This document shows positions 1 to 44,715 of a DNA stretch of 44,715 nt, in pieces; position 1 is the first letter of the stretch; each line of letters starts with the position of its first letter. Below the pieces are notes generated by a model. It saw only the letters and a program-made list of their open reading frames with translations. It did not search any database and was not told the origin of the DNA. The DNA is taken from positions 332,752 through 377,466 of the forward strand of contig NZ_CP118753.2 in assembly GCF_034480035.2 (NCBI RefSeq), in the 5' to 3' direction. A program made the position numbers and the translations under genes. This DNA comes from Methanosphaera sp. ISO3-F5 (GTDB lineage Archaea; Methanobacteriota; Methanobacteria; Methanobacteriales; Methanobacteriaceae).

Positions 1-160
1 GGTTAATATTTTTTCGAGTATTACTTTTTTTTCTCTTGAAACTAATTTATGCCAAGTCTCATTATTATTTTTTCAGCTTTAAAGTATATTAGCAATTTTC
101 TTCAAACATTAAAACTAGTGAATTGATTTAATATTAATAATTAATTAGGAGTTAAGTAGG

Positions 161-1333
161 ATGGATACTCATTATATTGAAGAGGGATTAGTAAAAATAG
201 AAGTACCGGATTTTGAAAAAGTTTCTGCTAAGGCACCAGTATTTTATAATCCTGTAATGGAATTGAATAGGGATATTTCTGTTGTGGTTTTGAATCAGTA
301 TCGGAAATCCTTGGATCATGACATTGTTATATTTGATGCTTTTGGTGGTACTGGTATTCGTGGGGCAAGATATTCTAAAGAAATACCTGGTGTAGAAAGG
401 GTTCTTGTAGGTGATGTAAATCCGTTGGCTGTTGAGATTGCTAAAAATAATATGAAATTAAATGGAATTACTAATGTTGATGTAGAAAAAAATGATGCTA
501 ATGTTCTGCTTCAGTCAAATAAGGGTCTTTTTGATGTAGTGGATATTGATCCTTTTGGTACTCCGTCAATGTTCACACAATCAACAGCAATTAACATACG
601 TCCTGGTGGTTTGATTTGTATTAGTGCAACAGATACTTCTGCTTTATGTGGAACTTACCATGATCCTTGTATCAGGAAATATGGTGCGGAACCTCAGAAA
701 ACGGAGTATTGTCATGAAAATGGTATAAGGATATTGTTGGCATTTATTGCTCGTAATTTGGCAGTTAACCAGAAGTATATGCATGTATTATTTTCTCATA
801 GTACTGAGCATTATATGAGAATTTATGCTACTGTAAAACGTGGGGGTAAAGCCACTAATAGGTCGTTAGAAAATATTGGGTTTATTGCTCATTGTCCTCA
901 TTGTTTGCATAGACAGTCATTTAAAGGTTATGTTCCTCCAGTAGAAGATACTTGTCCTGTGTGTGGTGAAAAATATGTTGTTGCTGGACCATTATGGTTA
1001 GGACATATATCTGATAAGGAGTTTATTAAAAATATGATTGAAACTACTGATGAATTACAATTAAACAAGAAAGAGGATTTGTTGAAACTGTTTAATCTAT
1101 GTTTGGATGAATCAGAGGGTCCTATAACTTTTTATGATATTCATAAAATTTGTAAATCTTTAAAAATTAGTTCTCCTAAAATGAATGATGTTATTGATGA
1201 GATACGTGATAGGGGATATTTTATTTCCAGAACTCATTTTAAATTGACTGGGATGAGAACTGATATGCCACTTGATGAATTGAAAGAATTAATTATTAAA
1301 ATTAAGGAAGAAAAATTGGGTAAGGAAGTGTGA
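161..1333 (+). CDS. trm1: tRNA (guanine26-N2)-dimethyltransferase Trm1
   Basis: This enzyme methylates G26 of tRNA twice, using S-adenosylmethionine, in the cytoplasm. The 390-residue length is normal for archaeal Trm1. The N-terminal Rossmann methyltransferase domain has the SAM-binding loop FDAFGGTGIRG near residue 58 and the motif DIDPFGTPSMF near residue 128. A C-terminal zinc ribbon is visible as CPHC and CPVC pairs near residues 245-273. The ATG follows a GGAG about ten bases upstream. The gene converges on the next one, and both stop codons lie inside one hairpin (1331-1357). Its codons are T-rich, unlike the A/C-rich highly expressed genes later in the window. Confidence 0.95.
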   Translation: MDTHYIEEGLVKIEVPDFEKVSAKAPVFYNPVMELNRDISVVVLNQYRKSLDHDIVIFDAFGGTGIRGARYSKEIPGVERVLVGDVNPLAVEIAKNNMKLNGITNVDVEKNDANVLLQSNKGLFDVVDIDPFGTPSMFTQSTAINIRPGGLICISATDTSALCGTYHDPCIRKYGAEPQKTEYCHENGIRILLAFIARNLAVNQKYMHVLFSHSTEHYMRIYATVKRGGKATNRSLENIGFIAHCPHCLHRQSFKGYVPPVEDTCPVCGEKYVVAGPLWLGHISDKEFIKNMIETTDELQLNKKEDLLKLFNLCLDESEGPITFYDIHKICKSLKISSPKMNDVIDEIRDRGYFISRTHFKLTGMRTDMPLDELKELIIKIKEEKLGKEV

Positions 1334-1357
1334 ATAGTATTATTATTTTACTATTCA
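1331..1357. terminator. Bidirectional terminator hairpin between convergent genes
   Basis: TGAATAGTA (1331-1339) is the perfect reverse complement of TACTATTCA (1349-1357), with a nine-base T-rich loop. The left arm contains the TGA stop of trm1 and the right arm contains the TAG stop of the minus-strand gene, so one structure serves both transcripts. Termination is inferred from position and shape. Confidence 0.6.
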
Positions 1358-2043
1358 TAGTTTAACATATTGTGTGTGTAATAGTATTGTAACTCGGATG
1401 CGTGTTCTATTTCGTATGCTCTGTATGGGTTGTTAAAGTATGGGAATATTGATCCTGTTGCTGCTCGCATTATTCCTCCGAAGTGTCCAAATTCTTTTGA
1501 ACATACTTGGTAATATAATGGGAATCCACATCCTGGATTGATGAAAATACTTCCTTCTCTAACAGTTCCATGCCAAACCATTGGTATTGGTCCTTGTTGT
1601 CCTTGTTGTTTGGCCATTTCTAAAACTCTTGCCCATGCATCTTCAAAACGATCATAGATTTCACCATCTACTTTGTAATCCCATTTATTGTCTGGAACTC
1701 CATTTATACCATAATCAAGTACTTGGTTCCAGTCAATGTCTACTTGTGCTCCTGCTGTATCCATGAATGCCATTTCTATAATATATACTTTTCCATTCAT
1801 GAAATTTCTATAATTTGAACTACCTGCATAGTGTAATACAATAGCACATTGTGAATTTCTTTCTTCTGCATATTGTGCTAAAAGATTTGCATGTACATGT
1901 TCTGGGTACATATCAGGATTTGCTATTTTTACAAATGCTAGTCTTCCTAGTGGTTCAATGTTTTCTGATGATGTGGATGTTGAAACATATAGTAAACCTA
2001 CTAATATGAGTATGACTACTATAAAAGCAATGTACCATTTCAT
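1351..2043 (-). CDS. Membrane-anchored extracytoplasmic protein of unknown function
   Basis: I do not recognise the family. The 230 residues begin with one hydrophobic helix (about residues 4-20) after MKW, followed by a soluble domain of about 200 residues. This looks like an uncleaved signal anchor with the domain outside the cell; there is no lipobox cysteine. The domain is rich in aromatic residues and has three cysteines (in NSQCAI, NPGCGF and YQVCSK) and several Tyr/Trp/His clusters. A strong ribosome site, GGGTGA, lies six bases before the ATG, so expression is likely. The gene is alone and converges on trm1. A binding or surface role is possible but unsupported. Confidence 0.75.
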   Translation of the reverse strand: MKWYIAFIVVILILVGLLYVSTSTSSENIEPLGRLAFVKIANPDMYPEHVHANLLAQYAEERNSQCAIVLHYAGSSNYRNFMNGKVYIIEMAFMDTAGAQVDIDWNQVLDYGINGVPDNKWDYKVDGEIYDRFEDAWARVLEMAKQQGQQGPIPMVWHGTVREGSIFINPGCGFPLYYQVCSKEFGHFGGIMRAATGSIFPYFNNPYRAYEIEHASELQYYYTHNMLNYE

Positions 2044-2400
2044 TAATTTTCACCCGATTTTTTTTTTGTTTTGAAAATCTTATTTATTTTTAATATTTGT
2101 TGGTTCATTTTTTAATATTTTTTTATTATTTTTTCGTTATATACTTTTTTTGTAATATGTTATTTTTATGTTGTGTTATTGGGTTATTTTGTTATATTTT
2201 TTTATTTTAATTTGATGTTTTTGATTATAAAGTGTATATATTTATTATAATTTTTTGTCTAAATGGGCTATTTTGTTCTTTTTAATATTTTTTGATAATA
2301 TTATTTATAATTTTTATCTATTTGTTGTGGTATTTTTTTTCATAATTATGTAAAAAATTATATAAAAAAATATTATTTTCTTTATTTATTACATAAATTT

Positions 2401-2415
2401 AAAAAGGTTTATATA
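2401..2415 (+). promoter_or_regulatory. Promoter of the Lrp-type regulator, in a 430-base spacer
   Basis: A purine-rich BRE (AAAAAGG) runs directly into the TATA box TTTATATA (2408-2415), placing the start near 2435-2440 and giving a leader of about 40 bases. The rest of the spacer, from 2044 to 2400, is very T-rich and I see no gene or clear structure in it. Confidence 0.7.
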
Positions 2416-2477
2416 CGATTAATCTTATAATAATAATATTTAACAATTAATTTAATACAAAAATGTTAGGGGATAAT

Positions 2478-2987
2478 ATGGCTCAAGAAATAACAGAATA
2501 CAATGTAGAACCTGAAAATATGGCTTTATCAATGGATTCATTAGATAAAAGCATTTTAGAATTATTAAGTGTCGATGGGAGGAAATCATATAGGAAAATT
2601 TCTAGAGATTTAGGGGTATCTGTAGGAACAATTCATAATAGGGTTGATAAGCTAACAAAATCAGGAATAATCAGTAAATTCGTACCAGTAATAGATCATG
2701 AAAAATTAGGATTTCATTTAACCGCAATTATTGGTATAGAAATAAAAGGTGGAACAGTATCTCATTTAATAGAAAAAGAAGAATTCAAGAACAACCTATT
2801 AGCCGTTTATGATGTAACAGGACAATTTGATGGAATAATAATAGCAAAATTCAGAAACACATTTGAATTAAACAAATTTATTAAATTATTATTAAAAGAA
2901 GAACACGTAACAAAAACATACACACAAACTGTCTTAAACATAGTTAAAGAAGAATTAAATTCATCCATGATAAACTTCGATGATTAA
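2478..2987 (+). CDS. Lrp/AsnC-family transcriptional regulator
   Basis: This is a DNA-binding regulator with an N-terminal winged helix-turn-helix (about residues 14-65, containing RKISRDLGVSVGTIHNRVDK) and a C-terminal RAM/ligand-binding domain (about 75-160). The 169-residue length fits the family. I prefer the ATG at 2478 over the one at 2463, because TAGGGGAT lies at the right distance before 2478 and covers the upstream codon. The gene has its own strong promoter and lies upstream of mptA and cofG, separated from them by 147 bases with another likely promoter. Control of those cofactor genes is only a guess. Such regulators usually also bind their own promoter. Confidence 0.9.
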   Translation: MAQEITEYNVEPENMALSMDSLDKSILELLSVDGRKSYRKISRDLGVSVGTIHNRVDKLTKSGIISKFVPVIDHEKLGFHLTAIIGIEIKGGTVSHLIEKEEFKNNLLAVYDVTGQFDGIIIAKFRNTFELNKFIKLLLKEEHVTKTYTQTVLNIVKEELNSSMINFDD

Positions 2988-3134
2988 TTCTAATTATTTT
3001 TTATTTTAAACTTTTCACTCAAAAATACTATTTTTATAAAAATTATTATTATACTAAATATTGAAATAAAATATTACACAATATAATAAATATTAATCAT
3101 ATTTTTTCGTAAATAATTAGGAGAGATTATTTTA

Positions 3135-4076
3135 ATGACTATAAAAGAATTTCCGGATACACAAGACAAAGAACCTAAAGCACCAATATCACTAACAAGA
3201 GTTGGAGTAACAGGTGTAAAAAAATTATTAAAAATAAACAGAGACAATAAAAGACCAATTATATTACTGCCGAAATTCAATGCTTTTGTTGATTTACCAA
3301 GCACACAAAAAGGAGTGCATATGTCAAGAAACCCTGAAGCAATAACAGAAATTATTGATGAATCAGCAAATCAGGGAGAAATTCATATAGAAACTATCTG
3401 TGCAAACTTAGTAAAAAGACTACTTGAAAAACATGAATATGCATTACGGGCTGAAACAGAAGCAAAAAGTGAATACATAATAAATAAATATTCTCCGGTT
3501 ACACGAAAAAAAACACAAGAAACAACTAATATTATAGCAAGAGCAATTGCAACAAAAGATGAAACAGGTAAAATTTCAGTTCGTAAAATGATAGGTGCTG
3601 AAGTAGTTGGTATGACAGTATGTCCATGTGCACAAGAATCAGTAGAACAGGCATCAAAAGAAAAACTATTACAATTTTTAGATGAAGAAACAACAGAAAA
3701 GGTTTTAGAAGCAGTTACTTTTGCATCTCATAATCAAAGGGGAATTGGAACTATATTATTGGAAGTATCCGAAAATCAAGATGTGAATGTGGATGATTTA
3801 ATAAAGATAATACAAGATTCTATGAGTTCTCCAGTATGTGAAATACTAAAACGACCTGATGAGAATAAAATTGTTATGAATGCTCATGAAAATCCCGTAT
3901 TTGTAGAAGATTGTGTAAGAAATATGGTTATGGGATTACTTGAAAAATATTCTGACTTACCTAATAATTCTATGGTAACAATAAAACAAGTTAATGAAGA
4001 AAGTATACATCAACATAATGCATATGCAGAAAAAGTTGCATCATTTGGTGAATTAAAAAATGAATTTAATATGTGA
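3135..4076 (+). CDS. mptA: GTP cyclohydrolase MptA (archaeal FolE2-type)
   Basis: MptA converts GTP to 7,8-dihydroneopterin 2',3'-cyclic phosphate, the first step of tetrahydromethanopterin synthesis, and is an Fe(II)-dependent member of the GTP cyclohydrolase IB family. The 313-residue length is typical. Visible motifs are KGVHMSRN (His62) and GMTVCPCAQE (Cys163/Cys165), the metal and active-site region of the family, and a late His in the HNAYAEK segment. AGGAGAGA precedes the ATG. The next gene starts nine bases after the stop, behind its own GGAG, and cofG follows, so the three probably form a cofactor operon. Confidence 0.93.
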   Translation: MTIKEFPDTQDKEPKAPISLTRVGVTGVKKLLKINRDNKRPIILLPKFNAFVDLPSTQKGVHMSRNPEAITEIIDESANQGEIHIETICANLVKRLLEKHEYALRAETEAKSEYIINKYSPVTRKKTQETTNIIARAIATKDETGKISVRKMIGAEVVGMTVCPCAQESVEQASKEKLLQFLDEETTEKVLEAVTFASHNQRGIGTILLEVSENQDVNVDDLIKIIQDSMSSPVCEILKRPDENKIVMNAHENPVFVEDCVRNMVMGLLEKYSDLPNNSMVTIKQVNEESIHQHNAYAEKVASFGELKNEFNM

Positions 4077-4085
4077 GGAGATAAA

Positions 4086-4526
4086 ATGGAAGTAATGCAA
4101 ATGTCAAGACCAATAATGGAGTATTTAGATGCTTTTGAAGGATGTAAACCTGTAGTTCATAGTACCGAATCTATGATTATTAGAGGTAAAACTCATAACA
4201 AATTTGAAAAAGATGAAATGTTACCTAAACTATTAGAAATGTTTGAACACTTTAAAATTAAAAACATAGAAAAAGAATCCAATAAAGCAAGAGAAATAAC
4301 GGATAAGGTTGATGGAATATTCAGAAAGACAGAAGAAGTTTATGATGAATCCAATGGATTAGAAGGTATTGAAAAAATTAAACAAGTATTTGAATCAACA
4401 GGGTTTAATGCTGAATATGTTATTGGACAAATAGAAAATTTAGCAGTATATGTAGTATTATATACAGATAAATCCGGTTTTGGACCAATGTTTGTTGAAA
4501 CAATGATTCTTCGATTAGTTGAATAA
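4086..4526 (+). CDS. Conserved-looking protein of unknown function between mptA and cofG
   Basis: I cannot name this 146-residue protein with confidence. It is soluble, rich in Glu and Lys, and has no signal peptide, membrane helix or recognisable catalytic motif; its two halves appear to be alternating helices with a hydrophobic C-terminal strand region (AVYVVLYTDKSGFG). GGAGATAAA before the ATG overlaps the end of mptA, and cofG begins 37 bases after the stop, which argues for co-transcription with two cofactor-synthesis genes. A role in pterin or F420 metabolism is suggested by position only. Confidence 0.75.
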   Translation: MEVMQMSRPIMEYLDAFEGCKPVVHSTESMIIRGKTHNKFEKDEMLPKLLEMFEHFKIKNIEKESNKAREITDKVDGIFRKTEEVYDESNGLEGIEKIKQVFESTGFNAEYVIGQIENLAVYVVLYTDKSGFGPMFVETMILRLVE

Positions 4527-4563
4527 GAAGAGAATCATACTCTATTTTTTTTAGGTGATGTTT

Positions 4564-5658
4564 ATGTATAATAATATTTCAAAAGCAGAAGCAAAACAAT
4601 TATTATCTTCAGACTTAAACACCTACCTTGATTGTATAAAATATTTAAATCAAAACAAACAAAGCAACCAAATTACTTATTCTAAAAATATTTTCCTACC
4701 CCTAACACACATATGTCAAAATAATTGTGGGTACTGTACATTCAAACAAGATGCAGATGAGGCAGAATTTATACTGATGAATAAAGAAACAGTAATGAAC
4801 AACCTGCAAAAAGCAAAAAAACATGGATGTACAGAAGCATTATTCACGTTCGGTGAATCAGCAGACAAAAATGAAATAGTAAAAAATACACTAAACAATT
4901 ATGGCTATGAATCAATGGTAGATTATGTTTACAATCTATCCGAAGAAGCATTAGAAAAATATGAAATATTACCCCACACAAACATGGGCATAATAAAACG
5001 AAAAGAATTAAAACAATTATCCCAAGTAAATGCATCAATGGGATTAATGTTAGAAACAACAAACAAACAATTAATGAAAACCATAGTTCATAAAGACAGC
5101 CCAGGTAAAAATCCGGCAAAACGATTAAAATACATCGAAAATGCAGGTAAAGAAAAAATACCATTCACAACAGGATTACTTATAGGAATAGGAGAAACAA
5201 CTGATGATCATATAGACTCATTATTTGAAATACGAAAATTACATGACAAATACAATCACATCCAAGAAATAATACTTCAAAATTTCACACCAAAGGAAAA
5301 CATTCCAATGGCAAATTATCCTGAGCCTTCAGTAATCGAATTATTAAAATTAACAGTACTCTCTGCAATAATGTTTCCTGATGTAAGTATTCAAATACCA
5401 CCAAACTTAAATCATGATTTAATAAATTTCTTTGTACTATGCGGAGCAAATGATTTAGGAGGAATATCACCAATAACAATTGATTATGTGAATCCTGAAA
5501 ATGAATGGCCAAAAATAGCAGAATTAAAAAATAGTTTAAACAACATCAACCACACAGTTAAAGAAAGATTACCAGTTTATGAAAAATTCATAAATAAAAA
5601 ATATTTAAAAGAAAAAGTATATGAAAAAACAGTAAAACTACAAAGACAAATTAATTAA
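4564..5658 (+). CDS. cofG: 7,8-didemethyl-8-hydroxy-5-deazariboflavin synthase subunit CofG
   Basis: CofG is the radical SAM subunit that works with CofH to build the deazaflavin ring (F0) of coenzyme F420. From the ATG at 4564 the protein has 364 residues and the cluster motif C51-x3-C55-x2-C58 (HICQNNCGYC), followed by a TIM barrel. I chose 4564 because AGGTGA lies exactly five bases upstream; the GTG at 4555 and ATG at 4558 lie inside that ribosome site. No cofH is visible nearby. The 3' end overlaps the convergent taw2 gene by eight bases. Confidence 0.92.
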   Translation: MYNNISKAEAKQLLSSDLNTYLDCIKYLNQNKQSNQITYSKNIFLPLTHICQNNCGYCTFKQDADEAEFILMNKETVMNNLQKAKKHGCTEALFTFGESADKNEIVKNTLNNYGYESMVDYVYNLSEEALEKYEILPHTNMGIIKRKELKQLSQVNASMGLMLETTNKQLMKTIVHKDSPGKNPAKRLKYIENAGKEKIPFTTGLLIGIGETTDDHIDSLFEIRKLHDKYNHIQEIILQNFTPKENIPMANYPEPSVIELLKLTVLSAIMFPDVSIQIPPNLNHDLINFFVLCGANDLGGISPITIDYVNPENEWPKIAELKNSLNNINHTVKERLPVYEKFINKKYLKEKVYEKTVKLQRQIN

Positions 5659-6382
5659 TCTTAATATCAACAACAGTATGATAAACACCAGGGGAATACT
5701 TCTTAATACTCCTCTTATTCAAAACTTCAATAGTTCTACCAACTTTTTCAGCAGCTTCTCGCACTCTATTAACGGGACGTTCAAACAATATAGGTTCAGG
5801 AGTAGATTCATGGTAATGAATAATTCCACCTTCCTTAATGTATTGCATAGCACTATCTAAGTAATGATGAGTCCCACCAATATAACCCATCATAATTCTA
5901 TCAGCTACATGATTAAAATCTTGTTCACCACAGTCTCCAAGAATAGGTTCAACAATATCCTCCACATGATTAAGCTTAACATTTTCACATAAAAAATTAT
6001 AAGAAACCGGATTAATCTCAATAGCAAAAATTTTTTTAGGCTTAGAATGGACAGCCATAGGGATAGTGAAATAACCAATACCTGCAAACATATCCACAAT
6101 CACTTCATCATTTTCAGGTAATTTACTCATTCTTAAGCGTTCACCAGTATTTCCCTTAGACCACATAACCTTAGCAACATCAATTTTAAATTTACAATAA
6201 TTCTCTTTATGAACAGTTTCAGTAGAATTACCATAAATCATTTCAACTGTGGGTTCTCTTTTTTGACCGTGTATAGTTCCTAATTTCACAATATTATTAA
6301 TATAAGGCAACTTTATAATTTCATCAATATCCTCTGGTTCCTTTTTAACAACTAATATGTCACCAATAATTTTTCCCTTCAT
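5651..6382 (-). CDS. taw2: tRNA(Phe) wybutosine-pathway aminocarboxypropyltransferase Taw2
   Basis: Taw2 transfers the aminocarboxypropyl group of S-adenosylmethionine onto the C7 of 4-demethylwyosine at position 37 of tRNA(Phe). The 243 residues contain a class I Rossmann SAM site (VDMFAGIGYFTIPMA, near residue 95) and MGYIGGTHHYL near residue 164. That segment fits Taw2 better than the related Trm5, which has an NLP motif there. Archaeal Taw2 proteins are of similar length. The gene is ten bases downstream of mmp10 on the same strand, so the two are probably co-transcribed, although they modify different targets. Trm5 is the main alternative. Confidence 0.85.
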   Translation of the reverse strand: MKGKIIGDILVVKKEPEDIDEIIKLPYINNIVKLGTIHGQKREPTVEMIYGNSTETVHKENYCKFKIDVAKVMWSKGNTGERLRMSKLPENDEVIVDMFAGIGYFTIPMAVHSKPKKIFAIEINPVSYNFLCENVKLNHVEDIVEPILGDCGEQDFNHVADRIMMGYIGGTHHYLDSAMQYIKEGGIIHYHESTPEPILFERPVNRVREAAEKVGRTIEVLNKRSIKKYSPGVYHTVVDIKIN

Positions 6383-6392
6383 GATGAACCCT

Positions 6393-7634
6393 CTAAAACT
6401 TAACTCCCATATAATTAATTAATTCAATTAAATCTTCAAAAGCATACAACTCTTGTTTTAAAACATCCTTCTTAGTTAATGTTCCACTCATTTCACCATC
6501 AGCTGTTAATAAATCAGGACCTCTATGAATCAACCGGAATTTACCGTCGCTACGAAATATCTCTTCTGCAACCATATCATGAACAAAACATCGTCCAGGG
6601 ATAATCACAGTATCCTTCACTTCATCTAAATCTATTTGTCTCAAATCCTCTTCTGTTATCAGACAAGCAATTTCTTGTTCTGTAGCAACAACATTAACAT
6701 GCTCGGAAGCACCTAAATTATCAATTATTTTACTGATATATTTGGCAGAAATTTTACTAGTTATAATAGTTGCTTCTGCTTTAATAGGAGTTAGTATTTC
6801 AAGATACTCCTTATTTTTATCTTTGGATAATGCATAAGGACTATCAGTTTCAGGATCACATACTGGAGTTCCAGTTACTCTTAAATTATATTCTTTTGAT
6901 GTGTCAATAACAAGTTGTTCAAATTCATCCAATGCTTGTTGGCCAATACCTGGAATAATAGGTTCATCATTTAATATTAAACCCTGGTTACGATTATTTG
7001 CGAATCTCATTAAAATAAGCGCTTTAGCACCCCATGATTCTAAATCTTCACAGGTACGAGCCAATTCCTCACCATCATTAACTCCGGGGATAATGATTGA
7101 AGCAGCATGAACATCACATGATTCACAAAAACGTTTAAGTGCACTTACTGAAGCTTCAGGTGTGGGATCGTTCATCCATTCTCTTCGTAACTTAGGATCT
7201 GTTGAAAAAGCAGTGTATGTTGTTTCAATAACTCCATTATTTATTAATTTATCCACTATTTGTGGATCATCAATACCTTTTCCACTAGTATATCCTAAAT
7301 GTATGGGCAGTCCTAAATCATTAATTCCTGAAGTTAAATTCAGTAAATCAGGATAACAACTTACATCACCATCACCAGTAATATTTACCATAGTATTTTG
7401 TGGAATTTGTGTCTGGAAAATGTTGGTTTGTAATGAAGCTAATACTTGGTATGCAGGAAAATAGTCACGAGTCATGTTAGTATCGGTTGTACAATGAGGG
7501 CAGCCCACTTGTCCTGGTGGGCAATGTTTACAACCAAGTATTTTGGTCTCTTTAACATTTTTGAAATAACAATATTTGCAAAAGCCTCTACAATTTTTTC
7601 CAGGTATTCCACCTACATCCGCCATAATTTGCAT
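6393..7634 (-). CDS. mmp10: McrA arginine methyltransferase Mmp10 (B12-dependent radical SAM)
   Basis: Mmp10 (methanogenesis marker 10) methylates one arginine in the active site of methyl-coenzyme M reductase, using a radical SAM cluster and cobalamin. The N-terminus has C15-x3-C19-x2-C22 (CRGFCKYC) and then four more cysteines (C35, C38, C45, C48), which is the extra Fe-S ligand set of the family. The 413-residue length is usual. Two starts are possible, ATG at 7634 or ATG at 7625 (MADVGG, a common family start); neither has a strong ribosome site. The gene diverges from mcrC-mtr. Its target arginine is present in the McrA encoded at 26856-28514. Confidence 0.93.
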   Translation of the reverse strand: MQIMADVGGIPGKNCRGFCKYCYFKNVKETKILGCKHCPPGQVGCPHCTTDTNMTRDYFPAYQVLASLQTNIFQTQIPQNTMVNITGDGDVSCYPDLLNLTSGINDLGLPIHLGYTSGKGIDDPQIVDKLINNGVIETTYTAFSTDPKLRREWMNDPTPEASVSALKRFCESCDVHAASIIIPGVNDGEELARTCEDLESWGAKALILMRFANNRNQGLILNDEPIIPGIGQQALDEFEQLVIDTSKEYNLRVTGTPVCDPETDSPYALSKDKNKEYLEILTPIKAEATIITSKISAKYISKIIDNLGASEHVNVVATEQEIACLITEEDLRQIDLDEVKDTVIIPGRCFVHDMVAEEIFRSDGKFRLIHRGPDLLTADGEMSGTLTKKDVLKQELYAFEDLIELINYMGVKF

Positions 7635-7705
7635 AAGTAATTATTTCTTTATTATATTTTTTAATATTATCGTATGATTAACTGGGAACAAATTATTATT
7701 GAAAA

Positions 7706-7755
7706 AAGATATAACTTAAGTAAATCAGATAAGTTATTATTAAGAAATATCTGAT
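7706..7755 (+). promoter_or_regulatory. mcrC-mtr promoter with an inverted repeat around the start site
   Basis: An A-rich BRE-like stretch leads into a TATA-like GATATAAC (7708-7715), which would place transcription start near 7738. ATCAGATA (7724-7731) and TATCTGAT (7748-7755) are perfect inverted copies 16 bases apart and centred on that point. This is either an operator or a leader hairpin. The ribosome site AAGGTAGTG precedes mcrC. Confidence 0.5.
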
Positions 7756-7780
7756 ATAATATTTTTAAGGTAGTGTAATT

Positions 7781-8383
7781 ATGATAGGGAAAAGTACTCA
7801 TATCGTAGATTGTAGAGAAACCAGAGGAATAGGTGAAGGGGGAGGAATAGCACAAAGAGGTACATATGCTCAGTGTGGTGATGAATTATTGGCAGTAGCT
7901 ATGTCACCAGGACGAAGACATATTACAAAACCTGTTTGTGAAATAACTTTCGCTTTAAGGGAAGCAAACATTCAGACAAGTACATTAGTATTAAATGCTG
8001 GTTCTGGTGTACCTAAAGACACACCATCTGGTGGAGGTCAAGGTTTATTTGGTGTAACACCGAAGGAAATTTCACAAATGAACAGACATCAAGTAGTTTT
8101 AATACATTTTGGTGGAGTGAAAAATCATATAATTCATAAAGCTAAACATGTTCTAAAAAATATTAATAAACCTGTAATAATAATCGCACAGTACCCTGTG
8201 GATTACGAAGATTTTGCAAGAATTGGTGTTAAAACGAAAGCTGTGATGCCCGAAAAACCAGAAACTAAGGGAACGATTGTTGAATTAATTACTGATGTAA
8301 TTCGTGGTGAAACTTGTACACAAAGCAAATTGGATGAAATCATAGACAAAGTAGAAAATACTATTCACACTTATGGTAACTAA
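7781..8383 (+). CDS. mcrC: Methyl-coenzyme M reductase operon protein C
   Basis: McrC is not a subunit of the reductase. It has been linked to the ATP-dependent activation complex that reduces the nickel of coenzyme F430. The 200 residues match the family along their length, with [16 protein letters not shown] at the N-terminus, [16 protein letters not shown] near residue 45 and the cysteine near the end of the RGETC segment. In other Methanobacteriales this gene sits inside mcrBDCGA, just upstream of mtr. Here it stands alone, 11 bases before mtrE, while mcrBDGA lies 16 kb away. It is probably the first gene of the mtr transcript. Confidence 0.92.
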
Positions 8384-8394
8384 CTTGGGATATT

Positions 8395-9267
8395 ATGGAT
8401 TTAATTTATAATTTAATGCTCACGGTTTTCATGGGTTTAATTGCTATAGTTGCTGGAATGTTTGAAGATTTGGAATCAGATGTTGCATCAACAAGCAATC
8501 CTAATTCTCAGGTCCAATTAGCACCACAAATTGGAAATTTACATAAACTGTTCAATAGGGCTGTTTCAGGTGAACCATTACTTGTTGGAACAATGGCTAC
8601 TATTGCAGGGGTTATATGTTATGTATTATTGTCCTTAAATTATCCATTAGTGTTGGTATTATTAATTGCAACTTTTATTGCTACTTTGGTTCAGGTAGTT
8701 TTGTCAATTACTTCATACATGGGTAGAATAACAAGTCAAGCATTGTATAACCAACCATTATTCTTGGATGTGATATATAAACATGTTCCGATTATGGCTG
8801 CACATGCATATATAAGCATATTTTCGATAACATTATTATCTTATATTATGACAAATCTATTAAATCCTGTAATACCTGTAGCATTGCCTGTAATGTCATT
8901 ATTACTGGGTTTATCACTGGGATCTATAGGTTCAGCAGTAGGTGACATTCATTATGGTGCTGAAAAATTGTATCAATCATCAGAGTTTGGATGTGGAATA
9001 CCTGTATCATTAAATGGTAACATTACAACTAAATCTGCTTTAGGTTCAAGACAATCCATTGATGTTGTAAATTTTTGTTCTAAATTTGGAGGACCTGTAA
9101 CTGGGTTATGTTTTGGAATAATTATCTTCTTAAACTTCTGGATATACCTCGTATTTGGGATACAGGGAGGTTTGTTGGCAGGAGTATGTATAATAATAAT
9201 ATTTTTAGTATTGAATATTATTCTTGAAAGAAAATCTCGTTTAAAATATGGGAAATTTGAAAAATAG
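8395..9267 (+). CDS. mtrE: Tetrahydromethanopterin S-methyltransferase subunit E
   Basis: MtrE is one of the integral membrane subunits of the Mtr complex, which transfers a methyl group from methyl-tetrahydromethanopterin to coenzyme M and couples this to sodium export. The 290 residues hold about six hydrophobic helices, and the conserved N-terminal stretch GMFEDLESDVASTSNPNSQ is clear. A short TTGGGAT ribosome site precedes the ATG. It opens the mtrEDCBAFGH order typical of Methanobacteriales. Confidence 0.95.
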   Translation: MDLIYNLMLTVFMGLIAIVAGMFEDLESDVASTSNPNSQVQLAPQIGNLHKLFNRAVSGEPLLVGTMATIAGVICYVLLSLNYPLVLVLLIATFIATLVQVVLSITSYMGRITSQALYNQPLFLDVIYKHVPIMAAHAYISIFSITLLSYIMTNLLNPVIPVALPVMSLLLGLSLGSIGSAVGDIHYGAEKLYQSSEFGCGIPVSLNGNITTKSALGSRQSIDVVNFCSKFGGPVTGLCFGIIIFLNFWIYLVFGIQGGLLAGVCIIIIFLVLNIILERKSRLKYGKFEK

Positions 9268-9276
9268 GTGAATATC

Positions 9277-9981
9277 TTGTTATTAGAATTATTACTTAGT
9301 TTAATCATAGGTTCAACACTTATAGGTATAGGAGTTCATTTTATACCTGTGGGTGGCGCTCCTGCAGCATTATCTACCTCTGCAGGAATTCCTACTGGTG
9401 CACCTATGATAACAATTGGTATGGGTGTTACAGGAATATTATCTGCTTTAACATTCATAAATCAGCCAACATATATGATGTTACTTTCGGGAGTAATAGG
9501 TTCAATGCTTATGATAGCAGTAACTATGTTTTTCTCAAACATTATTCATGTTTATGGGGTTGGTGTACCATTAGCTTCATCAACTTTTGAAAAAGATCCA
9601 TTAACTGGATTTGAACAAGAAGAATATGTGAGTCCTGGAACAACAGGTCATGGAATACCGACAATATCATTTGTAAGTGGATTAATAGGTGCAGGTCTTG
9701 GCGGATTTGGTGGAACTTTAGCATTTAATTCATTATACTCTGAATTAATACTCTCTATGCGGGATATTGCTCATGTAAGTACTATTGCAACAATATTGTC
9801 TTTAGTACTATTCTTCATACTGGCAGTTGTTGCTTCATATAATATAGGTGGAACAATCCAAGGATTTAATGATGAAAAGTTTAAACAAAAATTTCTTTCA
9901 GGATTCTTGTCATGCTTTTTAATTTCAATAGTATTGTCTCTAGTTTATATTCTAATAGTATGGGGGTTAAGTTATGTCTGA
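9277..9981 (+). CDS. mtrD: Tetrahydromethanopterin S-methyltransferase subunit D (TTG start)
   Basis: MtrD is a membrane subunit of the sodium-pumping Mtr complex. From the TTG at 9277 it has 234 residues, about six membrane helices, and the family signature GVHFIPVGGAPAA near residue 18. I prefer TTG 9277 because AGGTGA (9266-9271) lies exactly five bases before it. The GTG at 9268 is inside that ribosome site and would add three residues. The ribosome site overlaps the mtrE stop. The 3' end overlaps mtrC by eight bases, so the two are translationally coupled. Confidence 0.93.
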   Translation: MLLELLLSLIIGSTLIGIGVHFIPVGGAPAALSTSAGIPTGAPMITIGMGVTGILSALTFINQPTYMMLLSGVIGSMLMIAVTMFFSNIIHVYGVGVPLASSTFEKDPLTGFEQEEYVSPGTTGHGIPTISFVSGLIGAGLGGFGGTLAFNSLYSELILSMRDIAHVSTIATILSLVLFFILAVVASYNIGGTIQGFNDEKFKQKFLSGFLSCFLISIVLSLVYILIVWGLSYV

Positions 9982-10759
9982 TGACTTAATACCGGATCAA
10001 ATATTAATGTTAATAAGTATAATTGGAGGATTATTCTGTATATATGCATCTAATATAAATTTATTGGGAGGATTATTATCTATTGTTCTTGCGGCAATAG
10101 CAACAGTATATGGAACGAACACCCTACGTCATATAGGTAAGTATAGTTTAGGTACGGGGGTACCATCAATAGTTTATTTATTATCATCGGTAGGATTAAT
10201 TAGTTACTTGTTGGCAATTACACTATCAATATACATAAATCAAATGATGCTCTTTCCAATAAGTAGCATAATATTTGCCATAATTTTAGCATTGTTCATA
10301 TCATTAATATGTAAGCATATATTTGGAATTCAAGTAGAAATTTTAACTAAATCTTTCATTTCTATAACCATCTCTTCTGTTCTATTAATTAGTGCAATGT
10401 CAACTTTAATAGCACAAACATACAATCCATTAATAATCTATGAAAATATTATACAATCAGGAATAATAATTATATTGATGATTATGGCTATAATGGCAAT
10501 ACAACAGCCTTATAATGCATGTATGGGACCAAATGAAGATCAATATAGAACATTATCTTTAGCATTGTCAAATACATTTCTTATGTTGATAATCATTTCA
10601 ACAATAAGCATTTTAACATCAAAATATTGGGTTTTATATTTAATAATATCATTAGTGGGATGGTTTATATCATTCAGAAAATACCTAAATTATACAAAAC
10701 ATCAAGCAGCATCCATAAAAAGCTATGGATTATGGCCAAAAGGTGATGGGGAGAATTAA
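9974..10759 (+). CDS. mtrC: Tetrahydromethanopterin S-methyltransferase subunit C
   Basis: MtrC is the third large membrane subunit of Mtr. The 261 residues carry about seven hydrophobic helices and end in a basic tail. The segment QQPYNACMGPNEDQ near residue 177 is a conserved MtrC feature. The gene overlaps mtrD by eight bases and its stop lies two bases before mtrB. Confidence 0.93.
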   Translation: MSDDLIPDQILMLISIIGGLFCIYASNINLLGGLLSIVLAAIATVYGTNTLRHIGKYSLGTGVPSIVYLLSSVGLISYLLAITLSIYINQMMLFPISSIIFAIILALFISLICKHIFGIQVEILTKSFISITISSVLLISAMSTLIAQTYNPLIIYENIIQSGIIIILMIMAIMAIQQPYNACMGPNEDQYRTLSLALSNTFLMLIIISTISILTSKYWVLYLIISLVGWFISFRKYLNYTKHQAASIKSYGLWPKGDGEN

Positions 10760-10761
10760 TC

Positions 10762-11067
10762 ATGACAATCGAAACATCAAAAATCATTATAGATGATAAT
10801 TTAACATTAGATGTTAATACTGGAGTATTAGGCACATCCAACAATGAAGGTGCACATAAAACACAAGTATTTCCAACTGATGAAGTCATGTTGCAACTTG
10901 ATAAACTTGAAAATGCCATATCTGACTTAGAATCATCTCATGATTCATCCTCAATATCCAGATTATCTAAATCAGGTAGGGAAGGAGTATATTACAAGGC
11001 AGGTTTAATTACTAACATAGTTTTAGGAGTTATAATTGCATTAATTATGATTTTACTATTAATATAA
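10762..11067 (+). CDS. mtrB: Tetrahydromethanopterin S-methyltransferase subunit B
   Basis: MtrB is a small subunit with a cytoplasmic N-terminal part and one C-terminal membrane helix (about residues 80-101), which matches this 101-residue protein. GGGGAG lies upstream, overlapping the end of mtrC. It sits in the expected place between mtrC and mtrA. Confidence 0.93.
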   Translation: MTIETSKIIIDDNLTLDVNTGVLGTSNNEGAHKTQVFPTDEVMLQLDKLENAISDLESSHDSSSISRLSKSGREGVYYKAGLITNIVLGVIIALIMILLLI

Positions 11068-11083
11068 TTAGGGGATGAAATTA

Positions 11084-11851
11084 TTGGTTGAAAAAAAAGA
11101 TGTAATAGATGGATGGCCCTTAGAAACGGGAGATTATGCAGTGGGTGATGCTCAATGTCCTGTAGCAGTAGTAACGTTAGGTTCAAAAATGAATGAAGAA
11201 ATAGTAGAAGCTGGGGCGGCAATAGCAGGACCATTGCACACAGAAAATTTAGGTATAGAAAAATTAGTTACAAACACTATATCAAATCCAAACCTACGCT
11301 TCTTAATAATCTGTGGTTCAGAAGTTCAAGGCCATATAACTGGAAAAACTCTGGAAGCATTATATGAGAATGGTATAGATCCTGATACAAAATCAATCAT
11401 AGGATCACCTGGAGCAATACCCTTTGTAGAGAATTTAACAGTTGAAGCCGTTGAAAGATTTCAAAAACAAATGTCTATCATAAGTATGATAAACAATGAA
11501 AATATCAGTGATATCTCCGAAAAAATTAAAGAATGCATAGCAAATGATCCTGGTGCTTATGATGACGATGCAATGATAATTCATTTAAACGAAAAAGAAG
11601 AAGATGAAACTGAAGAAGAGACAGAATATGATCAATTGGGTATGACCTCAAATGCCACTATGGACAAGTCTTCTTTATATCTTACAGGTATTGAAACAAG
11701 AATAAGACTAATGCAATCAGAAATTAAAGAAATTGGAAGCATTGAAAAATTTAATAATGGATACTATTCAGGTAAAATAGAAGGTATTGTTATAGGATTT
11801 ATAATAACATTAATATTCATGCTATTAACATTCTGGAGTTTAAGACTATGA
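11084..11851 (+). CDS. mtrA: Tetrahydromethanopterin S-methyltransferase corrinoid subunit A (TTG start)
   Basis: MtrA carries the corrinoid that is methylated and demethylated in each Mtr cycle. Starting at TTG 11084 the protein begins MVEKKD, as in relatives, and the corrinoid-ligand histidine in EVQGHITG falls at residue 84, the number used for the family. The ribosome site GGGGATGA (11071-11078) lies five bases before this TTG and covers the ATG at 11075. The 255-residue length is slightly long because of an acidic linker (about residues 170-185, Glu/Asp/Thr-rich) before the single C-terminal membrane helix (about 228-252). The gene overlaps mtrF by four bases (ATGA). Confidence 0.95.
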   Translation: MVEKKDVIDGWPLETGDYAVGDAQCPVAVVTLGSKMNEEIVEAGAAIAGPLHTENLGIEKLVTNTISNPNLRFLIICGSEVQGHITGKTLEALYENGIDPDTKSIIGSPGAIPFVENLTVEAVERFQKQMSIISMINNENISDISEKIKECIANDPGAYDDDAMIIHLNEKEEDETEEETEYDQLGMTSNATMDKSSLYLTGIETRIRLMQSEIKEIGSIEKFNNGYYSGKIEGIVIGFIITLIFMLLTFWSLRL

Positions 11852-12036
11852 AAACTATTATAAACAATATTAAAGAAGTAACTGAATCCATAGAATATAA
11901 AACTCAATTAATTGGTCGTAATCAACGATTAAATTCTGGCGTCCATGATACTAGAATCAGGGGTATGTTAATAGGGTTTATGTTAACAGTACTGCTTGTT
12001 GGGTTACCTATTCTTTATTACAAGGGAGGATTTTGA
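11848..12036 (+). CDS. mtrF: Tetrahydromethanopterin S-methyltransferase subunit F
   Basis: This 62-residue protein has an amphipathic N-terminal part resembling the MtrA linker region ([14 protein letters not shown]) and one C-terminal membrane helix (about 38-57). Size and position between mtrA and mtrG identify MtrF. It overlaps mtrA by four bases and mtrG by one. Confidence 0.93.
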
Positions 12037-12230
12037 TGTCAGATAATCTTAAAGAGGATATGGCTATTATCCGGGAGCGATTAGATAAATTAGAAGAGAA
12101 AGTTGAAGAATCACATAGTGAATTCTCTCAACAAGCAGGTAAAAGGTTAGGAAGAGATATGGGAATATTATATGGTGTTATTATAGCATTAATATTCATA
12201 ATAATCCTGCTGAAATTTCACATAATCTAA
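12036..12230 (+). CDS. mtrG: Tetrahydromethanopterin S-methyltransferase subunit G
   Basis: This 64-residue protein has a coiled-coil-like charged N-terminal half ([16 protein letters not shown]) and one C-terminal membrane helix. I start it at ATG 12036, after GGGAGGA; a TTG one codon earlier is less likely. The A of the ATG is the last base of the mtrF stop. Confidence 0.92.
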
Positions 12231-12245
12231 AAAAGGGGAAATATT

Positions 12246-13178
12246 ATGTTTAAATTTGAAAAAAAACAAGAAGTATTTGATATTTATGGTGCAAAAATAG
12301 GTGGACAACCTGGTGAATATCCTACAGCATTAGCAGGTACAATCTTCTATGCAGGACATAACATAATCAGTGATGAAAGTAAAGGTATATTTGATAAACA
12401 AAAAGCAGAAATCTTATTAAACAAAATGGATGAAATGTCTGATAAAACAGGAAATCCTGCATTAATACAAATATTTGGTGCTACTTCTGAAGCAATAGTT
12501 AAATACATAGATTTTGTTAGTGAAGTAAGTGAAGCACCATTTCTCATAGATTCAACAGCATCCGAAGCAAGAATTGTAGGTTCTGAGTATGTTACAGAAA
12601 TAGGGCTTGCTGAAAGAACAATTTATAATTCTATAAATATGTCTATAGATGATGAGGAAATAGAAGCACTAACTAATTCTGATATTACATCTTCAATTGT
12701 TCTGGGATTTAATCCAACAAAACCTGGATCTGATGGAAAAATGGATTTATGGGAAACTGGTTCAGGAATTCTTGAAAAAGGGTTATTGGATATTGCAAGT
12801 GATTGTGGTATAATTAAACCATTGATGGATGTTGCTGTAACACCTCTTGGTCAAGGTGGGGGAATAGCAATAAAAACAACTTTAAAAGAAAAAAGTAAAT
12901 GGGGTTATCCTGCTGGTAGTGGGGTGCATAATGTTCCATCTGCTTGGGAATGGATTAAACAATATAAAAAAGAAAATCCGGATGTATGGCCAGTATGTGA
13001 TATTGGTGCAAACATAGTTCAACAAATGGTTGGGGGAGACTTTGTATTATTTGGTCCTATAGAAAATACTGAGAAAGCATTCACGGCATGTGCCATGACA
13101 GACATATTTATTTCAGAAGCAAATGAAGAACTTAATATCAGTCCTGTTGATACACATCCATATAAAAATTTATTATGA
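12246..13178 (+). CDS. mtrH: Tetrahydromethanopterin S-methyltransferase subunit H
   Basis: MtrH is the soluble TIM-barrel subunit that moves the methyl group from methyl-tetrahydromethanopterin to the corrinoid on MtrA. The 310 residues match the family length and have no membrane helix. Family features seen include YGAKIGGQPGEYPTALAGTI near residue 14 and VCDIGANIVQQMVGGD near residue 251. AAGGGGAA precedes the ATG. The stop overlaps the next start by four bases (ATGA), so the marker 14 gene is translationally coupled to mtr. Confidence 0.95.
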   Translation: MFKFEKKQEVFDIYGAKIGGQPGEYPTALAGTIFYAGHNIISDESKGIFDKQKAEILLNKMDEMSDKTGNPALIQIFGATSEAIVKYIDFVSEVSEAPFLIDSTASEARIVGSEYVTEIGLAERTIYNSINMSIDDEEIEALTNSDITSSIVLGFNPTKPGSDGKMDLWETGSGILEKGLLDIASDCGIIKPLMDVAVTPLGQGGGIAIKTTLKEKSKWGYPAGSGVHNVPSAWEWIKQYKKENPDVWPVCDIGANIVQQMVGGDFVLFGPIENTEKAFTACAMTDIFISEANEELNISPVDTHPYKNLL

Positions 13179-14536
13179 TTGTTATGTATGAACAAGTATC
13201 TTTTTCCAAATTCGATCCGTCAGATTTAAAAGATCAATTTTATACAGTACTTTCTGTTGAATTAGGTAACACTACTATAAAGTCTATCATTGTTACTACG
13301 AATGTTAAATCTAATCAAAGTTATCAAATTAATAAAGTCGTTAATTTAACTAGAAGTATAAGACCTCCATTGGATGATGAGGAAATTTTTGGTCATACTA
13401 TTTGGGATAAACCTTTATCTAAGGAAGCTATTACTGAAGCAATAACTAAATGTATACTTGATTGTGTAAAACAAGTAAATCTCACGGTTAAAGATTTGGA
13501 TTTTGTTGTAAGATCTACGGGTGTTGTTGCAATATCTAATCTTTCAGATGAGGTTGGTTTGATTATTAAAGCTTTGTCTGATGCTTGTTTAGATGCAGGT
13601 ATTTTACCTTCTCAGATGACTGCACCTTTTTCTATAAATAATATTCCGGAGCATATTCGTAAATTTTCTTTTTTTAACACGGTTAAATTTGATGGGTCTG
13701 TAGTAAGTGTATCTCCGCCAAAAGTGACGGGTGTGCTTGCAAATGAGATGGAGGGGGATTTAGTTACTGCTGGTATAAAATTGGCTTCAAAATCTTCTTC
13801 AGTTGATTTTCGTAATCCTGTAATTTCTATTGATATGGGCACTACACTGGCTGGTCAGGTTATTGATGATTCAAAACCTTATGCTAATTTATTATGTAAT
13901 TTTGTTGGTTTGGCTGGTGGGATTTCTGATGTTATTTTAAGGGGATGTGGTGTTATTGAACAAAAACATTCCACTATAGATCTAGATAATTATCAAAATA
14001 ACATTCAATTAAATGATGAAGAATTACATAACAATACATTAAAATTACATGAACATGTTGATATTATGCAAGTTCCAACAAACATAAATGAATTCGGTTT
14101 AGTAAGTGTACATTCATCAAACAATAAGGACAACAATACCAAGATTATAGGAACAAAAATCAATAATCAGGACAAATTAATAGAAAAATTCAAACAATTA
14201 ACTGATATTAATAACATAAATCAAGTAATGATACAAATAGACTACTTTTATGCATATTATATTAAAAGATTAATCGATGAAACAAAAAAATTAAACCTAG
14301 TAACAAAGAATATGACTATAGGTATAACCGGAAGAGCCGGAACCACAGGACAAAAACCAGAATTAATAAATAAATATTTAAAAAACGAATTTAATATAAT
14401 CTTTGTTCAAGATGGATTAGCATTAGGTGCATTAATGATGGCAAGATGCATGAATTCACTGGGAACACCAGTAAATCCAATAGGTGGTTCCAAGAATGGA
14501 TTCTGTATAATGCAACAAAGAAAACAAAAGAAATAA
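13175..14536 (+). CDS. Methanogenesis marker protein 14
   Basis: The 453 residues match methanogenesis marker 14, a protein confined to methanogens whose exact role is not settled. Two segments resemble the phosphate-binding loops of the actin/Hsp70/BadF ATPase fold: SVELGNTTIKS near residue 28 and SIDMGTTLAGQ near residue 219. ATP binding is therefore plausible, as in the RamA/ATPase activators, but this is inference. It overlaps mtrH by four bases. An ATG three codons downstream (13184) is an alternative start. Base use changes sharply near 13985: T-rich codons give way to A-rich, Asn/Lys-rich ones in the last third. Confidence 0.85.
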   Translation: MIVMYEQVSFSKFDPSDLKDQFYTVLSVELGNTTIKSIIVTTNVKSNQSYQINKVVNLTRSIRPPLDDEEIFGHTIWDKPLSKEAITEAITKCILDCVKQVNLTVKDLDFVVRSTGVVAISNLSDEVGLIIKALSDACLDAGILPSQMTAPFSINNIPEHIRKFSFFNTVKFDGSVVSVSPPKVTGVLANEMEGDLVTAGIKLASKSSSVDFRNPVISIDMGTTLAGQVIDDSKPYANLLCNFVGLAGGISDVILRGCGVIEQKHSTIDLDNYQNNIQLNDEELHNNTLKLHEHVDIMQVPTNINEFGLVSVHSSNNKDNNTKIIGTKINNQDKLIEKFKQLTDINNINQVMIQIDYFYAYYIKRLIDETKKLNLVTKNMTIGITGRAGTTGQKPELINKYLKNEFNIIFVQDGLALGALMMARCMNSLGTPVNPIGGSKNGFCIMQQRKQKK

Positions 14537-14555
14537 AAAAAATAGAAATAAAGAA

Positions 14556-15419
14556 TTATTGTCTAGCTAATTCTTCTAATCTTCTAATTCTCTCACTAGT
14601 TTCAGGATGAGTTGAAAATAAATTTTTTAATTTAGTGGAAGCATTACCGAATGGATTAACAATAAACATGTGTGCATCAGTACTCTTAGCATTGTTCATT
14701 GGATGCTGGGTAGTTCCAAACTCTAATTTTCTCAAAGCACTGGCAAGAGCAAGAGGATTACCACAAATTTCAGCACCAGTTGCATCAGCTTTAAATTCTC
14801 TGGATCTGCTTATTGCTAACTGTATAATGGAAGCAGCTATTGGTCCAAGAATGGCTAATAAGATAGCACCGACAACATCACCAAGACCATTCTCATTATT
14901 TGAGAATAGGAATGCATACTGTGCCCAATTAGCAATTGCTACAATCATACCTGCAACGGTAGCAGCTACTGAACTAATAAGAATATCTTTATTTCTAATA
15001 TGTCCCATTTCATGTGAAAGAACACCTCTTAATTCGTCTTCATCAAGTAACTGTAAAATTCCTGTAGTAACTGCAATTGCTGCATGGCTTTGATTACGTC
15101 CTGTTGCAAAAGCATTAGGATCTCTTGAGTCTATAACAGCAACTCGTGGCTTTTTAATACCTGCATTATTAGCTAACTCTCCAACAATTCTATGTAAATT
15201 TGGAGCTTCTTGTTCAGTTACTATCCTAGCATTATATGAATTTAGGGCAATTTTATCACTATAAAAATATGATGAAAAATTCATAATAATTGCAAAGACT
15301 AATCCTATTAGTATACCTAATCCTCTGAAATTAAACAGATGTCCTATAAATCCACATATTATTACTAAAATAGCGGACATAAAACCTAATAATATGACTG
15401 TCTTTAAATTTTCTAACAT
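14556..15419 (-). CDS. htpX: Membrane zinc metalloprotease HtpX
   Basis: HtpX is a peptidase of family M48 that degrades damaged membrane proteins. The 287 residues have two N-terminal membrane helices (about 7-29 and 34-52), the zinc motif H136-E137-x2-H140 (LSHEMGHIRN), two further helices (about 150-170 and 180-205) and the third-ligand region SREFKADATGAEI near residue 214. A gap of 19 bases separates its stop from the convergent marker 14 gene. It is transcribed divergently from cobY. Confidence 0.95.
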   Translation of the reverse strand: MLENLKTVILLGFMSAILVIICGFIGHLFNFRGLGILIGLVFAIIMNFSSYFYSDKIALNSYNARIVTEQEAPNLHRIVGELANNAGIKKPRVAVIDSRDPNAFATGRNQSHAAIAVTTGILQLLDEDELRGVLSHEMGHIRNKDILISSVAATVAGMIVAIANWAQYAFLFSNNENGLGDVVGAILLAILGPIAASIIQLAISRSREFKADATGAEICGNPLALASALRKLEFGTTQHPMNNAKSTDAHMFIVNPFGNASTKLKNLFSTHPETSERIRRLEELARQ

Positions 15420-15530
15420 TTTTTTCTCCTGATTAAATTTTCTACTTATTCTATTAATTTCTTAATATATAAACTTTTATAAATTTAAATATAAACTAGA
15501 TAATATACTAGAATATAGGATGTGAAGTTT

Positions 15531-16121
15531 ATGACAACTGCATTAATTATGGCTGGCGGGAAAGGAACAAGGATGGATATAGATTGTGAAAAGCCATTAA
15601 TTAAAGTAAATAATAAAACAATGATTAATCATGTTATTGATGCATTACAAAATTCTAATTATGTTGATAATATATTGGTTGCAGTAAGTCCTAACACGCC
15701 CCTAACTAGACAGTATCTTGAAGATTTTCCAGTTAACATAATTCAAACTTCTGGGATAGGATACATTGAGGATTTATCAGAAGTTTTATCTAATAGGGAT
15801 TATGTGGAAGAAGATGAAGTGATTATGACAATTGTTGCTGATTTACCATTTGTTACAGGTGAACAATTGGATGATGTATTTGAACATTATTTTGAAAGAA
15901 AAAAACCGGCGATGTGTGTTTCAGTTCCGGAATTTTTATTTGAAAAACATGGTATAACGCCGACATTGGTATTTGATGGTTTAGTTCCAACAGGTGTGAA
16001 TTTATTATTAGCAAATAATGATGAGCAAGATCAAACAATTTATGAATCAAAAAATGTGGAGTTAGCATTTAACATAAATACTATCCATGATCTTGATTTA
16101 TCTGAAAAATATCTTCATTAA
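15531..16121 (+). CDS. cobY: GTP:adenosylcobinamide-phosphate guanylyltransferase CobY
   Basis: CobY activates adenosylcobinamide phosphate with GTP during corrinoid assembly, replacing bacterial CobU in archaea. The 196-residue length equals that of characterised archaeal CobY. The nucleotidyltransferase loop ALIMAGGKGTRM is at residues 4-15, and the conserved VPTGVN segment lies near residue 158. I start at ATG 15531 because GGATGTGA lies just upstream; the GTG at 15522 is inside that ribosome site. The product supplies the cofactor that MtrA and Mmp10 need. MobA is less likely given length and motifs. Confidence 0.88.
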   Translation: MTTALIMAGGKGTRMDIDCEKPLIKVNNKTMINHVIDALQNSNYVDNILVAVSPNTPLTRQYLEDFPVNIIQTSGIGYIEDLSEVLSNRDYVEEDEVIMTIVADLPFVTGEQLDDVFEHYFERKKPAMCVSVPEFLFEKHGITPTLVFDGLVPTGVNLLLANNDEQDQTIYESKNVELAFNINTIHDLDLSEKYLH

Positions 16122-16130
16122 TAAACTAAG

Positions 16131-16139
16131 TTATATATA
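16131..16139 (+). promoter_or_regulatory. TATA box of the PRC-barrel gene
   Basis: TTATATATA (16131-16139) lies about 70 bases before the ATG, and transcription would start near 16160. It follows the cobY stop by only ten bases, so the PRC-barrel gene has its own promoter. Confidence 0.5.
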
Positions 16140-16209
16140 GTTTAGATTACATAAATCATATCATAATTGTTATCAACATAGTAACTATAAAAACTTTAGG
16201 TGGACAATA

Positions 16210-16479
16210 ATGACTAATGAAAGGGAATTAATTAAAGGAGAAGAAAAGTTATGGGCAGATATCAAAGGGTATCAAGTAGCTACTAGTAATGCTCGTATCT
16301 TAGGTGTTCTCGATGAATTAACTATAGATGAAAAAACTGGAAAAATCACTGACATCGTAATTAGAACGGAATCTGAAAGAAATGTTAAAGTAAAAGGTGC
16401 AAAACATAAGGGCGATTTACTTATTGTACCATTTGGTAAGGTTGAAAAAGTCGGTGAATTTATAATTATATCAGGATAA
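16210..16479 (+). CDS. PRC-barrel domain protein
   Basis: The 89 residues form one PRC-barrel-like beta domain. The typical pattern ARILGVLDELTIDEKTGKI is followed by a second strand set ending VPFGKVEKVGEFIII. Such small archaeal proteins occur in methanogens and are thought to bind RNA or protein partners; the role here is unknown. It has its own promoter and is followed by a strong hairpin. Confidence 0.85.
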   Translation: MTNERELIKGEEKLWADIKGYQVATSNARILGVLDELTIDEKTGKITDIVIRTESERNVKVKGAKHKGDLLIVPFGKVEKVGEFIIISG

Positions 16480-16493
16480 TATCGGATATATTA

Positions 16494-16520
16494 ATAAGAT
16501 AATCTCTAGGATTATTTTAT
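16494..16520 (+). terminator. Terminator hairpin after the PRC-barrel gene
   Basis: ATAAGATAATC (16494-16504) pairs with GATTATTTTAT (16510-16520), eleven pairs with one G-U, over a five-base loop. A T-rich tract with T7 follows about eight bases later. It lies between this gene and the convergent sufB. Confidence 0.6.
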
Positions 16521-16609
16521 AAACAACTTTTTTTATTAAATTTTATTATTTATATTAGAAAATTAGTCTATTTTTTGGAGTTTATTTAAAAAATAAATTT
16601 GGAAAGAAT

Positions 16610-17827
16610 TTACATTCCATCCATACTCATTTCCATGATGTTTTTAGTTTCTTTTGCTAATTCTTCAGGTAATCCTTTAATATCAATATCTAGGAAACCT
16701 CTTACAATCATTGATGCAGCTTCATCTTCAGTTAATCCACGTGCCATTAAATATTGTATTTCGTTTTCAGCTATTTTTCCTACTGCTGCTTCGTGAGATA
16801 ATTCCATATCTGTACAGTCTCCTCTTAATTCAGGAATGGAGTATATTTTTGAATCATCAGATAATATTAATCCCATACATTCTAGGTGACCTTTTGCTTC
16901 ATGAGCTTTTCCATGTAAGTCTCCTCGTGTAATAATTGTGGATTCATCTTCGGATATTGCTCTTGTAATCATTTCTGATTGTGAGTTGATTCCGTTTAGT
17001 TCTGTTCTTGAACCTTGATCTATTACGGAGTCTTCTTTTCCTGCTAGTATGGATTGGAAAAATACTTTTGTGTTTTCTCCATTTGCATATGCTGTAGGGT
17101 ATGCTTGTAGGTTACGTACTGGATGTGCTAGTATATAATTGGAGATGTATGTACTGTTATCGTCCATGATTACACCGGTTCTTGGTCTTACATCCACTTC
17201 TTTTGCCCAGTTATGTACCATTGTAAATGTAATTTTTGAATCTTTTTTTAGGTAAAATTCGGATACACCTATATGTGCTGCATTGTCTACGTGTGCTGCT
17301 GTGGAACATCCTGTTATGATGTTTATTTCGGAACCTTCTTCTGCTATGATGATGTTGTGTGCTGTTTGTCTTACTGCATCATCACCAATGTACATACATG
17401 CTTGTATAGGTAATTCTAGTTTTGTTCCTGGTAGGCTTCTTATGAAGTATCCGCTTGTTGCTCCTAATTCTGTTGTTGCAGTATATTTATCTGCGTCTAC
17501 TTGTACTGCATTCCACATGTAATCTGCTAACCAATCATATTTTTCCAGTGCTTGTGCGGTTCCCATTACTTCTACGCCGGGGAACATGTTGTTTACAAAT
17601 ACTTCTGATTGGTCCATTTGTAGAAATGATGCTGATCTATCTTCTTCATCGGTCATCATTCCTACACTTGTTAATGTTTCTTTGTCTGATTTTGCTAAGT
17701 CATCTAATGAATCTAGATGTTCGTGTGCTTCTACATCTGCAGCTTCATATTCGTTTAAATCTATGTCTGCTCCTATAGCTGCTTCTTTATTTATTGCTTT
17801 TTCTGCTTTATCTTTTATTGAAACCAT
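16610..17827 (-). CDS. sufB: Fe-S cluster assembly scaffold SufB/SufD family
   Basis: This is the scaffold protein of the archaeal two-gene SUF system, on which iron-sulfur clusters are built with the SufC ATPase. The 405 residues form the SufBD beta-helix core, with GHLECMGLILSD and ELSHEAAVGKI in the C-terminal third carrying the cysteine and histidine expected in the cluster region. I start at ATG 17827, one base after the sufC stop, because GGAG lies nine bases upstream inside the sufC end; a TTG at 17842 would overlap sufC. It is the second gene of a sufCB operon. Confidence 0.92.
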   Translation of the reverse strand: MVSIKDKAEKAINKEAAIGADIDLNEYEAADVEAHEHLDSLDDLAKSDKETLTSVGMMTDEEDRSASFLQMDQSEVFVNNMFPGVEVMGTAQALEKYDWLADYMWNAVQVDADKYTATTELGATSGYFIRSLPGTKLELPIQACMYIGDDAVRQTAHNIIIAEEGSEINIITGCSTAAHVDNAAHIGVSEFYLKKDSKITFTMVHNWAKEVDVRPRTGVIMDDNSTYISNYILAHPVRNLQAYPTAYANGENTKVFFQSILAGKEDSVIDQGSRTELNGINSQSEMITRAISEDESTIITRGDLHGKAHEAKGHLECMGLILSDDSKIYSIPELRGDCTDMELSHEAAVGKIAENEIQYLMARGLTEDEAASMIVRGFLDIDIKGLPEELAKETKNIMEMSMDGM

Positions 17828-17828
17828 A

Positions 17829-18563
17829 TTACATATCTCCAAATCCTGATTTTCTTATATCAGTCATTATTTCTTCTGGATTGCCAGTTCTTGCTATTTT
17901 TCCATCTATTAGTACATGTGCGTGTGTAGCTTTTACAAACCTTAATATGTATCCTAAGTGTGTGATTAATAATCCGCCTTTTGTTGTGTTTTCATCATCT
18001 TGGCCTAGTAATGTGCTTATTTCTTTGGATATTAATTCCACATTTTCTATGTCTACTCCAGAATCTGGTTCATCAAACATTATGAAGTCTGGTTGTTGAG
18101 CTAGTAATTGTAGTAGTTCTGATCTTTTGACTTCTCCTCCGGAGAATCCTAAGTTTACATCTCTTTCTAGGAAGTCGTTATTTAATTTTAATCTTTCACC
18201 TAATTTTACTACTTCTTCGTCTAGTTCATCGTTTGTTTTGTATTCATGTTTGTCAACAATTTTCAGTAAGTCTTTTAGTTTTACTCCTCTTATTGCTGGT
18301 GGGTTTTGGAATGTTACTCCTAATCCTAAGGCTATTCTTTCATGTGTTTCTAGTTTTGTTATGTCTTTGCCTTTGTAGATTATTTTTCCTTTTGTTACTT
18401 CGTATTTTGGAAATCCGAGTATTGTCATGAATAATGTACTTTTTCCTGCACCGTTTGGTCCTAGTAGTACGTGTGTTTCTCCTTCGTTTATGTTGAGGTT
18501 TACTCCTTTTAGTATTTTTTTTCCTTCTACTTCTACTTCTAAGTCAGATATCTCAAGTAGCAT
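17829..18563 (-). CDS. sufC: Fe-S cluster assembly ATPase SufC
   Basis: SufC is the ABC-type ATPase that drives cluster assembly on SufB. The 244 residues contain Walker A GPNGAGKST (about 35-43), the signature LGFSGGEVKR (about 138-147) and Walker B FIMFDEPDSGVD (about 159-170). GGTGATGAA lies directly before the ATG. A likely promoter is the minus-strand TTTTTTATAT at 18611-18620, which gives a short leader. The 18-base palindrome at 18748-18765 is about 185 bases upstream and may control it. Confidence 0.95.
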   Translation of the reverse strand: MLLEISDLEVEVEGKKILKGVNLNINEGETHVLLGPNGAGKSTLFMTILGFPKYEVTKGKIIYKGKDITKLETHERIALGLGVTFQNPPAIRGVKLKDLLKIVDKHEYKTNDELDEEVVKLGERLKLNNDFLERDVNLGFSGGEVKRSELLQLLAQQPDFIMFDEPDSGVDIENVELISKEISTLLGQDDENTTKGGLLITHLGYILRFVKATHAHVLIDGKIARTGNPEEIMTDIRKSGFGDM

Positions 18564-18747
18564 TTCATCACCAAAATTAAAATTTAAAATAATTATTTTT
18601 TTTTATTAAAATATAAAAAAGCTTTATCTTTGTTGTTATTATTTTTAGTATTGATATCTTTTAAATGTTGTATTAACACTGTTATATAACATTGTTAATT
18701 ATTTCTATATTTATACAGTATATTTTCATGTTAAATCATGATATTTT

Positions 18748-18765
18748 CTTTAGGTTAACCTAAAG
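18748..18765. promoter_or_regulatory. 18-base perfect palindrome, possible DtxR-type operator
   Basis: CTTTAGGTTAACCTAAAG reads identically on both strands. It lies in the spacer between the divergent sufCB and mvhDGA operons. The half-site TTAGGTTA resembles that of DtxR/IdeR-type metal regulators, which would suit an iron-sulfur assembly operon. The rest of the 570-base spacer (18564-19133) is AT-rich, with a TTTTCAACA-type direct repeat at about 18766-18783 and no gene that I can see. Confidence 0.5.
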
Positions 18766-18961
18766 TTTTCAACATTTTTCAACAAAAAAATAAAAAATCA
18801 AAAAAATAGGAAAAAGCTTCAATAGCCAAAATAAGCATTATCAAATTTTATTTAGATTAACATTAATCCCAATATTTTCACAAAAAAACAAAAAAATTAC
18901 ATTTATCATATTTAAACTTAACGGTTTTTTCTATAAAATAACCTTTATTATAATAATAAAG

Positions 18962-19034
18962 TTATATAATAACTGTACATTATTTTAGTTAATTGTACAA
19001 TTGTACTCAAAGACGTTATGTTTAATAGTACAAT
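18962..19034 (+). promoter_or_regulatory. mvh promoter with GTACAAT repeats
   Basis: TTATATAA (18962-18969) is a good TATA box and predicts a start near 18990. GTACAT (18975), the perfect 12-base palindrome GTACAATTGTAC (18995-19006) and GTACAAT (19028-19034) surround that point. The pattern suggests a regulator that binds GTACAAT half-sites. The leader before mvhD would be about 140 bases. Confidence 0.5.
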
Positions 19035-19133
19035 AACACGTGTTTAAATTATTAAATTTAAATGTCAAATCATTTAGAATTTTAAATGGTTATTAAGTTA
19101 AATAATCATGTTTTTATAATAGGAGGAAAAATA

Positions 19134-19562
19134 ATGGCTAACGACGATATTAAAATAATCGTTTTCAGTTGTAACTGGTGCTGTTACGGTGGAGCAGATA
19201 CTGCAGGAACATCAAGAATGCAATACCCACCTAACATAAGAATGATCAGAGTAATGTGCTCTGGAAGAATTGAACCTCAATTCATACTCAAAGCTCTAAG
19301 AGAAGGAGCAGACGGAGTATTTATCGGTGGATGTCACATGGGAGACTGCCACTACGATGCAGGTAACTACAAATTCGATAGAAGAATGAGATTAATCTAC
19401 AGATTATTAGATGAACTCGGAATCGAAAAACAAAGAGTACAACACGACTGGATTTCAGCTTCAGAAGGAGAAAAATTCGCAAGTACCATTAGAAGAGTAA
19501 CTGCAGAAATTGAAGAATTAGGTCCTTCACCACTAAAAGCACAATTAGCAGAGGGGGAATAA
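19134..19562 (+). CDS. mvhD: F420-non-reducing hydrogenase iron-sulfur subunit D
   Basis: MvhD carries a [2Fe-2S] cluster that links the hydrogenase to heterodisulfide reductase. The 142 residues hold the expected cysteines: [15 protein letters not shown] (C13, C16, C17), MCSGR (C42) and GCHMGDCHY (C67, C72). I use ATG 19134, which follows AGGAGG; an upstream in-frame ATG at 19086 has no ribosome site. Four bases separate its stop from mvhG. The C-ended codons (AAC, TAC, GAC) mark a highly expressed gene. Confidence 0.95.
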
Positions 19563-19566
19563 GTAC

Positions 19567-20484
19567 ATGGCAGATAAAAAAAGAATAGGAACTATGTGGC
19601 TCGGTGGATGTTCTGGATGTCACATTGCATTTACAGATTTACACGAATTATTATTAGATGTATTAGAAGTTGCAGAATTCGAATTCAGTCCTGTACTTAT
19701 GGATACAAAATACGATGAAATTCCAGAAATGGACATAGTATTAATCGAAGGTGGAATCCGTAACGACGAAAACAAAGAATTAGCTGAAGTATTAAGAGAA
19801 AAAGCTGACTTTGTAGTAGCATACGGATCATGTGCAGAATTCGGAGGAGTTCCAGGACTTGGAAACTTACACACCAACGACGAATTAACAACAGAAGCAT
19901 ACATAAACTCATGCTCAACAGTTAACCCAGATGGAATCATACCAAACGAATCAGTACCTCACTTAGAAAGCAGAGTAAGACCATTAAGTGATGTAATTAA
20001 AGTAGACGCAGCATTACCTGGATGTCCACCAAAATCCGACGTAATCGCACAAGTACTCATTGCATTAGTTAAAGGAGAAACTCCAGAAATCCCTGATAAC
20101 AACTTATGTGACGTATGTGAAAGAGAAAAACCACCTACGGGAATGGCAATGGACACAATCAAAAGACCTTGGGAAGTTGGACCAACCGACAAAGACTTAT
20201 GTTTAGTACCTCAAGGAATAATTTGTTTAGGTCCTGCAACAAGACCATTATGTGGAGCACAATGTCCATCAGTAGACACTCCATGTAGAGGATGTTATGG
20301 TCCTACCGACAAAGTATTAGATGCTGGAGCAAAAATGATAAGTGCTATAGGATCTGACTTCGGTGTAGAAAACGATAAAGAAATCGACCCTGAAGAAGTT
20401 GCTAACCAAGTAGAAGATATTGTAGGAACATTCTACACATACACATTACCAGCAGCTTTAATCCCATTAAAACTTAGAGATTAG
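19567..20484 (+). CDS. mvhG: F420-non-reducing hydrogenase small subunit
   Basis: MvhG is the electron-transfer subunit, which carries iron-sulfur clusters. The 305 residues start with the proximal-cluster motif WLGGCSGCH (C15, C18), continue with YGSCAEFGGVPGLGN near residue 86 and LPGCPPKSD near residue 150, and have a cysteine-rich part (residues 180-245) for the other clusters. There is no twin-arginine signal, in line with a cytoplasmic enzyme. It lies four bases after mvhD and 20 before mvhA. Confidence 0.95.
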   Translation: MADKKRIGTMWLGGCSGCHIAFTDLHELLLDVLEVAEFEFSPVLMDTKYDEIPEMDIVLIEGGIRNDENKELAEVLREKADFVVAYGSCAEFGGVPGLGNLHTNDELTTEAYINSCSTVNPDGIIPNESVPHLESRVRPLSDVIKVDAALPGCPPKSDVIAQVLIALVKGETPEIPDNNLCDVCEREKPPTGMAMDTIKRPWEVGPTDKDLCLVPQGIICLGPATRPLCGAQCPSVDTPCRGCYGPTDKVLDAGAKMISAIGSDFGVENDKEIDPEEVANQVEDIVGTFYTYTLPAALIPLKLRD

Positions 20485-20504
20485 ATTGTAGGAGGCTAAA
20501 ATAA

Positions 20505-21938
20505 ATGGTAGAATTAACATTAGAACCTGTAACCAGGATTGAAGGTCACGCAAAAATTACAGTAGACCTCGATGAAGAAGGAAACGTAAAAGATACTAAA
20601 TTACACGTAATGGAATTCAGAGGATTTGAAAAATTCTTACAAGGAAGACCAATCGAAGAAGTACCAAGAATCGTACCTAGAATCTGTGGTATCTGTGATG
20701 TACAACACCACTTAGCTGCAGCTAAAGCATGTGACCAAGTATTTGGTTACAACGATGATGAAATACTTCCAGCAGCATACAAAATGAGAGAAATCATGAA
20801 CTGGGCATCAGTTATACACTCTCACACATTAAGTTTCTACTTCTTATCTGCACCTGATTTCATCGGTGGAAAAGACAGAAAAACTAGAAACGTATTCCAA
20901 ATAATTAAAGACTATCCTGAATTAGCTAAAAAAGCATTAGCATTAAGAAGAAATGCACAAGATATTGTAACAGCTATCGGTGGAAGACCAATTCACCAAG
21001 TATCAAACACACCTGGTGGAATTACCACAGAATTAACCGATGAAGAACAAAAAGACAACTTAGCAAAAGCAAAAGAATGTCTCGAACTTTCATGGGATAC
21101 CTGGAATGCAGCACAACCAATCTTTGAAGAAAACATGGACTTAATCAAAACATTAGGTTATGTTGAAACTTACCACACTGGTTTAGTAAGTAAAAAAGAT
21201 GGTAGTTGGGACATGTACAACGGTAATGTAAGAATGGTTGACAAACAAGGAGCAGAATATGCTGAATTTGCACCACAAGATTACACAGACTACATAGCAG
21301 AAGGCGTAAAACCATACTCCTGGTTAAAATTCCCTTACATCAAAGATATAGGATACCCTGAAGGTGTATACAGAGTAGCTCCTTTATCCAGATTAAACGC
21401 ATGTAAAAAAATGCCAGATGAAGCACCTGAAGCTCAAAAATTATTAGACGACTTCAGAGCAACATTCGGTCAATGTCCACAAGAAACATTATTATTCCAC
21501 CCAGCAAGACTCATCGAATTAATCGCATCTGCAGAATTAGCAGTTGACGGTCTTGAAGGAGATTTAAGTGGAGAAAAACGTCCTGGAGCTATCGACAGAA
21601 GCCAAATCACCGGTGAAGGTGTAGGTATAGTTGAAGCATCAAGAGGAACATTAACTCACCACTACAAAACAGATGAAAACGGTTTAGTAACTGAAGCAAA
21701 CATCGTAGTAGCTACAGTACAAAACAACCCAGCTATGGAAATGGGTATTCAACAAGTTGCAAACACTTACATAAAACCTGGTGTAGAAGTAGATGATAAA
21801 ATATTCAACTTAATGGAAATGGTTATCCGTGCATACGACCCATGTTTATCATGTGCAACTCACCAATTAGATACTCAAATGAGATTATCCACTGTTGAAG
21901 TATATGATCATATGGGTAACTTAGTTAAAAAAATATAA
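20505..21938 (+). CDS. mvhA: F420-non-reducing hydrogenase large subunit
   Basis: MvhA holds the [NiFe] site that splits H2. Of the 477 residues, R59-I-C61-G-I-C64 and the C-terminal D445-P-C447-L-S-C450-A-T-H453 provide the four nickel-binding cysteines. All four are cysteine, with no selenocysteine codon. The 24 residues after His453 are the usual tail removed during maturation. AGGAGG precedes the ATG. No mvhB polyferredoxin or hdr gene follows; the next gene is on the other strand after 735 bases. Confidence 0.96.
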
Positions 21939-21979
21939 ATAAACTAAAATAAGTACAAATCTTCTATCGAAGATCAATG

Positions 21980-22013
21980 ATGATTTGAAGTTCTTCTTCA
22001 ATCATTCTTTTTT
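21980..22013 (+). terminator. Terminator of mvhDGA
   Basis: ATGATTTGAAG (21980-21990) pairs with CTTCAATCAT (21996-22005) with one bulged T, followed by a T6 tract (22008-22013). It lies about 40 bases after the mvhA stop. Confidence 0.6.
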
Positions 22014-22071
22014 GATGATGTATTCATCTTTATGTTATTTTTTGACTAAAATAATACTTTAGGGACATAGT

Positions 22072-22121
22072 AGCATAGTATGAGTTTTATACTTGACTAA
22101 TGTTTACTATGCTTTTTTTTT
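22072..22121 (+). terminator. Second inverted repeat with a T9 tract in the mvhA spacer
   Basis: AGCATAGTA (22072-22080) is perfectly complementary to TACTATGCT (22105-22113), which runs into nine T bases. The loop is 24 bases. It may be a backup terminator or the 3' end of a small RNA. The remaining spacer up to 22673 is T-rich and I see no gene in it. Confidence 0.4.
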
Positions 22122-22673
22122 ATTTTATAGATTCTATTTTTATTATGAAACATTTTTTTTCAGAGTTGTTTTTTGATTATCTTATTTTTATTAGGTTTTT
22201 AATAAGTATTAATGGATTTTGATTTTTTTTATACTTTAATTTTTGTTTTTAAAATTAGTATGGTTCAAAAAAAAAATAATTAAATAAGAATTATATAAAA
22301 ATAATTCTTTCCTTTTTCATTACAAATAGTTGATTTTACTTGAACACTTTCTCTTTTAAAGAAATTTTTGACTTTGGATTATATTATTTAAGTCAATTTT
22401 TTTTTCTTCATTAAGGTTTATACAATTGTGTTTCCACATTTTTCTACATTTATGATTTTTTACTTTTCTTAATGTAGTAATGTATTTTTTGAGATTTTTT
22501 AAATTATTTATTTTTGGAGTTTTTCTAATAGGGGGAAATGAATTAATTTTTTAGTTTATACATTTTAAGATTAGATTGTAGAACATAATATCATACTTTT
22601 TTTAATTTTTTTATTACCTTCTACAATTATTATTATGTATGTGGTAGGATAAATACTTTTTTATTAAAAAGTA

Positions 22674-23597
22674 TTACTTTTTTTCTAATTCCTGTATTTT
22701 ATCAATATTTTCTAATTTTTTGCCCATATTCTTTGTATAAATTCCAGTAATCGTATTTATACCAAGTTTGATATAATCTTCTAAATAGTTGTTCTCATTT
22801 GTTGCATATTGTATTTTTAATTCAACATCTGGTAAATATAATCTCAATAAAATAATTATTTTTAATATAAATTCTTTTGAATACTGGGGGTTATATTCTT
22901 CAGGTGAATCAATAAATGGATCAAAACCTCTTATTTCTATATAATCAATATTTAATTTTCTTATTCTTTCAATTATGTTGAAGATATCATGATGACTCTC
23001 ATTATATTTTAAAGTTAATACATATGTAACCTTAATACTCATATTTTCTTTAATGTATCTGATTACTTGTTCTTCATACTTGCTATTAAAATTATCATTA
23101 TTATCATTATTATCTTTATATGAAAAATCGAGTGGATTGTAAATTATTGAATTCAACTCATATTTTTTCAAATATTTTAAATTATCATAATTTGATAAAG
23201 CAACATTAATATTTAAACTTAAATGTTCCAAATAATTTAAAATTATAAATAACTCCCTTAATCCAGTAATATCTTTATTATAACAATTAATTCCACTGAA
23301 ATCATAATCAGATAACCCATTTAATTTATATTCAATATTTTTAACAATAAATTCTTCCGTATACTTCTGTCTTGAAATTGGTGTCCTATAACCACACGTT
23401 GGACAATTATCCTCAATCTTATAAATACTAGGATAATAAATATTGCATTCATATCTTATTCTGGAATCATTTAGATTTTCTTGTATGTGATTAATAATTA
23501 ATTTCATATTATCTTCATTTTTTTCTTCTAATATGAATCTAATATCTTCAAGATTAGTTTTGTTATTATCAATATTTTTCAGAATATTTTTTATCAT
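22674..23597 (-). CDS. Radical-SAM-like protein (BioB/HmdB-like) with incomplete cluster motif
   Basis: The 307-residue protein looks like a radical SAM barrel of the biotin-synthase type. A short helical N-terminal region is followed by DNCPTCGYRTPISRQKYTEEFI (in two parts, residues 63-74 and 75-84), the usual segment after the last two cluster cysteines, and later barrel strands such as IDYIEIRGFDPF. C65 and C68 are present, but the first cysteine of a C-x3-C or C-x5-C motif is missing: isoleucine and tyrosine stand there, and the nearest cysteine is C51. It may bind no normal cluster or may use C51. I start at ATG 23597, six bases after GGAG. It is Asn/Ile/Lys-rich and stands alone between mvh and mcr. 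Exact function unknown. Confidence 0.7.
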   Translation of the reverse strand: MIKNILKNIDNNKTNLEDIRFILEEKNEDNMKLIINHIQENLNDSRIRYECNIYYPSIYKIEDNCPTCGYRTPISRQKYTEEFIVKNIEYKLNGLSDYDFSGINCYNKDITGLRELFIILNYLEHLSLNINVALSNYDNLKYLKKYELNSIIYNPLDFSYKDNNDNNDNFNSKYEEQVIRYIKENMSIKVTYVLTLKYNESHHDIFNIIERIRKLNIDYIEIRGFDPFIDSPEEYNPQYSKEFILKIIILLRLYLPDVELKIQYATNENNYLEDYIKLGINTITGIYTKNMGKKLENIDKIQELEKK

Positions 23598-23767
23598 TTT
23601 TTTCTCCACAATTTTATTAATCTACTATTAATTCTTAATTATTTTTTTTCAAACTAAGAATACCATAATTTTTAGGATAAACTAAATATTTTTAATAATT
23701 ATTATAAAATTTAATACTCTATTTTTTCTATAATTACTTTATTTTTTTTAATTAAAATTTGAAAACA

Positions 23768-23920
23768 TTTATATGTTTATTTCATTATATATTTCAAATG
23801 TAAGAATATTTATTACAAATAGAAAACTAGTATACAAAATATTCAAAGTAATGTTTATATTTGTATTACTCTAATAAACGTACTATAAACGGTTAAATTA
23901 CTCCTTTGGAGTGTTTTTTT
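23768..23920 (+). promoter_or_regulatory. Likely mcr promoter and attenuator-like leader
   Basis: TTTATATG (23768-23775) after AAAACA is a promoter candidate with a start near 23797, about 400 bases before mcrB. ACTCC TTT GGAGT (23900-23912) followed by T7 (23914-23920) looks like a terminator. AGTAAT (23847-23852) can pair with ATTACT at 23865-23870, or with a second ATTACT at 23897-23902 that covers part of the terminator arm. The rest of the 604-base spacer contains the short inverted repeat TATGC/GCATA (24015-24028), a second TATA-like AAAATTATAA near 24126 and the ribosome site AGAGGTG before mcrB. Confidence 0.45.
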
Positions 23921-24201
23921 GTATAAATATTTGAACACAATTATGGAAATGTATTTTTAGATAGTTGGAGGGACATATTTTTTCTTATTGAAGTTTATTA
24001 CTAATCTTTTTCACTATGCGTATGCATAAAAAACACGTATTACTCAGTACTGGTTCATCAATATTTTTACCAACTAAATATTTGTTGAATAATTTACAAT
24101 ATTAAGTAATGTGAAAAGGAAAATAAGAAAAATTATAACCCGGAATGAATATGATAATTTCATTTCTTAATGAATATACTTTTTAAGAGGTGTACATATA
24201 A

Positions 24202-25530
24202 ATGCCAACATATGAAGACAAAATAGATTTATATGGGGTAGATGGAAAACTTTTAGAAGAACAAGTACCTCTAGAAGCAATTAGTCCAGTAGTAAACCCT
24301 ACAATTAAAAATATTATACAAGAAATTAAGCGTTCTGTTGCTGTAAACCTTGCAGGAATAGAAAAATCATTAGCAAACGGTGCTTACGGTGGAAAAGCAA
24401 ACTTTATTCCTGGTAGGGAATTAGAATTAGATATCGTAGGAAATGCAGATGCAATTGCAGACAAAATGTCAAAAATGTTAAAAGTTGACGCTGATGATGA
24501 CTTCAACCTTGAATTATTAAATGGTGGAAAACAAGTATTAGTACAAGTACCATCAGAAAGATTAGCTGTTTCTGGTGACTATTCAGTAGCACCATTAGCA
24601 ACAGGTTCAGCTTTAATCCAAGCTATTCTCGATACATTTGATATTAACAAATATCAAGCATCAGAAATTAAAACAGCTGCTATGGGTGGATACCCACATA
24701 ACGTAAAATTAGGCGGAGCAATCACAACACTTTTAGGTCAAACAACTCACCTTGAAGGTTTAGGATACAGCCTAAGAAACATTGGTGCTAACCACGTAGT
24801 AGCAATCACTAAGAAAAACACTCTTAACGCAGTAGCTTTATCATCCATCCTTGAACAAACCGCAACATTCGAAATGGGTGACGCAATAGGTGCATTCGAA
24901 AGAAGCCACTTATTAGGTTTAGCATTCCAAGGATTAAACGCAAACAACTTAGTTTACGATTTAGTTAAAGAAAATGGTAAAGGAACTCTTGGAGATGTAG
25001 TAGTAGCATTATTATCAAGAGCATTAGACGATGGAGTAATCAAAGTAAAAGAAACATTACCTTCCGGATACAAATTATATGAACCAGTTGACTGGGCATT
25101 ATGGAACGCATATGCAGCAGCAGGTCTCGTAGCTTCCGTTATTGTAAACGTAGGTGCAGCAAGAGCAGCACAAGGTATCGCATCATCCATCCTATACTTC
25201 AACGATATTCTCGAATACGAAGCAGGTTTACCTGGTGTAGACTTTGGTAGAGTAATGGGTGTAGGTGTAGGTATGAGTTTCTTCTCACACGGTATATACG
25301 GTGGAGGAGGACCAGGTATCTTCAACGGTAACCACGTAGTAACAAGACACAGTAAAGGATACGCAATTCCATGTGATACAGCAGCAATGTCCTTAGATTC
25401 AGGTACACAAATGTTCTCTGTAGAAGCAACATCTGCTTTAGTTGGAGAAGTATATGGTAGTGTAGACAATTTAAGAGAACCAGTAAAATATGTTGCTGAA
25501 GGAGCAAGTCAAATAAAAGATAAAATCTAA
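24202..25530 (+). CDS. mcrB: Methyl-coenzyme M reductase beta subunit
   Basis: McrB is the beta subunit of the nickel-F430 enzyme that makes methane from methyl-coenzyme M and coenzyme B. The 442 residues match the family from [15 protein letters not shown] at the start to the glycine-rich active-site region [20 protein letters not shown] near residue 362. AGAGGTG precedes the ATG. It opens a B-D-G-A operon, the order known for the isoenzyme II (mrt) type. C-ended codons show high expression. Confidence 0.97.
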
Positions 25531-25545
25531 GTAGGATGTTAAATA

Positions 25546-26052
25546 ATGTCAGCAGAAGTAGAAGAACAAAATATCATTAAAGCAACTGATGTGAAAATTT
25601 TCCCATATAGGATATTAAAACCAACAACAACTGAAAAAATATTAAACCAAATATTACAGTTAGAAGGAGTTTTAAGAGTATTACTTAATGGTGAATCATT
25701 ACCTACAATAGTTAACTTTGGCCCAGCAAAGGGATTGCCAGTTAACCATACAGATAGAAAAACTATCAACGTAAAAGGTAACGACGTTCCACTACGTGTT
25801 TCTGTTGGTGAAATAATTTTAACAGTCCAATTAGACAATCTTGAAGATTTTGTAGAAAAGGCTGATGAAATTTTGGATAATACTCTAAACTTTGGTTATG
25901 ATATTAAAGTTGGAATATTTAATAAAACTCAAACTTCCGTTTCAGATTACATGAAATACGGTGAAGGATTTGAAGACAAAATAGATTCAAGACTAATAGG
26001 ATTAGTAGATCCAAACGCAAAATCATCAGAAACTGTTAGATATATCAGGTGA
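25546..26052 (+). CDS. mcrD: Methyl-coenzyme M reductase operon protein D
   Basis: McrD is not part of the finished enzyme; it binds the reductase and is thought to help assembly or cofactor insertion. The 168 residues show the family pattern DVKIFPYRILKPTTTEKIL near residue 13 and a ferredoxin-like alpha/beta fold. It lies 15 bases after mcrB and six before mcrG. Its codons are less biased than those of the flanking structural genes, in keeping with lower protein demand. Confidence 0.94.
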   Translation: MSAEVEEQNIIKATDVKIFPYRILKPTTTEKILNQILQLEGVLRVLLNGESLPTIVNFGPAKGLPVNHTDRKTINVKGNDVPLRVSVGEIILTVQLDNLEDFVEKADEILDNTLNFGYDIKVGIFNKTQTSVSDYMKYGEGFEDKIDSRLIGLVDPNAKSSETVRYIR

Positions 26053-26058
26053 TTGTAA

Positions 26059-26856
26059 ATGGCATATGACGTACAATTTTATCCTGGGGAAAGTAAAATT
26101 GCGGAAAACCGTAGAAAACACTTAAACCCAGATTATGAACTCGAAATACTAAGAAGTATTGCAGATGACGATATAGTAAAACTTTTAAGTCACAGAAACC
26201 CAGGGGAAGGTTACAAAACAGTACACCCACCTCTCGATGAAATGGACTTTGAAGCAGATGATATGAAAGACTTCGTAGAACCAATCGACGGAGCAAAAAA
26301 AGGAATTCGTATAAGATACGTACAATTCGCAGACTCAATGTATAACGCACCAGCTCAACCATACGACAGAGCAAGATCATACATGAGAAGATTCAGAGGA
26401 GTAGACACAGGTACACTCTCAGGAAGACAAGTAGTAGAAATGAGAGAATCCGACTTAGAAGAAACTTCCAAATTATTAATGGAATCCGAATTCTTCGACC
26501 CAGCAAAAACTGGATTAAGAGGAGCAACAGTACACGGTCACTCATTAAGACTCGATGAAAACGGTTTAATGTTCGACGCATTACAAAGATACGTATATGA
26601 TGAAGATGAAGGAGTAGTTAAATACGTAAAAAACCAAGTAGGTGTAGAACTCGACGAACCTATATCAGTAGGAGAACCATTACCAGAAGACAAACTTAAA
26701 GAAATCACAACTATTTACAGATATGATAACGTAAGTTTAAGAGACGACCCAGAAGTTATTAAAGTAGTAGAAGAAGTACACTTTGCAAGAACTGCTGGTG
26801 GATATGGTTTAGAAGTATTCAACGACGATTTACAAAGTAAATTAGGTGGTAACTAA
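26059..26856 (+). CDS. mcrG: Methyl-coenzyme M reductase gamma subunit
   Basis: McrG is the smallest structural subunit of the reductase. The 265 residues include the conserved N-terminal [19 protein letters not shown] and the region [19 protein letters not shown] (here RSYMRRFRG), near residue 109, which lines the coenzyme pocket. mcrG directly follows mcrD, without an mcrC between them. Its stop shares one base with the mcrA start. Confidence 0.97.
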
Positions 26857-28514
26857 TGGTAGATGAGAAAAAATTATTCTTAAAGGCTTTACAAGAAAAA
26901 TTTGATGAAGACCCTGAAGAACAAAACACTAAATATTACTGCTATGGTGGATGGGAACAATCCGCAAGAAAAAGAGAATTTAATGAACAAGCAGAAAAAG
27001 CTATGGAAGCTCGTGGAGGATTACCATTCTACAACCCAGACATAGGTGTACCTCTCGGACAAAGAAAATTAATGGCATACCAAGTATCTGGAACAGACAC
27101 ATACGTAGAAGGGGACGACCTTCACTTCTGTAACAACTCAGCTATCCAACAATTAGTAGACGATATAAAAAGAACAATTATCGTAGGTATGGATACAGCT
27201 CACGGTGTACTTGAACAAAGGTTAGGTGTAGAAGTAACTCCTGAAACAATCAACGAGTACTTAGAAACAATCAACCACGCACTCCCTGGAGGAGCAGTAG
27301 TACAAGAACACATGGTAGAAGTAGACCCAGGATTAGTAGTAGATTCCTACGCAAAAGTATTCTCAGGTGACGACGAATTAGTAGATCAATTAGATTCAAG
27401 ATTCGTAATCGACATCAACAAAGAATTCCCTGAAGAACAAGCAGAACAACTCAAAAAATACATAGGTAAAAAAACATACCAAGTATCAAGAGTACCTACA
27501 TTAGTAGTACGTGCTTGTGACGGTGGTACCACCTCAAGATGGTCTGCTATGCAAATCGGTATGAGTTTCATCTCAGCATACAAATTATGTGCAGGAGAAG
27601 CAGCAATTGCAGATTTCTCATACGCAGCAAAACACGCAGACGTAATCTCTATGGCTAGTGCAATGCCAGCAAGAAGAGCAAGAGGTCCTAACGAACCTGG
27701 AGGAGTAACCTTCGGTGCAATCTCTGATATGGTACAAACCAGCAGAGTATCAGATGACCCTGCAAAAATATCATTAGAAGTAATCGGTGCAGCATCCCCA
27801 TTATACGACCAAGTATGGTTAGGTTCATACATGTCTGGTGGTGTAGGATTCACACAATATGCTACAGCAGCATACACTGACGAAATCTTAGACGACTTCG
27901 TATACTACGGTAAAGACTATGTAGAGAAAAACTATGGTGGATTATGTCAAGCTGAAGCTTCAACAGAAGTAGTAAGAGACATTGCAAGTGAAGTAACCCT
28001 TTACGCATTAGAACAATACGAAACCCCAGCAGCACTCGAAGACCACTTCGGTGGATCACAAAGAGCATGTGTAGCTGCAGCAGGTGCAGGTTGTTCAGTA
28101 GCATTCGCAACTGCTAACTCCAACGCAGGTGTAAACGGATGGTACTTAAGTCAATTATTACACAAAGAAGGACACAGCAGATTAGGATTCTACGGTTACG
28201 ACTTACAAGATCAATGTGGATCATCCAACTCCTTATCCATAAGAAGTGACGAAGGTCTCATCCACGAATTAAGAGGTCCTAACTACCCTAACTATGCAAT
28301 GAACGTAGGTCACCAACCTGAATATGCAGGTATTGCTCAAGCACCTCACGCAGCAAGAGGAGACGCATTTGCACTTAACCCATTAATCAAAGTTGCATTT
28401 GCAGACAACAACTTAACATTCGATTGGGCTAACCCAAGAGCATGTATCGCAAAAGGTGCAATTAGAGAATTCATGCCTAGCGGAGAACGTGACTTAATTA
28501 ACCCTGCATTATAA
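26856..28514 (+). CDS. mcrA: Methyl-coenzyme M reductase alpha subunit
   Basis: McrA forms most of the active site. Residues shown to be modified or essential in characterised enzymes are all present in the 552 residues: the F430 axial ligand Gln150, methylhistidine site His260, methylarginine site Arg274 (the Mmp10 target, in [13 protein letters not shown]), Tyr335, the methylglutamine site Gln402, Phe445/Tyr446, thioglycine Gly447, didehydroaspartate Asp452 and methylcysteine Cys454 ([17 protein letters not shown]). These numbers run two or three above the Methanothermobacter ones. The last gene of mcrBDGA; probably isoenzyme II type from gene order. Confidence 0.98.
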
Positions 28515-28577
28515 GCGGGTAATAATTTACGAATATAAAGGTATCATTTATATATAACAAGGAATATATATAATAGT

Positions 28578-28797
28578 GAAGTTTCCGAGTAAACTTTAAG
28601 TATTGAAATATATTCAATAATAGTTAGTATATTGGAATCGCAAGGTACGACCCGTATTACATTCGTAGACGAGGTACGGTCTGCATTTTCCGATAATTCA
28701 AACTATTATTATACTTTTACTGGGAATTAAGGGATTATAGTTCATACATCGGAAACTATTACCTTTATGTTATTCTCTTTAGAACAACTATTTTTTT
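28578..28797 (+). ncRNA. Candidate structured non-coding RNA downstream of mcrA
   Basis: A full archaeal TATA box, TTTATATATAA (28547-28557), predicts a start near 28578. From there nested pairings follow: GTTTCCGA (28581-28588) with TCGGAAAC (28749-28756), AATAATAGTT (28616-28625) with AACTATTATT (28701-28710), GGAA (28634) with TTCC (28688), GCA with TGC, and GACC-GTA (28649-28656, one bulged C) with TACGGTC (28675-28681). A T8 tract ends near 28797. There is no open reading frame of note. The inner part is much richer in G and C than nearby spacers. I do not recognise it as tRNA, RNase P RNA or 7S RNA. Confidence 0.6.
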
Positions 28798-28920
28798 TAA
28801 CATCAATTATTTTAATTAAATTTCCACTAATTATAACTCTACAATATTGTGGAATAATTATTCTATAAAAATTAAATGTAACTTTTTAATTAATAAAAAA
28901 AGAGTGGAGTTTAGAAATTT

Positions 28921-30210
28921 TTAATACACATACTTATTTTCACATTTTATAACTTCATCATTTTCGCAAATAATATTTCCCCTATTTATAGTCATTATGT
29001 TCTTACCAGTATACTCTCTTTCTTCGAATGGTGTGTATTTACCTTTCGTATAAAATGTTTCAGTATCTATTTTTCCTTCAAGTTTCATATCTATTACTGT
29101 TATATCAGCGTCATATCCTACTTTTATCTCGCCTTTATTTGGGATTTTAAATATTTTTGCCGGATTAGTGCTCATTAATCGTACTACTTCCTGTAATGTA
29201 ATATTGTTATTGTTTACTTCTGTTAATAATAATGGTAGTGTGTTTTCTAGTCCTGGTATTCCGGCTGCACTATTCCATGTGTTCTTCAGTTTTTCTTCTA
29301 GTGTGTGTGGTGCATGATCTGTTCCTATTGAATCAAATTCTTTCATGTGTTCTATGTTAATGTTATAATTTTCATCTCTTAGTGGCGGATTTGTTTTTGC
29401 TTTTATTCCATATGTTTCATATGTGCTGTTGTCTAGGAATATGTGGTGTGGTGTAGCTTCTATGCTTATATTTATTTTTGTTCTTGCTTCTCTTATCAGT
29501 TCTAGTGTTTGTCTAGTACTGATATGACATAAATGTAGTTGTAAGTTTAATTGTTTGGCATATTCTATTGCTCTGTTTACTGCTATTAGTTCTGCTAGTG
29601 CACTTCTTGCATAACTGTATGTTATGGTTTTTTTATCATTTTCTGGATTGCTGCTTAATGTTTTAATGTTGTAATCGACTAATGTTTTGTCTTCACAGTG
29701 TAAGCTTAAGGGTTTACCTGTTTTTGATACGTATTTGAACATTTCGAATAATTCATTGTTATTGTGTAGGTCCATGAATATTTTGTATGATGCGGGTTTT
29801 TCTTCTAGAATTTCATTAACATCTTTTTGTGTTTTTACTCCTGCATGTAATGCGTAGTCTACATATGATTTATTTTTGGCTATTTCTTTTTTTTCTTTAA
29901 AGTTTTTTAGTGTGTTGGTTAATGGACTGGTATTTGGCATGTCTATTATTGTTGTGTATCCTCCATGTGCTGCTGCTTGGCTTCCTGTTGTCCAGTTTTC
30001 TTTATGTGTTAGTCCTGGATCTCTTAGGTGTACGTGTGTGTCAATTAGTCCTGGGATGATGATGTTTTCTTTTATGTTTATTATTTTGTCTGTTGTTTTA
30101 TCTGAGCTTAGTAGTTGTTTTGTTATTTTTTTTATTTTTCCATCTTCTATTATGAGGTTTATAATTTTGTTGTCTATTGTTTTACAGTTTTTTAATATTA
30201 TATTTGACAT
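28921..30210 (-). CDS. pyrC: Dihydroorotase
   Basis: PyrC closes carbamoyl-aspartate to dihydroorotate in pyrimidine synthesis. The 429 residues show the amidohydrolase metal sites: DTHVHLRDPG near residue 58, the bridging lysine region ASYKIFMDLH near 139, the histidines in SLHCEDKT (about 173) and LHLCHIST (about 226), and IGTDHAPH near residue 299. This length fits the class I (long) type. The gene stands alone, transcribed away from the next gene. The plus strand across it is T/G-rich, so its coding strand is A/C-rich. Confidence 0.95.
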   Translation of the reverse strand: MSNIILKNCKTIDNKIINLIIEDGKIKKITKQLLSSDKTTDKIINIKENIIIPGLIDTHVHLRDPGLTHKENWTTGSQAAAHGGYTTIIDMPNTSPLTNTLKNFKEKKEIAKNKSYVDYALHAGVKTQKDVNEILEEKPASYKIFMDLHNNNELFEMFKYVSKTGKPLSLHCEDKTLVDYNIKTLSSNPENDKKTITYSYARSALAELIAVNRAIEYAKQLNLQLHLCHISTRQTLELIREARTKINISIEATPHHIFLDNSTYETYGIKAKTNPPLRDENYNINIEHMKEFDSIGTDHAPHTLEEKLKNTWNSAAGIPGLENTLPLLLTEVNNNNITLQEVVRLMSTNPAKIFKIPNKGEIKVGYDADITVIDMKLEGKIDTETFYTKGKYTPFEEREYTGKNIMTINRGNIICENDEVIKCENKYVY

Positions 30211-30321
30211 TTTTATGTCCTCATTTATTTTTTTTGGGTTTCCTTATTTGTTCTTTACTTATTAATAATATATGTTACAAATTGTTATATATCTTTAAAA
30301 TTTTTGTTAGGTTGATTTTTT

Positions 30322-31437
30322 ATGCAAATGGAAAAATTTGTTGAGGATATTATTGTTAGAGATAAAAAACAATTTAGGGAGGATTGTCTTTCTCCTTCAT
30401 TTAAGTTGGTTGGTACGGAGAATATAACTCCTGTTATTGCGGATTTTACTGAGTATTCTCCGTTACATAATGGTCATTTATTTTGTATGCGTGAGGCTAA
30501 AAGGTTACATCCTGATGCTTTGTTTGTTGCTGTTATTCCTGGCTTGTTTGAACGTAATGGTAGGGGTTTGCCTTATATTATGACTCGTCATAAGCGTGCT
30601 GAGTTGGCTATTAAGTTGGGGGCTGATATTGCGGTGGAGGGTCCTCCTATGGGTATTATGGGTTCTGGTCAATATTCTCTTTGTTTGTCTTTGATGTTTA
30701 AATATTTGAATGCAGATTATATTCCTAGGGGATATATTAGTCAAGATCCTGAATTTAAAATAATACTGGACTACATAAATAATGGTAAAGGTGTTGCACC
30801 AAAACCATACAAAATTGTTTCAATGGAAGATAAAAAGGTGCTTCTTGAAGGTAAATTAAGCAATGATGATTATGTTATTGTTTCTTTATCCAAATCTTTA
30901 ACTAAGATAAACTTTAATTTTAAGAACAAATTTATTTTTGTACCAAGACTAGAAAATGTAAGCGGAACCAAAATTAGACAATTAGTATCAAACGGACAAG
31001 TCGACGAATTAGATGACATGTTACCTCAAGAAACAATAAACATGCTAAAAAAAGAAATCTCTGATGACCACGCACCATTACATGATACAAGAGCAACTAA
31101 TCAATTACTAAATAACGTCAACAATTTCTCTGAAAAAGACTTAAATAACCTAAATCTAATAGATTCACAAACAGTGGACAATATACTCAAAAACAGGCCA
31201 TTTAACACAATAAAAGAAGTAACACAAAACATCACACAAGGATTCAGTACACATAGAAAACAAAGAATATTAAGTGTATTAGAAGTAGGTATTTTTAAGG
31301 ATGAAGTACATAAATATATAAATAGTTATCCACAAAAAATCAGAGTATTAGGATATAAAAATAAAGAAGTTCTAAAAAAATTTGAACAAAACTTAAAAAA
31401 TAATTTACAAGGAGATAATGGAAAAATATGGCAATAA
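30322..31437 (+). CDS. TmcAL-like (COG1323) nucleotidyltransferase
   Basis: The protein has a cytidylyltransferase-like domain with ADFTEYSPLHNGHLFCMREA (residues 40-59, HxGH-type HNGH), a long conserved segment through GPPMGIMGSGQYSL near residue 110, and SGTKIRQLV near residue 214. This matches COG1323, which in bacteria includes TmcAL, the enzyme that makes N4-acetylcytidine in tRNA(Met) from acetate and ATP. Whether the archaeal version has that activity is unknown. The C-terminal 130 residues are helical and Asn/Lys-rich. Base use changes near 30765, from T/G-rich to A-rich. It overlaps the FKBP gene by ten bases. Confidence 0.75.
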   Translation: MQMEKFVEDIIVRDKKQFREDCLSPSFKLVGTENITPVIADFTEYSPLHNGHLFCMREAKRLHPDALFVAVIPGLFERNGRGLPYIMTRHKRAELAIKLGADIAVEGPPMGIMGSGQYSLCLSLMFKYLNADYIPRGYISQDPEFKIILDYINNGKGVAPKPYKIVSMEDKKVLLEGKLSNDDYVIVSLSKSLTKINFNFKNKFIFVPRLENVSGTKIRQLVSNGQVDELDDMLPQETINMLKKEISDDHAPLHDTRATNQLLNNVNNFSEKDLNNLNLIDSQTVDNILKNRPFNTIKEVTQNITQGFSTHRKQRILSVLEVGIFKDEVHKYINSYPQKIRVLGYKNKEVLKKFEQNLKNNLQGDNGKIWQ

Positions 31438-32189
31438 ATGATAAAGCTTTCATAAGATTAAATTACACAGGTAAAGTAAAAGAAACTGGAGACGTATTCG
31501 ACACAACATACCAAGAAGTTGCAGAAGAAGCAGGAATAGCAAATCCAGATAAAGATTACCATCCAATGGTTTTAGCTGTAGGATCAAGTCAACTCTTACC
31601 AAAATTACATGAAGAAATCCAAAAATTAGATGTAGGAGACAAACAAACAGTCGAAATTGCAGCAGAAGATGCATTCGGTAAAAGAGATCCAAGTAAAATA
31701 CAACTAATACCAATGAAAGAATTCAAAAAACAAAACATCAAACCATTTGTAGGAATGCCTTTATCATTAGAAGGAAACCCTGGAATAGTAAGAACAGTAG
31801 ATGGTGGAAGAGTAAGAGTAGACTTCAACCATGAACTAGCAGGAAAAGACATAGTATACGAATTAGAAATAGTTGAAGAAATCGAAGACAACGAAGAAAA
31901 AATTAAAGGATTAATAGAAGTATACTACGGAAACCCTAGCTTAAACTTAGATGAAGCAAAAATCGAATTTGAAGACGATATTGCAAAAATCAACTTAGGA
32001 TTAATTGCAGGATTCGACCAAAGATCAGCACAAGAAGTAACACTCTCAAAATTCAGAGTAGCAAGAGAAATCTATGAAAACATTGAAGAAATAGAAAAAG
32101 TTCAATTCATAGACGAATTCGAAGATAACACTCCAGAAGAAACTGAAGAAGAAGAAATTCCTGAAGTTTTACCTGAAGATGAAGAATAA
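31428..32189 (+). CDS. FKBP-type peptidyl-prolyl cis-trans isomerase
   Basis: This is a folding helper that isomerises proline bonds. The 253 residues have an FKBP domain (RLNYTGKVKETGDVFDTT near residue 9, LPKLHEEIQKLDVGDKQ near 57), an inserted flap of the SlyD kind (AFGKRDPSKIQLIP, about 83-96) and a C-terminal extension of about 100 residues that ends in an acidic Glu/Asp tail. This is the long archaeal form. The ATG at 31428 lies inside the end of the preceding gene, and GGAG is about 13 bases upstream. A hairpin follows. Confidence 0.93.
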   Translation: MAINDKAFIRLNYTGKVKETGDVFDTTYQEVAEEAGIANPDKDYHPMVLAVGSSQLLPKLHEEIQKLDVGDKQTVEIAAEDAFGKRDPSKIQLIPMKEFKKQNIKPFVGMPLSLEGNPGIVRTVDGGRVRVDFNHELAGKDIVYELEIVEEIEDNEEKIKGLIEVYYGNPSLNLDEAKIEFEDDIAKINLGLIAGFDQRSAQEVTLSKFRVAREIYENIEEIEKVQFIDEFEDNTPEETEEEEIPEVLPEDEE

Positions 32190-32192
32190 GAT

Positions 32193-32224
32193 TTTTAGGT
32201 ATTATCCCTAAAACTATCTTTTTT
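32193..32224 (+). terminator. Terminator between the FKBP gene and convergent pcc1
   Basis: TTTTAGG (32193-32199) pairs perfectly with CCTAAAA (32207-32213) over a seven-base loop, and a T6 tract starts at 32219. The T tract reaches the stop codon of the convergent gene. Confidence 0.6.
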
Positions 32225-32483
32225 ATATAATTTCTGAAGTCATTTCAATCATTTTTTCGCACTGAATTAAATCATCAACAGTATTTAAAACAGTGGAAAT
32301 ATTCTCATTCTCAATAATACAAACTAATTTTTTATCATCAACATATGATTCAACAAAACCTTCATTATCAGGATATAATGATTGATAAGCAATTTCTGCA
32401 TATTTTCTGTTAATGTAATTAAAAGTTAATTTAGTTTTAATTTTCATAATTACAACTTTGTTTTTCAATACTAATAATTTCAT
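32223..32483 (-). CDS. pcc1: KEOPS complex subunit Pcc1
   Basis: Pcc1 is the small dimerising subunit of KEOPS, which makes t6A in tRNAs. The 86 residues contain the family pattern of a beta strand (IKTKLTFNY), then KYAEIAYQSLYPDN, a second strand pair with a DDKKLVCII segment, and a C-terminal helix. The start is uncertain: ATG 32483 sits too close to AAGGTGT, while ATG 32447 (MKIKTK) gives 74 residues, close to the family core, but has no clear ribosome site. The TATA-rich 32526-32537 reads in both directions and may serve this gene and L10e. Confidence 0.75.
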   Translation of the reverse strand: MKLLVLKNKVVIMKIKTKLTFNYINRKYAEIAYQSLYPDNEGFVESYVDDKKLVCIIENENISTVLNTVDDLIQCEKMIEMTSEII

Positions 32484-32525
32484 ACACCTTATTATGAATA
32501 TTGTTCCTAAAAATTATTAACAGAA

Positions 32526-32537
32526 TTTATATATAAT
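32526..32537. promoter_or_regulatory. TATA element between pcc1 and the L10e gene
   Basis: TTTATATATAAT (32526-32537) is nearly symmetric, so it could drive both divergent genes. To the right it predicts a start near 32560 and a 120-base L10e leader; to the left, a start near 32508 and a 25-base pcc1 leader. Confidence 0.45.
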
Positions 32538-32679
32538 ATCTTTAACAAATCATAAACTAGTATATTCGATTAATATAAATAATCGATATTTTTAATAGAA
32601 TACTATTTATTGTATTATTAAAAAAAATTTTCACATAAAATATGATGAAAAAAAGAATATATAAACGGAGGACAACAGA

Positions 32680-33165
32680 ATGGTAAGACCATACACAAGA
32701 AAAGATTATATTAGAAAAATCCCAGCATCAAAAATTGTACAATATGATATGGGTAACTTATCAGAAGATTTCCCACTAGAAATCTCATTAGCAGTAAAAG
32801 ATCACACTCATTTATCACACAACTCATTAGAAGCAGCAAGGGTTGCATCTAACAGATACTTACAAAGAACCACAGGTAAACTAGGATACAGATTAAAAAT
32901 CAGAGTATACCCACACCACATAGTAAGAGAAAACCCAATGGCAACCGGAGCAGGTGCAGATAGGGTACAAAGTGGAATGAGAGGAGCATTCGGTAAAGCA
33001 GTAAGTTCAGAAGCATTAGTACGCAAAAACCAAAAAGTTATCACAGCATACGTAAATGTGAAAGACTTCGAAAGTGCAAAAACAGCACTTTACAGAGCTG
33101 CAATGAAATTACCAGTATCCTGTAAATTAGTAGTTGACAAAGGACATGACCTTGTTCAATTCTAA
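32680..33165 (+). CDS. rpl10e: Large-subunit ribosomal protein L10e (uL16)
   Basis: This is the archaeal L10e/uL16 protein of the large ribosomal subunit, which sits near the A-site tRNA. The 161 residues cover the whole family: [14 protein letters not shown] at the start, [20 protein letters not shown] (about 71-90) and [15 protein letters not shown] (about 92-106). GGAGG precedes the ATG, and C-ended codons indicate strong expression. It is a single-gene unit. Confidence 0.97.
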
Positions 33166-33225
33166 AAAAACCAAAAAATCACATAACTAGAATGAAAGGA
33201 TTTAATAATAGAATAAATAGTCGAA

Positions 33226-33235
33226 TTTATATAAA
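33226..33235 (+). promoter_or_regulatory. TATA box upstream of ppsA
   Basis: TTTATATAAA (33226-33235) would start transcription near 33258, giving a leader of about 70 bases. A second TATA-like TTATATAA lies near 33280. Confidence 0.5.
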
Positions 33236-33328
33236 CATCAATTATTTAACATAATTGATTAATAATCCTTTAAAATTGTTATATAAATCATTAATAATGG
33301 AATAAAATTATAAAGAAGAGTGTTACAA

Positions 33329-35635
33329 ATGAACTATGTTGAGTTTTTTAAACAGCTTTCAAAGGATGATATTCCTGTAGCTGGAGGTAAAGGAGCTAAC
33401 CTTGGAGAATTAACAAATGCAGGAATTCCAGTACCACCAGGTTTTGTTATCACAGCAGGAACATATCAAAAATTCATCACAGAAACTGGAATTGTAGACC
33501 AAATAAATGCAATGCTAGCAAGTCTAGATATCAATAACACAAGTGAATTACAAAAAGTAGCAGAAGACATAAAAGATCTAATAGTTACCACACCAATTCC
33601 TGATGATATCCAAAATGCTATCATAGAATCATATAACAAACTATGTTTAGATGTAGAAAAAGATGATGTAGTAGTAGCAATAAGATCATCTGCAACAGCA
33701 GAAGACCTACCTGACGCATCATTCGCAGGTCAACAAGACACTTACCTAAACATCAGCGGAATAGATGATGTATTAATAAATGTAAGAATGTGTTGGGCTT
33801 CATTATTCGAAGCTAGAGCAATATTCTACAGAGCTGAAAATGACTTTGATCATTCAAAAGTATTAATAGCAGTAGTAGTTCAACAAATGGTTAACTCTGA
33901 AAAAGCTGGAGTAATGTTCACAGTAGACCCATCAACCGGGGAAGAAGAAATGCTCATAGAAGGTGCATGGGGACTAGGAGAAGGTGTAGTATCCGGTACA
34001 GTAACACCTGATACATGCAGGTATGATAAAGCAAATGATGAAATCAAATCATACAGAATAAACACCAAAAAAACAATGTTTACCAAAGACCCAGAAACCG
34101 GTGCAACAGTACAAATAGAAGTTCCAGAAGACAAAAAAGATGAACGTGTACTAACTGATGGAGATTTAGAACAACTAACCCAACTTGGAAGAAGAATACA
34201 AAAACATTACGGTGCACCTATGGACACTGAATGGGGTATAGAAAACGATAAAGTATTCATGCTTCAAGCAAGACCAATCACAACTCTAGACAACATCGAT
34301 GAAGACAAAAACAATGAATCATTAGATGATGAAGAAGAAAGAGTTATATTAACCAGAGGATTAGGAGCAAGTCCTGGATTAGTATCAGGTACAGTTAAAA
34401 TCATCAAAAAACTAGATGAACTCGATAAAATCCTCGATGGAGACATTCTAGTCACTACTATGACAACTCCTGACATGGTTCCAGCAATGAAAAGAGCAAA
34501 CGGTATAGTAACTGATGAAGGTGGAGTAACCTGTCACGCAGCAATCATTTCCAGAGAATTAGGAATACCATGTGTAGCAGGAACAGGTGAAGCAACAACA
34601 ATCCTCGAAGAAAATACCCAAGTAACAATAGATGGTAAAAAAGGTATAGTATTCGAAGGAGCATTTGGAGGAAACAAAGACGATGCTTCAAATGAAGAAT
34701 CACAAGCCACAACCTCTGCAGCACCATTAATAACTGTTACTGATGTTAAAGTAAATGTAAGTATGGCTGAAGCAGCACAAAAAGCTTACGCAACAGGAGC
34801 AGACGGTGTAGGATTACTCAGAACAGAGCATATGATGCTTGCAACAGGAATAGTACCATACAAATTTATTGATGAAGGCCGAGAAGATGAACTAGTACAA
34901 GTATTAGTTGATAACATACTCAAAGTAGTTGACGTATTCTATCCAAAAACAGTTTGGTACAGAACACTCGATGCACCTACCGATGAATTTAAAACTTTAG
35001 AAGGTGGAGAAAACGAACCTGACGAAGCAAACCCAATGCTAGGTTGGAGAGGAATAAAAAGAGAATTAGATCAACCAGACATTCTCAGAGCAGAATTCAA
35101 AGCTATTAAAAAACTACATGACCAAGGATACACAAATATTGGTGTAATGTTACCATTATTACATAAACCTTCCGAACTTCATGATGCTAAAGAAATAGCT
35201 AAATCAGTAGGTTTAATACCACATGTTGATGTAGACTTTGGTATGATGGTTGAAACTCCAGCATCAGCACTTATCATAGAAGATTTCATCGCAGAAGGCC
35301 TTGACTTTGTAAGTTTTGGAACAAATGATTTAACACAATATACTCTTGCATTAGACAGAAATAATGAGTTAGTTGCAAAACATTACACAGAAGCACATCC
35401 TGCTGTACTAAAATTAATCATGCATGTAATTGAAAAATGTAATGAAGCAGGAGTAACTACAAGTATCTGTGGACAAGCAGGTAGTAAACCAGAAATTGTT
35501 GAAAAATTGGTTGAAGCTGGAATAAGCAGTATTTCAGCAAATACTGATGCAGTTCCAACAATAAGAAAATTAGTTGCTAAAGTAGAAAAGAGAATTATGC
35601 TTGATGCAGCTAGAAAAGTTTTAAAAAATGAATAA
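33329..35635 (+). CDS. ppsA: Phosphoenolpyruvate synthase
   Basis: PpsA converts pyruvate and ATP to phosphoenolpyruvate, AMP and phosphate, feeding gluconeogenesis from the pyruvate made by Por. The 768 residues show the N-terminal ATP-grasp-like domain (GGKGANLGELTNAGIPVPPGF, in two parts, near residues 15-35; IRSSATAEDLPDASFAGQQ near 119), the phosphohistidine domain (GGVTCHAAIISRELG near 397) and the C-terminal barrel with SFGTNDLTQYTLALDRN and the catalytic SICGQAGS. I start at ATG 33329, five bases after a weak GAAGAGTG; a GTG at 33320 lies inside that site. Confidence 0.96.
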   Translation: MNYVEFFKQLSKDDIPVAGGKGANLGELTNAGIPVPPGFVITAGTYQKFITETGIVDQINAMLASLDINNTSELQKVAEDIKDLIVTTPIPDDIQNAIIESYNKLCLDVEKDDVVVAIRSSATAEDLPDASFAGQQDTYLNISGIDDVLINVRMCWASLFEARAIFYRAENDFDHSKVLIAVVVQQMVNSEKAGVMFTVDPSTGEEEMLIEGAWGLGEGVVSGTVTPDTCRYDKANDEIKSYRINTKKTMFTKDPETGATVQIEVPEDKKDERVLTDGDLEQLTQLGRRIQKHYGAPMDTEWGIENDKVFMLQARPITTLDNIDEDKNNESLDDEEERVILTRGLGASPGLVSGTVKIIKKLDELDKILDGDILVTTMTTPDMVPAMKRANGIVTDEGGVTCHAAIISRELGIPCVAGTGEATTILEENTQVTIDGKKGIVFEGAFGGNKDDASNEESQATTSAAPLITVTDVKVNVSMAEAAQKAYATGADGVGLLRTEHMMLATGIVPYKFIDEGREDELVQVLVDNILKVVDVFYPKTVWYRTLDAPTDEFKTLEGGENEPDEANPMLGWRGIKRELDQPDILRAEFKAIKKLHDQGYTNIGVMLPLLHKPSELHDAKEIAKSVGLIPHVDVDFGMMVETPASALIIEDFIAEGLDFVSFGTNDLTQYTLALDRNNELVAKHYTEAHPAVLKLIMHVIEKCNEAGVTTSICGQAGSKPEIVEKLVEAGISSISANTDAVPTIRKLVAKVEKRIMLDAARKVLKNE

Positions 35636-35823
35636 ATTTAACACTCTTCACCACCCTTTACCTTTAATGATTTTTTCTTAAGATATTTTAATTTTAAATA
35701 ACAAATATTGTATTATAAAAATAATATTGTATTTACAGTATAGTTATTAGTTTTAAGAGATACTCCCTTTTTTTTAGTATCTTATGATTGTTGTATTATA
35801 ATTCTATTAGGTTTAGTGATGTA

Positions 35824-36990
35824 ATGTTAGAACATGGTTTAACAGAAGATGAAATTTTTAAAAAATTATCCGAATTTTATGATATGGATTTACATTATGA
35901 ATCAGGTAGAATATTAGGTTCTATGTGTACTAAACCTGATCCTGTTGCTATGAAAGCTTATAAAATGTTTATCGAAACAAATCTTGGAGATCCTGGTTTA
36001 TTTAAGGGAACAGCTATTATGGAACGGGAAGTTATTTCTATTCTTGGTGAATTATTGCATTTATCTAATCCTGCAGGGCATATAGTTACCGGTGGTACTG
36101 AGGCTAATATTATGGCTATGTGTGTAGCAAAGTATTTGTATGAATCACGCCGTGATGGTATTCCTGAGGTAATTTTGCCGAGAAGTGCTCATTTTTCTTT
36201 TAAGAAGATAGTTTCTATGTTGTCCTTGAAACCGGTTTATGTTCCCTTGGATGATAACTATAAGATGGATGTTTCAAAAATAGAGGATTTGATTACTGAG
36301 AATACTATGGCTATTGTTGCTATTGCAGGTACTACTGAATTGGGTATGGTTGATGATATAGAGGAAATCTCCAGAATAGCTTCTTCACATAATATTTATT
36401 TACATGTGGATGCTGCTCTTGGCGGCTTCATATTACCCTTTTTAGATAAGGAAAATAGTGTTCAATTAAATTTTGACTTTAAATGCCAGGGTGTATCTTC
36501 TATGACGATAGATCCTCATAAAATGGGACTTGCACCTGTACCTGCTGGTGGAATAATATTCAGGCATAAAGAACATTTGGATTTACTTTCAGTTAAAACA
36601 CCATATCTTACTAAAGATAAACAGACAACAATAGTTGGCACCCGAACTGGTGCAGCTACAGCAGCCACTTGGACCTTACTTAACCATTATGGAAAAGAGG
36701 GTTATAAAAAAACAGTTAAAAACACAATTAATTTAACACAATACACCTATAAGAAATTACAATCAATGAAGAATATCAGTGTAATATGTAAACCCGAACT
36801 GAATTTAATATCATTCAAAACAGATTGTATGGATGTTGATTCATTAAAACAAGAATTACTTAAACTGGATTGGCATGTTTCAGTAGCAGAATATCCATAT
36901 GCAATCCGGTTAGTGTTAATGCCACATGTAAAAAAGGAACACATTGATAAATTTTTAAAAGATTTGGATAAAATATTAAAAAGAAGATAA
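35824..36990 (+). CDS. mfnA: L-tyrosine decarboxylase MfnA
   Basis: MfnA makes tyramine from tyrosine for methanofuran; the same enzyme family can decarboxylate aspartate to beta-alanine for coenzyme A. It is a pyridoxal-phosphate group II decarboxylase. The 388 residues include GHIVTGGTEANIMAM near residue 80, HVDAALGGFILPF near 198 and the cofactor lysine in TIDPHKMGLAPVPAGG near 238. I use ATG 35824 (MLEHGLTEDE) because it aligns with the known family start and has GTGAT just upstream; an in-frame start at 35788 would add 12 residues. Confidence 0.92.
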   Translation: MLEHGLTEDEIFKKLSEFYDMDLHYESGRILGSMCTKPDPVAMKAYKMFIETNLGDPGLFKGTAIMEREVISILGELLHLSNPAGHIVTGGTEANIMAMCVAKYLYESRRDGIPEVILPRSAHFSFKKIVSMLSLKPVYVPLDDNYKMDVSKIEDLITENTMAIVAIAGTTELGMVDDIEEISRIASSHNIYLHVDAALGGFILPFLDKENSVQLNFDFKCQGVSSMTIDPHKMGLAPVPAGGIIFRHKEHLDLLSVKTPYLTKDKQTTIVGTRTGAATAATWTLLNHYGKEGYKKTVKNTINLTQYTYKKLQSMKNISVICKPELNLISFKTDCMDVDSLKQELLKLDWHVSVAEYPYAIRLVLMPHVKKEHIDKFLKDLDKILKRR

Positions 36991-37004
36991 ATGTAATATT
37001 ATGT

Positions 37005-37205
37005 TTATCCACCATAAATTACTTTAATAATTTCTATTTCATCATTATCATTAACAATCTCATCTTCAGTTACAGTATCTCCATTTTGTTTGATAACTAC
37101 AGTTTCAATAGGAATGTTCTCATTTTTAAGAATTGTTTCAATACTTGTATTTTCTGTAAATTCTATTTCTTTAACATCACTTTTATTTATTAATTTTATG
37201 CTCAT
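37005..37205 (-). CDS. Ubiquitin-like sulfur carrier (ThiS/MoaD/SAMP type)
   Basis: The 66 residues form a beta-grasp-like sequence that ends in Gly-Gly (KVIYGG), the feature by which ThiS, MoaD, Urm1 and SAMP proteins are adenylated and loaded with sulfur. It begins four bases after the stop of the NcsA/TtuA-like gene on the same strand, so it is likely the sulfur donor for that tRNA thiolase. No E1-like activating gene is visible next to it. A role as a protein modifier is also possible. Confidence 0.85.
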   Translation of the reverse strand: MSIKLINKSDVKEIEFTENTSIETILKNENIPIETVVIKQNGDTVTEDEIVNDNDEIEIIKVIYGG

Positions 37206-37209
37206 ATTA

Positions 37210-38175
37210 TTATTCCTCTGTTTTTAGTTTTTCATGTATTTTTTCTAAAAATTTACAAGACTTACACACGTCCTGTGAAGATGGTTCTCCACAACGGGTA
37301 CAAGTTTTATTTGGTTGTCCTTTATAATTATTCAAATAATCAGTTTTAATAGCAGGCTTAATTTTTTCAAAACCATTTAATGTAGAGTACATTATTGTCG
37401 GATGTTTAAGAGCAGCTTCTCTTAAAAAGTCCCCAATTTCCATACGGAATGATTCATGTGCATATGGACATCCATCAAAATGAACTTCATATCCACTTTC
37501 TAAAACGTACAGGCCAATCTCTTTTTCTGGAATCTCTCGTAATGGCTTAATCTTTTGAGTAAATCTTTCATCACGTGATTCTGTCTTATATCCTATACGA
37601 ACCATATTGTTAACATTACCTTCAAGATAGTTCATCAGGATACTTTGTGTTTCATCATCAAGGTTATGTCCAGTTGCAAGTTTTGTTGCATTAACTTCTC
37701 GGGCAGTTTGATTAAATATTTGTCTACGGAACACTCCACAATATGTGCATGCATGCTGAGGATGTTCCTCTTTTGCTTCAACTTCCATAATCTTATCAAT
37801 TGTAAACTTATATTTGTCCTTAAATGATATGATATGATGTTTAATATTTAATTTTTCTGCCACATCCTTTGCTATCCTCACACCTTCTTCACGATAACCG
37901 GATATGCCTTCATCTATTGTAACGGCTTCTAATTCTATGATATTCTTTTCTTTAAGAATGTTAAGAATCTTCAATAAAGCAACACTATCTTTACCACCGG
38001 ATAAGCCAACCAGTACCTTATCACCTTTGGTGATTAATTTTTGTTTCTTTATAGTTTTTAAAACCTTTGTTTCTATTGATTTTCGGAAACATGAACTGCA
38101 TAATCGTTGACCATTATATTTTCTATGGATAACTACATGTTCATATCCACATTGAGTACAAACATTTTGTGTCAA
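37210..38175 (-). CDS. tRNA thiolation enzyme of the NcsA/TtuA/Ctu1 family
   Basis: This enzyme activates tRNA uridine with ATP for sulfur insertion. The 321 residues contain an N-terminal zinc finger (C6, C9, C26, C29), the PP-loop SGGKDS (59-64), C143-x2-C146 (CTYCG) and C236 (DGCPYAH), which together make the three-cysteine site that holds a [4Fe-4S] cluster in TtuA-type enzymes, and a C-terminal zinc finger (CTRC and CKSC). The sequence alone does not say whether position 34 or 54 of tRNA is the target. It is followed directly by the ubiquitin-like sulfur carrier gene. Confidence 0.9.
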
Positions 38176-38211
38176 ATTATTTTTCTCCTACCTATTAAAA
38201 TTTCTTATATA

Positions 38212-39804
38212 TTAGAATATTGGAAAATCTTGAATATATGTTTTATCTAATTTTAGTGCAATTTCTGCTTTTTCAAGCTCCATGCCCAGATATGCTGAAT
38301 GTTCCATTCTACTAATCATATTTCTTCGTAATATTTCCTCATATATTGCTCTGGCAGTTGTCCCGGTTATAACGCAATGTTTAACATAATCTTTGTAATG
38401 TATGGCCTTTATTAATCCATCAGATACTATTATCTTGAAACTGCCCCTTGTGTCTGGTATAAATTTTCCATCAGCTACTGCTTTAATTTCTGGAATATCA
38501 TTCGTATCTATATTAACATCGTCTTTAGCATACTGGTCCTTGTATTGTATTAGATGTATTCCCAAATTTTTGGGTATGTTGTTTTTAATTTTTGAAAGGA
38601 ACATCATGTCTGATGCGGTTTTTAATTCTTTTATACTTCCCCTTGTTTTTGGACTGCTTTCTGGTGTGAATAATATGTTAATGTTTATTTCCATTGCTAT
38701 ACCAGTTAATACTGCATTAACTCCGTTACTGTCTGCATCTAATAGTTCGGATACATTTCCTATTCCTAGGAACATTGTTTTGTATGGGTTTTGTTCCCTG
38801 TATGTTTTATATGCTTGTATTGATTCGGTTAATGATGGACTGTTTATCGGGTCTAGTAATAGGTCTGCTATTGTGGTTATGTTGTGACATTTTTTGTCTA
38901 ATGATTCTAGGGATTGAACCTTTTCTTCTGCGGTTTTTGGTATGTATCCTGTTTTATAGTTGGTTGGTATTATCACGGCTTTTGCATCGTAATCTTTGAT
39001 GTCGTTGATTACTTTTTCATAGTTTCCATGATCTAGGCTAAGTACCATGTCAGCTCCTGCTTTCAGTCCTTCTTTTATTTCTTGTGTGTTCATTGTGTCT
39101 ATGCTTACTGTTGTATCATAGTTGTCTTTTATTAGTTTTATCATGTGGTGTGCTTGTTGGGGATTGTTTTCTCCTGCGTGCATGCCTATGTCTATCATGT
39201 CTGCTCCGGAGTCCAGGTAGTATTGTACTTTGTTTAGTAGTTGTTTGTCTGTTAATTGTGGGGCATTGGCTATTTCTCCGAGTATTCTCATTGGAAAGTC
39301 AGGTCCTACTGGGCAGGTGTTTATTTGTATGTTTCCTTTTTTTTCCAGTAATTGTTTTATGTGTTCTGGGTTTTCATAGTTTTTTATGGTTTTTATTGCT
39401 TCCTGGTATTGTTGGTCTCGTATTAGTTTATCTGCGGGGGTGTTTGTTGAAAGTTCTATTTTGTCTATTATGTCTAATGTTAGTTTCAGGTCTGCGGCAT
39501 TGCTTGGTCCTTTGTATGCTTTTATTTTCAGTTGTTTTTCTATTTCTGTTGTGTCTTGTCTTATTAGTCCGGGTGTTATTATCATGTCTATGTTGTCTAT
39601 GGGTGTTGTGTTATTGTTGTTTAATGAGTTTAGTATGTTTTTTTGTTTAAGGTGATAAATTATTATTTTTGGTGTGATGAATGCTGCTATGGGCATTGGT
39701 ATTACTTTTAGGTATATTTCGTGTTTTGTATAGTTTTTGAGGTTTTTTCTTATTAGTGTTTCTGCTTGTTGTCCTGTGATTATTAATACTTTAATTTTTA
39801 TCAC
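38212..39804 (-). CDS. Dihydropteroate-synthase-like protein of methanogens
   Basis: The 530 residues comprise an N-terminal region of about 150 residues (VLIITGQQAETLI first) and a pterin-binding TIM barrel: INTCPVGPDFPMRILGEIAN near residue 160, DSGADMIDIGMHAGENNPQ near 193 and VSIDTMNTQEIKEGLKAGAD near 222. It belongs to the archaeal dihydropteroate-synthase-related family, often proposed to act in methanopterin synthesis. A C-terminal domain of about 150 residues follows. The start is unusual: the GTG at 39804 lies inside AGGTGA, and the codon five bases after that site is an in-frame ATT (39795), which would give 527 residues. Confidence 0.85.
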   Translation of the reverse strand: MIKIKVLIITGQQAETLIRKNLKNYTKHEIYLKVIPMPIAAFITPKIIIYHLKQKNILNSLNNNNTTPIDNIDMIITPGLIRQDTTEIEKQLKIKAYKGPSNAADLKLTLDIIDKIELSTNTPADKLIRDQQYQEAIKTIKNYENPEHIKQLLEKKGNIQINTCPVGPDFPMRILGEIANAPQLTDKQLLNKVQYYLDSGADMIDIGMHAGENNPQQAHHMIKLIKDNYDTTVSIDTMNTQEIKEGLKAGADMVLSLDHGNYEKVINDIKDYDAKAVIIPTNYKTGYIPKTAEEKVQSLESLDKKCHNITTIADLLLDPINSPSLTESIQAYKTYREQNPYKTMFLGIGNVSELLDADSNGVNAVLTGIAMEININILFTPESSPKTRGSIKELKTASDMMFLSKIKNNIPKNLGIHLIQYKDQYAKDDVNIDTNDIPEIKAVADGKFIPDTRGSFKIIVSDGLIKAIHYKDYVKHCVITGTTARAIYEEILRRNMISRMEHSAYLGMELEKAEIALKLDKTYIQDFPIF

Positions 39805-40066
39805 CTCTTTTTGTTTTATTGTTGTTATTTCTTGTTTTTTTTGTTTATCTTTTTTTTTATTTTCCTTAATTTGTAATGATTTATCATGTATGTTTATGTC
39901 CCTTTTCTATAAATTATTTATTTTTTCTTATCTATATTGTTATAGTTTTTATTTTTTTTTCATTTTTTTGTAAATTTTTTATCAATTTTTTATTTTACTC
40001 TCCTTAGATTTGATATTGATTATTAAATTTTCAAAAAATTAAACATATTTTAATACCAAACCACAA

Positions 40067-40080
40067 TTTTAAATATAATA
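40067..40080 (+). promoter_or_regulatory. Promoter of porCDAB, in a 400-base spacer
   Basis: TTTTAAATATAATA (40067-40080) is the best TATA candidate, with a start near 40105 and a leader of about 100 bases. The stretch 39805-40060 is T-rich with homopolymer runs and I see no gene in it. Confidence 0.45.
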
Positions 40081-40206
40081 AAAAACATAACTATTTATCA
40101 TGATTAATTATAGTGTGGATATTTGAAAAAACAACATAAAATATTAATCCACCATTATTATTCACGAAAAAAAAATAATTATGAGATGATTTGGAGGAAT
40201 TTCTCA

Positions 40207-40746
40207 ATGATTGAAATAAGATTTCACGGAAGGGGAGGTCAAGGAGCTGTAACAGCTGCAGAAATTTTAGCAAAAGCAGTATTTGAAGAAGACAAATACA
40301 CCCAAGCTTTCCCATCTTTTGGTGTTGAAAGGAGAGGAGCACCAGTAACCGCATTCACAAGAATAAGTGAAGAACCAATCAGAAGAAGATATCAAATATA
40401 CGAACCAAAATACGTAGTAGTACTAGATGAAACACTAGCAAACGTAGTAGACTTAACTTCTGGTTTACAAAAAGATGGAGCAATATTAGTAAACACAACA
40501 AGAGACGTAATACCATCACTCGAAGAACAAAATATTGAAACATACACCGTAGATGCAACACAAATAGCATTAGACAACATAGGAAGAAACATAGTAAACA
40601 CTATAATGTTAGGATACTTATCAGCAAAAACACAAGTAGTATCTATTGATTCATTATTAACTACAATAAAATCAACATTCAAAGGCAAAGTAGCAGAAAC
40701 AAACCTCAAAGCTACAGAATATATCTACGAACAAAATGTAGAATAA
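40207..40746 (+). CDS. porC: Pyruvate:ferredoxin oxidoreductase gamma subunit
   Basis: PorC is one of four subunits of the enzyme that makes pyruvate from acetyl-CoA, CO2 and reduced ferredoxin. The 179 residues begin [20 protein letters not shown], the standard gamma-subunit opening, and continue with the [15 protein letters not shown] motif near residue 36. I start at 40207 because GGAGG lies upstream and the family begins here; in-frame upstream codons are unlikely. First gene of porCDAB. Confidence 0.95.
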
Positions 40747-40758
40747 ATAAGGAGAAAA

Positions 40759-41013
40759 ATGGTGAAAAATATGAAATCAATAGGAGCCGCTGTAAGAGAT
40801 CCTGGAAGCACCAGGAGAAACAAAACTGGAAGTTGGAGGACATTCAAACCAGTTGCAGATAAAGAAAAATGTATAGGATGCGGAATCTGTTATTTATACT
40901 GCCCAGACGGATGCATATCCCTAGAATATAATCCAGACTACGATTACTGTAAAGGATGCGGAATCTGTGCAGAAGAATGTCCAGTAAAAGCAATAACAAT
41001 GGAGAGGGAATAA
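40759..41013 (+). CDS. porD: Pyruvate:ferredoxin oxidoreductase delta subunit (ferredoxin)
   Basis: PorD is the 2x[4Fe-4S] ferredoxin-like subunit. The 84 residues carry two C-x2-C-x2-C-x3-CP motifs: [12 protein letters not shown] near residue 38 and [12 protein letters not shown] near residue 68. Two starts are possible: ATG 40759 after GGAG, or ATG 40771 ([13 protein letters not shown]) with GGTGA five bases upstream. The shorter form agrees better with relatives. The stop shares its last base with porA. Confidence 0.94.
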
Positions 41014-42152
41014 TGGTAGTAAAAGTAATATCATCAGCAGAAGCAATATCTGAAGCAGTTAAACTTGCAAGACCTGCAGTAATACCAGTATATCCTATAA
41101 CACCACAAACAAAAATATCCGAAAAACTAGCAGACTACGTTGCAGATGGAGAACTAGATTCACAATACATTAGAGTAGAATCAGAACACAGTGCAATGAG
41201 TGCAGCAATAGGAGCATCAGGTGCAGGGGTAAGAGTATTCACAGCAACATCAAGCCAAGGACTCGCATACATGCACGAACCAGTATTCGCAGCAGCAGGT
41301 ATGAGATTACCAATAGTAATGGCAAACGCAAACCGTGCACTATCAGCACCAATCAACATATGGAACGACCAACAAGACTCAATCTCAGAAAGAGACTCAG
41401 GATGGATACAAATATTCTGTGAAACAGGACAAGAAGCATTCGACACAGTACTACAAGCATACAAAATAGCAGAAAACCCAGAAATATGCGTACCAGTAAT
41501 GGTATGTGTAGACGGATTCATACTCACACACACAGTAGACCCAGTAGAACTAATCACACAAGAAGAAGCAAACGAATTCCTACCACCATTCGAAGCAGTA
41601 AACGCATACCTCAGAACAGAAGACCCAATGAGTCTAGGAACACTAGCAGACCCAGACCACTACCTAGAAATCCGATACGAACTAGAACAAGCAATCAACG
41701 ACTCAAAAGCACTAATAGAAGAAGTAGGAAAAGAATACGGAGACAAATTCGGAAGATACTATGGACTAATAGAAGAATACAAATCCGAAGATGCAGACAT
41801 AATACTAGTAGCAATGGGATCAATCTGCGGAACCATCAAAGACGTAATAGACGAACAAAGAGAAGCAGGTAAAAAAATAGGTCTAATAAGAGTAAGATCA
41901 TACAGACCATTCCCAAAAGAAGCACTAAAAGAAGCAGTAAAAGATGCAAAACTAGCAGTACTAGACAAAGACATATCATTCTCAGTAGGAGGAGCATTAT
42001 ACACAGATGTAAAATCATCAGTAGATAATGAAACATACGGTTATGTACTTGGATTAGGTGGAAGAGACATCACACCAAAAGACATAGAAGAAATCATAAC
42101 AAAAACAGAAAACCCTACAAAAGATGTAGAATGGATAGGATTAAGGGAGTAG
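41013..42152 (+). CDS. porA: Pyruvate:ferredoxin oxidoreductase alpha subunit
   Basis: PorA contributes the pyrimidine-side part of the thiamine diphosphate pocket. The 379 residues include [19 protein letters not shown] near residue 24, [19 protein letters not shown] near 51 and [13 protein letters not shown] near 75. I start at ATG 41013, overlapping the porD stop by one base, after GGAGAGGGAA. Codons are A/C-rich throughout, as in the whole operon. Confidence 0.95.
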
Positions 42153-42158
42153 ATTAAA

Positions 42159-43034
42159 ATGAAAGGAGTAGACGAAAAAGAATACCTAGCACCAGGACAC
42201 CGTGCATGTGCAGGATGTGGAGCAACAATAGCAGCAAGACTAGCACTCAAAGCACTAGGTGAAAACACCATAGCAGTATCTGCAACAGGATGTCTAGAAG
42301 TAATCACAACACCTTATCCAGAAACTGCATGGGAAATACCATGGATCCACGTAGCATTCGAAAACGCATCAGCAGTAGCAAGCGGAGTAGAAGGAGCACT
42401 CAAAGCACAAGGAAAAGAAGACACCAACATAGTAGTATTCGGAGGAGATGGAGGAACAACAGACATAGGTATGCAATCATTATCAGGAGCAATGGAAAGA
42501 GGACAAAACATCATCTACATATGTTACGATAACGAAGCATACATGAACACAGGTATACAAAGAAGTAGTTCAACACCGTACGGAGCAAGCACAACAACAT
42601 CCCCAGCAGGAAAAGAAAGCTTCGGTGAAGACAAATTCAAGAAAAACATGGCAGCAATCATGGTCGCACACGGAGTACCATACGTAGCAACAGCATGTAT
42701 ATCACACCCACAAGACCTAATGGCAAAAGTCAAAAAAGCAGCAGAAACACCAGGACCAGCATACATCCACGTACTACAACCATGTGCAACAGGATGGGGT
42801 TACTCACCAGACAAAACAGTAAAACTCGGAAAACTCGCAGTAGACACACACATGTGGCTACTATACGAAGCAGTAAACGGACAAATAGAAGTAACAGTAA
42901 AACCAAGCCAAAAACTACCAGTCGAAGAATACCTCAAAGCACAAAAAAGATTCAGACACTTAGATGAAGAACACATAGAAATAATCCAAAAATTTGTTGA
43001 CGGACAAAGTAAACAATTCGGATTAACAGAATAA
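42159..43034 (+). CDS. porB: Pyruvate:ferredoxin oxidoreductase beta subunit
   Basis: PorB binds the diphosphate of thiamine diphosphate and a [4Fe-4S] cluster. The 291 residues have [17 protein letters not shown] near residue 14, whose cysteines are cluster ligands, and the cofactor motif [12 protein letters not shown] followed by NEAYMNTG (about 93-131). It lies six bases after porA and ends inside a hairpin. Confidence 0.96.
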
Positions 43035-43052
43035 TTATAATAACAATTATTC
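43029..43052 (+). terminator. Terminator overlapping the porB stop codon
   Basis: GAATAATT (43029-43036) pairs perfectly with AATTATTC (43045-43052), and the left arm contains the TAA stop of porB. A T7 tract follows about 20 bases later, near 43071. Confidence 0.5.
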
Positions 43053-43519
43053 CTCTACTTCATCTTACCTTTTTTTAAAATAAAACTCTTTTTTAATATA
43101 ATATTCACTTTTTTTTAGATATAATACTTTTATTTAAATAAATAAGATAAAAATTGCACATATAAATGTAAAACTATTTATTTAGACTTTTATTAATTAA
43201 TTCAAATTTAATTAATATTTCTATACCTGAGTTTACATATAACCCTTATACTGCTGCAATGACATATCTTATAAAAATAGTATTTTCCACAACTAGGCAT
43301 AAAGGAACTATGAATGAAAGTTTCAAGAAGTATGAGCAAACTAACAAACTAGAGTATAACATATATGCAATTTGGAGGGTACTCAATCTTTAAAAGAAAC
43401 TTTTGATTACAATGCTATAATGTATATTCCATACTATAACAATATTTAAGAATCATTTCGATAACTTTTTTTTTATCTTTGAGTGTTGGTGGCATAAATT
43501 CGTTTTTGTAATACTTTTT
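43053..43519. other. AT-rich region left of the tnpB remnant; possible decayed coding
   Basis: No start-to-stop gene is convincing here. From about 43200 to 43393 the plus strand stays open in one frame, with a protein-like stretch containing STTRHKGTMNESFKKYEQTN, and then meets a stop. I do not recognise it. It may be a fragment of an older inserted gene. No IS605-type tnpA was found before tnpB. Confidence 0.3.
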
Positions 43520-43702
43520 ATGTGGATGAAACTTTTTTTTGGTATGATTGTTACTTATGTATATATAATATTGTTAAATATTACTTACCAAGACCCCCTT
43601 GATTACTTACCAGCTGCTCTTGGATTAAACTTATATACATTTTATTTTATAATTTATATTATCGAAGTCATAGAATTGTTATTTATGAAATTCTTTTCTT
43701 GA
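43520..43702 (+). CDS. Small hydrophobic open frame, two membrane helices; doubtful
   Basis: The 60 residues would form two membrane helices (about 4-21 and 33-56) joined by a short loop with DPLDYLPAALG. There is no clear ribosome site before the ATG, and the frame lies in spacer DNA next to a decayed mobile element. It could be a small membrane protein, a fragment, or chance in T-rich DNA. Confidence 0.25.
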   Translation: MWMKLFFGMIVTYVYIILLNITYQDPLDYLPAALGLNLYTFYFIIYIIEVIELLFMKFFS

Positions 43703-43749
43703 TTTTCGGTTTTAAAGTTAATGGAGTGAAATAAGCAGTATTAATTATT

Positions 43750-44715
43750 ATGATAGATGAAAATTGTATATTTTTAACTCAAAGTACTCTTATTAGAGGT
43801 CTTTCTAAGAAACAATTCAATGTTTTAGTGGATATTTCATTGAAATTGAATAAATTAAGAAATTGTGCTATAAAAACTACTAAATTAGATAAATGTGCTG
43901 ATGATAAACATTTTAAACAGTTGAATTTCAAATCAATAATCACTAAAGTTAGAACCGAATTCAGTAAAGATTATTCACTTATTCAAGCTCATATAGCAAA
44001 TAATGTTATTAAAAAGCATGTTGAATCTTTTAATTCTTATGTTGCATTAACAAATAAAAGCATCGATAATGAATATAAACGACCATTAAATAAACCTAAA
44101 ACCAGAGATAACCGTTTACATAATATCATAATACCACGGGAGGCAATAACTTCTTCCAAGAAAAAATTAGCCCAGGGTTACATTGAATTACCCTTAAGCA
44201 GAGAATATAAAAAACAATTAAAATCCAAAGATTGCAGACCACGTATTAGAATTCCGGAAAATATACGTGACAAAAAGATTATACAAGTAGAAATTATACC
44301 ACTAAAGAATGGACAAACGTTTAAAGCCAATTTCACATATCAAATGGAAAAAGAGTCCCTAAATTTAGATGAAAGTAAAATGATGGGTATTGATTTGGGT
44401 GTTAATAATTATGGCAAGTATTGTTACAAGTGAAGGGACCCCATACATTGTGGGCGGGCGATTTTTAAAAAATCAATATAGCCTTCAAATGCAAAAAAAC
44501 AGCACAATATCAATCAATACTAAACAAACAGGGACTAAAAACATCCAAACGAATACAAAAAATAAACACCAAATTTAAAGCAATACAAAACAACTTCCTA
44601 GATCACACCACCAAATTCATAATAGAATACATGCAAAAAACAAGACATAGGAACCATAATACTCGGATACAACAAAAACTTCCAATACGAAACAGATATG
44701 AGAAAAAAACAAAAC
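43750..44715 (+). pseudogene. tnpB: Decayed IS605-type TnpB (RNA-guided nuclease family), cut by the window end
   Basis: The first 227 codons (43750-44433) read as the N-terminal part of an IS605/IS200 TnpB, including the RuvC-I motif MGIDLGVNN, then hit a stop at 44431-44433. The homologous reading continues as ASIVTSEGTPYIVGGRFLK in the next frame (from about 44415), then as KKTAQYQSILNKQGLKTSKR in the third frame (from about 44490), then as KQDIGTIILGYNKNFQYET back in the first frame (from about 44638). At least three frameshifts therefore break the gene. It runs past position 44715. No tnpA lies nearby. Confidence 0.85.

Follow-up and report, generated by a model that had tools for sequence, protein, structure and literature searches.

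Structured RNAs that follow a particular gene are known in bacteria, a case in point being the L17 downstream element, a conserved structured RNA placed after one gene and proposed to act in the 3' UTR (Weinberg et al. 2010, PMC2864571). The element characterized here, which follows mrtA in Methanosphaera and which we call the mrt element, is likewise placed consistently after one gene; the L17 downstream element, however, is bacterial and belongs to a ribosomal-protein gene, while the mrt element has no Rfam match. Another comparison is offered by the pan motif, whose stems carry two conserved bulged A residues and occur in tandem units, and which has been read as a dimeric protein-binding site (PMC2864571). 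The mrt element also has conserved bulged As and two units, but pan units are found upstream of pantothenate genes, whereas the mrt units pair together in one rod after mrtA, and no Rfam match relates the mrt element to this motif. The mini-ykkC RNAs (guanidine-II type) resemble it in having two repeats with ACGR; in those RNAs, hairpins in 5' UTRs have ACGR as their terminal loops (PMC2864571), whereas the mrt element is a rod. Finally, archaeal SRP RNA and RNase P RNA are structured and of similar size, and their copies lie elsewhere in the genome. Set against these systems, the mrt element is new in being archaeal and genus-restricted and in having a duplicated symmetric core, the kind itself being known in bacteria.

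The window, i.e., the whole stretch of 44,715 nucleotides of Methanosphaera sp. ISO3-F5 that was analysed, gave no match at gathering score with Rfam 15, and below that score chance matches only (E 0.62 and 3.5). The first-pass annotation had described the block after the methanogenesis genes as no tRNA and no standard RNA that it recognised, and this holds: no tRNA lies within the window, and SRP RNA and RNase P RNA were rejected as candidates, with their copies at C1:784578-784893 and C1:2436084-2436379, respectively. It had also stated that the block codes for nothing. Only mechanical open reading frames of 25-39 amino acids are present, none of them convincing, and a small protein was rejected for want of a conserved reading frame and because of indels in the alignment. 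Our search of the literature on Methanosphaera small RNAs or on the mcr 3' UTR returned nothing relevant. The element is a genuine structured RNA, previously uncatalogued; it comprises about 240 bases, with pairs kept by evolution, and very probably lies at the end of the Methanosphaera mrt mRNA.

The mrt operon and the distribution of the element

Biological methane is the product of methyl-coenzyme M reductase, and the operon upstream of the element encodes the beta, D, gamma and alpha subunits of this enzyme, without C. The last gene of the operon (26856-28514, + strand; TIGR03256, 991.7 bits) had been called mcrA in the first-pass annotation; its place in the B-D-G-A order without C, together with the reported possession by Methanosphaera of isoenzyme II only, mrtABDG (PMC6120340), identifies it as mrtA. 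On the far side of the element, a dihydroorotase gene is convergent with the operon.

A DNA search yielded 14 clear homologues of the element, all within one genus; mrtA adjoins all 14, and dihydroorotase is present beside every homologue whose stretch extends far enough. By inspecting the sequence 3' of mrtA in other genomes, we added G017, the divergent G010 and one genome of the same species. A covariance model built from the core (R1) found it once each in 17 of the 20 Methanosphaera genomes and detected no core in 132 other genomes of the phylum, its E-values being rough and the wide searches strictly filtered, so that very diverged relatives could escape; the same-strand place after mrtA holds for all core homologues. 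Three Methanosphaera genomes are core-negative: two are without assembled mrtA, and the third, G016, has after mrtA (locus L044) an unrelated 3' UTR with neither core nor TATA box, which is still strongly folded (z -5.8). The genomes G002 and G018 (97% and 91% complete) show no mrtA/mcrA match, probably reflecting an assembly gap around the operon. Among named records, the core occurs in Methanosphaera and in MAGs of uncultured Methanobacteriaceae, and no viral contig contains it; a mobile or viral element was thus rejected, given one copy per genome, fixed synteny and no match in viral contigs. Homologues in other genera were rejected as well, the weak BLAST matches being short AT-rich pieces and the covariance model finding none.

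The fold and its covariation

The + strand at 28575-28800 folds better than shuffled sequences (z -2.66), and the entire mrtA 3' UTR reaches z -3.4 to -5.9 in six species. The reverse complement also folds (z -3.47); an antisense-strand RNA was rejected because the + strand agrees with the order of the genes, with the U-tract and with the occurrence of G-U among the variant pairs. The nested helices announced by the first-pass annotation are indeed present in 28580-28757, and their pairs covary across species, but the fold is larger than described, with a further helix, P1, outside. The claimed GC enrichment applies to the core at 28636-28690 (47%) and not to 28577-28772 as a whole (31.6% against a window mean of 31.7%).

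The core is a rod made of helices P4 to P6. The 5' strand of P4, AAUAAUAGUU (28616-28625), pairs with 28701-28710, with 97.8% of cells paired and compensatory changes. P5 and P6 are formed between core unit 1 (28640-28660; GCA-A-GGU-ACG-ACC-CGU-A-UUAC) and core unit 2 (28665-28685; GUAG-ACG-A-GGU-ACG-GUC-UGC-A), its near copy and antiparallel partner, and show double changes in 8/10 and 5/10 pairs, respectively. Together, P4 to P6 comprise 29 pairs; over 16 species, pairing is kept at 96.9%, and 16 of these pairs carry compensatory (both-sided) changes, against a shuffled mean of 5.2; the core pairing was equalled by none of 500 shuffles, and the covariation signal was lost when the partner was shifted by 1-3 columns. 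Conservation of the paired positions in relatives, on which the first-pass annotation had let its proposal depend, is therefore observed in the core, and also in the outer helices P1, P2 and P3 when these are compared with a phylogenetic null. Examples of such changes are the following: at locus L008, GCA/UGC becomes AUG/CAU and the end helix UUAC/GUAG becomes UUGU/ACAA, while the CGU/ACG of other loci is CAU/AUG in L005 and AGU/ACU in L007.

Written as a consensus, the core unit is approximately GUAR-RCA-A-GRU-ACG-AYC-YGY-A-UUAC, two copies of which are paired antiparallel about a symmetric loop, ACG/ACG; 22/25 positions are identical between the copies in L012. Pairing between the copies involves 18-20 of 20 pairs, and pairing within a copy 12-19 of 20. 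Two separate hairpins instead of a rod were rejected, since within-unit pairing is broken in many species while rod pairing is kept, and tandem hairpins of mini-ykkC type closing ACGR loops were rejected on the same figures, again with no Rfam match. Conservation is high in the symmetric internal loops of the core. The duplicated, pseudo-twofold-symmetric rod, in which bulged As are conserved, probably serves to bind a protein; its symmetry and the parallel with the pan motif (PMC2864571) suggest that this protein would be dimeric.

The AT-rich outer arms are imperfectly aligned, and those of P1 were misaligned by MAFFT; for this reason the outer helices were assessed not by column counts but by swapping arms between species and by a phylogenetic null of 100 alignments, simulated along the inferred tree from the consensus sequence. 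P1, of 12 bp, is the strongest covarying helix. Its 5' arm AAUAUAAAGGUA (28532-28543), located some 20 nt beyond the mrtA stop and ahead of the TATA box, pairs with the 3' arm UACCUUUAUGUU (28760-28771), just before T8, so that P1 encloses the entire fold, TATA box included. Cognate arms pair at -17.1 kcal/mol and swapped arms at -11.8 kcal/mol, a swap cost of 5.3 kcal/mol, and the cognate-minus-swapped value of -5.99 compares with -0.38 in the null (sd 0.58, minimum -1.77 in the 100 simulated alignments). The duplex is present in 16/16 species, including the divergent G010, where the arms are UUUAGAAAAACAAAGAGUA with UACUCUUUUUUCUUUAAA.

Inside P1, the hairpin P2 (28548-28573) pairs 28548-28556 with 28565-28573. 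Its swap cost is 1.1 kcal/mol (4.7 sd), it stands 2.6 sd from the phylogenetic null, and it is moderately more stable than the other TATA sites pooled from the window and the tRNA promoters (p 0.0015); with this moderate support, the hairpin is likely real. P3 pairs its 5' strand AGUUUCCGAGUA (28580-28591) with its 3' strand UACAUCGGAAACU (28745-28757), with a swap cost of 1.3 kcal/mol (3.4 sd) and an energy of -11.4 against -5.0 in the null (sd 1.05), i.e., 6 sd out. The P3b strand AAGUAU (28598-28603) folds with AUACUU (28711-28716) and is nearly invariant, hence without covariation.

The strand S2, UACUUUUACUGGGAA (28710-28728), is near-invariant as well and could compete with the P3 3' strand (S3) for the same partner. 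A 3' UTR switch responding to a ligand or a protein, in which the P3 5' strand would exchange S3 for S2 and so alter mRNA decay or termination, could be built on this complementarity and on the high conservation of the internal loops. We consider it highly improbable: 3' UTR switches are rare, there is no known ligand, and the pairing of the P3 5' strand (28580-28592) with S2 was rejected, as the arm swap costs nothing and no covariation is seen. An alternative 3' hairpin of AAGGGA with the tail was also rejected, its arm swap costing little and its pairs showing no covariation.

TATA box, U-tracts and the extent of the transcript

The archaeal TATA box TTTATATA (28547-28554), which doubles as the 5' side of P2, is invariant in 14/15 rows and stands 31-32 nt before the P3 strand where measured, close to the 30 bases before the first arm reported in the first-pass annotation; its pairing partner in P2 varies across species. 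The T8 tract noted there after the last arm is also in place (28791-28798), and the operon transcript is presumed to terminate at it. In archaea, aCPSF1 reads U-tracts as terminators, and the efficiency of termination depends on such tracts (PMC8716108). No species has more than one U4-5 tract from the stop codon to the TATA box, and a double U4-tract terminator occurs there in none; U4-U9 tracts follow P1 in 16/16 species.

The first-pass annotation had given the RNA its own promoter. An independent small RNA gene would start at about 28576-28578, at P3, end at the U-tract and act in trans. Transcription begins about 27 nt downstream of the centre of the TATA box (PMC5316973), and the start so predicted meets the start of P3, at a box whose spacing is fixed and whose like precedes tRNA genes of the same genome. 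The part of the claim that has to be given up is that this start falls at the outermost helix: that helix is P1, and its 5' arm, upstream of the start, covaries with the tail of the RNA. An ACCA-type BRE was found in 0/15 elements against 7/11 of the listed tRNA-promoter boxes, a weak criterion in that 4/11 boxes are also without it, and G010 (locus L042) retains P1 and the core without TTTATATA. The box at conserved spacing stands, the independent gene is not established, and we regard such a gene as unlikely. At the tRNA loci L101, L105, L117, L109 and others, ACCA precedes the TATA box by about 8-12 nt, and several tRNA promoters also have a recurring downstream GTAAACAT or an AT-rich stretch; together these may form a genus-specific extended promoter.

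With the P1 5' arm upstream of the TATA box, the complete fold can form in cis only in a read-through mRNA. This, together with the lack of a double U-tract terminator before the TATA box, leads us to regard the element as best seen primarily as a 3' UTR domain, including as it does bases that only read-through would supply (28532-28543). The strong fold after mrtA in G016, which has neither box nor core, also speaks for this view. Conservation, synteny, pairing, the reach of P1 upstream of the TATA box and the position of the terminator were all computed, on comparative evidence throughout. Judging from these sequence features, we put at roughly 60% the probability that the element is a conserved structured 3' UTR in the mRNA of the methyl-coenzyme M reductase II operon, mrtBDGA, and protects the 3' end of this mRNA.

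Since no double U-tract terminator separates the stop codon from the element, RNA polymerase would read through from mrtA, synthesizing the P1 5' arm, the hairpin P2, the P3-P6 domain and, last, the P1 3' arm. This arm would close the fold directly before the U-tract where transcription is expected to end, so that all that stays single-stranded is a short U-rich tail. A key transcript would thereby be shielded at its 3' end from 3'-to-5' decay; the host genome (2.68 Mb) encodes exosome-type RNase PH domains, and these exosome subunits would be the presumptive degraders. A stable 3'-UTR-derived RNA may accumulate by trimming. Transcription in one piece, protection of the 3' end and binding of a protein are what we infer from the sequence.

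Some features fit a 3' UTR domain less well. A hairpin arm alone would not require the near-invariance and fixed spacing of the TATA box, which hint at an internal promoter; such a promoter within the element is possible. The covariation of P1 would also be expected if the mrtA 3' end were the trans partner of a separately made RNA, and a simple decay barrier would not need a core conserved in so elaborate a way. Both functions might therefore coexist, the 3' UTR domain containing an internal promoter from which a short RNA without the P1 5' arm would be made; the free tail of this RNA, UACCUUUAU, would pair in trans with that arm, just behind the mrtA stop, and tune the mRNA. The joint conservation of P1 and of the TATA box in 15 aligned species and the identity of the P1 pairing in cis and in trans speak for this combination; one stretch would, however, have to serve two functions, and neither G010 nor G016 has the TATA box, so that we hold it to be rather unlikely.

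The mrtB leader and the significance of the element

The other end of the operon also carries conserved sequence. The leader of mrtB (which starts at 24202), at 23840-24201, is conserved in 17/20 Methanosphaera genomes, and complementary segments in it covary between species, with a swap test fraction of 0.0014 for one helix and no Rfam match for the leader; it has the appearance of another conserved structured RNA, located in the 5' UTR. The leader further contains a terminator-like site (23898-23925), consisting of the hairpin ACUCC-UUU-GGAGU with a U-tract behind it, in the interval from an TTTATATT box (at about 23853) to mrtB; this is possibly an attenuator or a short leader RNA. One could imagine that the operon is framed by this co-conserved 5' leader (about 23920-24195) and the 3' element, which would jointly regulate the enzyme via a protein or metabolite, the 3' element being a duplicated, twofold-symmetric receptor of an undescribed kind; we consider this scheme speculative and quite unlikely.

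In the literature searched, we found no paper describing RNA-level control of methyl-coenzyme M reductase. As a large conserved structure in a 3' UTR, the mrt element would be an archaeal case of a class described mostly in bacteria. A genus-wide RNA domain at the end of the sole operon of this type in a gut methanogen would also provide a testable handle on how the stability of its transcript is maintained or tuned.
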